Assembly (NCBI RefSeq): GCF_001650195.1 | Contig: NZ_LXYR01000042.1 | Coordinates: forward strand, 1-46,736 | DNA length: 46,736 nt | Reading direction: 5' to 3' | Origin: Phormidesmis priestleyi BC1401 | GTDB taxonomy: Bacteria > Cyanobacteriota > Cyanobacteriia > Leptolyngbyales > Leptolyngbyaceae | In this document: one piece after another, positions 1 through 46,736 of the stretch | How positions within the stretch are numbered: position 1 is the first letter of the stretch | How the letters are laid out: each line of letters starts with the position of its first letter | Notes under the pieces: model-generated | The model's input: the letters and a program-made list of their open reading frames with translations, nothing else | Told to the model about the DNA's origin: nothing | The model's database searches: none | Made by a program: the position numbers and the translations under genes

Positions 1-708
1 TCTAGCCGTTCCAGAAACGTCGCCTTGCCATATTCGGGGGTGGCTCCCATATAAATGGTGTGTTGTCGGTCTCCAAACGCGTCATACAGACTGATGGGCA
101 GTGCCGACCATGGCTTCTCTCCATCCGGTGTCGCACAACAGCATACAGGTGCCATCTAAGCCAATGGCAACACTGGCAATTTCAGCGTCTAGTTGAGGGG
201 GCACATAGTCCCAACTTTCTTCTTTCACCTCAATGATCGTGGCCACCGCTTCACTGAGACGCTGGATGTAGGACACGGCGACCGGGCGTTGATGATTCTC
301 AGCCAAGTCTCGCTGCACGTCTCGGGCGGAACCATACGCCAGTTTCGAGGACACTTGTTTCGCAAACAGAGGCGTGGAGGTGATGATGATGCGAGACGCT
401 CGCTCTAGCGGACAATCCGTTTTCCCGCCTCCAGAGCGCTGATAGACATGGCGTTCAATCACGACTTCTCCGTAGGGCGTTTGATACGCTTTGGGCTGCT
501 TGCCTTTGGTTCGCATCACCTCTCCGGCAATCTCAATGGCTGAACCGTCGGTGTCCAGATACTCAAGAGCGGCTGTAGTGGCAATACGACCCGCCTCGTT
601 GAGGCTTTCCTGAATCGCTTCTTCACTGGTCAGCAGCGAATGACTCAGGTCTATCGTCACTTCTATCCTGACTTGCGTCCCTTCTTGACTCAGCAATTGA
701 GCGCTCAT
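1..708 (-). pseudogene. ISKra4 family transposase, N-terminal part, frameshifted
   Basis: The frame beginning with ATG at 708 (a GTG lies three codons upstream, and a GAGGTGGTGAG stretch could be the ribosome site) reads as the N-terminal half of an ISKra4-type transposase. It contains the segment QTPYGEVVIERHVYQ and then AIGLDGTCM, the first catalytic-Asp region of this family. The frame ends at 82. Sequence homologous in style (SLYDAFGDRQHTIYMGATPE) continues in the next frame to base 1. Removing one C from the CCC run near 97-103 would join the two as GTA-ISLYD. This is either an inactivating 1-base insertion or a sequencing error. Programmed frameshifting is less likely because no A-rich slippery run is visible. 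Confidence 0.7.
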
Positions 709-780
709 ACTCACCACCTCTTGGTTGCCTCACTCAGTGATATCATGCTTGACCTACTAAATCAAGTAGAGGTCGCACCC
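1..780 (-). mobile_element. ISKra4-like insertion sequence, partial (runs off left edge)
   Basis: The element is read leftwards from its terminus. The putative end starts at 780 (minus strand GGGTGCGACCTCTACTTGAT), is followed by about 70 bases of leader, and then by the transposase gene. The boundary is set by where the histidine kinase reading frame is interrupted: kinase sequence stops after the Arg-Thr of its HisKA segment, and the IS-derived codons then give an early stop. A second copy of the same 20-base end, with one mismatch, occurs at 46640-46659, which supports it being a terminus. Family assignment rests on the transposase. The other end, and so any target duplication, lies outside the window. 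Confidence 0.7.
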
Positions 781-2465
781 GTGCGAAGTAGCTTTGCCCA
801 GCCGTAAATCGCATTGAGCGGCGATCGCAACTCATGGGAGACGATCTCTAAAAATTCGTCTTTGGTGCGATTAGCAAGTTCGGCTTCGGCGCGCGCAGCT
901 TGCTCACGGGTGAGTAACTCTAGCCGTTCTTGCTCTAGTCGTCTTTGCTCACTAATATCCAGCACAAAGACCACATATTCATCGGCTTCACCCTTGAGCC
1001 GGGTGGCACTTACTAAGCTAGGCACTCGCCAGCCGTCTTTATGAATCAGTTCTTTCGTAGTCGATCCAGACGTGCCGAGTTGCTCGATCAGCGCTGGCGC
1101 TGATGGGTCAGATTCCAGCAGGCTGACTGCTTGCCAGGCGAGGGTTTGATCGAGAAACTCTTCGCGACTGTAGCCCAGCATTTGCAGCAGAGCGTGATTG
1201 ATTTCTAAGATTTCCCCCATCGAGGTGGCAAACGCGATGCCCACCTGCGCGGTGTTGACCATGTGCTGCAATCGCTCTTGACTGCGGCGCAGAGCAGATT
1301 CGGCTTGCTTACGATCGTCAATGTCGATCGTCGTGCCGACAATTCTCGCAGGGTGGTTTGCTTCGTCTCGCAGCACAACTCCTTGGTCTTGCACCCACAA
1401 ATAATGACCGTCGTGATGCCGCACTCGATATTCGATCATGTAGCGATCGGCGGTTTCTAAATTGATGCGGTAGCGATCGCGCAGTTGGCTTGCATCGTCT
1501 GGATGGATGCACTGTTGCCACCATTCTCTTGTCGGCTCGACTTCTTCGGGGCGATAGCCCAACAGCTCAGTGAAGCCAAACGGTCGAGTAACCAGGTTTG
1601 TCTGCAAATCCCAATCATAAATCAAGCACTTAACGGCGGTTGCTGCAAGTTTAAATCGCTCGTTGAGGGTGCGAAGTTCCGCCTCTGATTGTTTGCGTTC
1701 GGTGACATCTCGCCACGCTGCAACAAAGCCGTCTTCTAACTGGCTAACGTGAAGATCGTATACTCTGGTCGAATGTTCATTGCCAAACACGTCTGAGTAA
1801 ATCAAGGATTTTTCGACTAGGGGCTGTCCCGTTTCGACGACCTGACAATATTTGGCAAATTGCCCGTCACGATGGTTAGGCAGCACGTCATATAGGGGTT
1901 TACCAATATCATCGGGAGTCAGGCAACTGCTTTCGAGGGCTGCCGCGTTGAGATAGTCAATGCGAAAATCTATGATTTGCCCTGTTTGATCTCGGATTGC
2001 TGAGTAGATGCCAAAGCAATCGAGCATATTCTCAACAGATGTGCGAAACCTCTCTTCGCTGCGTTGTGATTTTTGTTTTAATTCTGCATTTGCGATCGCG
2101 GTCTGAATCGCCATTTGCAGTTGATCTGGAGTAGTTTTATGTTTGATTAAGTAATCTTCTGCGCCTTGTTTAATGGCTTGCACTGCGATCGTGACATCTT
2201 CATTATCAGCAATCATCACAATAGGGGGACAGCGATCGCCCATCTGATCGCTTAACTGCGCTAAACCCGTTAGCCCGTTTGATGACAACAAAATGCAGTC
2301 TAGGGACTGTAGCGCGAACGATCGGTTCGGTGCCAGTGCGCTTTCTAGAGAATTTTCTAAAATCGTGTAGCGACAGTCTAATGCGGACAGACACCGCTGA
2401 CGAAGGTCGCCGTCTGAAGGAAAGTCTTCAATGATTAGAATCACGCGCTGGGGCAAATGAGTCAT
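762..2465 (-). pseudogene. Hybrid REC-PAS-PAS-PAS sensor histidine kinase, truncated by IS
   Basis: A sensor kinase that would autophosphorylate on His and pass phosphate to a response regulator. The order seen is an N-terminal receiver-like domain (about residues 8-130), three PAS/PAC segments (about 140-260, 265-395, 400-515) with typical ends such as WRDVTERKQSEAELR, and a HisKA start with the H-box EIVSHELRSPLNAIYGWAKLL. The rest of HisKA and the whole HATPase domain are missing. After KLLRT the frame enters the insertion sequence and stops at 762. ATG at 2465 is preferred over an upstream TTG. It has lost ATP binding, so it cannot work as a kinase alone. The receiver gene at 2579-3016 lies just upstream on the same strand and may have been its partner. 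Confidence 0.8.
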
Positions 2466-2578
2466 CAATGAAATCAGCAACAGATTTATACCGTTAGCCT
2501 ACTTCTTTAGGAATAGCGGTGCGTCTTCCAAAAGGTAGATGGGTTTGTCTGTGAAAGATGTCACCCAATACCCAGATT

Positions 2579-3016
2579 TTAACCTCTATCAATCAACAAT
2601 GCTTTCACTTGATTGATTACTTCTTCAAAGTCGATCGGTTTGTGGATAAAGCCATTTGCCCCAATGTTCAAGGCTTGATCAAGGCTTGGCTGATCATAGC
2701 CCGACACCAATACGATCGGAATAAACGGCAGATGCCCGTTTTGTCTAATCTGTCGAGTCACTTCAAACCCACTCATTCCGGGCATCATCACGTCTAATAA
2801 AACCAGCGCCGGAGGAGCCGCCACGATTTTATCTAGTGCCACCTGACCGCTATTTGCCACTTCTACCTGATATCCCTCGCTCTCTAAAAGCGTTTGCAAC
2901 AAAAAAGAATTATCAGCAACATCATCGACCACTAAGATGCGATCGTCGGTTTGACCAGGATGATGTAGCAGAATATTCATAGAGGTGGAAAGTGCATTGG
3001 TAAGGTACATCTTCAT
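2579..3016 (-). CDS. Single-domain response regulator (CheY-like receiver)
   Basis: A phosphoacceptor receiver domain without an output domain. In the longest frame the acidic pair is Asp31-Asp32 (RILVVDD), the phosphoacceptor is Asp75 in LVLLDVMMPG, the Ser switch residue is Ser105 (LVSGYD) and the conserved Lys is Lys126 (FIHKPID). All key residues are present, so it should be phosphorylatable. The first 24 residues are not part of the domain; an internal ATG at codon 13 (2980) is an alternative start. It lies about 110 bases upstream of the truncated sensor kinase on the same strand, which suggests a two-component pair whose kinase has since been broken. Its target is unknown. Confidence 0.88.
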   Translation of the reverse strand: MKMYLTNALSTSMNILLHHPGQTDDRILVVDDVADNSFLLQTLLESEGYQVEVANSGQVALDKIVAAPPALVLLDVMMPGMSGFEVTRQIRQNGHLPFIPIVLVSGYDQPSLDQALNIGANGFIHKPIDFEEVINQVKALLIDRG

Positions 3017-3130
3017 TGATCTGTTGCACTATCGCCCTCACCCTCAAGGAGTATCATGCGTTACATTCATTCGCCATACAAAAATGAAGTTTTAGTGAAT
3101 AGAGTGGTTGAGTCAAGGCACAGTCTGCTT

Positions 3131-3640
3131 TCAAGGAGTTTTGTCTAGAACTTCATGCCATTCTTGAACGACCGATCGAGGCACCCAAAGCTTTAGATAG
3201 TCTTCTCCGCCTAAAGGAATGCCTAACAGAACTTCTTCGATAGGCAGCTTAGGCACGATTGCCTGAACGTTATATTCACCCATCGTTGCGATCGGGGCTT
3301 CAGATATAAAGCTGTCGTCTGCCTGAAAGATCTGATCCTCTTGAGTTCTAATCTTCAGCGCTTTGGGATGGACGACCTCTGCCGAGCCGGGTAGTCCCAT
3401 CAACCGTAGATAAAGCTGATTGGCACCATTTTGAGGAGTCATTTGCTTAAAGACAATGACCTGCCACGCCTTGCCGAGATCGTCTCTCAAACGATGGTAA
3501 GAGCGATAGAGAATCTGCCCCGACGGGTCTTTTATCTGTGTTACGGCTGCTTGTGCAGGTTGAGGAGTCAACCCCCCGAACCCTATAAGTAGAAGCACGA
3601 TCGCGATCATAACTACCGCTTGCCTGATCTGACGAATCAT
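3131..3640 (-). CDS. DUF3122-type secreted protein
   Basis: A small exported protein of unknown function. The N-terminus has basic residues, a hydrophobic segment (about residues 8-24) and a likely signal peptidase site after PQPAQA. The mature part starts AVTQIKDPSGQILYRSYHRL and carries the pattern of the cyanobacterial DUF3122 family (QVIVFKQ, LYLRLMGLPG, PLGGEDYLKLWVP). ATG at 3640 is preferred over a GTG three codons upstream because GAGAGG lies 8 bases before it. It should act in the periplasm or thylakoid lumen. It appears to be a single gene, with a hairpin repeat about 200 bases upstream. Family recognition is from memory of the pattern, and no role can be given. Confidence 0.7.
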   Translation of the reverse strand: MIRQIRQAVVMIAIVLLLIGFGGLTPQPAQAAVTQIKDPSGQILYRSYHRLRDDLGKAWQVIVFKQMTPQNGANQLYLRLMGLPGSAEVVHPKALKIRTQEDQIFQADDSFISEAPIATMGEYNVQAIVPKLPIEEVLLGIPLGGEDYLKLWVPRSVVQEWHEVLDKTP

Positions 3641-3838
3641 TGAATCCACCTCTCCCCTAAATGTTTACACGAGTCATGATGGAGTAATTCAAATCTTTTT
3701 ATCCCCTCCACAAAGAGAGATTTAAGCTCCGTCCCAACGTTTAGCACGAGTTCGGCTTTGCTTTGCCGATAGCTGACTGAAGCAGCCATGCAAAGATGTA
3801 ACGCAATGTGCGACTTTCCTGAAACGTCTGCAAAGACA

Positions 3839-3947
3839 GCCCTCACCCTAGCCCTCTCCTGTGGGAGAGGGAACTAGAACTATCCGAAAGCCCTTCTCCT
3901 TGGGGAGAAGGGTTGCGAGGGCTTCGCCCCACTTCATGAGGAGGGCA
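3839..3947. repeat. Dispersed 'CCCTCACCCTAGCCCTCTCC' intergenic repeat, copy 1
   Basis: About 110 bases of nested hairpins: CCTCTCCTGTGGGAGAGG, CCCTTCTCCTTGGGGAGAAGGG and a CGCCCCACTTCATGAGGAGGGC tail. The same core recurs at 13368-13501, 18933-19080, 30326-30460, 36582-36739, 41555-41929 and 46183-46359. This copy lacks the terminal inverted repeats seen in some others. Confidence 0.85.
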
Positions 3948-3980
3948 AATTAGTTGCACATCGCATAGTACATTACGTCA

Positions 3981-5456
3981 TCATCCAAACGATAGACAAC
4001 ACGCAGAGAGAGGAAATCCAGCCGCTAGAAGCCATGCAAAAAACAATGTGTTTCCGATTGCATAGATCCATGAATTATTCAACAGTGCGGATACAAACGC
4101 GAACAACGCCATTACTACCGGAAACAATGGTAATAACAAAAACATAAAACCCAATTTTGGCAAGACGATGATCACCACTAGAAATCCGGCAATTAACATC
4201 ACGCTTTGCCCAAACCACCAGCCCAACCGTGTAAACCAGCGAGTCGATTGCTGCACCATTCCCGATGCTAAAAACCACGGAAAACACGCGATCGCGATCG
4301 GGAGCCAAATCATTAATCGTGCCGGAATCAACCACCACTGAAGCCACACGATCTGAGCCATTGCTCCAACTGCGATCCACAGCAGCCCGAATAATGCAAC
4401 CCCAAACCCAGCCAGTTGCCAACTCACACGAGGAAGCTGACCCAGAATTCTCAGCCAGACTAACCCCGCAATCAAAAACCAGATTCCGACCGCGCCCCCG
4501 ACCTGTACGCCGCCCAACGACTGCAAATCGACTATCGGGTCGAGAAGCCGCAACCCACCAAGAGCTACGATCGGAGACACGACCAATCCGCCCCACGCTC
4601 TCCAAGGTGCAATCTTTAAGTCTGGAGTAGCAGGAATCTTCACGTAAGGAGCGATCGCGCTTAACAGCAATAGCCACCCGACTAGATGTAGAAAATACCA
4701 GATCATGCGGCGATCGACATACTCACTCTGCGATTGTTGTCCAAAGGTCAAATCGAGCCACCGCAGCGCTGCTTGATGACTGACTTGACTAAACAGAATC
4801 GTAATATGCTCAACGGTTGGCACCGTCACCAATTCTCGCGCCTTACCTTGAGCAAATTGCTCATTTGCGCCGCCCGCATCCTTCAACAATTGTTGAGTAT
4901 AGGGCAACAATCTACCTTCCCAAGCACCGACTTGCAGTTGCAGGTTGCGAGGCGCTTGCGACGTGACCTTTTGCCCTCCGGGAGAGATGGCGATCGTTGC
5001 CGCAAATTGCTCTACGTTCTGAACTCCGGCAGCGATGACCACACCACTTCCCATTGAGTGCCCTAAGAGAGCAAGACGAGTGCGATCGACCTCTGGCTGC
5101 TCGACTAAAACCTGCCGCGCCACGTCAAGATTTTTCTGAAGTTCAAATCCTTTGAGCGGAGCAGGATTCGCGCCATGACCGTCAAAATCCCACAGCATGA
5201 CCGCGTAGCCTGCTCTCGCCAGCACATGACCATAGCCCAACATCAACTGCTTAGACCCAGCAAACCCGTGAGCAATCAGAACTCCTGGAGCGTTTTGCGC
5301 CTGCTGCGGAACCATGTATAGCAAAGGAACCTGATCGCGCTCAAAAGAGCGGACAACCAGCCCCGATCGAGCCGCAAAAATGCCCCACCACGACAGTCCG
5401 ATTAGAAGAATTGCTAAGAGCGATCGGAGAATCTGCCCTTGTTTTGACTTCATCAT
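3981..5456 (-). CDS. Alpha/beta hydrolase fused to a multi-spanning membrane domain
   Basis: This 491-residue protein has two halves. Residues 1-30 hold a membrane anchor. Residues 45-235 form an alpha/beta hydrolase of the dienelactone hydrolase/serine aminopeptidase type, with the oxyanion segment LIAHGFAGSK, the nucleophile Ser134 in LLGHSMGSG and a likely catalytic His near 217 or 227 (VEHITILFSQVSH). From about 252 to the end are roughly eight hydrophobic segments with no recognised domain. The hydrolase part probably faces the periplasm or lumen side of the membrane; the substrate is unknown. It is the third gene of a likely operon with the cupin (6675) and a second hydrolase (6241), with 50-base gaps. 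Two ATGs (5456, 5453) are adjacent. Confidence 0.72.
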   Translation of the reverse strand: MMKSKQGQILRSLLAILLIGLSWWGIFAARSGLVVRSFERDQVPLLYMVPQQAQNAPGVLIAHGFAGSKQLMLGYGHVLARAGYAVMLWDFDGHGANPAPLKGFELQKNLDVARQVLVEQPEVDRTRLALLGHSMGSGVVIAAGVQNVEQFAATIAISPGGQKVTSQAPRNLQLQVGAWEGRLLPYTQQLLKDAGGANEQFAQGKARELVTVPTVEHITILFSQVSHQAALRWLDLTFGQQSQSEYVDRRMIWYFLHLVGWLLLLSAIAPYVKIPATPDLKIAPWRAWGGLVVSPIVALGGLRLLDPIVDLQSLGGVQVGGAVGIWFLIAGLVWLRILGQLPRVSWQLAGFGVALFGLLWIAVGAMAQIVWLQWWLIPARLMIWLPIAIACFPWFLASGMVQQSTRWFTRLGWWFGQSVMLIAGFLVVIIVLPKLGFMFLLLPLFPVVMALFAFVSALLNNSWIYAIGNTLFFAWLLAAGFPLSACCLSFG

Positions 5457-5506
5457 TTTATAGCGATCGTCACGATGTCACAGTTTAAAGGATTTGACTC
5501 CAGAAA

Positions 5507-6241
5507 CTAAGCAATCAGCGATAAGTCGAGTGATCTGACGCTGACGGTCTGCCAAAAATTGAGCAATTCATCTCCGACTTGCTGCGGGTGAGCCATTTGA
5601 AAAAAGTGATGCCCCTCTGGAATCCGCCGCAAACTATCGTCTGGCTTCAGCCAAGGTAGCCACCCCGAAAGAGTTTGAGGGTCAACAATCGGATCGGTGT
5701 TACTTCCATATACGAGCAACGGCTGTGAGATTCCTCCTTTGGCTAACTCGCGCAGCTTAAACAGAGAGTGAGGAATCGGAGATAGTTCTAAATCACGATC
5801 GAGCCTCACTACCAATTCTTTCGCCGGAATCGGCAACACACTGCCAAACAGACTCCGTGCAATCTGAGCTAAAAGCTGATATTGGCTACAGGGCATCAAC
5901 TGACGCTGAATATAGTAATGCGTGTGCCAGGTAATGGCGGGCTGCGGCGCAACAGAAAGTAAGGACAGCGATCGCACTTTCTCAGGACAGAGACGCGCAT
6001 ACATTAAGCCAATCACGCCGCTAATGCCGTGCCCTGCGAGATGAATCGGAGTATCGCAACTCTGGAGATACTCATCCAACAACGTCACAGCATTCTCTAC
6101 AGAACTGGCTTCATCAAGGGTTTGATAATATTCCCACTGAGCAACGCGAACGTGAGGGGACAAATATCGCAACAGAGGTTGATTAAACGATTGCAAACTC
6201 GGACTCGCGCTCAACCAAAGAACTTCGGGTAAATGAGACAT
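5507..6241 (-). CDS. Alpha/beta fold hydrolase-like protein lacking the usual nucleophile
   Basis: The 244-residue protein follows the alpha/beta hydrolase plan, but the nucleophile elbow reads HLAGHGISGVIGLMYA where active members have GHSxGG. The Ser is replaced by Gly, and a Ser appears two residues later. The expected acid (SNTDPIVDP) and His (EGHHFF) are still present. It may therefore be a binding or regulatory protein, or use an unusual mechanism. ATG at 6241 (MSHLPEVLWL) is chosen because homology-like sequence starts there; an upstream in-frame ATG at 6265 adds eight hydrophobic residues. It lies 50 bases from each neighbour (cupin upstream, hydrolase-membrane fusion downstream) on the same strand. 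Confidence 0.72.
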   Translation of the reverse strand: MSHLPEVLWLSASPSLQSFNQPLLRYLSPHVRVAQWEYYQTLDEASSVENAVTLLDEYLQSCDTPIHLAGHGISGVIGLMYARLCPEKVRSLSLLSVAPQPAITWHTHYYIQRQLMPCSQYQLLAQIARSLFGSVLPIPAKELVVRLDRDLELSPIPHSLFKLRELAKGGISQPLLVYGSNTDPIVDPQTLSGWLPWLKPDDSLRRIPEGHHFFQMAHPQQVGDELLNFWQTVSVRSLDLSLIA

Positions 6242-6291
6242 GAGAATTATAGAAATGAATGACATCGGAATCGTGAGCGGTCAAAACTATT

Positions 6292-6675
6292 TTAGAGATT
6301 AATAACCCAAGGTGAATCATGGGTGTCTCGATCGGGCATACACCGATTCAGCAAAAAGACGAGTCTCGATCGAGTCTGCAATGTGTGAAAGGTATTCGCA
6401 GGAATAAACACAAACATTCCTGGCTCTAATGTCACCGTTTCTTCTTGAATAATCAGGTTCCCATTGCCTTCTAAGACCGCGATCGTGATGTCTTTGGCAT
6501 CACAAATTTCTGGCAGTTGCACATCTGCCCCCGAACTCATCAAGTTTTGCTGATAGAGAGCCTGGTCGCCATCGCCATGCTGAACGATTTCTACATTCAG
6601 AATTTGATGCGGCTGTGACTGCATTGGCAACAGTTGCAAGTGAAAAGGACGACGAAGATCAGCAGCTTGTGCCAT
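6292..6675 (-). CDS. Cupin domain protein
   Basis: A small single-domain cupin of 127 residues. The central beta-barrel pattern is visible: DITIAVLEGNGNLIIQEE, VTLEPGMFVFIPANTFHTLQ and then RLVFLLNRC. The second metal motif (PxxxxH) is present as PANTFH, but the first cupin motif lacks its usual two His residues, so metal binding is uncertain. GGAGG lies 6 bases before the ATG at 6675, which decides this start over the GTG four codons upstream. It is probably the first gene of a three-gene operon with the two alpha/beta hydrolases. Function unknown; it may be a sensor or a small-molecule-binding protein. Confidence 0.75.
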   Translation of the reverse strand: MAQAADLRRPFHLQLLPMQSQPHQILNVEIVQHGDGDQALYQQNLMSSGADVQLPEICDAKDITIAVLEGNGNLIIQEETVTLEPGMFVFIPANTFHTLQTRSRLVFLLNRCMPDRDTHDSPWVINL

Positions 6676-7041
6676 AAAAGCCTCCACAGTTAGGGGTGAT
6701 AAATTTCGCCTTATTGAGTCTATATCTCAACAAGCTTCTGCTTATCTTACCACCATTATTGAGAATTTATTTCATTAATGATGAGAGCGATCGGACGAGT
6801 GGAGTGGGGCGATCGCGTTCTGAGAAGAGATACTGAAATTTTCCCTGTATTTCGCTTGTCGAAAGGCAATAGGTGGTGAGGGCTAATAAAGTTCCATTAG
6901 AAATTGGTGCAATTGCTGGTCTTGCAGGGTACACTTTTGCAAGCGAGTTAGGCATCCCTGAGATTAATCTTCGCTTGTAAGAATTCTAAATGCCTAATTG
7001 TGGGCTGAAGATTGCAGAAGACATCTAATCATCACAATATA
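6676..7041. other. Intergenic region at left border of foreign-looking island
   Basis: No convincing gene. The last native-style CGATCG words are at about 6789 and 6811. After 6816 none occurs until 9856. A 35-codon plus-strand frame from about 6865 to 6980 ends in LGIPEINLRL and could be a remnant, but nothing was recognised. The opposite-strand frame 6767-6955 has no support. Confidence 0.4.
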
Positions 7042-8067
7042 ATGACATTTTTAACATCCATTGACCTTTTTGCTGGTGCAGGGGGACTTAGCTACGGACT
7101 CGCGGCAGAGGGATTCCAAGTAAATGCTGCGGTGGAAATTGATCCAGTATCAGCGAAAAGTTACAGTCTCAACCATCCAAATACGAATGTTATAGTCAGT
7201 GATATTCGTCAGGTGAGCGGTCCTCAGATTCTCAAGGAAGCAAAACTTACCCGTGGCGAGTTGGACTTGTTAACTGGTTGCCCACCCTGTCAAGCTTTCT
7301 CCACACTTCGTACGCGGCGGCGGAAGCAACAGTTAAACGATCCAAGTAAAGAACTCATTACGGAGATGCTACGACTGGTACGCTCGATGCGACCCCGTGC
7401 TGTCATTGTAGAAAACGTTCCTGGTCTAGCAGATGATAAGCGCTTTACTAACTTCCAACTTGGTTTGAAACAAGCCGGGTATAAATCTGCATACGCAGTT
7501 CTCAACGCATCTGACTTTGGTGTACCACAGCGCCGCAAGCGGTTAATCCTTGTTGCATTGCGGGGAAGAGAAATCCCCTCAGGTTGGTCAAACTATTCCT
7601 GTGAGGGTAAGACCGTTAGAAGCACAATCAGCGATCTAGCACCAGCAGGAACAAGTGGAGATGTGCTTCATGACATTCCTGAAAATCGAACACCAGCTAT
7701 GATGTCGAGAATCAGAGCAACGCCCAAAGATGGTGGTAGTCGCCGTGATATTCCCTCTGAGTTACAATGTGCCTGCCACGCACACACTGACGGATTCAAA
7801 GATGTCTATGGTCGAATGGCGTGGGACGATATCTCGCCAACTATTACTGGCGGGTGTACAAATCCTTCTAGAGGTCGTTTCCTTCATCCCCAGGAGAACA
7901 GAGCCATAACACTTCGGGAGGCTGCCCTGTTACAAGCATTTCCTTCAGACTATCAATTTTGCCTTGATCGAGGCAAAGAGCATGTTGCTCGTCAGATCGG
8001 AAACGCGTTCCCTCCAGATTTGATTAGACCAATTGCAAGAGTCATCAGCCGCGAGTTGTCAGTATGA
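7042..8067 (+). CDS. DNA (cytosine-5-)-methyltransferase
   Basis: A C5-cytosine methyltransferase that would transfer methyl from S-adenosylmethionine to cytosine in a specific DNA word. The standard motifs occur in order: I (SIDLFAGAGGLSYGL), IV with the catalytic Cys (TGCPPCQAFS), VI (VIVENVPGL), VIII (VPQRRKRLIL), then a target-recognition region of about 100 residues, IX (TLREAALLQAFPSDY) and X (RQIGNAFPPDL). At 341 residues it is complete for the family. ATG at 7042 is used; a TTG ten codons upstream is in frame and no clear ribosome site marks either. Its stop overlaps the start of the ATPase-TOPRIM gene by 4 bases, so the two are probably translated together. The recognition word cannot be read from sequence. 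The gene lacks CGATCG words, unlike its flanks. Confidence 0.93.
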   Translation: MTFLTSIDLFAGAGGLSYGLAAEGFQVNAAVEIDPVSAKSYSLNHPNTNVIVSDIRQVSGPQILKEAKLTRGELDLLTGCPPCQAFSTLRTRRRKQQLNDPSKELITEMLRLVRSMRPRAVIVENVPGLADDKRFTNFQLGLKQAGYKSAYAVLNASDFGVPQRRKRLILVALRGREIPSGWSNYSCEGKTVRSTISDLAPAGTSGDVLHDIPENRTPAMMSRIRATPKDGGSRRDIPSELQCACHAHTDGFKDVYGRMAWDDISPTITGGCTNPSRGRFLHPQENRAITLREAALLQAFPSDYQFCLDRGKEHVARQIGNAFPPDLIRPIARVISRELSV

Positions 8068-9800
8068 GCCAGAAACCCCCCGTAGATACTCTCGAAAAGA
8101 GTATTAGGGCACTTGAAAATAAAGAAACCTACATTTGCAGCCTTCGCTTTCCCAACTATCGGAATCTTCGATTTGACAGCGAGATTCCGTTTGATTTTCC
8201 AATCACGGTCTTGCTTGGTCGAAACGGGACAAACAAGAGTTCTATTCTTCACGCTTTGTACGGTAGCCCAGATCGTAAAACTGTTGCAGACTTTTGGTTT
8301 GAGACAGAGCTTGACACAATTCCACCTGAACGTGATGGACGCAAACAGAGCATCATTCATAGCTACCGTCAAAATGATGGCGAAGTCGTTGAATGTATTA
8401 AGGCTCGTGCCCCGCGTGGAGCTAAAGATCCTGATTATTGGGAGGCGGTTAAACATAGTAAAACCTATGGACTCTCTGATAGTGGCACTCGAATTAGTCC
8501 TATTAAACTTAAAGTCATGCATTTGGACTTCCGAGGTGAATTGCCCGCTTTTGATAAATACTTCTACTTTCCCGATCCACAGCATCTTGCGGAGCGTGCC
8601 CGTTCTGCAAAAGAAAATGGGACGCTCCGCAGAGGGTACCGAAAACAAGACTATCTCAGACGACGTTCAGGACGGCTGAAGAAGGAAATTGAAAAGAAGG
8701 GCATTCCACTAGCTAAAGACGAGTTAGAAGTGCTGAAGTATATTCTTGAGCGTGACTACATTAGTGGAAAGATGCTGAGACACTCACTGTTCCACGGGCA
8801 TGAGGGCTGGACAATATTGTTTGAGACAAATCACTTTAATGGGTATTCAGATGCATTCGCTGGTAGTGGTGAGTCAGCCGCCGCACTGCTTGTACACAAT
8901 ATATTACAGGCTCCAGAGGGGTCGTTGGTTCTCCTAGACGAACCTGAAACATCCCTTCACCCTCGTGCCCAAAAACGAATGATAGAATTCATCGCACACC
9001 AAGCTGTGCGAAGATCGCTTCAGATTGTGATTGCAACTCACTCTATTTATCTTGCGGAGAATCTTCCTCAGGAAGCGATTCGAGTACTTGTACTTGAGAA
9101 AAATGGCACTGTAACCGTAAGAACAGATCTTTCAGCAAATGAAGCGCTACATGAGATCGGTACTCTCCCTCCTGGGAAAACTATCTTGGTTGAGGATGAG
9201 CGCGCAAAACACATTGTTATTTCAGCTTTTTCAGCTTTGTCGAGTCATGCCCTACAAGAGTTTCAGGTTTTGGTTTTGAAAGGTGGAGCTTCACGAATAT
9301 ATAATCATATCCAAGCCTATGCCAATTCTGAGAGAAAGGACATTTTTGTTGTTTTTGATGGAGACAATAAGCCTAAAGAACCTATTCCTGAAGAGGGGTC
9401 TCTACCCCAAGGAAAGAGTGATTTGGATAAACTAATTCAGAAAATCACATGTGGAAATGATAAAAATGGTCCTAAGCTTAACTTTGTAGACATAGATGAG
9501 AGAACCCACTACATTCGCTTTCTAAAAAGGTCTGTACATTTTTTACCTGAACTGACTCCTGAACACCTCGTTTGGGACGAAAATGCAGCTAAAGAACTCC
9601 TTGATGGAGAAGAGCTACCGCTTGAAGTTTCACAAACAGGAGACTTCAAAGAACGAATTCGCCTTCTTGCAGAAAGAATTCCAGGCTTGGATGCTGATGC
9701 TGTCTTCAAAAATCTTCTTGCCAGCCTGTTGAAGGGGGAAAGCCAGCGTAAATCGGATCTCATGGATGTTGTTAGAAAGATTCGATCTGCCGTTGTTTAA
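8064..9800 (+). CDS. AAA/ABC-type ATPase with C-terminal TOPRIM domain (OLD-like putative nuclease)
   Basis: This 578-residue protein resembles overcoming-lysogenization-defect (OLD) nucleases, which join an ABC-class ATPase to a metal-dependent TOPRIM nuclease. The parts seen are Walker A at 52-59 (GRNGTNKS, Asn replacing the Gly before Lys), a signature-like GSGE at 267-270, Walker B at 288-294 (LVLLDEPETSLHP), an H-loop ATHS at 324-327, and a TOPRIM region with Glu377 (TILVEDERAKHI) and the Asp pair 432/434 (VVFDGDNKP). The start ATGA overlaps the methyltransferase stop. OLD-like proteins such as GajA of Gabija act in phage defence with a helicase partner; here the partner is a cytosine methyltransferase. 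Cleavage of unmethylated DNA is a reasonable guess but unproven. Non-defence ATPase roles are not excluded. Confidence 0.85.
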   Translation: MSQKPPVDTLEKSIRALENKETYICSLRFPNYRNLRFDSEIPFDFPITVLLGRNGTNKSSILHALYGSPDRKTVADFWFETELDTIPPERDGRKQSIIHSYRQNDGEVVECIKARAPRGAKDPDYWEAVKHSKTYGLSDSGTRISPIKLKVMHLDFRGELPAFDKYFYFPDPQHLAERARSAKENGTLRRGYRKQDYLRRRSGRLKKEIEKKGIPLAKDELEVLKYILERDYISGKMLRHSLFHGHEGWTILFETNHFNGYSDAFAGSGESAAALLVHNILQAPEGSLVLLDEPETSLHPRAQKRMIEFIAHQAVRRSLQIVIATHSIYLAENLPQEAIRVLVLEKNGTVTVRTDLSANEALHEIGTLPPGKTILVEDERAKHIVISAFSALSSHALQEFQVLVLKGGASRIYNHIQAYANSERKDIFVVFDGDNKPKEPIPEEGSLPQGKSDLDKLIQKITCGNDKNGPKLNFVDIDERTHYIRFLKRSVHFLPELTPEHLVWDENAAKELLDGEELPLEVSQTGDFKERIRLLAERIPGLDADAVFKNLLASLLKGESQRKSDLMDVVRKIRSAVV

Positions 9801-9951
9801 GTGTGATCGCTTCTCAGAGGTTCCTGCACTTCCCATCTGCATTACTGAAGGGACACGATCGAGGAAGTGATAGCTACTTTGAAGGATGCGATCGGAGGTT
9901 AGCTCAACGTTATCAATAGTTTTGAAGTTCCTTGAATCTTTAAAACTAAAA

Positions 9952-9982
9952 AGGTCAGAACAAGCATCGTTTGCCCTGACCT
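9952..9982 (-). terminator. Rho-independent terminator of desC
   Basis: On the minus strand, AGGTCAG and CTGACCT form a stem around a 17-base loop and are followed by TTTTTAG. It lies 18 bases past the desC stop codon. Confidence 0.7.
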
Positions 9983-10000
9983 AATCAAATTATGAGTCGT

Positions 10001-10864
10001 TTATTTATCTGTTGGAGGCAGAACGAGTTTCTTCACCAAGCCCAACCGATCGAGACCTCTAATCGCCCACCATGTCATATCAATTTCCCACCACTTCCAG
10101 CCTGCTTTTGCCACATTGGGGTAAGCGTGGTGGTTGTTGTGCCAGCCTTCGCCGTAGGTGAGAATCGCCGCCCACCAAAGATTCCGGGAGTTGTCGTCTG
10201 GCTCAAATGTGCGATAGCCCGTTATGTGACTCGCAGAATTGATCAACCAGGTGCTGTGCCAGAGCAAAACGGCTCTCACAAACACCCCGTAAATCACAAA
10301 CGACCAACCACCTGCTAAATAAAGCGCCACCCCAACTGGGATTTGAAGCAACAAAAAGTACTTATTTATCCAGCGATAGAACGGGTCACGATCGAGGTCA
10401 GGCGCAAATTTCTTACACTCGTTGTAGTCAAAAAACTTCGACTGCGGATAGAACAACCAGAGCATATGACTCCACCAAAATCCGCGCTTTGCCGAATAGG
10501 GATCAAGATTCACATCTTCGGTGTATAGGTGATGCTGCCGATGCCCTGCGACCCAAAAAATCGGTCCGCCCTGCAAGGCTAACGCACCAATCAGCGTGAT
10601 AAATCGCTCTAACGGTTTCGGAACTTGAAAACTGCGGTGCGTCAGCAAACGGTGATATCCCAAGCAGATGCCAATGCTGCCAAACAGCCAGTGCAGCACC
10701 AACGCCACACCCAACGCTGACCACGAGAAAAACCAGGGAGCCAGCAGCGCGATCGCGTGAAACGTCCCAAAAAATCCGACGTTCACCCAATCTAGTTTGG
10801 GTTCTTCTTGCAGCGGGGGCAACGGTTCACTCGAAACTGTAGATTTAATAGAAGTAGGGGTCAT
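10001..10864 (-). CDS. desC: Acyl-lipid/acyl-CoA delta-9 fatty acid desaturase
   Basis: A membrane di-iron desaturase that introduces the first double bond into stearoyl/palmitoyl chains of membrane lipids, using ferredoxin in cyanobacteria. The three histidine boxes are intact: HRLLTHR (71-77), HRQHH (108-112) and HNNHH (242-246). Four hydrophobic spans surround them, as is usual for this family, and 287 residues is a normal length. The gene is transcribed divergently from the TetR-type regulator at 11062, with about 200 bases between them containing two palindromic sites, so that regulator probably controls it. A terminator follows. The exact position specificity (delta-9) is inferred from family resemblance. 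Confidence 0.9.
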   Translation of the reverse strand: MTPTSIKSTVSSEPLPPLQEEPKLDWVNVGFFGTFHAIALLAPWFFSWSALGVALVLHWLFGSIGICLGYHRLLTHRSFQVPKPLERFITLIGALALQGGPIFWVAGHRQHHLYTEDVNLDPYSAKRGFWWSHMLWLFYPQSKFFDYNECKKFAPDLDRDPFYRWINKYFLLLQIPVGVALYLAGGWSFVIYGVFVRAVLLWHSTWLINSASHITGYRTFEPDDNSRNLWWAAILTYGEGWHNNHHAYPNVAKAGWKWWEIDMTWWAIRGLDRLGLVKKLVLPPTDK

Positions 10865-10989
10865 AAAAATCCTTTATCTAAATGACGAGATCAATCTGCG
10901 TTCAATCAGGCAACCCGATCGATAAACCCCTCAACGCACGAGTAGACATCTGCGCTTCTGCTAGAAGACCGTTACAGTAGAGGAGTGAA

Positions 10990-11006
10990 TGCAAGTGCTG
11001 CTTACA
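10990..11006. promoter_or_regulatory. Imperfect palindrome, candidate TetR operator 1
   Basis: TGCAAGTGCTGCTTACA matches the perfect palindrome at 11037 in 15 of 17 positions and sits 47 bases upstream of it, between desC and the tetR-type gene. Confidence 0.6.
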
Positions 11007-11036
11007 TCCATCACCTTAACAAGTTTTCGTGATTTC

Positions 11037-11053
11037 TGCAAGTGCTACTTGCA
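11037..11053. promoter_or_regulatory. Perfect 7-3-7 palindrome, candidate TetR operator 2
   Basis: TGCAAGT-GCT-ACTTGCA has perfect 7-base arms and ends 8 bases before the ATG of the regulator gene, covering its ribosome-binding region. This placement suits autorepression and, together with operator 1, control of the divergent desC promoter. Confidence 0.65.
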
Positions 11054-11061
11054 TTTTGTCT

Positions 11062-12285
11062 ATGTCTTCTCAACGAAACCCCACCCGACAACGGTTAATC
11101 ACCGCTGCATTAGAGCTATTTGCCTCGCAAGGAGTGACTGAAACGACGACCAAGCAAATCGCAGAACGAGCCGATGTCAACGAAGTAACGCTATTTCGGC
11201 AGTTTGGCAATAAACACGGGCTGCTGTTAGCTGTGATTGAAGAAGCCGCCGTGTTTACGACCCTGGGGCAAACGCTGGTTGAGCAAGCTAATCAGACAAG
11301 TAGCCTGCATCAAGCGCTCAGCAAATATGCCACTGCCTGTCTGCAAGCCTTAGAACGAGTGCCGGAAGTGGTGCGATCGGTGGTCGGTGAGGCGGGGCAA
11401 TATCCGTCTGAAAATCGACAGGCATTAGGGCAAGGATTCACGCAAGCCAATCGCTATGTTGCTGAATATTTTCAAACCGTCATCGATCGAGGGCAGCTAG
11501 ACAGCTATCTATCAGCCGAACGACTCGCAAGTTTGCTAAATGGAATGCTATTAGGATATGCCGTGATTGAGTTTACGAGCGAATTCCATGATCTCTGGCA
11601 AGACCGACAGGATTTTTTAGAGAATCTCGTCACCTTGTTTTTGCATGGAGCCGTCTCACCGTCGGAGTCGTCAAGCAGTTTGGTGCGGGTGGAACGGGAC
11701 ATGATCGAGCGAGTCGCCGACCTCCCGGCTCAGTTAGTGCATTCGATTTTGCAGCGCGCCAAAAAACAAGGATTGCAGCCCTACGCGTGGGCTTATGTGT
11801 TGTTTGGAGCAGGACTAAGTGTGGCAGAGGTGGCGAGACTGGAGCGATCGCATTATATTCACGACGCTCATCAGCAGCTTTTGCAGGTGACTCAGGGCGA
11901 TGTGCGGCAGGTGCCTGTCAATCAATGGATTATGGGCAAACGCTATGGTTCTTACACCAAAAATCCGTTGACTCAGTGGATCAAAAGCCGCAAAGATCAG
12001 CAATCTGCCCTGTTTCTCAACGAGTCTGGAAGACCTCTATCTGAAACCGATCTGCGGCAACAATGGCAAGAGTTAACGCAAGAATTTCTGACTCCAGAGG
12101 GGCAACCTCCAACGATCAAGCAACCTCAGCAAACTTGGTGCATCGAAATGTTGATGAGGGGAATCAAGTTAAATGATCTGCAAATTCTGACAGGTTGGAG
12201 TGCCGATCGCCTCCAACCCTATGAGCATCGAGCTAGAGAAAAAGCTGCTTTAGAAGAAGCCATTCGTCTCGATCAGAAAGTTTAA
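11062..12285 (+). CDS. TetR/AcrR family regulator fused to a degenerate tyrosine-recombinase-like domain
   Basis: Numbering is from ATG at 11062 (407 residues); an in-frame GTG at 11029 would place the start upstream of the palindromic operator and is less likely. Residues about 7-53 are a TetR helix-turn-helix (LITAALELFASQGVTETTTK, then VNEVTLFRQFGNK). Residues 55-200 are the ligand/dimer region. About 222-407 read like the catalytic domain of a phage-type integrase: YVLFGAGLSVAEVARLERSH, ALFLNESGRPLSETDL, EMLMRGIKLNDLQILTGWS and PYEHRAREKAALEEA. The catalytic Arg (GLR) is Ser here and the HxLRHT box is PQQTWCIE, so no recombinase activity is expected; the domain probably aids DNA binding or oligomer contact. 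The gene diverges from desC and may adjust membrane unsaturation. Confidence 0.82.
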   Translation: MSSQRNPTRQRLITAALELFASQGVTETTTKQIAERADVNEVTLFRQFGNKHGLLLAVIEEAAVFTTLGQTLVEQANQTSSLHQALSKYATACLQALERVPEVVRSVVGEAGQYPSENRQALGQGFTQANRYVAEYFQTVIDRGQLDSYLSAERLASLLNGMLLGYAVIEFTSEFHDLWQDRQDFLENLVTLFLHGAVSPSESSSSLVRVERDMIERVADLPAQLVHSILQRAKKQGLQPYAWAYVLFGAGLSVAEVARLERSHYIHDAHQQLLQVTQGDVRQVPVNQWIMGKRYGSYTKNPLTQWIKSRKDQQSALFLNESGRPLSETDLRQQWQELTQEFLTPEGQPPTIKQPQQTWCIEMLMRGIKLNDLQILTGWSADRLQPYEHRAREKAALEEAIRLDQKV

Positions 12286-12302
12286 AGAGCGACAGAACCT
12301 AA

Positions 12303-13022
12303 CTACTGAACCAATCCTGCTCTAAGTGCGCGCACTGCAACCTGAGTCCGATCGTCAGCACACAGCTTATTCAAAATGTTGCGAACGTGCGTTTTGACCG
12401 TTCCGACCGTAATGTATAGCTTCTCAGCAATTTGGGCATTGCTGCATCCATCGACGATTAGCCGCAGCACTTCTAACTCGCGCTCAGTGAGCGGATAGGT
12501 CAGCATCATCTCATTATCTTCGTCAGACAAGCGATTGATGTTAATCGTGCTAGAGGCAGGAGCCGCCGTCTGGTCAGGAGGAGCTTGCACCTGATGAAGC
12601 ACAATTCGAGCGATCGCCGGATCGATCCAAGCGTTGCCTTCTGCGGTGGTTTTGACGGCTTCAGACAAGCGATTAAAGCTCGTGTCTTTCATGCAATAAG
12701 AATCTGCCCCAGCCGCAAATGCCGCCAGCACCACAGATTCGTCATCTTGCATGGTCATGATCAACACGCCAGTCTTGGAGGCAGATTCTTCGGCGGCTTG
12801 AGATTTTTTGAAGCGCTGGGTTAACTCAATGCCCGTCATGTCGGGTAAGCCCACATCGACGATCGCAACATCAGGTCGAGTAGATTCTAGCAGTTTTAGC
12901 CCTGATTTTGCGTCTCTTGCCTCACCGACAATTTCAATGTCTGGTTGCTGCTGCAAAATTGCACGAATGCCAAACCGGGTCAGGTCATGATCTTCAATTA
13001 AAGCTACACGAATCACGTTCAT
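12303..13022 (-). CDS. NarL/LuxR-family response regulator
   Basis: A two-component transcription regulator of 239 residues. The receiver domain (1-130) has the acidic pair Glu10-Asp11, the phosphoacceptor Asp56 (VAIVDVGLPD) and the Lys in YCMKDTS. The LuxR-type helix-turn-helix (about 175-239) reads LTERELEVLRLIVDGCSNAQ and then VGTVKTHVRNIL. A 45-residue linker rich in Gln/Pro/Ala joins them. No kinase is adjacent. The upstream region (13023-13367) holds an 11-base inverted repeat at 13110-13120/13159-13169 that might be an operator. Target genes are unknown. Confidence 0.9.
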   Translation of the reverse strand: MNVIRVALIEDHDLTRFGIRAILQQQPDIEIVGEARDAKSGLKLLESTRPDVAIVDVGLPDMTGIELTQRFKKSQAAEESASKTGVLIMTMQDDESVVLAAFAAGADSYCMKDTSFNRLSEAVKTTAEGNAWIDPAIARIVLHQVQAPPDQTAAPASSTININRLSDEDNEMMLTYPLTERELEVLRLIVDGCSNAQIAEKLYITVGTVKTHVRNILNKLCADDRTQVAVRALRAGLVQ

Positions 13023-13367
13023 CGTTCAACTCTCCATTAACCTTGCATACTGTAGGGCAAACATCAATTTGAGATTACTGATGTTGTTTTGAACAGGGAA
13101 AGCGACCCAACAAGGAATCAATAATACCTCTTAAGTTCAATATTAGAAGGTCAAATTCTGATTCCTTGTCTACCTGAAGACAGAGCTTGAATGAGTGCTA
13201 TTAATAATCGTTGTTCAGACTATAAGTTCATGAGCAAAAAGTTTAGCTCTAAAAATAATTTATTGGCTGGTGATGTGATTGCTATAGCGAATGCTGTTTA
13301 ATCACTGTAGTGAACGCCATTTAATAGAGATCTCGTTGCAAAAAATTGAATTTTAGGAATACTGGAA
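13023..13367. other. Intergenic region with 11-base inverted repeat
   Basis: No gene is supported. ACAAGGAATCA (13110-13120) and TGATTCCTTGT (13159-13169) form a perfect inverted repeat about 90 bases upstream of the NarL-type regulator start. It could be a regulatory site or a small hairpin. Confidence 0.4.
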
Positions 13368-13501
13368 GGCGTTGCTGAATCGATCGATGAAGCGCAGATT
13401 TTACCCTCACCCTAGCCCTCTCCCAAAAGGAGAGGGGACAAGAGTTCTGACTCCTTTCTCCCTGGGGAGGAGAGCATTTCATATCTGCATTCAGCAACGC
13501 C
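13368..13501. repeat. MITE-like repeat with GGCGTTGCTGAAT terminal inverted repeats
   Basis: The element starts GGCGTTGCTGAAT (13368-13380) and ends with its exact complement ATTCAGCAACGCC (13489-13501), a perfect 13-base terminal inverted repeat. The core is the CCCTCACCCTAGCCCTCTCC hairpin shared with other copies. It ends 4 bases before the stop codon end of the OmpR-type regulator. Related ends occur at 36582-36739 and 46183. Confidence 0.85.
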
Positions 13502-13505
13502 GAAA

Positions 13506-14255
13506 TTAGCCAAATCGATAGCCAAACCCTCGAATCGTAATAATGTATTGGGGAGCACTCGGATCAATCTCTAGCTTCTCTCGCAGCCAGCGAATATGCA
13601 CATCCACTGTTTTAGGATCACTCATCGATTCAATGCCCCAGATACGTTCGAGCAGTTGGTCACGAGAAAACACACGACGCGGATGACTCATAAATAGCTC
13701 TAGCAGCATAAACTCTTTGGGAGATAAACTCACTGCTTCGCCGCGTACCGTCACTCGATATTCTTGGAGATAGAGCACCACATCGTCAAATTCAAGCACA
13801 GGCTGATCAAGCGTCTGAGCAGAAAAGCGGCTGCGTCGTAGCAACACTCGACATCGGGCGATCAGTTCTCGCAAGCCAAACGGTTTAATCAGATAGTCAT
13901 CGGCTCCCACTTCTAGTCCAACAACGACATCCATTTCGCTGCCCCGCGCACTCAAAATTAGAATAGGAGTGAAATTGTTTTGTTGTCGGAGCGATCGACA
14001 GATATCCAACCCATTCACATAGGGAAGCATCAAGTCTAAAATGATCAAGTCGATCGAGAAGGTCCTGTCGTCTCGCATCGTCGCACTGCGAATTAAGTTA
14101 AGCGCTTGTCGCCCATCTTCAGCCGTGATCACGTCGTAACCTTCGGCAGTCAGCGCGATCGCAACCGTTTCGCGAATGATGCTTTCATCTTCGACGAGCA
14201 AAACACAAAGCTGTTGAGAAGACTGCTGGAACTCAGGGATTTCAGACGGGGGCAT
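13506..14255 (-). CDS. OmpR/PhoB-family response regulator
   Basis: A DNA-binding response regulator of 249 residues. The receiver has Glu22-Asp23 (LLVEDES), the phosphoacceptor Asp74 (LIILDLMLPYVNG) and Lys in YLIKPFGLREL. The C-terminal winged helix has VSLSPKEFMLLELF, VFSRDQLLERIWG, KTVDVHIRWLREKLE and the terminal IRGFGYRFG. It resembles cyanobacterial SphR/RppA-class regulators in general pattern, but the exact orthologue cannot be named, so no symbol is given. It has no adjacent kinase and diverges from the ycf46-like gene. Confidence 0.9.
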   Translation of the reverse strand: MPPSEIPEFQQSSQQLCVLLVEDESIIRETVAIALTAEGYDVITAEDGRQALNLIRSATMRDDRTFSIDLIILDLMLPYVNGLDICRSLRQQNNFTPILILSARGSEMDVVVGLEVGADDYLIKPFGLRELIARCRVLLRRSRFSAQTLDQPVLEFDDVVLYLQEYRVTVRGEAVSLSPKEFMLLELFMSHPRRVFSRDQLLERIWGIESMSDPKTVDVHIRWLREKLEIDPSAPQYIITIRGFGYRFG

Positions 14256-14422
14256 AAACGATCGAAAACCCTAGCTTCATTGCATGGAGTCGCATTTATC
14301 AGCATTCATTACAACGTGACGTTAGAGGTTAAATCTGATTAAAGATCGGGTTAACTCAGGTTTCCCGTCCAGAGGGTCGCTTAAAGCGTCATGCTAGAGA
14401 TGAGAGCCTGCCGTTGCCGTCG

Positions 14423-15958
14423 ATGATGATTTCTTCTTACCCGTCGCCTCATCAAGCGCTAATTGACCAACTCGATTTAATGATTCGAGCGCATTATCCA
14501 ATTCTCTACCTGGTGGCAGTCGAAGAAGCGCCCGTCGAGGAGGTTGTGCGTCAAGTTGCAGCGAAAACCCAGCCCAATCGAGCCGTTCTACTGTGGGATA
14601 TTGTGCGGGGTTGGACCGATAACGGCACCGATAAAGGCAGCGTGATGGGGGCATTGGGACGGATCGCCAACGCTGCAAAACACGATGCTGTAATCTTTGT
14701 GCTGAGGGACTTACACCCGTTTCTAAAACAGCCCAATAGCAAAGATAGCGTTCCGATCGTGCGCGAGTTAAAGAATCTGGCACACGAACTTAAACGCAGC
14801 CGTACCACGATCGTGCTACTCAGCCAGACGCTAGAACTGCCCGTCGAGTTAACCGAAGCCGTGACGGTGATCGATATTCCGTTGCCGAACGAGATCGAGA
14901 TTGACGCGCTGATTTCTCAACTCGTGATGCCAGATAAACTGCACCTCACCGGACTCGCCCGCGAACAACTCGTAAAAGCCTGCCAGGGATTGAGTCGATC
15001 GCGCATCGAACGGGTTTTAGCTAAGGCACTTGCCTCTAAACAGCAGGTCAACGAAACTGACATTAACGAAGTATTAGACGCAAAAAAACAAGCGATTCGG
15101 CAGACCGGAATTTTAGAATTTTTCACCGCAGAGCGATCGCTCAAAAGTGTCGGCGGGTTAGAAAATCTCAAGCAATGGGTGAGAATGCGGCAAGATGTCT
15201 TCACAGAGGAGGCGCGTCGATATGGCATTCCCAATCCCAAAGGGCTGCTGTTGGTGGGCATTCAAGGCACTGGGAAATCACTCTCGGCGAAAACGATCGC
15301 CCATGAGTGGCGGTTGCCTTTGCTCAGACTCGATCCGGGTCGGCTCTTTGGCGGCATTGTGGGAGAAAGTGAAAGCCGAATGCGACAGATGATTCAACTT
15401 GCAGAGGCGATCGCGCCGTGCGTGCTGTGGATCGACGAACTCGACAAAGCGTTTGGCAACTTGAACAGCAGCAGCGATGGCGATTCGGGCACGAGCCGCC
15501 GCGTCTTTGGCACTCTGATCACCTGGATGCAGGAAAAAACCAGTCCTGTATTTATCGTTGCCACCGCAAATAATGTGCAGATTCTCCCGGCTGAACTGTT
15601 GCGAAAAGGACGGTTTGATGAGATATTCTTTCTCAATTTGCCCAGCGATCGAGAGCGACAAGAGATCTTTAAGATCTATCTACAACGATTGCGCCCCAGT
15701 CGCTTGCGAGAGTTTGATTGCGAGAAACTAGCCTGGACAGCCCGAAACTTTAGCGGTGCAGAAATCGAGCAAGTGATCACCGACGGAATGCACCGAGCTT
15801 TCGGCAAAGGTCAGAGTGGACAACGCCAAGATTTCACCACCGATGACATCTTAGAATCGATTCAAGAGACGGTTCCCCTCGCGTCAATCTCTCAGACACA
15901 AATAGAGTTATTACAACAGTGGGCAGAACGAGCCGGGGCACGCAACGCTAGTCATTAA
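14423..15958 (+). CDS. ycf46: Ycf46-type AAA+ ATPase
   Basis: A 511-residue AAA protein of the Ycf46 family, conserved in cyanobacteria and some plastids and linked to inorganic carbon use or photosynthesis in published work, with a poorly known mechanism. In numbering from an upstream TTG, residues 1-240 are the family-specific N-terminal part (HYPILYLVAVEE, VIFVLRDLHPFLK). The AAA module has Walker A GIQGTGKS at 282-289, Walker B CVLWIDELDKAF from 336, sensor-1 VATANN and the Arg-finger region LLRKGRFDEIFF. The C-terminal helical lid includes FSGAEIEQVITDGMHRAF. ATG at 14423 is preferred to the TTG at 14414. It lies 12 bases upstream of the glycosylase gene, so the two may be cotranscribed. 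Confidence 0.88.
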   Translation: MMISSYPSPHQALIDQLDLMIRAHYPILYLVAVEEAPVEEVVRQVAAKTQPNRAVLLWDIVRGWTDNGTDKGSVMGALGRIANAAKHDAVIFVLRDLHPFLKQPNSKDSVPIVRELKNLAHELKRSRTTIVLLSQTLELPVELTEAVTVIDIPLPNEIEIDALISQLVMPDKLHLTGLAREQLVKACQGLSRSRIERVLAKALASKQQVNETDINEVLDAKKQAIRQTGILEFFTAERSLKSVGGLENLKQWVRMRQDVFTEEARRYGIPNPKGLLLVGIQGTGKSLSAKTIAHEWRLPLLRLDPGRLFGGIVGESESRMRQMIQLAEAIAPCVLWIDELDKAFGNLNSSSDGDSGTSRRVFGTLITWMQEKTSPVFIVATANNVQILPAELLRKGRFDEIFFLNLPSDRERQEIFKIYLQRLRPSRLREFDCEKLAWTARNFSGAEIEQVITDGMHRAFGKGQSGQRQDFTTDDILESIQETVPLASISQTQIELLQQWAERAGARNASH

Positions 15959-15970
15959 ATTATCACTAAA

Positions 15971-16519
15971 ATGAACGCTAAACCCACTAAACAAGACATC
16001 CAAGCCGCAACCGGAAAGATGATGTCTGACATTCTTGCTCCTGACTTGACGATTATGTTTTGTGGCATCAATCCGAGTCTCTATAGCGTGGCAGTCGGAC
16101 ACCATTTTGCACGTCCTGGCAATCGCTTTTGGAAGGCACTTCACTTCGCAGGATTTACAGACCGATTGCTCAAACCTTTTGAAGATCGAGAGCTTTTGCA
16201 GTATGGCTACGGAATTACAAATATCGCCGATCGAGCCACCGCACGAGCCGACCAGCTCACCTCCGAAGAACTGATCGCAGGTCATCAACAACTCGCCGTA
16301 AAAGTAGAGCATTACCGTCCAAAAGTCCTTGCCGTGCTAGGAATTAGCGCTTATCGCACCGCATTTGCTCGAACCAAAGCCACGATCGGACGACAGTCTG
16401 AGTGCATTCACGACACGATCGTTTGGGTGTTGCCCAATCCTAGTGGCTTAAATGCTCACTATCAGTTGGCTGATTTGACCCGATCGTACCAGGAGCTTTT
16501 AATCGCAGTAAAAGTCTGA
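15971..16519 (+). CDS. mug: G:T/U mismatch-specific DNA glycosylase
   Basis: A base-excision repair enzyme that removes uracil, thymine or exocyclic-adduct bases mispaired with guanine. The 182 residues match the Mug plan throughout: FCGINPSLYSVAVGHHFARP (catalytic Asn34), GNRFWKALHFAGFTDRLLKP, YGITNIADRATARADQL, VLGISAYRTAF and the C-terminal WVLPNPSGLNAHYQL. The length fits the family. It starts 12 bases after the ycf46 stop. A cytosine methyltransferase gene 8 kb away would generate G:T mismatches by 5-methylcytosine deamination, a possible substrate, although any functional link is speculative. Confidence 0.93.
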   Translation: MNAKPTKQDIQAATGKMMSDILAPDLTIMFCGINPSLYSVAVGHHFARPGNRFWKALHFAGFTDRLLKPFEDRELLQYGYGITNIADRATARADQLTSEELIAGHQQLAVKVEHYRPKVLAVLGISAYRTAFARTKATIGRQSECIHDTIVWVLPNPSGLNAHYQLADLTRSYQELLIAVKV

Positions 16520-16559
16520 TTTAGCATTTACGATCGCCCGTTTGCGAAGCAAGTTCCCC

Positions 16560-17087
16560 TTTGGATAATCGCTCTCCCAGTCAACCATACCTGCAACATT
16601 CAGCGATCGCACATCTTCGCCTTATAGCCCTAAGCGATCAGCAACCTACGTTCCAAATGATCCTGTGACCTGAACCGTTGGAGTTTCAGAACCTAAGCTC
16701 CCACCCGACGAGATACTGACTAAAGAGGCAAGCACCATCGATGGGTTTTCGCGGGTATCAATCCGTCATCCCCGCGAATGAATGTTATTGACGGTCAAAC
16801 TAATTTCGCCAGGGTTTCCGAGAATACGAATGACCAGCCCGATTAATGAACCCGATAGCGGCATCACAATCAATAGACTGATGCCCTGAAACGATCTCAG
16901 AAAATGGGTCAACAGTTCTAAGGCATTCCAGTACAAGCCAGCGAAAAATCGACTCCCAATCCTAATGATTGCCCAGCAAGCCATCCAACGAGAGAAAGTG
17001 AAAGGATTTCTAGCTGATAAACGAGAGACCCAACAAATTGGCAAGCTTTGTCGATCGAAACGATGCCTTTTTGGAGCCACTATTCAT
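16560..17087 (-). pseudogene. Decayed voltage-gated (ClC) chloride channel gene
   Basis: Conceptual translation of the minus strand in several frames gives pieces of a ClC channel in the right order. From ATG at 17087: an N-terminus ending LANLLGLSFIS then stop; a frameshift into MACWAIIRIGSRFFAGLYWN, LTHFLRSFQGISLLIVMPLS, IGLVIRILGNPGEISLTVNN and IHSRG then stop at 16766; next DTRENPSMVLASLVSISSGG, SLGSETPTVQVTGSFGT with the ClC-like GGSLGxE motif, a stop, VADRLGL, a stop, then GEDVRSLNVAGM. After that the channel sequence is lost. At least one frameshift and three stops make it non-functional. It lies 88 bases downstream of the HPP gene on the same strand, so the two may once have formed an operon. 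Confidence 0.75.
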
Positions 17088-17174
17088 GATAGAAGGTGTT
17101 GCAGTCTGAGCAGAGGCTTGGATGCAGCTATCTTCCAGCGAACTTTTTGAGATAACAATCTGCTAGAGAAATTG

Positions 17175-17741
17175 CTACAGCCAATATTTTGGATACGTTC
17201 TTTCTGATGCTAAATTATTGAAGATCACAGCACTAAATACCAAGATCATCGATCCCTCCAAAGCAGGCGTGAACAGAAATTTCCAATCAGGCTTCGTCAT
17301 CATCACAACTAGAGCAACCGCTCCTGACGGCGGATGTAATGTTCCGGTGATCTGCATGATGGCGATCGCACTCGAAACCGCAAAACCCATTGCCCAGGGC
17401 GAAGACCCCAGAAATTGTAGAACTATCAGGCTGAGCAAAGCGGCTAGGAAATTTCCCCCAACTACATTGCGGGGTTGAGCTAACGGACTGTCAGGCACAC
17501 CAAAGATCAAAACGCTGGTTGCACCAAACGGAGCCATCAGCAACGGAGAATCTGTTTTGATTGCCAGATAAGAGGTTGCAGTAATCGCCAAAAAACTCCC
17601 AAACCAACTCCAAAAAACGTGCCGATGATGAGGTCTGTCGATTGGGCAGGCTAATGGGCAAGATTGCCATCGACCCAGGACTTTGAACCAATAACTTTCC
17701 CATTTCAACCAAGCATTTCTGAGATTTATAGCCATCGCCAC
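17175..17741 (-). CDS. HPP family integral membrane protein
   Basis: A small membrane protein (188 residues) with four to five hydrophobic segments and the HPP signature: APFGATSVLIFGVPDSPLAQ, PRNVVGGNFLAALL, and TGTLHPPSGAVALVVMM, which gives the family its name. Some HPP proteins take part in nitrite transport into plastids; here the substrate is not known. It lies upstream of the decayed chloride channel on the same strand, which suggests anion transport, but this is weak. A 12-base inverted repeat directly precedes the start codon (17750-17792). An internal ATG at codon 3 is an alternative start. Confidence 0.85.
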   Translation of the reverse strand: MAMAINLRNAWLKWESYWFKVLGRWQSCPLACPIDRPHHRHVFWSWFGSFLAITATSYLAIKTDSPLLMAPFGATSVLIFGVPDSPLAQPRNVVGGNFLAALLSLIVLQFLGSSPWAMGFAVSSAIAIMQITGTLHPPSGAVALVVMMTKPDWKFLFTPALEGSMILVFSAVIFNNLASERTYPKYWL

Positions 17742-17749
17742 TTTGCTTA

Positions 17750-17792
17750 GGACATTTTTGGTAGTGTACTTCGCGTGCTGCCAAAAATGTCC
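17750..17792. promoter_or_regulatory. 12-base inverted repeat upstream of HPP gene
   Basis: GGACATTTTTGG (17750-17761) and CCAAAAATGTCC (17781-17792) are perfect complements separated by 19 bases and begin 9 bases upstream of the HPP start codon. It could be an operator, a 5' hairpin covering the ribosome site, or the trace of a small inserted repeat. Confidence 0.5.
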
Positions 17793-18422
17793 CTGTCCTA
17801 ACCTATGTGGCGGTAGCTATATCATGAAACCGCACTTCTAGAGTCGCCTCGTTCAGACGTTGCTAAAGTTACAGTGTCATAACATTTCTCAAAAGAATCT
17901 AAATAAGGTATTGAAATATACAACTTTTATTGCATTCAACGGGTTTCTCAGCAAAAATTGATGAAAATTTCAGACTTCAATCTCAGAAAAGAAACGGTCA
18001 AACCGCTTCAGTCAGAGTCATTCAATCGTGGACGTATAGTTGATACAGTGATGCCTTGCGGGTCTCTCAAAGCGATCCTTCATCCAACACCGACTCGAAG
18101 CACATCAGGCTAACTTCTTTTTAGAGAGGAACTTTCCGCATATCGTGCCAAGACGGGTGGATCGGCAGAAACTTTCCACCTATCTATTAAAGGTGCGGAG
18201 AATTCACAGGTATCATCAGTACAGGTCATACTGCCGGATGCGCGATCGCTCCACCCTTTCCCAAGCAATCGATCGCTCCTTCCAAAAAATTCAGCATTCC
18301 AAAAAACCAAGAACTCTTGTAAAATACATCGCAGTGATGAAGTTGTGCCCCGAAGCCTGATGTGACGATCAGACTCCGAGGACTTCCATCCCTAGTTAGT
18401 ACCGATAACTCAGGAGGCGTTC
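17793..18422. other. Gene-poor region
   Basis: About 630 bases without a supported gene. Overlapping short frames at 18110-18310 (minus) and 18145-18360 (plus) have no recognisable content. A strong AGGAGG at 18411-18416 ends the region and belongs to the small frame at 18423. Confidence 0.4.
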
Positions 18423-18542
18423 ATGATTGTACACCGTCGGTTTTGCGATGGGATCTTGAAAGGCTGGAATCAAGATCCTGCAACCAGGTTTCACCCCTAC
18501 CGAATATCTGAGAAATCAATGTTTTTGTCCTCTTTGAATTAA
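18423..18542 (+). CDS. Possible small protein, 39 residues
   Basis: A short frame starting MIVHRRFCDGILKGWNQDP and ending SMFLSSLN. Its main support is a consensus AGGAGG ribosome site 6 bases before the ATG, the best seen in this part of the window. It contains basic and aromatic residues and no hydrophobic segment. It ends 18 bases before the next hypothetical gene (18561), so the two may be one transcript. No family was recognised. It could also be the surviving 5' end of a decayed gene. Confidence 0.35.
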   Translation: MIVHRRFCDGILKGWNQDPATRFHPYRISEKSMFLSSLN

Positions 18543-18560
18543 TCGAGAGGACAAAATACT

Positions 18561-18932
18561 ATGGGAGTTAGGACGATCGTGCCTAGCTCGATTTCGTTCA
18601 CCGTTGAGTTGCGTTGCTCAACGGAAAGACGTTATCGAGTCAGCATTACTTTGGATTTACAAGAGCGTTACATATTCATGTCGTCTGGTGTTATTCCAAA
18701 CATTAGCGATTCTATTGAAGACTTTGTTTCACAACTGAGCGAGATTGCGTCCAATCAACTGGCATTGCTCAAATGGGATGGCACGAGTGATTTGACAACT
18801 GAATATCAAATCGTCCGAGTGTTGCCGGGATATCAAATTGAGCGTTCTTTAGCGAAGTTCAATATTGTCCTGGGCAATGGTTCACTCATTCAAGTGGAGG
18901 AATTGCACGACAAAACCACCATTCAACTGTAG
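18561..18932 (+). CDS. Hypothetical protein, 123 residues
   Basis: No family was recognised. The protein begins with a beta-rich stretch (SISFTVELRCSTERRYRVSI), continues with a helical part (SDSIEDFVSQLSEIASNQLA) and ends with another beta-rich part (YQIVRVLPGYQIERSLAKFN, IVLGNGSLIQVEEL). No signal peptide or membrane segment is visible, so it is probably cytosolic. The stop codon TAG is the first three bases of a repeat copy starting TAGACCTCCTGCA, so the original C-terminus may have been changed by repeat insertion. It follows the possible 39-residue frame by 18 bases. Confidence 0.55.
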   Translation: MGVRTIVPSSISFTVELRCSTERRYRVSITLDLQERYIFMSSGVIPNISDSIEDFVSQLSEIASNQLALLKWDGTSDLTTEYQIVRVLPGYQIERSLAKFNIVLGNGSLIQVEELHDKTTIQL

Positions 18933-19080
18933 ACCTCCTGCATAAATCTGGACAGCCCTCCTCACGAAGTGGGGCAAGCCCTCGCCAGCCCATCTCCTCA
19001 AGGAGAATAGAGCCAGAACCTCTTGTTCCCTCTCCTTGGGGAGAGGGCTAGGGTGAGGGCGAAGGATTCGTGCAGGAGGT
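18933..19080. repeat. Dispersed repeat with ACCTCCTGCA terminal inverted repeats
   Basis: The copy begins ACCTCCTGCA (18933-18942) and ends TGCAGGAGGT (19071-19080), a perfect 10-base terminal inverted repeat. Between them is the CCCTCACCCTAGCCCTCTCC core in reverse orientation. The preceding TAG is shared by four other left ends (29261, 30458 in reverse, 41555, 41984). Confidence 0.85.
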
Positions 19081-19235
19081 TTTGTAAAAAGGCTGGGAGT
19101 CGCTGATGACCTCTTTTAAGAAATGCGGCTCCCTGATTGCAGTTTGGCAAACGTGAGTGACACCCGCCTGTAATCGTCGTGGATGAACAACCCAATTGAA
19201 TGCAGTGCATTGCCATTGGTGCAAGACTTTAACTT

Positions 19236-19424
19236 TAATAGAAGCAGCAAAGCCTTGAGCAATCCTAACTTCCACTTAAACGCAAGTCACGATCGCTCGA
19301 ACGGAAGTCACAACTGCTTCAGCAAAAGTAACTTCCGCTTGAATAAAAGCAACTTCTGCTTGAATGGAAGTCACGATCGCTTCAGCAAAACTAACTTCGG
19401 CTTGAATGGAAGTCACGATCGCTT
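19236..19424. repeat. Nine tandem 21-bp repeats
   Basis: Nine consecutive units of exactly 21 bases, for example GAATGGAAGTCACGATCGCTT alternating with CAGCAAAACTAACTTCGGCTT-type units. Because 21 is a multiple of three, both strands read as heptads: plus strand NGSHDRF/SKTNFGL, minus strand AIVTSIQ/AEVSFAE. The minus frame looks like a repetitive helical or beta segment but has a stop after the sixth heptad and no start, so it may be the relic of a heptad-repeat protein gene. Confidence 0.8.
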
Positions 19425-19505
19425 TAAGGTTAGCAACCGTACTTTATCTCACATCTTGCACCTACCACAATCAGCCGATTTTAGTCGTGTCGTTCATGGC
19501 TCAAA

Positions 19506-19635
19506 CCCGCCCCGGACTGGAAGTCCGGGGCGTAACAGAACAAAGTCCACTCAGGGGGACTGGGAGAGAGCTTGAGGCATTCAGTCCGTTTTGACGGACT
19601 TCGCACCATTAGCCCCGACTTTAGTCCGGGGCGGG
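19506..19635. repeat. Cluster of GC-rich hairpins
   Basis: Three hairpin-forming words follow one another: CCCCGGACTGGAAGTCCGGGG, AGTCCGTTTTGACGGACT (19583-19600) and CCCCGACTTTAGTCCGGGG. This is a type of palindromic intergenic repeat common in filamentous cyanobacteria. No gene was seen between 19080 and 19743. Confidence 0.65.
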
Positions 19636-19742
19636 ACGCGATCGCAGCAAAAAAACTGGTGCAAGATCTCAGTAATCCTAGACTGTACAATTCCCGGAGT
19701 TATTTAATCTACGATCCTTAGCGAAAATCAGGACTCGATCGC

Positions 19743-21986
19743 TCAGTCCTTAAGCTTTAAAGCCCTCCCCTCAACGGTTGAAGCTGATTTAACTCCTAAC
19801 AAACGATTGATCGTCGGCACTACATCAATATTGCGAACCTGCTTAAACGTTCTGCGATCGATGTCGGGACCCGCCGCAAAAAAGATTGCACTCATGTTTG
19901 GTTTCTGTGGGTCATAGCCATGAGCACCATAAAAATTGGGAACCGAAAACACGGCGCTGACTGCGGCATCGTCACCAACACGGGGCACGACAGGAGTTTG
20001 AGTACCATCGAAGTTGTAACCCTCTTTCATCGTTGCAAAAACATCTCCACTGTCTTGACCGATGAATTCATTCGTGCCCAAACCAAACTTTGGGTCATTG
20101 AGATCGCCCGATCGTGGGCGAGCATAAATCTTGTCAAAAATTCGCTTGCCCTCGCGCTTTGTGTAGGTTGAATTGGGATCTTCTAATTCCTTTAGCGCCT
20201 CGATCACTTGCTGCTGCAACGTTACATATTCGCTTCGACTCACCGTGCCATCGGGTTCGCGTCCTTGCAGATTGATATAGACATTGACCGCAGGACCCGA
20301 TGTGATCGCTCTAACTTTTGTAGGATCGAATCCTTTGCTCGTCAGAAAAGCATTTAAGTTGACCGCAGTGTGGAAAGGAGAGAAGCCGTGGTCAGACACC
20401 ACCATCACGTTGCGGCGAGGAATTCCACCGCGAGTTGTTCCGACTGCATCAATCACTTGTTGAACCGCACGATTGGCAACTTTATAAGCAGTTTGGACAT
20501 AGGTTTGATAACGGGCGATTTTTGCAGCATCTTGCCCAGAGCCGATCGTGTTTGCGTCAGTCGGATTGGTCGCTTGACGAGAATCAACCGTGAGAAACTG
20601 ATGTTCTGATCCGTCAGGCTGCTCAATGTAGAGCATTACGAGATCAGCATCAGGATTTTTAGCGATCGCTCTCAGCGCCACACGGGTCTGATAATCGACA
20701 AAGGTGCGAACTTGATCTTCATAGATATCTTCTAATTCGATATCTGGGAAGTCAGTCAGACCCGGACTCAGCCGCTCTGTGATCCGAAAATCGGCTTGCG
20801 GTGCCCAAAAGCCAACATTTTGATTAATATCGTCTACATCGGCTAACACTGCTGGGTTGCGAGGAATTGAATTCGCAGAGTATCGTACCAAACGAACGGT
20901 GGATAAATCGGGTGCTAAATTGCTGACATAGAACGCAGTTCCGGCTTTATTAGAACTGCCTTCTAGATAGAACAAGCTCGACTGTTTGCGCTTGGCTTTG
21001 ACAAATGCTGAACCTGTCGAGGGCAAACTTCCGCCCGATCGCATCCCGCTTTTCGCATCAAAAAAGACCAGCGTATCGTAATTGATTTGGCGATCGTTAC
21101 TCGTGTCGATTGCCGCAACCTGCAGGTCATAACTCACGCCGCCAACGGTAAATTGCTCCAGCGCGCTCGTTTTTTGCAGCACTGGACTATAGGATATTCG
21201 ACCTGCGGCGGTTAGTTGCTCGGTGGTCTGAGTCGGGGCAGCAGTGAAGTCTCCGGCACTGAGGCTAAACCCCTTGGCTGATAGCCCCGCAAATCCGCCG
21301 AACGGCACCGTGTAATCGACCGTTCGCACTTTGGCAGATTGGACGATCGGGCTACCCACGGCATTGGAGAGTCTAATGTCTGCGCCATCGGCTCCAGGAA
21401 AGGTAGCAGCAACCACTTTTTTTCCGTTTTGTCTGAGCTTAATCCAAATCGGTTCAGCCGTTGGGTTAGCACTTTCGGTCACGCCATTTGCGTTTATTGA
21501 ATAGCCTCCGATCGGAGCCGCAAACCCGCTCACGTTCTGCCTAAACAGACTAGCAACTAGGTGAAAAGTATTGGAAATGGCATCATGTCGGGCAGGCGTA
21601 GATCCAGAATTAAGGGTGGTGTGACAGGCAGCCGTCAACGATGGATTGCAGGTTATATTGCGCTGTGCAGAAACGCCTCGGCTTTGCAGCAGTCCTAGCC
21701 CTGTGCGACGATTGAGAACTCCATTTGCTAAATATTCGTCAATGATGCGAGGCGTTGCGCCATCGAGTGAAATTAACACAACCTGCGATCGTGTAGTAAC
21801 ACTGTGAGCGATCGTGGAGTGAATCATAGTGACCAACAAAAAAGTCACCAACGCAAATGCGAACAAACGTCTAAATAGACTGCGACTAAAAACACTGGCA
21901 ACGCGATGAAAAACCGTAGAAGGATATCGGAAGACGCGCTGAAGAATTGGAGAGAAACTAAACTCTCTCCATTTGTGAGTGTTCAT
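19743..21986 (-). CDS. Membrane-anchored type I phosphodiesterase / alkaline-phosphatase superfamily protein
   Basis: A metal-dependent phospho-ester hydrolase of the nucleotide pyrophosphatase/phosphodiesterase type. Numbered from the longest frame (start 22034), residues 57-77 are a membrane anchor or uncleaved signal; Asp91 in VVLISLDGATPR is a metal ligand; Thr134 in CNPSLTAACHTTLNSGS is the likely nucleophile; YIEQPDGSEHQF and VMVVSDHGFSPFH supply further metal ligands. A beta-rich insertion of about 200 residues (230-430) separates the first two motifs. It should act outside the cytoplasmic membrane, and the substrate is unknown. ATG at 21986 (MNTHKWREF) is preferred because the 16 residues before it are not membrane- or domain-like. 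It is transcribed alone. Confidence 0.85.
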   Translation of the reverse strand: MNTHKWREFSFSPILQRVFRYPSTVFHRVASVFSRSLFRRLFAFALVTFLLVTMIHSTIAHSVTTRSQVVLISLDGATPRIIDEYLANGVLNRRTGLGLLQSRGVSAQRNITCNPSLTAACHTTLNSGSTPARHDAISNTFHLVASLFRQNVSGFAAPIGGYSINANGVTESANPTAEPIWIKLRQNGKKVVAATFPGADGADIRLSNAVGSPIVQSAKVRTVDYTVPFGGFAGLSAKGFSLSAGDFTAAPTQTTEQLTAAGRISYSPVLQKTSALEQFTVGGVSYDLQVAAIDTSNDRQINYDTLVFFDAKSGMRSGGSLPSTGSAFVKAKRKQSSLFYLEGSSNKAGTAFYVSNLAPDLSTVRLVRYSANSIPRNPAVLADVDDINQNVGFWAPQADFRITERLSPGLTDFPDIELEDIYEDQVRTFVDYQTRVALRAIAKNPDADLVMLYIEQPDGSEHQFLTVDSRQATNPTDANTIGSGQDAAKIARYQTYVQTAYKVANRAVQQVIDAVGTTRGGIPRRNVMVVSDHGFSPFHTAVNLNAFLTSKGFDPTKVRAITSGPAVNVYINLQGREPDGTVSRSEYVTLQQQVIEALKELEDPNSTYTKREGKRIFDKIYARPRSGDLNDPKFGLGTNEFIGQDSGDVFATMKEGYNFDGTQTPVVPRVGDDAAVSAVFSVPNFYGAHGYDPQKPNMSAIFFAAGPDIDRRTFKQVRNIDVVPTINRLLGVKSASTVEGRALKLKD

Positions 21987-22328
21987 TGAGGTAGAATCTC
22001 TGAATGGTTGAGTCGATGTACAGTCTACCGCCACGATATTAAGCGCAGACTATTGTTCGATTAACGGCACATCTCAAATCGTGACAGACGAGTTTCTATA
22101 ACCTGTCCTAGATGCACTCTAAAAGCACCTCTATCGATCGGTAGATCCTTCTGCTTGTGAGACATCTCTTAAAGTGGAGCGACTTAATCAAACTGATTCA
22201 ACCTCTGATAGAGAAGAAGCTGGAACGATCGCATTAGATTTGAAGAACAAGTTTTTGTAACTTTTTCTTACTTCAGCTTGATTTTTATTCTTCTATTTCG
22301 TTCTTTTTGAACTTTGGAGCGTAAGGCT
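21987..22328. other. Divergent intergenic region
   Basis: About 340 bases between the phosphodiesterase and the fibrillin-like gene, presumably holding both promoters. The only clear element is GGAG 10 bases before the ATG at 22329. No repeat or small gene was seen. Confidence 0.35.
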
Positions 22329-23063
22329 ATGGCTAGCGTTGTTTTAGATTCTAGTAAACTCAGTAGCTGGAAGACAGGAGACCTTAAAAGCGAAGTTTTA
22401 GCCCTGACAAAAGACCGAGATACTGACTCGCTCAAAGACAAAGTATTGTTTCATAAGAACGAGTTAACGCCTTACTTTGATGAGCTAAGTCGGCGCAATC
22501 CTTACCCTGTCGTTGAAGACCAGATTGCAGTAGTATTGGGCGTGTGGTCGCCTGTCTGGTCAACGATTCCCTTTCACGACAGTCTGCCGGGACGCATCCA
22601 CGATCAGTCTTATCAAATCTTTGGTAACAGAGGCTATTACGGAAACATTGCCCGCTATGCACCCGGAAACCGGTCGAATCTTTTGCAGAAGTTCTCATCG
22701 CTTCTGATCGCTTATGACTTTATGGTGCTGCAAACCTTTGCCGTTCGAGATGGTCAATGGTGTATTCAAAATGTCGGCATTGAGCAGGCATTTAGACGAC
22801 GGAGTAGTGCACTGACGATCGACAAAGCAGAAAACTGGTTTACAACGGTTGTAGATACACGACTTGATGCTAAAAAAGCGGACTTGCCCCAAGAGTTAAA
22901 GCTGCAAAATCTAGATCGAAACACCGTCAAAAAGTTTGAGAAAACTTACCTGGCATCGCCTAAATTTGAGCATCTTTACGTGGACGAAGACTTCCGTTTG
23001 GTGAAGACGCAGCGAGAAGAAAAGCAAAGACCGTCTTACACGATCGCGGTTCGTAGACGATGA
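22329..23063 (+). CDS. PAP/fibrillin-like protein (tentative)
   Basis: A soluble protein of 244 residues. The segment VLGVWSPVWSTIPFHDSLPG, followed by RIHDQSYQIFGNRGYYGNIA, resembles the lipocalin-like opening of plastid-lipid-associated (fibrillin) proteins, which bind lipids at thylakoids and lipid droplets. The rest (KAENWFTTVVDTRLD, FEKTYLASPKFEHLYVDEDF) is consistent but not decisive. There is no signal peptide. ATG at 22329 has a GGAG 10 bases before it; the in-frame TTG at 22314 is rejected. The gene stands alone and ends at a strong terminator. It may instead be a separate cyanobacterial family of unknown function. Confidence 0.5.
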   Translation: MASVVLDSSKLSSWKTGDLKSEVLALTKDRDTDSLKDKVLFHKNELTPYFDELSRRNPYPVVEDQIAVVLGVWSPVWSTIPFHDSLPGRIHDQSYQIFGNRGYYGNIARYAPGNRSNLLQKFSSLLIAYDFMVLQTFAVRDGQWCIQNVGIEQAFRRRSSALTIDKAENWFTTVVDTRLDAKKADLPQELKLQNLDRNTVKKFEKTYLASPKFEHLYVDEDFRLVKTQREEKQRPSYTIAVRRR

Positions 23064-23076
23064 TTTAACTAAGCTG

Positions 23077-23110
23077 TAAGGACGCTGCACCTAACGTCCT
23101 TATCGTTTTT
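23077..23110 (+). terminator. Rho-independent terminator
   Basis: TAAGGACG and CGTCCTTA form a perfect 8-base stem with a 10-base loop, followed by TCGTTTTT. It lies 14 bases after the stop of the fibrillin-like gene. Confidence 0.9.
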
Positions 23111-23113
23111 GAC

Positions 23114-24088
23114 TCAGTTCTCGCGCTTGATCGCACTCTCGTGCCATTCTTTCAGCAAGAAATTAGATAACCAAGTTAGACACGCGAAGATTAACACACC
23201 TGTTAACGTAATCATGAACAGGGCAGCAAACATTCGAGGAATTTGTAGATTATAGCCTGCCATCAAAATTTGGTACGCTAACCCTGACTGAGAGCCTCCA
23301 GTGCCAGCCACAAACTCTGCAACGACTGCCCCGATTAGCGCTAACCCGCCGCTAATTTTCAAGCCACCTAAGAAATAGGGCATTGCACTCGGCAACCGCA
23401 GATAAATTAAGGTTTGCCAACGGGAAGCCCGATACAAGTGGAATAGGTTGATCAAATTATGGTCAACGCTGTTTAGACCTAGCGTGGTATTCGAGACGAT
23501 CGGGAAAAACGCCACAATCCACGCACACACAATTAACGCTAGAAACGTATCATTCTTTAACCACATGATGATCAGCGGCGCGATCGCCACGATCGGAGTC
23601 GTCTGCAAAATCACCGCATAAGGAAAGAAGCTGCGTTCAATCCATTTGCTTTGAGTAAACAGAACTGAAATTAACAGCCCTGAGATGGCGGCGGTAATGA
23701 ATGCAATTAACGTCACTTTCAAGGTGACTAACAGGGACGGAAACAGTTCGCCCCATGAACTGATCAATGTTTGAAAGACTAGGATCGGTCCCGGCAGCAG
23801 GTAAGGCGGCATATTTGTCACATGGACAAAAATTTCCCATGCCGCGATCGCCAACACTCCCACCGCTCCCGGAGCTAAGATGTCGGGTGAGAGAACCCGT
23901 CTGATTAAAGAAGGTCGAAATTTTGGCGGAGAAATCGTGCGCGATCGAGTTCTGCTCCCAGTCGAGCGACTCACTTTGCCCGATAGATTGCTAAAAAGAT
24001 TGATAGACGCGGGAGGGTTGATTCGACCCATTCGCAAAAGGTTTTGTAGCTCTACGATCAAGACCGCCAATTGTCGCCAAAACATCAT
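23114..24088 (-). CDS. ABC transporter permease (SsuC/TauC type)
   Basis: The inner-membrane channel subunit of a nitrate/sulfonate/taurine-type importer. At 324 residues it has an N-terminal extension of about 60 basic/Ser-rich residues, then six hydrophobic segments with the binding-protein-dependent permease pattern, including LYRASRWQTLIYLRLPSAMP, the EAA-loop region that docks to the ATPase, and GLALIGAVVAEFVAGTGGSQ. It is the last gene of a run on the minus strand, 12 bases after the ATPase gene, and AAGGAA precedes its ATG. Adjacent urate-pathway genes suggest a purine-like or related nitrogen substrate, but this family also carries sulfonates, pyrimidine precursors and others. Confidence 0.9.
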   Translation of the reverse strand: MMFWRQLAVLIVELQNLLRMGRINPPASINLFSNLSGKVSRSTGSRTRSRTISPPKFRPSLIRRVLSPDILAPGAVGVLAIAAWEIFVHVTNMPPYLLPGPILVFQTLISSWGELFPSLLVTLKVTLIAFITAAISGLLISVLFTQSKWIERSFFPYAVILQTTPIVAIAPLIIMWLKNDTFLALIVCAWIVAFFPIVSNTTLGLNSVDHNLINLFHLYRASRWQTLIYLRLPSAMPYFLGGLKISGGLALIGAVVAEFVAGTGGSQSGLAYQILMAGYNLQIPRMFAALFMITLTGVLIFACLTWLSNFLLKEWHESAIKREN

Positions 24089-24100
24089 GATTCAGTTCCT

Positions 24101-24880
24101 TTAGAGAGTGACGATTTGCAGGTCGCGATCGCTTCCTTTGAGAGATGCTTCTGCGAGGTGGTGAGACACATCTCGGCAATAGTGGTTGTAGTCAAGCGAT
24201 GTCCGAAACTCCTCATCGCGGGGATAAGGCGCGGCGATCGCTACATCTGCGACCACTCGACCGGGACGCGCCGCCATGACTACGACTCGCTGAGATAAAT
24301 AAACCGACTCATAAATGTTGTGAGTCACAAAAATTACCGTCCAGCGCAGTTGACTCCACAGCGATAAGAGGTCGCTATTGAGACGGCTGCGAGTCATCTC
24401 ATCTAATGCCGCAAAGGGTTCATCCATCAGCAGCACATCCGGCTTAGTCACCAACGCCCGCGCGATCGATACCCGCATTTTCATGCCGCCCGACAGCTCA
24501 CGCGGATAGCATTTCTCAAACCCTTGCAGACCGACCATCGCGATCGATTCCTCAACGGCTGCCATCGCCTCTCGTTTTGGCATTTTTGCCAGCGTTAACG
24601 GCAGTCGCACATTGTCCTGCACCGTTGCCCAGGGCATCAATGCTGCTTCCTGAAACACATAGGCAAGTTTAGGCGTTCGCCCCTGTCCCCACTCCAGTTG
24701 CCCCGAACTCATTTGCCCCAGTCCTGCAATGATTCGCAATGCCGTGCTTTTGCCGCAGCCAGACGGACCGACTAGACTAACAAACTGCGATGCACCGATT
24801 TCTAGATTCATGTCCTGCAAGGCAACGGTGCCATTTGCATAAACCTTGTTAATGTGGCTGAGCGTAATCGTAGGAGTCAT
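24101..24880 (-). CDS. ABC transporter ATP-binding protein (SsuB/TauB type)
   Basis: The ATPase that powers the importer formed with the permease at 23114 and the binding protein at 25824. The motifs are complete: Walker [10 protein letters not shown] (38-46), Q-loop [10 protein letters not shown], signature LSGGMKMR (129-136), Walker [13 protein letters not shown] (149-160) and the H-loop FVTHN. At 259 residues it is a single-domain subunit of normal length. It starts 28 bases after the dioxygenase stop and ends 12 bases before the permease, so these are probably cotranscribed. Confidence 0.93.
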
Positions 24881-24908
24881 GGCAATCGAGGTTTATAAAG
24901 GTGGACTG

Positions 24909-25802
24909 TTAATAAGTGGCGGCTAACCGACTCGCGAGATACTCTCCTGCCAAGATGGGCGGATATTGGGGGACACGATCGGAGGAGTCTGAACAGGCAA
25001 TCTCAACGTCTGGATCGGGGTCACAAAACAGCGCGATCGAATAGCGCGATCGCTGGCTCTCTACTCCTAATGGAACGGCAACCCGATGAGGCGTTGAGCT
25101 TAAGCGATCGTTGGTCCAACGCTGCATGGCATCGCCAACGTTGACTACAATCGTATCCTCAATTGGAGGGGCGGCAATCCAGTCTCCCTGACGAGTTTGC
25201 ACTTCTAATCCCCCGACGCGATCTTGCAGCAATAGCGTAATGCTGCCGTAGTCGGTGTGTTCTCCTGCCCGAAGTTGTCCCGGTTGAGGAATCTGATCGA
25301 CGGGAGGATAGTGCAGCATTCGCAGGAAATAATGGCGGCTGTGCTTATCGGCAAAGAATGCTTCGGGTTGATGGAGGGCGATCGCAAATGCCCGCAAAAT
25401 GTCGGGAGCGACTTCTGTGGTACAAAGTCGATAAAACTCCGTCACCACGTCGCGAAACGCCTCTTGATGCGGCAGCCAAACCGATTGGATGCCCATATTA
25501 AACACCTCCTTCAAATCCCAGGGATTTTTGGGATTCAGTCGCTCTTTTTGCAGCCCGACATAGCCGCAATTTGTCTCGCTCGATCGAGCCAATTGTTCCT
25601 TCACCTCGCTCGGTAGATTAAAGAACTGTTTGGACTGATCGAGCAGATCAACTATGAGCAATCGAGGAATGCCGATGTTCCGCAAATACATAAAGCCGAC
25701 CTCATGACAGGAGACATAAATCTGCTCGACGACGGCTTGTTTTTCAGTCGCGTTTCCCTCAAGAAAGGGGGCAAAATCAATCACCGGAATTTGGGTAGTC
25801 AT
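24909..25802 (-). CDS. Isopenicillin-N-synthase-like 2-oxoglutarate/Fe(II) dioxygenase
   Basis: A non-haem iron oxygenase that couples 2-oxoglutarate decarboxylation to hydroxylation or oxidation of a small molecule. Numbered from the TTG at 25811: the N-terminal DIOX_N segment (PVIDFAPFLEG, EVGFMYLRNIGIP), iron ligands His185 and Asp187 (GEHTDYGSITLLLQD) and His242 (SSTPHRVAVP), and the 2-oxoglutarate clamp Arg256-x-Ser258 (RYSIALF). All key residues are present. ATG at 25802 is preferred. It sits inside the gene run between the binding protein (12 bases upstream) and the ATPase. With urate genes upstream, it may oxidise the imported compound, perhaps a purine; this is inference only. Confidence 0.88.
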   Translation of the reverse strand: MTTQIPVIDFAPFLEGNATEKQAVVEQIYVSCHEVGFMYLRNIGIPRLLIVDLLDQSKQFFNLPSEVKEQLARSSETNCGYVGLQKERLNPKNPWDLKEVFNMGIQSVWLPHQEAFRDVVTEFYRLCTTEVAPDILRAFAIALHQPEAFFADKHSRHYFLRMLHYPPVDQIPQPGQLRAGEHTDYGSITLLLQDRVGGLEVQTRQGDWIAAPPIEDTIVVNVGDAMQRWTNDRLSSTPHRVAVPLGVESQRSRYSIALFCDPDPDVEIACSDSSDRVPQYPPILAGEYLASRLAATY

Positions 25803-25823
25803 GGTCAACAAATTGCCCCATTC

Positions 25824-26909
25824 CTAAGCTTGATAAGCTTGCGGTCCTTTGTTCACAAACTTCAGCGTATATGCCTGCTTATAATCGGTTCCTGCTTTAA
25901 ACACGCCAGCCGTCACCATTGAGTCGAAAAATGTTTTCCAACGCTCATCGGTCATTGCGCCAATGCCTTTCGCTTCAGCATCTCCGCCATTCACAATCTT
26001 ATATTTGTCAAACGTCGATCGCGCATAGACAAGTTGGTCATCTGTCATTTCAGGATTGTCTTTCTTAATCAATGCGTCACCCGGAGCCGGATCTTTGAGG
26101 TAGCTATACCAACCTATAATCGACGCATCGACAAAGCGCTGCACCAGATCAGGATTTTTCTCAACTAGCTCCTTTCTGGTCTCGATCGTCGTGGCATAAG
26201 GCGCATAGCCAGAGTCTGCCAGCAAGAAAACAACTGGCTCAATTTTTCCGACCTTTCTAATGATGTTTGGTTCAGACGAAACATAGCCCTGTTGAGCAAT
26301 ATTCTTGTCGGCTAAAAAGGGACCAGGGTTGAAGTTGTAGTTGCGCTTCTGGTCGTCAGTAAAGCCATATTTCGACTTCAAATAAGGCCAATAAGTGGTG
26401 TATGCCTGGGTAGACATCAAAATGGGTTTGCCTTTGAGATCAGCCAAATCTTTGACCCCAACCCCTGGGTGAGCAATCAACACCTGCGGGTCTTTCTGAA
26501 ACAGTGCCGCAACCGTGACTTTGGGAATGCCCGACTCAACCGAGACGATCGCGTCGGCTCCATAGCCCATAAAAAAGTCGATCGCGCCGCCCATCAAAAG
26601 CTGAGTGCCGTTGACTTGAGGTCCACCCATTTTGAGCGTCACGTCTAGCCCGTGGTCTTTGTAAATGCCTTTGGCAACGGCTTGATAAAAGCCGCCATGC
26701 TCGGCTTCTGCAAACCAGTTGGTGCTCATTGTGACTTTATCGAGCTTACCAGCACTCGCAACGGGTGACGCGCCAGGAGAACTCGTGGTTGAAGAACCTC
26801 CCCCATTAGAGCAGGCAGCCACAATCCCGCTGCCTAACGCGAGCGAACCGTATTGGATGAATTTGCGGCGACTAACGCCTCGATCGGAAGATTCTTGAAA
26901 ATAGCTCAC
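25824..26909 (-). CDS. ABC importer substrate-binding lipoprotein, NMT1/THI5-like
   Basis: The periplasmic binding component of the importer. The N-terminus has a twin-arginine-like SRRKFIQ at 13-19 and a lipobox ending at Cys33 (GIVAACS), so it is exported and probably lipid-anchored. The mature part has the NMT1/THI5 pattern: STNWFAEAEHGGFYQAVAKG, GLDVTLKMGGPQVNGTQLLM and VSVESGIPKVTVAALFQKDP. Relatives bind sulfonates, nitrate, thiamine pyrimidine or riboflavin. It starts at GTG 26909 with AAGGAA 6 bases before it. The 125-base gap upstream holds a GTATAC motif like that before hpxO and a large palindrome, so it probably has its own promoter. Confidence 0.87.
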   Translation of the reverse strand: MSYFQESSDRGVSRRKFIQYGSLALGSGIVAACSNGGGSSTTSSPGASPVASAGKLDKVTMSTNWFAEAEHGGFYQAVAKGIYKDHGLDVTLKMGGPQVNGTQLLMGGAIDFFMGYGADAIVSVESGIPKVTVAALFQKDPQVLIAHPGVGVKDLADLKGKPILMSTQAYTTYWPYLKSKYGFTDDQKRNYNFNPGPFLADKNIAQQGYVSSEPNIIRKVGKIEPVVFLLADSGYAPYATTIETRKELVEKNPDLVQRFVDASIIGWYSYLKDPAPGDALIKKDNPEMTDDQLVYARSTFDKYKIVNGGDAEAKGIGAMTDERWKTFFDSMVTAGVFKAGTDYKQAYTLKFVNKGPQAYQA

Positions 26910-26924
26910 GCTGGTTCCTTTTGG

Positions 26925-26945
26925 CGTATACGGAATCTAGTATAA
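26925..26945. promoter_or_regulatory. GTATAC-centred motif upstream of binding-protein gene
   Basis: CGTATACGGAATC, followed by TAGTATA, lies about 16 bases before the GTG start of the importer binding protein. A close match, CGTATACCGGATAC followed by TATGAT, lies before hpxO at 29130. Both read in the same orientation. A shared regulator is plausible. Confidence 0.45.
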
Positions 26946-27002
26946 AAGCCGAAAACATTGAACTTTGTAGCACAGAATACTTTTTTGAATAGATGAAATG
27001 GA

Positions 27003-27030
27003 TATCACTCCTCAATATTGAGGAGTGATA
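27003..27030. other. Perfect 28-base palindrome between uraD and the transporter genes
   Basis: TATCACTCCTCAAT and ATTGAGGAGTGATA are exact complements with no loop. On the minus strand it follows the uraD stop by 4 bases. The A/T-rich tract lies before, not after, the stem on that strand, so it is not a canonical terminator for uraD. It could reduce read-through or stabilise the uraD transcript end, or be a protein-binding site. Confidence 0.6.
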
Positions 27031-27034
27031 AAAA

Positions 27035-27541
27035 TTAAGACGACGACTCGATCAGACTCATTAGCCTAAAGTGAGCAATCGTCGAAATTTCGATCAACGC
27101 TTGCGTGATTTCTGCGGACAACGAATTCTTTAACCGCTGATCGAACGTATATAAAACGCTAGATTTGCTGTGATTTTTAACTGCAATAATAAATGGGAAC
27201 CCAAACTTATCTTTATAAGCTTGATTGAGAGATTGAAACCGAGCGTATTCTTGAGAACTCAATCGATCCAATCCAACCCCTGACTGCTCTTGCACCGAAG
27301 CCTCTGCCATTTTTGCTTTGCTGCCCAAATCAGGGTGAGCGCGAATGAGCCGGAGCTGGTCTGTTTGGCTCATCAGTTTTACGATCGCAGTCATTTTTTG
27401 ATGCAAATTATCTACATCCGCAAACGGGCGTTGCTCCCACACTTGTTGCGCGATCGTCGGAGTCTCTTCAAACACAGCCCCCAACCGTTCAACAAATTCC
27501 GATTGGCTCATCTGATTCAGTTGCGCGATCGAGTAACCCAT
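27035..27541 (-). CDS. uraD: 2-oxo-4-hydroxy-4-carboxy-5-ureidoimidazoline (OHCU) decarboxylase
   Basis: The third enzyme of urate breakdown; it decarboxylates OHCU to (S)-allantoin in the cytosol. The 168-residue protein matches the family along its length: MSQSEFVERLGAVFEETPTI, the catalytic His69 in LIRAHPDLGSKAKMAEAS, SSQEYARFQSLNQAYKDKFG, FPFIIAVKN and the C-terminal IAHFRLMSLI. Its start lies 4 bases after the uraH stop, which indicates translational coupling. It completes the hpxO-uraH-uraD route; no allantoinase gene is present in the window. Confidence 0.95.
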   Translation of the reverse strand: MGYSIAQLNQMSQSEFVERLGAVFEETPTIAQQVWEQRPFADVDNLHQKMTAIVKLMSQTDQLRLIRAHPDLGSKAKMAEASVQEQSGVGLDRLSSQEYARFQSLNQAYKDKFGFPFIIAVKNHSKSSVLYTFDQRLKNSLSAEITQALIEISTIAHFRLMSLIESSS

Positions 27542-27545
27542 TGAA

Positions 27546-27899
27546 TCAACTTCCTCGATAAGTGCTGTAAGCCCAAGGCGATGTCAGCAAAGGGACATGA
27601 TAGTGAGCCGTCAGATCTGAAATGCCAAACTGAATGGGAACCCGATCGAGAAACGGCACTGCCTGTTCTCCCTCGAACTGAGCGAAATAAGATCCGACTG
27701 AAAACACGAGTTCATACACGCCAGTCTTGAATTCGGCATCTGCTAACAGTGGGAAATCTGTGCGTCCGTCAGCATTCGTGACGATCGTTTTTAGCAATGT
27801 TTTTTTCGATGTGGAATCGATTACAAAAAGCTCGATCGTTAAATCAGCCGCCGGACACCCGTGTGCAGTATCTAAAACATGAGTGGTGAGTTTACCCAT
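27546..27899 (-). CDS. uraH: 5-hydroxyisourate hydrolase
   Basis: The transthyretin-like enzyme that hydrolyses 5-hydroxyisourate to OHCU. At 117 residues it has the family hallmarks: an N-terminal [20 protein letters not shown] with the active-site His7, an Arg in [11 protein letters not shown], a His in [17 protein letters not shown] and the diagnostic C-terminal YRGS tetrapeptide. It has no signal peptide, so it acts in the cytosol as a tetramer. It starts 13 bases after hpxO and ends 4 bases before uraD, and is clearly part of the same operon. Confidence 0.96.
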
Positions 27900-27912
27900 C
27901 TGCTCGTCTCAT

Positions 27913-29076
27913 TTAATGTAACGGTCCTGCCAAGATTGTATTAGAAATCGCATTGATGATATCACTGCCATCGTCTTGTTTTAGTTGTTCATACCACTGC
28001 TGCGTTTTTTCAGGATCTTTTCCGTGGGTCATATGCGATCGCTTTCGTGCTTTCAGCACAATATCAGCCGTTCGTCCCAGCCGTTCTGACTCATATCGCT
28101 GTAGCGCATCTTCAACCCCGATCGTCGTCGAACTCAGATATCGCGCCAAGACTTCAGCATCCTCGATCGCTTGACAGCCTCCCTGTCCCAAGTCAGGAGC
28201 CGTGCTGTGAGCCGCATCACCCAAAAGCGCCACGCGACCTTTGACAAACCGTTCTAACGGCTCAATATCGTGAATCTCAACCCGATTGGTCTTCAACGGA
28301 TCGAGTCGCCCAATCAGCGTTTGTACAGGGTCAGCCCAGCCCTTAAAAAAGCTCGTCAACTCGTCTCGATAGCTGTCTGGAGTGCTCACAGACCCTTTTG
28401 GAATCGGCACATCAAAAAAGAAATAAAATCGCCCCTCTCCCACAGGCATCATCGAGACGCGCTTGTGTTCACCCACATAGATCGCCCAGCTATCTACCGG
28501 GGCTAAATCCTCACTGATTTGCACAAGTCCATTCCAGTTGACATAGCCGACATAGTGGCGATCGGTCGCGTGCCCTAAAACGTGTTGACGCACGATCGAG
28601 TGGGTGCCATCGGCTCCGATCAGAATATCGCCTGTTGCGGTGCGTCCATCTTCAAAGTGGGCAGTAACTCCATCTTGCGTTTGTTCAATCGCAACACACT
28701 TGCAGTTGAGATGCACCTTCTCAGCCCCAAACTCGTCTAACAGCATATTCTGTAAATCAGTTCGAGCGACTGGATAAGGGCGCTGCCCCACTTTTTGCAC
28801 CAGAGGAGCCAGACTCACATCGGTTAATAGCTCTCCGGTGTGGCTATAGTATTGCATCCGATCCATCTGTCCGCCGATTTGGGCGATCGCTTTGCCTAAG
28901 CCCAGACGATTTAGCACCTTAACCCCATTTGACCAGAGAGAAATTCCAGCTCCGGCAGGTCGCAGCTCGCTGACTCGATCGTAGATTTCGACCTGATAGC
29001 CCACCTGACGCAGCGCAATTCCTGTCGCTAAACCGCCCATTCCCGATCCAACGATTACAACCTTGAGGTCATCCAT
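27913..29076 (-). CDS. hpxO: FAD-dependent urate hydroxylase
   Basis: A flavoprotein monooxygenase that converts urate to 5-hydroxyisourate with NAD(P)H and O2, in place of cofactor-free uricase. The parts seen are the Rossmann VVIVGSGMGGLATGIALRQV, GADGTHSIVRQHVLGHATD, the second FAD motif ALLGDAAHSTAPDLGQGGCQ and a total length of 387 residues as in Klebsiella HpxO. The direct neighbours uraH and uraD act on its product, which makes the substrate call much firmer than for a generic monooxygenase. AAGGAG lies 7 bases before the ATG. It is the first gene of the operon, and a GTATAC motif lies 55 bases upstream. Confidence 0.92.
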   Translation of the reverse strand: MDDLKVVIVGSGMGGLATGIALRQVGYQVEIYDRVSELRPAGAGISLWSNGVKVLNRLGLGKAIAQIGGQMDRMQYYSHTGELLTDVSLAPLVQKVGQRPYPVARTDLQNMLLDEFGAEKVHLNCKCVAIEQTQDGVTAHFEDGRTATGDILIGADGTHSIVRQHVLGHATDRHYVGYVNWNGLVQISEDLAPVDSWAIYVGEHKRVSMMPVGEGRFYFFFDVPIPKGSVSTPDSYRDELTSFFKGWADPVQTLIGRLDPLKTNRVEIHDIEPLERFVKGRVALLGDAAHSTAPDLGQGGCQAIEDAEVLARYLSSTTIGVEDALQRYESERLGRTADIVLKARKRSHMTHGKDPEKTQQWYEQLKQDDGSDIINAISNTILAGPLH

Positions 29077-29128
29077 CCCCGACTCCTTTCTGCTGTGAGC
29101 GCAACCTGTGAAACCTGTAGATTCACTA

Positions 29129-29147
29129 CCGTATACCGGATACTATG
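29129..29147. promoter_or_regulatory. GTATAC-centred motif upstream of hpxO
   Basis: CCGTATACCGGATACTATG resembles the motif at 26925-26945 before the binding-protein gene. The core GTATAC is at 29131-29136. Such centres are typical of GntR-family operators, but no regulator gene is present nearby. Confidence 0.45.
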
Positions 29148-29260
29148 ATCAGAACAAGAATAAAATACTGTGATGATTACTACGAATTAGGACGACAGAT
29201 CTAAGGGTTAAATGAGTGTTGTAAAGGGACGATCGGCAGAAGTCATCATCCGCAATTCAG

Positions 29261-29400
29261 TAGACCTCTTGCAAAAGTTCCTGCCCTTACCCCAAATCCC
29301 TCTCTCAAGCTTGGGAGAGGGACTTTGAAATCTGGCTCCCCTTCTCCCAAGCTTGGGTTGGGGAATGAGGGCATCGTCGGACTTTTGCAAAAAGTTTAGC
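29261..29400. repeat. Dispersed repeat, TAGACCTCTTGC-ended copy with diverged core
   Basis: It starts TAGACCTCTTGCAAAAG and ends near CTTTTGCAAAAAG, giving imperfect terminal inverted repeats. The core has hairpins built on CCTCTCTCAAGCTTGGGAGAGG and CTTCTCCCAAGCTTGGGTTGGGG. No gene is supported between 29077 and 29700. Confidence 0.6.
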
Positions 29401-29573
29401 AATCTAGCGAATGGTTCAAAAGTCTTCATTCATCTTCCTACTTTGGAGTGAGACGGCATCTAGCCTTTAGACTGGCTCATTTAAGAGGCGAGACTGATAG
29501 TTTAGATACAACAGCAAATGCGTCAGGTTGTTGTTAAACTCTCCTCTCTGAAAGAATGCGTCTAGCATAAATG

Positions 29574-29608
29574 AAGCCCTAAGCTCCTGAGCACTTGGGG
29601 CTTTTAAT
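29574..29608 (+). terminator. Terminator-like hairpin without an upstream gene
   Basis: AAGCCCTAAG pairs with CTTGGGGCTT around a 10-base loop and is followed by TTAATT. No plus-strand gene ends before it, so it may end a small untranslated RNA from about 29440-29570, or protect the lipoprotein gene from read-through. Confidence 0.55.
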
Positions 29609-29699
29609 TATTTACAAAACATCAAAGAATAATTAAGTTGCTGTGTGCAGAGAGCTTTATTGTAGTGGGGTTCTGTTGAATTGACCGAGTTGGATCACC

Positions 29700-30302
29700 A
29701 TGAAAAAGTATATGTCTCTCTTGTTGAGTGCGATGTTATTGAGCAGCACGATCGCGTGTAGCAAATCAAATGACACCGCTATGTCAACGGATGGCAGCAA
29801 AACCACGACCGCAAACTCTACTGCGATCGCGGCAGGAACTACCATAAACACTGACCTTCAGCAAGACATCTCGACGGGGAAAAATCGCGATCAGGAGCCG
29901 TTTACGCTCAAGGGCAAAAATGGTTCACTTAAAGACGCGACGATCGAAGGGCATTTAGAAGACGTGGTGAAGGCGCAGAAAGACAAGAAGGCGAGTTTGC
30001 ACCTCGTATTGGATAAAGTTGTGCTCAAAGATGGGAGTCAATATCCGATCGATGCCACACTGGTAAACACGCGAGTCGAAAGCAAAACAAAAGGCAAGTT
30101 TTTGCAAAACGCAGGTGTTGTTTTGGGCGGAGCTGTTGCGGGTAAGTTTTTGGGAGACAGAACTAAATTCAAGCATGGCGGCTTGGCAGGTGGGGCAGCG
30201 GCGACAGCGTTTGTGTTGTCGAGTCCGGGGGGCGAAGTCGTTCTCAAAAAGGGAACGGATGTGAATTTGAAGCTGAAGAGTCCTTTGGAGATCACACCTT
30301 AA
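29700..30302 (+). CDS. Putative lipoprotein, 200 residues
   Basis: Residues 1-19 are a signal peptide and Cys20 (LSSTIACSKSND) is a lipobox cysteine, so this is probably a membrane-anchored lipoprotein. After a Ser/Thr/Ala-rich linker comes a beta-rich region (HLVLDKVVLKDGSQYPIDAT) and then a Gly/Ala-rich stretch (NAGVVLGGAVAGKFLGD, GGLAGGAAATAFVLSSPG), a glycine-zipper-like pattern often seen in envelope proteins that associate with membranes. No named family was recognised. It has its own upstream region and is followed by a repeat copy. Confidence 0.68.
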   Translation: MKKYMSLLLSAMLLSSTIACSKSNDTAMSTDGSKTTTANSTAIAAGTTINTDLQQDISTGKNRDQEPFTLKGKNGSLKDATIEGHLEDVVKAQKDKKASLHLVLDKVVLKDGSQYPIDATLVNTRVESKTKGKFLQNAGVVLGGAVAGKFLGDRTKFKHGGLAGGAAATAFVLSSPGGEVVLKKGTDVNLKLKSPLEITP

Positions 30303-30325
30303 GATGGTGGATTAAACCAAGCCGA

Positions 30326-30460
30326 ATTCGCCCTCAACCTAGCCCTCTCCCAAAAGGAGAGGGGACAAGAGTTCTGGCTCCCTTCTCCTTGGGGAGAAGG
30401 GTTGGCGAGGGCTTGCCCCACTTCGTGAGGAGGGCTGTCCAGATTCACGCAGGAGGTCTA
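30326..30460. repeat. Dispersed repeat, copy ending at the PEP-CTERM remnant stop
   Basis: The CCCTC(A)ACCTAGCCCTCTCC core hairpins are followed by CTTGCCCCACTTCGTGAGGAGG and an end GCAGGAGGTCTA, the complement of TAGACCTCCTGC. The CTA at 30458-30460 is the stop codon of the minus-strand remnant. Confidence 0.85.
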
Positions 30461-30619
30461 TTGCACGCTCGATTTGCGTCTAAGTCCAAAGACACCGACT
30501 GCGACGAGTGCAGGTCCGATCGCTGCCGCAGGTTCAGGAACTTTAGTCAGGGGCACAAAGCCTTTTAACTCTGCACCATCCGCTTTGAACACACATTTAG
30601 AAAATATTAAGTGATCACG
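30458..30619 (-). pseudogene. C-terminal remnant of a PEP-CTERM protein
   Basis: A 53-codon minus-strand frame without a good start reads CVFKADGAELKGFVPLTK, then VPEPAAAIGPALVAVGVFGL and RRKSSVQ. This is the tripartite PEP-CTERM sorting signal: the PEP motif, a hydrophobic segment and basic residues at the end. Such signals anchor exported proteins for processing by exosortase. Only the tail of the gene remains; a stop lies in frame at 30620-30622 and no upstream coding region was recognised. Its stop TAG coincides with a repeat boundary. Confidence 0.65.
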
Positions 30620-30799
30620 TTAAATCAGTGATTAAAAATACTTCAACAGTTCTGTAACGACATTGCGAATCGGTATAGAAATGCTGTGGTCAATCTCTAC
30701 ACAAACGGCAACTCCACTCTTCAACGTCGTCAATCACTAGCGACTTCTCAGACATCCTTTTAGAATTAGCGTAGAGTTTCAAGGCGTTGAGCGTGAGAT

Positions 30800-32134
30800 A
30801 TGACAGATTTTACTCAGGCAGTGGTCATTGGTGGCAGCATTGCTGGACTGTTGACTGCACGAGTCTTAGCTGACTTTTATGATTATGTAATGGTTGTCGA
30901 ACGCGATCGCGTCCCTGATCGTCCCGAAAATCGTAGAGGAGTTCCCCAATCGCCGCAGCCTCACGTTTTATTTACCAAAGGCTACCGCATTCTAGAGGAA
31001 TTATTTCCCGGCATCGGAGACGATTTGACTGTGGCAGGTGCGGTGGCGATCGATTGGGCGCGTGAGTTCCATTATTTCAACGAGGGAGTTTGGAATCGCC
31101 GCACCGACGAGCCGACCGATATTACTTCATTTACCTGTTCGCGTCCTTTATTAGAGTGGGCAATTCGTCAACGATTGGCGGCTTTTTCTGCGGTGAAGGT
31201 TGTCGATCGCCATCGCGTCATCGGGCTGTTAGCAACCAACGGGCAGATTACAGGAGTTGAATTAGAATCGGTGGCGGGGAAGGCGCGATCGCAGATCTCT
31301 ACGTCGCTAGTCGTTGATGCAAGTGGTCGTCAATCTGCGGCTCCTAAATGGCTAGAGAATGCAGGATTTAAAGCGCCCTCTGAGACGGTGGTGAATCCGT
31401 TTTTGGGCTATGCGACTCGCCGCTATCGTGCGCCCAAAGATGTTGCAGCCGCTTGGAAAGTGATGCTGATTTCTCAACAGCCGCCGGATGCGACGCGACT
31501 CGGCTATCTGGCAACGATCGAAGACGGACAGTGGATCGCAACGCTAGGCGGGTATGGACACGACTTTCCGGCGATCGACGAGGCAGGATTTTTAGCGTTT
31601 GCCCACAGTCTTCCAAGTTCAGAATTTTATGACGCAATTATCGCCGCTGAGCCTGTGTCTCCGATCTATGCCCATCGTGCGACGGCGAATCGTTGGCGAC
31701 ATTATGAAAAAGCGAATCTTCCGAATGGGTTTGTGGCGTTAGGAGATTCGGTTTGCGCGCTGTGTCCGGTGTATGGGCAGGGCATGACGATTAGCGCCTT
31801 GTCTGCGCTAGTGCTGCGAGAGTGGTTAATGGCTGGAAAGGGTCGCTCTGTTGACTTTCAGCGTCAGCTTGCTCAGAGCAATCGCTTCCCATGGATGCTG
31901 GCAGTTGGGCAAGATTCGCGCTTCTTAACCACGGCAGGGCGATCACAACCCAACTGGGTCGAGAATCTGTTGAGCGGATATATTAAACAACTGATGAAAC
32001 AAACTAGCGTGAATGCAGAGATGAACACATTGTTTATAGAAATTGCACATCTAATTAAATCACCTGCAATGTTTTATCATCCAAATGTGGTCTTCCAGGT
32101 AATTAAAAATATGAACACAAAAGGTACGAAATAG
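30800..32134 (+). CDS. FAD-dependent monooxygenase/oxidoreductase
   Basis: A flavoprotein of 444 residues related to aromatic-ring hydroxylases and geranylgeranyl-reductase-like proteins. It has the N-terminal Rossmann VVIGGSIAGLLTARVLADFY, VVERDRVPD, a middle segment with STSLVVDASGRQSAAPKWLE and the second FAD motif VALGDSVCALCPVYGQGMTI. The C-terminal 100 residues are less conserved and contain a hydrophobic helix (MNTLFIEIAHLIKSPAMFYH). It is a single gene followed by a GTAGAGACGTTT hairpin repeat. Substrate unknown; the family includes enzymes acting on polyketides, quinones and halogenated aromatics. Confidence 0.82.
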   Translation: MTDFTQAVVIGGSIAGLLTARVLADFYDYVMVVERDRVPDRPENRRGVPQSPQPHVLFTKGYRILEELFPGIGDDLTVAGAVAIDWAREFHYFNEGVWNRRTDEPTDITSFTCSRPLLEWAIRQRLAAFSAVKVVDRHRVIGLLATNGQITGVELESVAGKARSQISTSLVVDASGRQSAAPKWLENAGFKAPSETVVNPFLGYATRRYRAPKDVAAAWKVMLISQQPPDATRLGYLATIEDGQWIATLGGYGHDFPAIDEAGFLAFAHSLPSSEFYDAIIAAEPVSPIYAHRATANRWRHYEKANLPNGFVALGDSVCALCPVYGQGMTISALSALVLREWLMAGKGRSVDFQRQLAQSNRFPWMLAVGQDSRFLTTAGRSQPNWVENLLSGYIKQLMKQTSVNAEMNTLFIEIAHLIKSPAMFYHPNVVFQVIKNMNTKGTK

Positions 32135-32141
32135 AACATGC

Positions 32142-32300
32142 GTAGAGACGTTTTGGTGAAACGTCTCTACGCTATCGGGTAAACCCATAATCCCCGCATT
32201 GATTCATTCACAAATTTCACGCACCGTAAATTTATTTTGAATGCGTATAGATTGTTGGTCATGGCGGAAGCAAGGAGACGTTTCACCGAAACGTCTCTAC
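32142..32300. repeat. Two GTAGAGACGTTT hairpin repeats
   Basis: At 32142-32170, GTAGAGACGTTT and AAACGTCTCTAC form a perfect 12-base stem with a 5-base loop. A second copy (GGAGACGTTTCACC/GAAACGTCTCTAC) is at about 32274-32300. The first could also end transcription of the monooxygenase gene. Relatives are at 38709 and 38784. Confidence 0.8.
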
Positions 32301-32360
32301 GGGGTTGGTAAATTGATTGTCGATCGCGTTCATCAATCAATTTGAAATAACCATAAAAAT

Positions 32361-32391
32361 AAGAGGCAGAGTGTTAATTTCTCTGCCTCTT
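32361..32391 (-). terminator. Rho-independent terminator of gyrA
   Basis: On the minus strand AAGAGGCAGAG and CTCTGCCTCTT form an 11-base stem with a 9-base loop, followed by ATTTTTATGG. It lies about 40 bases past the gyrA stop. Confidence 0.85.
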
Positions 32392-32433
32392 ACTCAAAGA
32401 TTTAAGGATTCCGCTGACTCATTCAGCCAGCGA

Positions 32434-35190
32434 CTACTCCTCGTCATCCTCAGCGATTTCATCAGCGATCTCAGACACGCTCAGGTCTGTTTCCTCTAAG
32501 GCAACCTCGGTCGCCATGACTTCGATCGCGCTATCTCCCAGCACACCCGCCGGAATCACTTCGGCTTCTCCAGTCAGAGGCACGATCGCGACGGCGGCGA
32601 TCGCGTCATCTTCATCCAGTCGCTGCACCCGCACACCTGTTGCCCCACGAGACTGAGACGAAATCGCATCGACAGCTTGACGAATAATGATGCCTCGATT
32701 GGTAATCATCATCAATTCTGCCCCCTCGTTGACGATGTGCAACGCAGCAAGCGTGTCGCCCTTTTTACGGAACTTTGTGACGACGATGCCCATACCCGCA
32801 CGGTTTTGTAAGCGGAACTGAGTCACCGGAACTCGCTTTCCGTAACCGCCTGTGGTGACGACTAAAATCCAAGGACCAGATGGCATTTTGAGTTCAGCCG
32901 TGTCGAGTTCAGATCCGTCCTCGTTGAGAACGACCTCTTCGTTGAGAGCGATTTCTTCGTTGAGAACAACTTCCTCGTTGAGTTCAGCATCTTCATCAAT
33001 GAGTCCGGCTTCTTGCGCTTGGGCGACATTCTCCACGATTTGACCGGGCAGAATCGCCATCCCCACCAGGCTATCGCCTTTGCGAAGCGACATCGATCGC
33101 ACTCCGCGAGTCGCCCGACCCAGCGGACGCAGTTGCTCATGGTTGACGCGAAAGTGAATTGATCGACCCAAACTTGAGCCGATGATGATGCTGTCTTCAA
33201 CACAGGCGAGACGAACCCAGCGCAGTTGATCACCGTCTTCGAGCGAGATGGCAATCAGCCCGTTTGAGCGGATATTAGCGAACGCTGACAGCGCGGTTTT
33301 TTTGATGTAGCCCTTGTTGGTCAGCATCACCAAAAACACGTTGTCGCTGAATTCCGAGACGGGAATAATTGACGTAATTTTCTCGTTGTGAGGAATCGGC
33401 AGCAGTTGCACGATCGGCATTCCTCGTGCCGTTCTCGATGCGGTGTGAATTTGGTAGGCTTTGGCGTGGTAGACCACACCGCGATCGCTGAAGAACAAAA
33501 TGCTGTCGTGGTCGCAGCAGGAAAGGAAGTGTTCAACCGCGTCGTCTTCTTTGATGCGCGCCCCTGATTTGCCGCGAGTGGCTCGGCTCTGCGAATCAAA
33601 CGCATCTACGGGCATCCGTTTGATATAACCCTGCTCGGTCAGCAGAATCACCGCTTTTTCGTTGGCAATCAAATCCATGTCGCCGAGTTCGTCTTCAGAC
33701 TGCTCGATCACCGTGCGGCGTGGAGTGGCGTGAGTGGCGCGGAGTTCGGTGATTTCGGTCTCAATGATGGTGAGAACTCGTTCGCGTCGAGCCAGAATGT
33801 CCTGCAAGTCGGTGATTTGAATTTGCAAATCGTCGTGTTCTTGCTGAATTTTCTCCGCTTCTAACGCCGTCAATCGTCGTAGTTGCATTTGCAAAATTGC
33901 ATCGGCTTGAGAGTCTGACAAGCCATAGGACTCGATCAGTTCTTGCCGTGCAGTCGGAGCGTCAGCCGCCCCGCGAATAATCGCGATGATGCGATCGAGG
34001 TGAGACAGCGCAATCAACAATCCTTGCAGCAGGTGATCGCGTTCTTGAGCTTTGCGAAGTTGGTAACGAGTCCGCCGCTCGATCGTCTCAATGCGGAATG
34101 TCAGAAAGACTTCAAGGAAGTATTTGAGGGTGAGCAACTGGGGTTCGTTGTTCACCAGTGCCAGCATGTTTGCCCCAAAATTCGCCTGAATCGGGGTTTG
34201 CTTGTAGAGGTTGTTGAGCACTACACGCGGGTAAGCATCGCGGCGCAGCTCAATCACGATCCGCATTCCGTCGCGATCGCTCTCGTCTCGCACGTCAGAA
34301 ATGCCGTCAATCTTGCGATCGTTGACCAACTCAGCAATCTTCTCGATCAGCGAGGCTTTGTTGGTTTGATAAGGCAACTCGGTGATGATAATCGCTTCGC
34401 GATCAGGTCTGCCGCGATGCTCGATGGTCTCGATCGACGCAACGCCGCGCATCGTGATCGATCCACGTCCTGTAGTATAAGCGTCGCGCATTCCTGACCG
34501 ACCCAGAATTTGTCCCCCCGTCGGAAAGTCAGGACCAGGGATATACTGCATCAACTCCAGTTCAGTGAGATCTGGGTTGTGAATCAGAGCCGTCAATCCA
34601 TCGATCAACTCGCCCAAATTGTGAGGCGGAATGTTGGTTGCCATGCCGACCGCGATCCCAGATGAGCCATTCAGCAATAGCTGGGGAAGCCGCGCTGGAA
34701 GAACGGTTGGCTCTTGCTGAGAGCCGTCAAAGTTGTCGGCAAAATCGACGGTTTCAGATTCAATATCGCGCAGCAGGGCATTGCTGGTTAACGTGGTCAG
34801 ACGACACTCGGTGTATCGCATTGCGGCGGGAGGATCGTTGTCGATCGAACCGAAGTTGCCGTGACCATTAATCAGGCGCTCTCTCATTGAGAAGTCTTGC
34901 GCCATCCGCACTAAGGCATCATAAACGGCTGTATCGCCGTGAGGGTGATATTTACCGAGCACTTCCCCGACGACACGGGCGCACTTGCGAAAGGGACGCT
35001 CAGGCGTTAAGCCCAGTTCGTGCATGGCGTAGAGAATGCGACGATGCACAGGCTTTAAGCCATCTCTGGCATCTGGCAGTGCCCGACCCACAATCACGCT
35101 CATCGCGTATTCCAGGTACGATCGCTGCATCTCGCCTCGGAGATCAGTGGGAACGATCCGTTCTGTGGGTATCTCCTGGGAGAAGGTCAT
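32434..35190 (-). CDS. gyrA: DNA gyrase subunit A
   Basis: The breakage-reunion subunit of the type IIA topoisomerase that introduces negative supercoils. The N-terminal winged-helix domain has [32 protein letters not shown] (quinolone region, Thr87 and Asp91 at the Ser83/Asp87 positions of E. coli) and the catalytic Tyr126 in AMRYTECRL. The tower, coiled coil and C-terminal beta-pinwheel (starting near [18 protein letters not shown]) follow. At 918 residues it is slightly long because of an acidic insertion at about 735-760 made of [12 protein letters not shown] hexapeptide repeats, and an acidic tail. The GyrA-box is of the variant kind, so a topoisomerase IV-type role cannot be fully excluded. 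It is transcribed alone, with a strong terminator. Confidence 0.93.
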
Positions 35191-35619
35191 AGGTCGAAAA
35201 ACTCCGAAAATGCAAGCTTGGATTTGACGATCGACACAAAGGGCTAAAACTCAAGAGTTAAGCGCTTCAATCAGTGCCGATTATTACTGAAATTTTAACA
35301 TATTCCGTCATCAGTCGGACTGGCTGAGTATCATCAGAGACATGGATTGTTGTCTGGGTTAAAAGATTCAATTTTAGTCGCTGAAATGTCGGTTGAAAAA
35401 GTTATTTTGAGGCGAGTGCGCGACGCTGAGGGTAAAGGCTGAATTTCGTTGACAGCAACCCATTGAGCAGCTTCACAACGATTTAGTATGAGGTTACTAA
35501 TTTAATCTGCGAGGTTTACTAAATTGTATTGTCTGATAAATGACCCATTCTAGAGTTTTGACAATCAGAATAGAAGTGAATTTTAGCCCTCATTTTAGCG
35601 ATCGCTCGACTCAAACTTT
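35191..35619. other. Divergent intergenic region
   Basis: About 430 bases between gyrA and the deacetylase-like gene, presumably with both promoters. No gene, strong hairpin or dispersed repeat was seen. Confidence 0.35.
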
Positions 35620-36543
35620 ATGACCTTCCCTATCATTTACTCCGATGAATTCTTGCTTCATGAAACGGGCTATTTTCATCCTGAAAAACCGGAGCGTCTG
35701 ACGGCAATTCGGCAAGCGCTAGAGGCAGCCCCTTGGGCAGATCAACTAGACTGGCGAAAACCCACTTCCATTGAGGAACGATCGCCGATTGCGTTCGTTG
35801 AGCAGGCGCACGATCGCCGCTATATCGAAGCCGTCCGACAGTTGGCAAATCGCGGCGGCGGTCACATTGATGGCGATACGCCCGTGTCACCGCGCAGCTT
35901 TGAGGTGGCATTGCTGGCAGTCAACGCCTGGATCGATGGCGTGGATTTAGCGCTGACGACAGGAGAACCGAGTTTCGTCTTAGCGCGACCGCCCGGACAT
36001 CATGCCGTTCGTGATTTGGGCATGGGGTTCTGTCTACTCAGCAATGCCGCGATCGCCGCTCTCTATGCCCTCGATCGCGGCGCAAATCGCGTCGCTATTC
36101 TCGATTGGGATGTGCATCACGGCAACGGCACTCAAGCGATCGTCGAGACCCATCCCAACATCGCCTTTTGTTCGCTGCACGAGTCGCCCCAATATCCCGG
36201 CACAGGCAGCACCACCGAGCGAGGATTGCACAACAACGTGCTAAATTTGCCCATGGAAGCGGGAAGCACGATCGCCGATTATCAGCCATTGTTTGAGTCA
36301 AAAGTCATGCCATTTTTGACGGACTTCCAGCCCGATTTGCTCATCGTCAGCGCGGGATATGATGCCAATCACGATGATCCGTTAGCCAACATTTCTCTCA
36401 AACCTCAAGACTATGGCGTGTTTACAGACTATTGCTTGACGCTGACCCACAAGATTGTGTTTGGGCTTGAGGGCGGCTATGACTTTGATACACTGTCTCG
36501 ATCAGTGCTTGCAACCGTCGATCGTTGCCTCATTTACAGGTAG
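35620..36543 (+). CDS. Histone deacetylase family (acetylpolyamine-type) amidohydrolase
   Basis: A zinc-dependent deacetylase of 307 residues. Bacterial members remove acetyl groups from polyamines, acetoin-pathway proteins or other amines. Motifs are ARPPGHHAVRDLGMGFCLLS (catalytic His pair 127-128), AILDWDVHHGNGTQAI (zinc ligands Asp164 and His166) and LIVSAGYDANHDDPLAN (third ligand Asp), followed by GLEGGYD. The N-terminal HETGYFHPEKPERLTAIRQA is typical of the class. It has no signal peptide. It is a single gene followed by a MITE-like repeat. The substrate cannot be told. Confidence 0.92.
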   Translation: MTFPIIYSDEFLLHETGYFHPEKPERLTAIRQALEAAPWADQLDWRKPTSIEERSPIAFVEQAHDRRYIEAVRQLANRGGGHIDGDTPVSPRSFEVALLAVNAWIDGVDLALTTGEPSFVLARPPGHHAVRDLGMGFCLLSNAAIAALYALDRGANRVAILDWDVHHGNGTQAIVETHPNIAFCSLHESPQYPGTGSTTERGLHNNVLNLPMEAGSTIADYQPLFESKVMPFLTDFQPDLLIVSAGYDANHDDPLANISLKPQDYGVFTDYCLTLTHKIVFGLEGGYDFDTLSRSVLATVDRCLIYR

Positions 36544-36581
36544 GTTTAGTAACCACACATTCTGCCAAGACACCAGAATCC

Positions 36582-36739
36582 GGCGTTGCTGAATGCAGAT
36601 GCGAAATGCCCTCTTCACGAAGTGGGGCAAGCCCTCGCCAACCCTTCTCCCTGGGGAGCCAGAACTCCTATCCCATCTCCTTTGGGAGAGGGCTAGGGTG
36701 AGGGTCAATCGGAAATTCATACATCAATTTAGCAACGCC
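36582..36739. repeat. MITE-like repeat with GGCGTTGCT(G/A)AAT ends
   Basis: It begins GGCGTTGCTGAAT (36582-36594) and ends ATTTAGCAACGCC (36727-36739), a terminal inverted repeat with 12 of 13 matches. The CCCTCACCCTAGCCCTCTCC core lies between in reverse orientation. Confidence 0.85.
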
Positions 36740-36909
36740 AAAAATCGATCGCGATCGCTCCTGTGAGTCAGCTATCCTAGCGAACCGATCGTCATCCAAA
36801 TCTGAAAGATCTCTCCTTGAGATAGACGTGTAAAATCAGAATTGTAATTAAGATAACTCCATTGGGCTGAAAATTTTGCAACACTTAAAAACACAATAGA
36901 ACAAATAAT

Positions 36910-37164
36910 ATGCAACTCCAAATTGAATGCAACAGTTCACCGTTTAAACAACAGCTTTGCTGTCTTTGCACGCACTCTTTTGAAACCAAAGAAGCCCAAG
37001 TGATTATCTGCAACGACCAGGGAACCGAATGTGGCGAAGTTTGCCCTGGGTGCATTGGTCAAGGCTTTAGCTGGATTAAAAATCAGTTTGAACAGTTAAA
37101 TCAACCGCAAAAATCGCCGCGAACTCATTGGAGAAAGGTTCAAGAAGTTCCAATTAGCGCGTGA
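36910..37164 (+). CDS. Small cysteine-rich protein, possibly zinc-binding
   Basis: An 84-residue protein of unknown family. Cysteines occur at 17, 18, 20, 34, 41, 45 and 48 (QLCCLC, VIICNDQGTECGEVCPGC), arranged like two CxxC knuckles, so it may bind zinc or an iron-sulphur centre. The second half has IGQGFSWIKNQFEQLNQ, a possible amphipathic helix, and a basic tail. It is convergent with the PAS-Crp regulator gene and about 50 bases from its end. The coding call rests on the clean Cys pattern and ATG start; no ribosome site is obvious. Confidence 0.6.
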   Translation: MQLQIECNSSPFKQQLCCLCTHSFETKEAQVIICNDQGTECGEVCPGCIGQGFSWIKNQFEQLNQPQKSPRTHWRKVQEVPISA

Positions 37165-37213
37165 GGGCACAGGCAGAGGGGTCAGGCGCAATCCTGATAT
37201 CCAAAACCCGTCC

Positions 37214-38371
37214 TTACTCGATCAAAATTAAATGGTTTTGAGCATCGACGATGACCTTTCCCTGTTGCTGAAGCTTACCCAAAAGACGCGTCACTGTGAC
37301 TCTTGTTGTGCAGCAGGCACTGGCAAAATCCTGGTGAGTTAGCCGCACTCGCAGTCGAGTTCCCGTCTCAACGGGTTGTCCAATCTCCTGTTTGAGCATC
37401 GACAACAGCCGATTGAGACGGTCTTGCACTCGAAGCTGACCATAGATTGCTAAAAAGCCTTCGGTTTGCTTAAGACGCTGATTGATCGACGGCAGCAGCG
37501 CTTGAGCGAGACGCGGCGATCGGGCAATCTCGGTCAGCGGGATCGAGGCAATTTGCACACTGGCAAGCGCGATCGCCTGATAGGTCTGAAGCGAGGTAAA
37601 GCTAGACCCAAACACCATTCCATCGGTGGCTAACCCCACCAGCATTTCGTCGCCACTGTCTGATAGAGTCGTCAGCTTCACCATGCCGTGAGCGACGAGC
37701 CACAGGGCTTGATTGTCGAGCGGAATCCTTTCGCCTTTAGTGTAAGTCTGCAACGATCGGTCTTGAAACGGCGTATAGTCAGCTTGCTCTAATGAGGCTT
37801 GTGCCCGTTTGCGTTCGGTGATGTCGCGCACGAGCCAGCGCAAAACGGGCGCATCTTCAGGGTGACGAATTATATCAGCGGTGAGCATGGCATCAAACAC
37901 TTCATTAGAGTGCCGTTGCAGTCGCACATAGGCATCGACGTGATCGCGCTGCGTGAGTTGCGAGAGTTTGGCTCGAAACAGAGACCGATCGTCGATCGCG
38001 ACTACGCTAGTCAAAGGCTTGCCAACCAGAAATCGCTGCTGTCTGAGAAAAAGGGCGACTGCGGCACGGTTGGCTTCCCGAATGTTGCCTCCGGGATCGG
38101 TAACGAGATAGGCATCAGGGGCAAACTCAAATAGATTTTGATAGCGTTGGCGCTCGGCTTCGGTGCGGCTGTGGGCTGTCAGAAGTTCGTCATTTTGACG
38201 GGTTAGCTCCTCCATTGCAACCTGCAATTCTTCGGAGGCGACTCCTAATTCTTTTAAGGCAACAGGCAATAATTCGGGGGATGGAACGAGAGTTGCGTTG
38301 GCATGGTTGTAGAGGGTTGATAAACGCCCATACATCGTCTCAACTTGTTGACTCAAGAGATTGATGTTCAT
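37214..38371 (-). CDS. PAS-containing Crp/Fnr-type transcription regulator
   Basis: A 385-residue regulator with unusual architecture. About residues 40-80 are a coiled coil (ELGVASEELQVAMEELTRQN). A PAS domain follows at 80-195 (YQNLFEFAPDAYLVTDPGGN, closing with RWLVRDITERKRAQASLEQ). A cyclic-nucleotide-binding-like fold lies at 195-300 (IPLDNQALWLVAHGMVKLTT, VGLATDGMVFGSSFT), and a Crp winged helix at 310-385 (RVRLTHQDFASACCTTRVTV, TRLLGKLQQQGKVIV). The cyclic-nucleotide pocket lacks the canonical phosphate-binding GExxxxxR...S pattern, so it probably senses through PAS. The gene is monocistronic. Target promoters are unknown. Confidence 0.85.
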   Translation of the reverse strand: MNINLLSQQVETMYGRLSTLYNHANATLVPSPELLPVALKELGVASEELQVAMEELTRQNDELLTAHSRTEAERQRYQNLFEFAPDAYLVTDPGGNIREANRAAVALFLRQQRFLVGKPLTSVVAIDDRSLFRAKLSQLTQRDHVDAYVRLQRHSNEVFDAMLTADIIRHPEDAPVLRWLVRDITERKRAQASLEQADYTPFQDRSLQTYTKGERIPLDNQALWLVAHGMVKLTTLSDSGDEMLVGLATDGMVFGSSFTSLQTYQAIALASVQIASIPLTEIARSPRLAQALLPSINQRLKQTEGFLAIYGQLRVQDRLNRLLSMLKQEIGQPVETGTRLRVRLTHQDFASACCTTRVTVTRLLGKLQQQGKVIVDAQNHLILIE

Positions 38372-38567
38372 GTTTAACGGCTCAACTGTGCAGTTTTGGT
38401 AGGATAAAAGACTCTAAACGATTCCACAACTCACCAAATTGAAGATCTCAACAATTCTCGTATTAGAGATCACACACTGATTTTACAGACGCTTTATAAG
38501 GGTGTCACAAATTGCTTATTTATAAAGAGTGTAGTACGAATTTCCTGAAGGATTTGTGTAAATAAAA

Positions 38568-38594
38568 ACCTCTAGAGGGTTTAGCTCTAGAGGT
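38568..38594 (-). terminator. Rho-independent terminator downstream of dapL
   Basis: On the minus strand ACCTCTAGAG and CTCTAGAGGT form a perfect 10-base stem with a 7-base loop, followed by TTTTATTT. It is the first terminator after dapL. Confidence 0.85.
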
Positions 38595-38708
38595 CGGACA
38601 GTTAAATGCTGATTGGTAGATACAGAGTCGATTCTCTTGATTTCGGAAATCTGCGTAAATAAATTTCAGAGATTCAGTTTGGCGATCGGGAATGAATTCA
38701 CCATCCCT

Positions 38709-38813
38709 GTAGAGACGTTCCGCCGGAACGTCTTTCCACTCCCATCATGCCCCGTAGCGATCGAGGGTTCATTTACCCGATGCCGTGGAGACGTTCCATC
38801 GAAACCTCTCTAT
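38709..38813. repeat. Two GTAGAGACGTTCC hairpin repeats overlapping the dapL stop
   Basis: GTAGAGACGTTCCGCCGGAACGTC at 38709-38732 and a diverged copy at 38784-38813 (GTGGAGACGTTCCATCGAAACC, then TCTCTA). The second copy overlaps the dapL stop codon, whose TAG is the repeat's own TAGAGA end. Confidence 0.75.
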
Positions 38814-40045
38814 GATTTGAATGTTTGGGTGATGCGGGTCATGGCTTCATTCACGTTGTCGCGGCTGTTAAATGCCGAAATGCGGAAATAACCCTCCCCG
38901 GCAGCACCAAACCCCGACCCTGGTGTGCCGACGACATGAGTAGTGTGCAGCAGTTTGTCAAAGAAATCCCAGCTTGAGAGATTGTTGGGCGTTTTTAGCC
39001 ACACATAAGGCGCGTTGGTTCCGCCATAGACTGCGATTCCGGCAGCGGTGAGCTGGCTGCGAATGATGGCGGCGTTCTCCATATAGAAGCTGACTAACGC
39101 CTTGATTTGCGACTGTCCTGCGTCAGAATAGACGGCTTCGGCTCCGCGCTGCACAATATAAGACACGCCGTTAAACTTGGTCGATTGGCGGCGATTCCAC
39201 AGTTTCCAGAGTTCGACATCAGAGCCGTCTGCGGCTTTAGCGGTGAGCGTTTTGGGCACCACCGTCAAGGCACATCGAGTTCCTGTAAAGCCTGCATTTT
39301 TAGAGAACGATCGGAACTCGATCGCACAATTCCGCGCTCCCTCAATCTCATAAATCGAGTGAGGCAAATCGGGATCAGCAATAAACGCCTCGTAAGCCGC
39401 ATCAAAGAAAATAATTGACCCGTGAGCGTTGGCATAATTCACCCACGCTTTTAGATGCTCTTTGGTTGCCGTGGCTCCAGTTGGATTGTTGGGAAAACAG
39501 AGATAAATTAAATCGACCTTCTGTGAGGGAATCTGCGCGGTGAAATTATTTTCTGCGGTGATTGGCAAATAGACAAATCCCTCATATTCGCCCTTCTCGT
39601 TGGCTTCGCCTGTGTGACCCGCCATCACATTCGTATCGACATAGACGGGATAGACGGGATCGGTAACGGCGATCGTGTTGTTATCCCCAAAAATATCGAG
39701 AATGTTGCCAGAATCGCACTTAGAACCGTCGGATATAAAAATCTCAGACGCGTCAATATCACAGCCACGAGACTGAAAATCGTGAGCGGCAATCGTTTCG
39801 CGCAACCACTCATAGCCCTGCTCAGGACCGTAGCCCTTAAAGAGCGCACGATCGCCCATCTCTTCAACCGCTTTGATCATGGCATTGCGGCAAGCTTGAG
39901 GCAAAGGCTCGGTGACATCGCCAATGCCGAGACGAATGATTTTCGCATCAGGATTTGCAGCAGCAAAAGCATTGACCCGCCGACCAATTTCAGGAAACAG
40001 GTAGCCTGCTTTGAGCTTGAGATAGTTGTCGTTGATGGTTGCCAT
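38810..40045 (-). CDS. dapL: LL-diaminopimelate aminotransferase
   Basis: A pyridoxal-phosphate enzyme that makes LL-diaminopimelate directly from tetrahydrodipicolinate, the lysine and peptidoglycan route used by cyanobacteria and plants. The 411 residues match the family: [92 protein letters not shown] and the Schiff-base Lys249 in [20 protein letters not shown]. Length is normal. The final codons ITQTFKS end at a TAG that belongs to a hairpin repeat, so the native end may have been slightly changed. It is transcribed alone. Confidence 0.96.
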
Positions 40046-40265
40046 AGTCAGTCATAGAAACGAGGGTTGAATCCTCATTATTCCGCAGTCGGGCAGCAGG
40101 GGTGAAAAATGTTGTCTTTCCTCCCTTATAAAGGTGTCAACTCGTTGAAGAGCCAACATAATGGACTGAAGGCTTTATAGACTCGATCGGTCTCAGGAGT
40201 TTAGATTAAATAAAACCGGAATTTGCCTTCACCTTACAGACATGATTTTACCGATTCGTTTGAAT

Positions 40266-40380
40266 CATCGGGAAACCCCCTAAATCCCCCACGAGTAGGG
40301 GACTTTGACTCTCAGGTCAGGGCTGAAACGTTGACTCTCTTGCTGGCTCAAAGTCACCTAGAATGGGGGATTTAGAGAGC
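40266..40380. repeat. 'CCCCCTAAATCCCCCA' intergenic repeat, copy 1
   Basis: CCCCCTAAATCCCCCACGAGTAGGGGACTTTGA is matched in inverted sense by TCAAAGTCACCTAGAATGGGGGATTTAGAG about 60 bases later. The same word pair forms the cores at 41690-41850 and 44160-44240. The rest of 40046-40477 shows no gene. Confidence 0.75.
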
Positions 40381-40477
40381 GAAGGAGCGTTGCAATTGTC
40401 AGAGTTATTTAATCCACAATCCTCAGTCGTCCCTATAATTCTCTTCAGCTTTCACTGATACGGTTTAGGAGACACAC

Positions 40478-41557
40478 GTGTTAGGTAACGACTCTTCTCA
40501 AGATGACCATTTCAGCATTATTGTGATCGGTGCCTCGGCTGGTGGAGTCGAGACGCTCACTCAACTGGTGAAACTGTTGCCTCGTGAGTTAGATGCGGCT
40601 GTTTTGGTCGTGCTGCACTTTCCGAGCTATGGCACCAGTGTGTTGCCGAGCATTCTCAGTCGAGCTGGAACGCTGCCCGCGAAGCACCCCGAAGATGGCG
40701 AAGCACTACGATCGGGGCACATCTATGTTGCGCCCCCTGACTATCATCTCGTCGTCGAGCCAGGGCGGGTTCGTCTCAGTCACGGTCCCAGAGAAAACGG
40801 ACATCGACCTGCGATCGACCCGCTGTTTCGCAGTGCGGCAATGGCATACCAACGGCGGGTGATTGGGGTGATTCTGACTGGAATGTTAGATGATGGCACC
40901 GCAGGGTTGGCAATGGTCAAGCAAAAAGGCGGAATTGCCATCGCCCAAGATCCCGAAGAAGCGTTGTTTAACGGGATGCCAACCAGCGCGATCGCCAACG
41001 TTGCGATCGATTATGTCTTGCCCATAGCTGAAATTGCATCGGTGTTGGTGAAGCGATCGAACCACCAAACCTTCAATAGAGCGATCGATAACAAACGCGA
41101 CCCAGACGTTGAAATTATTCAGCAAGACAAAGCTTTAGCCGAGCAAGGAAAGCCACAAAAAGAGCCGTCAATCTTCACCTGCCCTGACTGCGGCGGCGTG
41201 ATGTGGGAACTCAACCATGACGGCATATTGCGCTATCGCTGCCATGTTGGGCACGTCTATTCGACCGATAGTTTAGCCGCCGAGCAGTCTGATGCCGTAG
41301 AAGGGGCTTTATGGACAGCCATTCGCTCCCTTGAAGAACGAGCTAGTTTAGCTAGACGACTTGCCCATCAGGCTCAAATGAACGATCGAACCTTATCTGC
41401 CAAGCAGTTTATAGAGAAGGCAAATGATGCCGCCAAACACGCGCAACTAATTCGGCAAATCATCGCGGTCGATCAAATTGTGATTGCGTTTGAGCCAGAT
41501 GCCTTGGAACTGATTGCATCGCCTCAAACCACCAAGTCTTCAAAAATCGACGAATAG
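40478..41557 (+). CDS. CheB-type protein-glutamate methylesterase (no receiver domain)
   Basis: A chemotaxis-like methylesterase/deamidase of 359 residues. The catalytic domain (10-190) has Ser20 in VIGASAGGVE, His47 in VVLHFP and the Asp in ILTGMLDDGTAGLAMVKQKG. After a linker, residues 225-260 form a Cys/His cluster (FTCPDCGGVMWELN, RYRCHVGHVYS) and the tail is helical (EGALWTAIRSLEERASLARR). It lacks the N-terminal receiver of classical CheB, as is common in CheB linked to CheR-PAS proteins. It starts at GTG 40478 with AGGAG 7 bases before it. Its stop TAG is the first three bases of a repeat copy. The CheR-type gene follows 570 bases later, so they probably act together. Confidence 0.92.
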   Translation: MLGNDSSQDDHFSIIVIGASAGGVETLTQLVKLLPRELDAAVLVVLHFPSYGTSVLPSILSRAGTLPAKHPEDGEALRSGHIYVAPPDYHLVVEPGRVRLSHGPRENGHRPAIDPLFRSAAMAYQRRVIGVILTGMLDDGTAGLAMVKQKGGIAIAQDPEEALFNGMPTSAIANVAIDYVLPIAEIASVLVKRSNHQTFNRAIDNKRDPDVEIIQQDKALAEQGKPQKEPSIFTCPDCGGVMWELNHDGILRYRCHVGHVYSTDSLAAEQSDAVEGALWTAIRSLEERASLARRLAHQAQMNDRTLSAKQFIEKANDAAKHAQLIRQIIAVDQIVIAFEPDALELIASPQTTKSSKIDE

Positions 41558-41929
41558 ACTTCCTGCACGAATCCTTCGCCCTCACCCTAGCCCTCTCCCC
41601 AAGGAGAGGGAACAAGAGGCTCTAGCTCCTCTCGCCTTGGGGCTACCGGGTACACACGAGTCTTTCGATCAGTTATTGCTGAGACCCTCGCCCCCCTAAA
41701 TCCCCCATCTGGGGGACTTTGAGATGAAACGAGGGTTTGGAGGTCAAGCCATTTATCTGGTTCAAAGTCCCCCAATTTTGATGAGTCACTGCGTTGGGCG
41801 TGTTCCCCGACTTAAAGCAAGTGACGTAGGGGGATTTGGGGGGCTGAAAGACCTGAAACGCAGCGACACAGGCTTGTGTGTACACGGTAGAACTTCGTGA
41901 GGAGGGCTGTCCAGATTCGCGCAGGAGGT
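41555..41929. repeat. TAGACTTCCTGCA-ended repeat, interrupted by another repeat
   Basis: The left part (41555-41642) is TAGACTTCCTGCACGAATCC plus the CCCTCACCCTAGCCCTCTCC hairpin up to CTTGGGG. The right part (41891-41929) is ACTTCGTGAGGAGGGCTGTCC up to GCAGGAGGT. In the intact copy at 30326-30460 these parts are joined by about 25 bases. Here they are split by the 248-base element at 41643-41890. Confidence 0.8.
41643..41890. repeat. MITE-like element with CTACCGNGTACACAC ends, inserted in another repeat
   Basis: The ends CTACCGGGTACACACGAGTC (41643-41662) and its inverse (41871-41890) match at 17 of 20 positions. The inside carries CCCCCCTAAATCCCCCATCT, its inverted partner and no coding capacity. 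The element at 44116-44310 has the same kind of end and core. Confidence 0.8.
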
Positions 41930-42127
41930 TCAATAAATCGTGATAGATTACTGCTTTAGCAAAGTGAACTGATGCCCATTCGCTAGACCTCCTGCCCAAA
42001 CTCTAGAAGCCCTCCAAATCTTCAACACTGGGAAGATTTGAGTTGAGTTCCTTCAGAAAAGCAAAGGGGCAGACAGTGACTTTTGCAGGAGACTGTACCC
42101 ATTTAGACCATAGCTGTTTCTGACGCG

Positions 42128-44005
42128 ATGACTTCTCCCGAAATCGATTTGCAGTTTGAAGCGCTGCTCAACTATCTCAAGCGTAGCCGTGGGTTTGACT
42201 TTACGGGCTATAAGCGATCGAGCCTAAGTCGTCGAGTTCAAAAACGAATGCAGGCGATCGACATTGACCAATATGACGAATATCTTGACTATTTGCAGGT
42301 GCGCCCAGAAGAGTTTTTGCCCCTGTTCAACACGCTGTTGATTAACGTCACCACTTTCTTTCGCGATCGCCCCTTTTGGGATTTTTTGAGCAGCGAAATC
42401 TTGCCCCGCATCATTGCCCAAAAAGAGTCAAATGAGCCGATTCGCATCTGGAGTGCAGGCTGTGCAAGTGGCGAAGAGGCATATAGTCTGGCAATGGCAC
42501 TTGCTGACCTGCTAGGAGTCGAACAGTTTCAGCAGCGAGTCAAAATCTATGCGACCGACGTAGATGAAGAAGCGCTCTATCACGCACGTCAGGCGACCTA
42601 TCAAGCAGGAGAAGTCGCAGATGTGCCACCTGAATTTTTAGCGACTTATTTTGAGCCAGTCGAGGTCTCCTCAAAAGAGGATGAAGTCAGCCGCTACACG
42701 TTTCGCAAAGACCTGCGCCGCGCGGTGATTTTTGGTCGCCATGATTTGATTCAAGACGCACCGATTTCTAAAGTTGACCTGCTGGTGTGCCGCAACACTC
42801 TGATGTATTTCAATGCCGAAACTCAGGCAAAGATTTTGATGCGCTTTCACTTTGCTCTGCGCGATGGCGGTTATTTATTTCTCGGCAAGGCAGAAATGCT
42901 GCTCAACAATGCCACAATGTTTACGCTTGTTGATTTACGCTGTCGGGTGTTTGCAAAAATTGCCCAAGCCATGACGCGCGATCGCATGGTGCTGATCAAC
43001 CCAAACGGCGGTGACGCGATAACAACTCCGCTGCCTAATCGGGTGCGACTACAAGAAGCGGCGTTTGACAACAGCCCCTTGGCGCGTATTGTGGTTGACC
43101 TCAATGGCAATCTCGCCTTGGCGAGTGAGCGGGCACGATCGCTGTTTAACATTACGCCTCGCCACATTGGGCACCCCTTTCAAGACATAGAAATTTCTTA
43201 TCGACCCGTCGAGCTGCGATCGTGCATCGAAGCCGTTTATCGCGATCAGCCAGTGGTCTCTGTGCGCGATGTCACTTGGCATCAGCCCAATGGCGAAAGC
43301 GTTCATCTCGATATTCAGGTCGCCGTGTTGACTGATTCAGCGGGCGATCGGCTGGGTGCCAGCATTTCGTTTATCGACATGACTCGATATAAGCGAATGC
43401 AAGAAGAGTTAGGACACTCAAATCAAGCAGTCGAGATGGCGTATGAAGAATTGCAAACCACGAATGAAGAGTTAGAAACTACCAATGAGGAATTGCAGTC
43501 CACTAACGAAGAGTTAGAAACCACCAATGAGGAATTACAGTCCACTAACGAAGAGTTAGAGACGATGAATGAAGAATTGCAGTCTACGAATGAAGAATTG
43601 CAGACGGTGAATGACGAGCTTCAGCGACGCAGTGAAGATCTCAATCAGACCAATTATTCTTTAGAGTCGATTCTTGCCAGTCTTAAAAGTGGCGTAGTGG
43701 TGCTCGATCGAGACTTGCGGGTGCAAATCTGGAACCACAAAACCGAAGACTATTGGGGAGTGAGCGCCCATGAAACGATCGGGCAACACTTCTTAAATTT
43801 AGACATTGGGCTTCCGGTTGAGCAACTGCGTCTCTGCATTCGCAACTGCCTCCAAGGAATCTCTGACCCCGCTAACGAGGTGACACTCCCCGCAGTTGAT
43901 CGTCGCGGTCGATCGCTCCAATGCCAGGTGAGCTGCACCCCGTTGATGGGAGACGAGCAAGACGTGCAGGGCGTAATTTTGTTGATGGAAGCACAACCAA
44001 AATGA
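42128..44005 (+). CDS. CheR-type methyltransferase with PAS domains and a repetitive coiled coil
   Basis: A chemotaxis-like S-adenosylmethionine-dependent methyltransferase of 625 residues. The CheR all-alpha domain (5-75: RSRGFDFTGYKRSSLSRRVQ) is followed by the catalytic domain with INVTTFFRD, the SAM motif RIWSAGCASGEEAYSLAMAL (106-125) and DLLVCRNTLMYF. A PAS domain (about 305-425) precedes a coiled coil of repeated hexads (TTNEELE, STNEELQ) at 435-500, and a second PAS occupies about 510-625. This is the front half of the common CheB-CheR-PAS-kinase signalling proteins, here as separate genes with no kinase attached. CheB (40478) lies upstream with repeats between. The hexad region has a matching 18-base DNA periodicity. 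Confidence 0.92.
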   Translation: MTSPEIDLQFEALLNYLKRSRGFDFTGYKRSSLSRRVQKRMQAIDIDQYDEYLDYLQVRPEEFLPLFNTLLINVTTFFRDRPFWDFLSSEILPRIIAQKESNEPIRIWSAGCASGEEAYSLAMALADLLGVEQFQQRVKIYATDVDEEALYHARQATYQAGEVADVPPEFLATYFEPVEVSSKEDEVSRYTFRKDLRRAVIFGRHDLIQDAPISKVDLLVCRNTLMYFNAETQAKILMRFHFALRDGGYLFLGKAEMLLNNATMFTLVDLRCRVFAKIAQAMTRDRMVLINPNGGDAITTPLPNRVRLQEAAFDNSPLARIVVDLNGNLALASERARSLFNITPRHIGHPFQDIEISYRPVELRSCIEAVYRDQPVVSVRDVTWHQPNGESVHLDIQVAVLTDSAGDRLGASISFIDMTRYKRMQEELGHSNQAVEMAYEELQTTNEELETTNEELQSTNEELETTNEELQSTNEELETMNEELQSTNEELQTVNDELQRRSEDLNQTNYSLESILASLKSGVVVLDRDLRVQIWNHKTEDYWGVSAHETIGQHFLNLDIGLPVEQLRLCIRNCLQGISDPANEVTLPAVDRRGRSLQCQVSCTPLMGDEQDVQGVILLMEAQPK

Positions 44006-44115
44006 GACACTCTGCTCGATCGCGGTGTTAACGCTGACACGATCGCTTCATCAGCAACTGTGCTTTAGAGAGACGTGGTAACGCACGATCGCCTCTATCC
44101 TACAGAGACTGCTGT

Positions 44116-44310
44116 CTGTGTACACACAAGTCTTCTGATCCTATCATCGCCGAGATCTTCGCCTCCTAAATCCCCCATGAATGGGGGACTTCGAGCCAAG
44201 CGTTCGATTTCAAAGTCCCCCATTCTGGGGGATTTAGGGGACTGAAGCCGACCAAAACGGAGCGATGCCTTCGGCACACGTAAGCGTGACAATGACTTGT
44301 GTGTACACAG
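44116..44310. repeat. MITE-like element with perfect 17-base CTGTGTACACACAAGTC ends
   Basis: CTGTGTACACACAAGTC at 44116-44132 is exactly repeated in inverse at 44294-44310. The core has CCTAAATCCCCCATGAATGG and the inverted AAGTCCCCCATTCTGGGGGA. It is 195 bases long and non-coding. The right end lies just upstream of the hydrolase gene. Confidence 0.88.
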
Positions 44311-44399
44311 CAGCCTACAGAGGGTTGAGAGCGGGCAAGTCTAACCTTGAATCTGAAATCAGCCGAGTCAATGCTTCCTCCTACTTAAGAGGTGCGATC

Positions 44400-45080
44400 G
44401 TGCAACCCGATCTCAAAACCGCTCCAAAAAGAATCGAGGTTCTTGCCGAACGTCGAGAACCTCAGCCCGATAATTGTCAACTCATTAAGCTGTCTACAAA
44501 CCAGGGAGAAATTCAGGGGCACTATTATCAGGCTGAACACGCCAAACTAGGAGCCATTTGGGTGGGCGGAATCAGCGGCGGCTGGGACAGTCCGGCAAAC
44601 GGCTTATATCCTCAACTGTGTCAAAAGCTCCGTGAGTCAGGGGTTTCGCCTCTTCGCATCCGATATCGCTACTCAACCATTCTCAAAGAAGCCCTCTTAG
44701 ACACCCTAACCGGAATCGCATTTTTAGCTCAAGAAGAAGTCTCAGCGATCGCGCTAATTGGTCACTCGTTTGGCGGTGCTGTTGTGATTCAGGCTGCAAT
44801 GCTGTCTCCACTGGTGCAGACGGTGATCACTCTGGCGAGTCAAAGTCATGGGGCAGATTTGGCGGCTTATCTGGCTCCTCAGTGCTCTTTACTATTGCTG
44901 CATGGCACAGACGATCAGATTCTCTCGCCCAATTGCTCACGATATATCTACGCGATCGCTCAAGAACCCAAGCGGCTCATTCTCTATCCTGGAGCGCGAC
45001 ACAGCTTAGATGAAGTGTCAGATCAAGTGTCTCAAGCCATCTGCGATTGGACGATCGAGCAACTTACTCCAAAACGGTAA
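44400..45080 (+). CDS. Alpha/beta hydrolase
   Basis: A cytosolic-looking alpha/beta hydrolase of 226 residues. The catalytic triad is visible: Ser in IALIGHSFGGAVVIQA, Asp in LLLHGTDDQILSP and His in LYPGARHSLDEV; the oxyanion part is VGGISGGWDSP. It resembles dienelactone hydrolase-like family proteins, with an unknown substrate. The start is placed at GTG 44400 because AGAGG lies 8 bases before it and because the longer frame to 44265 runs into the terminal repeat of the MITE-like element, which is unlikely to be coding. The ABC permease gene follows 69 bases later on the same strand. Confidence 0.8.
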   Translation: MQPDLKTAPKRIEVLAERREPQPDNCQLIKLSTNQGEIQGHYYQAEHAKLGAIWVGGISGGWDSPANGLYPQLCQKLRESGVSPLRIRYRYSTILKEALLDTLTGIAFLAQEEVSAIALIGHSFGGAVVIQAAMLSPLVQTVITLASQSHGADLAAYLAPQCSLLLLHGTDDQILSPNCSRYIYAIAQEPKRLILYPGARHSLDEVSDQVSQAICDWTIEQLTPKR

Positions 45081-45149
45081 GCTCCCCAATCTTCGATCGC
45101 GATCGCCAAACTGGAAGACAATAATCAAACGTCTCTGTTTGAGTTGCCC

Positions 45150-46172
45150 ATGTCTCGATCGAGTTCTCTGCGCGATTACACACTGTCGCGAGTTTTGGTT
45201 GCCCCGCTAATGCTGTGGCTGATCACAACGCTGGTCTTTTTGCTGCTGCGAGCCACCCCCGGAGATCCGATCGATGCCCTATTAGGTCCTCGCGCCCCAC
45301 AAGCGGCTAAAGAAGCTCTCCGCGCTCGGTTAGGGTTAGACAAGTCTCTGTTTTTTCAATATCTCGACTACATGGGTTCGCTGCTGCACTTAGATTTGGG
45401 CAAGTCACTCACCAGCAAAGAATCGGTTTGGGAGATTATCGGCAAATTTTTTCCGGCAACGGTCGAATTGGCGATCGTCAGCATGGCGATCGCGCTTGTG
45501 GTTGGCATTTCTGTCGGCATCATCTCAGCCTCTCGCCCCAACAGCGCGATCGATGCCGCAGGTCGGCTGTTTGGAATTATTACTTACTCAATCCCATTAT
45601 TCTGGCTAGGAATGCTGCTGCAGCTAGTCTTTTCAGTGCAACTCGGCTGGTTTCCATTGGGGACTCGATTTCCGGTCACCGTTCCCGCCCCCGAAGGAAT
45701 CACTGGGCTTTACACGATCGATAGTTTACTGCGAGGCAATCTTAGCCAGTTTTTCATTGCGCTCTATTACTTAGCGCTGCCCTCCCTGACGTTAGGAGTT
45801 TTAGTCAGCAGCATTTTTGAACGCATCGTGCGCGTTAACCTCAAACAGACCTTAAAGTCTGATTATGTAGAAGCGGCTAGAGCAAGAGGCATTCCTGAAC
45901 GAAAGATTCTGATCAATCACGCGCTTAAGAACGCCATGATTCCAGTGATTACAATACTAGGGTTAACGCTAGCGGCAATGCTAGGAGGAGCGATTTTGAC
46001 CGAAGTGACCTTCTCGTGGCCCGGACTCGCCAATCGACTCTATCGAGCGATCGCTCAACGCGACTACCCCACCGTGCAAGGAATCGTTATATTTTTTGCG
46101 GCGATCGTGGCGTTAGCAAGCATCGCGATCGACCTCATCAACGCCTATATCGACCCCCGCATTCGCTACTAA
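45150..46172 (+). CDS. Dipeptide/oligopeptide-type ABC transporter permease (DppB-like)
   Basis: An inner-membrane permease of the Dpp/Opp/Nik class, 340 residues with six membrane spans. The parts seen are LVFLLLRATPGDPIDALLGP near the N-terminus, LDLGKSLTSKESVW in the periplasmic loop, YSIPLFWLGMLLQLVFSVQL, the ATPase-docking loop YVEAARARGIPERKILINHA and the C-terminal GGAILTEVTFSWPGLANRLY, ending VDPRIRY-like (IDPRIRY). ATG at 45150 is preferred over the TTG at 45144. Its partner permease, ATPases and binding protein are not adjacent, which is common for dispersed cyanobacterial peptide transporters. The substrate is unknown. Confidence 0.92.
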   Translation: MSRSSSLRDYTLSRVLVAPLMLWLITTLVFLLLRATPGDPIDALLGPRAPQAAKEALRARLGLDKSLFFQYLDYMGSLLHLDLGKSLTSKESVWEIIGKFFPATVELAIVSMAIALVVGISVGIISASRPNSAIDAAGRLFGIITYSIPLFWLGMLLQLVFSVQLGWFPLGTRFPVTVPAPEGITGLYTIDSLLRGNLSQFFIALYYLALPSLTLGVLVSSIFERIVRVNLKQTLKSDYVEAARARGIPERKILINHALKNAMIPVITILGLTLAAMLGGAILTEVTFSWPGLANRLYRAIAQRDYPTVQGIVIFFAAIVALASIAIDLINAYIDPRIRY

Positions 46173-46182
46173 AAGATAAGTT

Positions 46183-46359
46183 GGCGTTGCTAAATTGAGC
46201 TATCAAAAGCACAGATTTTGCTCTCACCCTAGCCCTCTCCCGAAGGAGAGGGAACAAGATTTCTGGCTCCCCTCTCCTTCGGGAGAAGGGTTGGCGAGGG
46301 CTTGCCCCACTTCGTGAGGAGGGCAATTCATACCCGCATTCGCTGCTAAAGATAAGTTG
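46183..46359. repeat. MITE-like repeat flanked by a duplicated gene end
   Basis: It starts GGCGTTGCTAAAT (46183-46195) and carries the CCCTCACCCTAGCCCTCTCC core. The usual right end is absent; instead 46333-46359 repeats the 28 bases spanning the permease stop codon (46156-46183) with one substitution and one deletion. Confidence 0.8.
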
Positions 46360-46427
46360 AACATTTCGCACACAAAGCTTGTGCTAAACAAGGCGCTTTA
46401 AGCCCCTTGCCTGTCCAGAGTTCAGTT

Positions 46428-46639
46428 CTATCGGTTGTTAGCGCCACCTGGCAAGCACTCGACTGGAACCAGAGTCGCACTCTGATTGGAATAACTTGCC
46501 TGGGTAGGAGCAGAGTAAGCACTGCTAGTCAGATTGTCTGAAAGCATTGCACTCTGCATAAATGACCCGTTATTCGCGCGATACGCCCGCAAGTTTAGGT
46601 TCGATTCTCCACCAGAGGTGCCCGCCGGACCGTTGGTTC
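46428..46639 (-). pseudogene. C-terminal fragment of an unknown protein, cut by an IS-like end
   Basis: A minus-strand frame open to the right edge of the window ends VPVECLPGGANNR at 46428. The part left of 46640 is Asn/Ser/Gly/Ala-rich (SGGESNLNLRAYRANNGSFM, SAYSAPTQASYSNQSATLVP) and was not recognised. At 46640 it meets a sequence nearly identical to the ISKra4-like terminus at 780, so the upstream codons are probably from the mobile element. It may be the tail of a disrupted secreted or structural protein. Coding status is uncertain. Confidence 0.35.
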
Positions 46640-46736
46640 GGGTGCGACCTCTATTTGATACTATTAGAGGGCAACGGAAAAGCCGTATTGATTCAGTTTG
46701 TTCCAGAATTGATCCCAACGCGTTGAGGTCAAGACC
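46640..46736 (+). mobile_element. Putative ISKra4-like terminus running off right edge
   Basis: GGGTGCGACCTCTATTTGAT (46640-46659) matches the end of the left-edge element in 19 of 20 positions. The interior beyond base 20 differs, so it may be the opposite end of the same IS type, a relative or a non-autonomous derivative. The transposase, if any, would lie outside the window. Confidence 0.55.

Follow-up and report, generated by a model that had tools for sequence, protein, structure and literature searches.

The window, by which we mean the whole 46.7-kb stretch of Phormidesmis priestleyi DNA that was analysed (46,736 nucleotides), carries two complete open reading frames that overlap by the sequence ATGA, as the original prediction had stated and as direct reading confirms. 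The features of the locus are as follows:

7042..8067, + strand: C5-cytosine DNA methyltransferase gene (341 aa from the ATG at 7042; a TTG start at 7012 would give 351 aa)
8064..9800, + strand: OLD-like ABC-ATPase/TOPRIM protein gene (578 aa)
8064..8067, + strand: four-base stop/start overlap ATGA, read from the sequence
8217..8243, + strand: Walker A motif GRNGTNKSS, residues 52-60, from a 22-row alignment
8931..8948, + strand: Walker B motif LLDEPE, residues 290-295, from the same 22-row alignment
9165..9797, + strand: TOPRIM and C-terminal helical domain, residues 368-578, from the predicted fold and invariant residues

The methyltransferase matches the Pfam family DNA_methylase (2.3e-61), its best PADLOC profile is DruM2 (3.1e-87; MTase_II, 4.2e-86), and C83 of its PCQ motif is invariant in all seven aligned rows. 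A promoter scan of the window returned four promoter-like sites against 4.7 expected by chance, with none upstream of the methyltransferase. The pair is flanked by a cupin-like gene and a desaturase, judged by eye from the open reading frames. In a genome of the same genus (G030) the alignment at the place of the pair is confined to the right flank (window 9935-13188) and, therefore, no clean insertion boundary can be drawn.

The second gene product is, on the basis of modelling, an OLD-type ABC-ATPase/TOPRIM protein and a predicted nuclease. Its Pfam matches are AAA_21 (2.4e-17) and AAA_15 (3.6e-17), and the same search gave no TOPRIM match. The N-terminal ABC ATPase has K58, D292/E293 and H326 (the H-loop) in 22 of 22 rows; G52, N54, G55, S59 and S60 of Walker A and the entire Walker B motif (L290 to E295) are likewise invariant. 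Residue 57 is Asn in 15 rows, Gly in six and Ser in one, and since Asn is found in only 15 of the 22, the suggestion that Asn before Lys in GTNKS marks a distinct subfamily did not hold. The TOPRIM identity rests on the predicted fold together with E377, D432 and D434, the metal-A residues, which are invariant in 22 of 22 rows. In the TsOLD report (PMC7049728) the metal-A residues are E377, D431 and D433, and D381 is the metal-B acid (E404 in BpOLD) at the position that is occupied here by A381, four residues after the TOPRIM Glu (Ala in 21 rows, Leu in one). The earlier assignment to an OLD-type TOPRIM is supported by the predicted fold and the metal-A residues. Known OLDs have further ligands in an S/T-x-E motif and a basic residue; further along our protein, E500 and K529 are present in 22 of 22 rows and T498 in 14, and, judged from order and spacing rather than from superposed coordinates, the set would be equivalent to T506, E508 and K562 of BpOLD.

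The AlphaFold2 model of residues 368-578 (m53e862398993) has a mean pLDDT of 93.5 and a pTM of 0.89. With VIA-align, rows 1-21 for this TOPRIM-helical part are all OLD, PARIS, GajA or retron TOPRIM chains, headed by PARIS chain 8ux9_A (Z 10.3, rmsd 3.6, 155 residues aligned), with BpOLD 6nk8_B at Z 9.1 (rmsd 5.0, 176 aligned). Foldseek ranks BpOLD and XccOLD first, above the PARIS chain, with none of these TOPRIM chains at E <= 0.001 (best 1.4e-3), and a profile of the TOPRIM part searched against PDB sequences gave seven matches, none of them OLD or TOPRIM. For the nuclease as a whole, the best Foldseek match in the PDB is TsOLD 6p74 (E 1e-12), followed by GajA. VIA-align of the full model matches SMC, Rad50 and PtuA heads as well as 6p74 (Z 15.6, 354 residues, rmsd 16.4); the SMC heads outrank 6p74, which we take to reflect the common ATPase head.

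The likeness to PARIS bears on a scenario that we hold to be rather unlikely. Here the OLD-like protein would guard the methyltransferase and its mark, responding when a phage attacks either one or when either is lost; it would then kill the cell or bring it to a standstill, possibly with RNA rather than invading DNA as the substrate that it cuts. We take chain A of 8ux9, the top VIA-align match, to be AriB because chain B is AriA, and AriB, the TOPRIM protein of PARIS, is described in PMC12409363 as a tRNase that cleaves tRNA-Lys and not a DNase. PARIS itself senses the phage anti-restriction protein Ocr (PMC12839542), and the HEC-04 homologue IbfA limits a phage by what the authors of PMC12111858 term abortive infection. 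Exchange of the methyltransferase would also be easy under such a scheme. However, PARIS has AriB as a protein of its own, whereas the ATPase and TOPRIM are fused here, as in the DNA-cutting OLD proteins and GajA; the Foldseek ranking favors the OLD chains; and the sequences offer no hint of an RNA substrate.

The original prediction proposed to look for recurrence of the pair across genomes, and the two genes do recur together. We found 32 loci (7 genomes and 25 viral contigs, some of them near-copies) with a relative of the full-length type of nuclease, and a C5-methyltransferase is present in all 32, adjoining the nuclease in 31 and lying behind a transposase in one, so that homologues are not mostly apart. 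This would be the layout of a Type II restriction-modification system if the predicted nuclease is active. The pair occurs in three gene arrangements and at least three phyla, with four-base overlaps in two further loci (L008, L011) and one-base overlaps in two others (L009, L010); the nuclease is spread over three frames in L011, and L023 has retained the methyltransferase beside a broken nuclease frame. By contrast, the methyltransferase is absent from the available flanks of 13 more distant relatives of the HEC-04/IbfA type, which are single genes; these flanks mostly extend 0.9-4 kb per side, but one side is nearly missing in L014 and L035. Profile scores separate the two groups, with nothing between 142 and 424 bits; the profile (A3) was made from eight paired nucleases and the high scores of their kin are thus partly by construction. 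Taken together, these comparisons support the pair being a conserved two-gene unit.

The reach of the searches varied with the query. Viral contigs yielded no relative when searched with the window nuclease alone, and the 25 were found by alignment-based searches. One of the 194 genomes in the class of G255 gave a match, G255 itself. Among phage records, neither the window nuclease nor the two E. coli pairs used as queries had a match; a single weak one covers 26% of a prophage nuclease at 27.8%. Two queries gave 18 and 28 matches among plasmid records, none spanning 80% of the query; six of the 18 matched records were examined. The nuclease also matches phrog_3940, which has no known function.

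Mobile DNA often carries relatives of the methyltransferase (they occur in 857 of 72,556 plasmid records), as would be expected if two independent defence genes had merely come to lie side by side on one mobile cassette. We consider this highly improbable and reject it, as the association is constant across three gene orders and at least three phyla and persists through partner exchange. The evidence for exchange comes from two trees, each with 25 paired rows, that is, 23 of the 32 loci plus L083 and L085 from E. coli. Seven near-copies (L022, L038, L039, L041, L048, L050 and L055) were omitted, as were L023 and L011 on account of their nuclease frames; L002 and L008 are one record, and the OLD tree holds 10 of the 13 HEC-04-like rows (without L016, L033 and L035). 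The paired nucleases form one clade with support of 100/100 and the HEC-04-like rows outside; this tree and the bit-score gap are the independent signs of a paired-nuclease group. The paired methyltransferases do not form one clade (monophyly rejected, AU p 3e-55), which indicates that partners have been exchanged, and every replacement is again a C5-methyltransferase. It is possible, albeit doubtful, that this is a new kind of ATP-dependent restriction-modification in which the methyltransferase doubles as the targeting subunit: it would find the word, signal whether it is methylated and thereby license an OLD ATPase-TOPRIM nuclease that is itself blind to sequence. This would explain both how the nuclease lineage outlived swaps between methyltransferases whose target-recognition regions diverge and why the replacements are always C5-methyltransferases.

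The E. coli searches covered 5,426 genomes and found the pair in 49 (8 + 31 + 10, a count that may miss lineages too diverged for these queries), with both genes complete in all 49 and no half-lost pair among the matches. Nine loci were examined in detail; the other 40 have full query cover and both genes named under the match. All nine, including that of the laboratory strain ATCC 8739, are prophage-like, with the pair amid phage genes and on the strand opposite its immediate neighbours. A role in defence is suggested by this context, that is, by prophage carriage and by likeness to known defence effectors. One could instead suppose that the pair serves the carrying element, in prophage replication, DNA processing or shielding from host restriction, and the position and strand of the E. 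coli copies and the match to phrog_3940 are in keeping with this. Against it, the window copy and those of L008, L009 and L010 have no recognisable phage gene beside them, by eye, and defence and fitness functions are common among the cargo carried at such sites in prophages; we regard this alternative as quite improbable. Improbable, too, is a selfish addiction cassette, whereby a cell that loses the methyltransferase would have its own sites laid open to the nuclease, with phage defence as a by-product. Prophage carriage and the want of half-lost copies in E. coli fit such a cassette, but it follows the same self-marking logic as restriction-modification and differs mainly in what is selected; the arrangement in L023 is one that any self-marking model permits.

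We favor the possibility, to which we give an even chance, that the pair is one defence module acting as an ATP-gated restriction-modification system. In this working model the C5-methyltransferase would mark host DNA by methylating cytosine within a target word, and the OLD-like protein would be kept off methylated DNA, or restrained by its ATP-bound state, and would attack unmarked DNA such as that of an infecting phage or an entering plasmid. We infer here that the OLD-like protein cuts DNA, that methylation serves as the mark of self and that ATP is the gate. Our reasoning is that: (i) the two genes are paired in all 32 loci and all 49 E. coli carriers, and not within the available flanks of the HEC-04-like relatives; (ii) the pairing persists through partner exchange; (iii) the same methyltransferase family lies beside other candidate restriction effectors; and (iv) the catalytic residues are invariant and the TOPRIM fold is OLD-like. 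Four points argue against it: the presence of Ala in place of the metal-B acid of known OLDs in 21 of 22 rows; the modelled TOPRIM part being closest, by VIA-align Z, to a chain from PARIS, whose AriB is a tRNase; the awkwardness of a methyltransferase swap when both proteins would have to read one and the same word; and the window, L008 and L010 copies having no evident defence gene alongside, by eye. If the model is true, a clade kept with a C5-methyltransferase adds modification as a control of an OLD effector, and discrimination between self and non-self by OLD-type nucleases becomes genetically testable.

OLD nucleases occur alone, with a helicase, with retrons or as split PARIS pairs. 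Our protein resembles OLD class 1 (TsOLD, P2 Old) and class 2 (GajA of Gabija) in having an ABC ATPase fused to a TOPRIM with the E/D/D metal-A triad, a Glu and a Lys past the TOPRIM core and a C-terminal helical region. It differs from these in that class 1 has no partner and class 2 has a UvrD-like helicase, whereas here the partner is a C5-methyltransferase; in having Ala where known OLDs have the metal-B acid at i+4; and in an AGSGE that is invariant where the ABC signature lies, a signature reported in PMC7049728 as degenerate in class 1. Gabija was rejected as no adjacent UvrD-like GajB is seen (by eye in the window; the annotated neighbours in E. coli are phage genes), and a retron (class 3 OLD) as no reverse transcriptase is annotated near the nine examined E. 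coli loci or evident by eye among the window frames. PARIS also has an OLD-type ABC ATPase and a TOPRIM, but on two proteins (AriA and AriB) rather than in one 578-aa frame, and is not known to include a methyltransferase; it, too, was rejected. The large helicase DruE, which lies beside DruM in Druantia, exceeds 918 aa; as this is the length of the longest frame listed in the window (end-crossing frames excluded), there is no DruE-sized partner, and Druantia was rejected despite the DruM2 score. The best PADLOC profile for the nuclease is HEC-04/IbfA (PDLC04149, 1.3e-32), which likewise joins ATPase and TOPRIM in one protein. However, residues 215-443 match only 163-386 of its 494 positions (about 45% of the profile, 111 bits in total), as compared with 716 bits over 2-489 for a HEC-04 gene (L012), and this candidate was set aside given the partial match, the separate clade and the lack of this methyltransferase family in the HEC-04-like flanks. 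Krishnan et al. (2020) is reportedly the classification paper for ABC-ATPase-anchored systems. Such restriction-modification-like systems from the Aravind group are said in PMC12839542 to couple OLD-ABC ATPases with nucleases, and our pair may be among them.

The other half of the comparison is the methyltransferase. Elsewhere, the same family adjoins other candidate restriction effectors, namely HEPN/GmrSD, Vsr, BpuJI-type endonuclease and GHKL proteins (PADLOC REase_II set), as seen in the neighbours of 15 non-OLD methyltransferases (five loci named by Pfam, the rest by eye). Precedent comes from published neighbourhoods of MORC, cytosine methylase and Vsr (PMC2292703). The C5-methyltransferase modules with MORC/GHKL, Vsr or HEPN-GmrSD are alike in combining this family with one or two candidate effector genes, and differ from our pair in the effector, which for us is of the OLD-TOPRIM type. 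The earlier view that no named system has a Dcm-type enzyme as sole partner held for the PADLOC-DB 2023 and NCBIfam models shown, which gave no close match to the pair, and for a literature search, without bioRxiv preprints and with few subscription papers, that found no paper naming it. We conclude that this is a recurring, apparently unnamed two-gene family, often prophage-borne, whose two products most likely combine to attack unmarked, invading DNA. OLD nucleases and methyltransferase-effector modules were already known; what is apparently newly seen here is a clade of OLD-type nucleases constantly paired with a C5-methyltransferase.

The methyltransferase and ATPase-TOPRIM genes overlap by ATGA, as first noted from the sequence, the end of the first sharing these bases with the start of the second:

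7042-8067, + strand, C5-cytosine methyltransferase gene (Pfam DNA_methylase, 2.3e-61)
8064-9800, + strand, ABC-ATPase/TOPRIM gene (Pfam AAA_21/AAA_15, near 1e-17)

A promoter scan found no promoter-like site between 6600 and the methyltransferase start. The source genome (5.55 Mb) holds one copy of the nuclease and, at locus L107 (contig C39), another methyltransferase of this family, which HEPN-like and GmrSD-like genes adjoin, as judged by eye. Elsewhere in the window, 11029-12285 (+) encodes a 418-aa protein of unusual architecture, in which a TetR_N DNA-binding domain (5.5e-14) precedes a catalytic domain of phage-integrase type (3e-7, residues 235-394).

Whole-length relatives of the nuclease are scarce and scattered. 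Within the order, only the window's own genome has one (1 of 42). In the phylum, 7 of 386 genomes match at 1e-10; in four the match spans the full nuclease and a methyltransferase is present, and in three it is limited to the ATPase C-terminal/TOPRIM part, without a methyltransferase. Scanning genome contigs gave matches in three cyanobacteria (Kastovskya adunca, which is the record of genome G102, Cyanothece sp. SIO2G6 and a Leptolyngbyaceae MAG) and one planctomycete, a Rhodopirellula MAG, in whose phylum 5 of 294 genomes match at 1e-15, whole-length only in Rhodopirellula. Viral contigs (IMG/VR) added 25 loci. Co-occurrence across genomes, a check proposed with the original prediction, bore the pairing out: a C5-methyltransferase accompanies the nuclease at every locus scoring at least 424 bits (7 genomes, 25 viral contigs). 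The other score group, 13 weaker relatives at 90-142 bits, has no such methyltransferase in the flanks examined; in one, on a Rhodococcus plasmid, the adjoining genes are type I restriction genes. Since the profile was made from paired members, the high scores are in part built in; the independent signs of grouping are the score gap and the tree, where a branch at 100/100 parts the 25 paired nucleases from 10 HEC-04-like rows. At loci L011 and L023 the methyltransferase is open and the nuclease frame broken; the split over three frames at L011:1362-3103, on a MAG contig with coverage 2.7, may be assembly error or real decay.

Gene order varies among the 32 loci. The methyltransferase comes first in seven (the window, L008, L009, L010, L011, L036 and L051), the nuclease in 18, and seven are convergent. 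At L053:6790-8001 a Mutator-type transposase (Pfam 4.6e-118) separates genes that abut in the sister locus L054. That pairing is kept despite such re-ordering speaks for a functional link between the two genes that goes further than co-transcription. Among neighbours, the viral contig L036 carries, besides the pair, a second cytosine methyltransferase (profile, 76 bits) with an adjoining Vsr endonuclease (1.9e-31), at 1250-2956, and the Cyanothece pair is followed downstream by a gene at L009:4286-4720 that, by eye, encodes a PIN-like toxin. The surroundings of the pair in genome G345 (L080:6548-10963) suggest a mobile island: close by are a primase-like gene that contains TOPRIM and, as judged by eye, an integrase-like gene.

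In E. coli the pair occurs as three sequence lineages (8, 10 and 31 of 5,426 genomes), whose sum, 49, equals the count from a search in which the nuclease by itself served as a distant query. In each carrier at least 80% of the query of its own lineage, which spans the two genes, is matched at 99% or more, and both genes are named, mostly 'ATP-dependent nuclease' and 'DNA cytosine methyltransferase' at NCBI. Nine loci, including that of the laboratory strain ATCC 8739, were inspected for neighbours. Four lie in prophages, with an antiterminator Q gene at one end and late-region genes, for lysis or otherwise, at the other. The remaining five sit in Rac-like prophages, flanked by a DUF977 gene and one of Hok type. 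All nine pairs are on the strand opposite to their immediate neighbours.

Whether the homologues are found mostly apart has a different answer for each gene: the nuclease is not, at any of the 32 loci of 424 bits or more, and the methyltransferase mostly is in the phylum. At 1e-40 it occurs at 19 places in 18 of 377 phylum genomes, four of which adjoin this nuclease. At the other 15, with neighbours partly checked by Pfam, the adjoining genes are HEPN, in most cases together with a GmrSD-like gene (nine places), Vsr (three) or, once each, a UvrD-type helicase and a BpuJI-type endonuclease; one place has no evident partner. Pairing is not obligate for the methyltransferase, which is a shared module; it is the nuclease clade that depends on its partner. 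On plasmids of Pantoea (L018:3938-6956) and Burkholderia glumae (L019:3911-6289), related methyltransferases adjoin GHKL ATPases with matches to PADLOC models of type II restriction enzymes.

In a tree of 42 rows the methyltransferases of the 25 pairs do not group together; three changes are required by starred branches. When they were constrained to one group against 14 rows that adjoin HEPN, Vsr or GHKL genes, the cost was 263 log-likelihood units (AU p 2.8e-55). Single placements are unsure owing to long branches (OLD_L036, L103 and others) and tool-flagged joins; two interleavings on starred branches are free of both, namely a GHKL-partnered row within an OLD-partnered group and the methyltransferases of L003 and L004 beside those partnered by Vsr. 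We infer the direction of exchange. Among the closest lineages the nuclease, the core of the methyltransferase and its target-recognition region have diverged to similar extents (82/81/80 percent for L037 versus L040, for example); in others the recognition region is faster (73/88/62 for L003 versus L004, 65/77/57 for L053 versus L054), and over all row pairs the rank correlation is 0.44-0.48. These comparisons point to short-term co-inheritance of the pair and long-term exchange of the methyltransferase.

The whole-nuclease model (pLDDT 83.5, pTM 0.61) has TsOLD, GajA and Retron-Eco8 as its best Foldseek matches. For the C-terminal part, residues 368-578 (pLDDT 93.5, pTM 0.89), the first 21 VIA-align rows are a PARIS chain (Z 10.3), BpOLD and XccOLD (8.0-9.1), TsOLD (7.3), and GajA and retron effectors down to 4.9, the next row being a designed protein at 4.2; Foldseek places BpOLD and XccOLD top (E 1.4e-3 to 5.6e-3), with no match at E <=0.001. 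As to the TOPRIM metal site, E377, D432 and D434 correspond to TsOLD E377/D431/D433 (sites from PMC7049728), E500 and K529 are plausibly counterparts of BpOLD E508 and K562, and the second-site acid at i+4 is alanine, so that two-metal catalysis may differ from that of known OLDs. The predicted activity may be nicking only, or RNA cleavage. The PARIS likeness of the TOPRIM part supports the main rival reading, a guard or abortive system. We consider restriction-modification the most likely logic, its enzymatic steps being predicted: the methyltransferase would mark self and the ATPase-TOPRIM nuclease would attack DNA without the mark. A steady need for some C5-methyltransferase, whichever it is, fits marking and sits less easily with a nuclease that recognises a fixed word of its own. 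It suggests that the methyltransferase may supply the information for targeting.

With regard to known families, the available part of a 2023 review (PMC10568477) sets out OLD classes 1-3 and describes no methyltransferase partner for them. PMC12839542 (2026) credits the Aravind group with earlier descriptions of TOPRIM-linked OLD-ABC neighbourhoods and of ABC-ATPase-anchored R-M-like systems; an earlier mention of the pair there is possible, and we therefore do not call it a new category. None of the 25 NCBIfam models (of 36) listed for the nuclease came near its own cut-off, and phrog_3940, of unknown function, matches it at 1.5e-43. The best PADLOC-DB 2023 model is HEC-04 (1.3e-32), which covers part of the protein at 111 bits, whereas a HEC-04 gene scores 716 bits.
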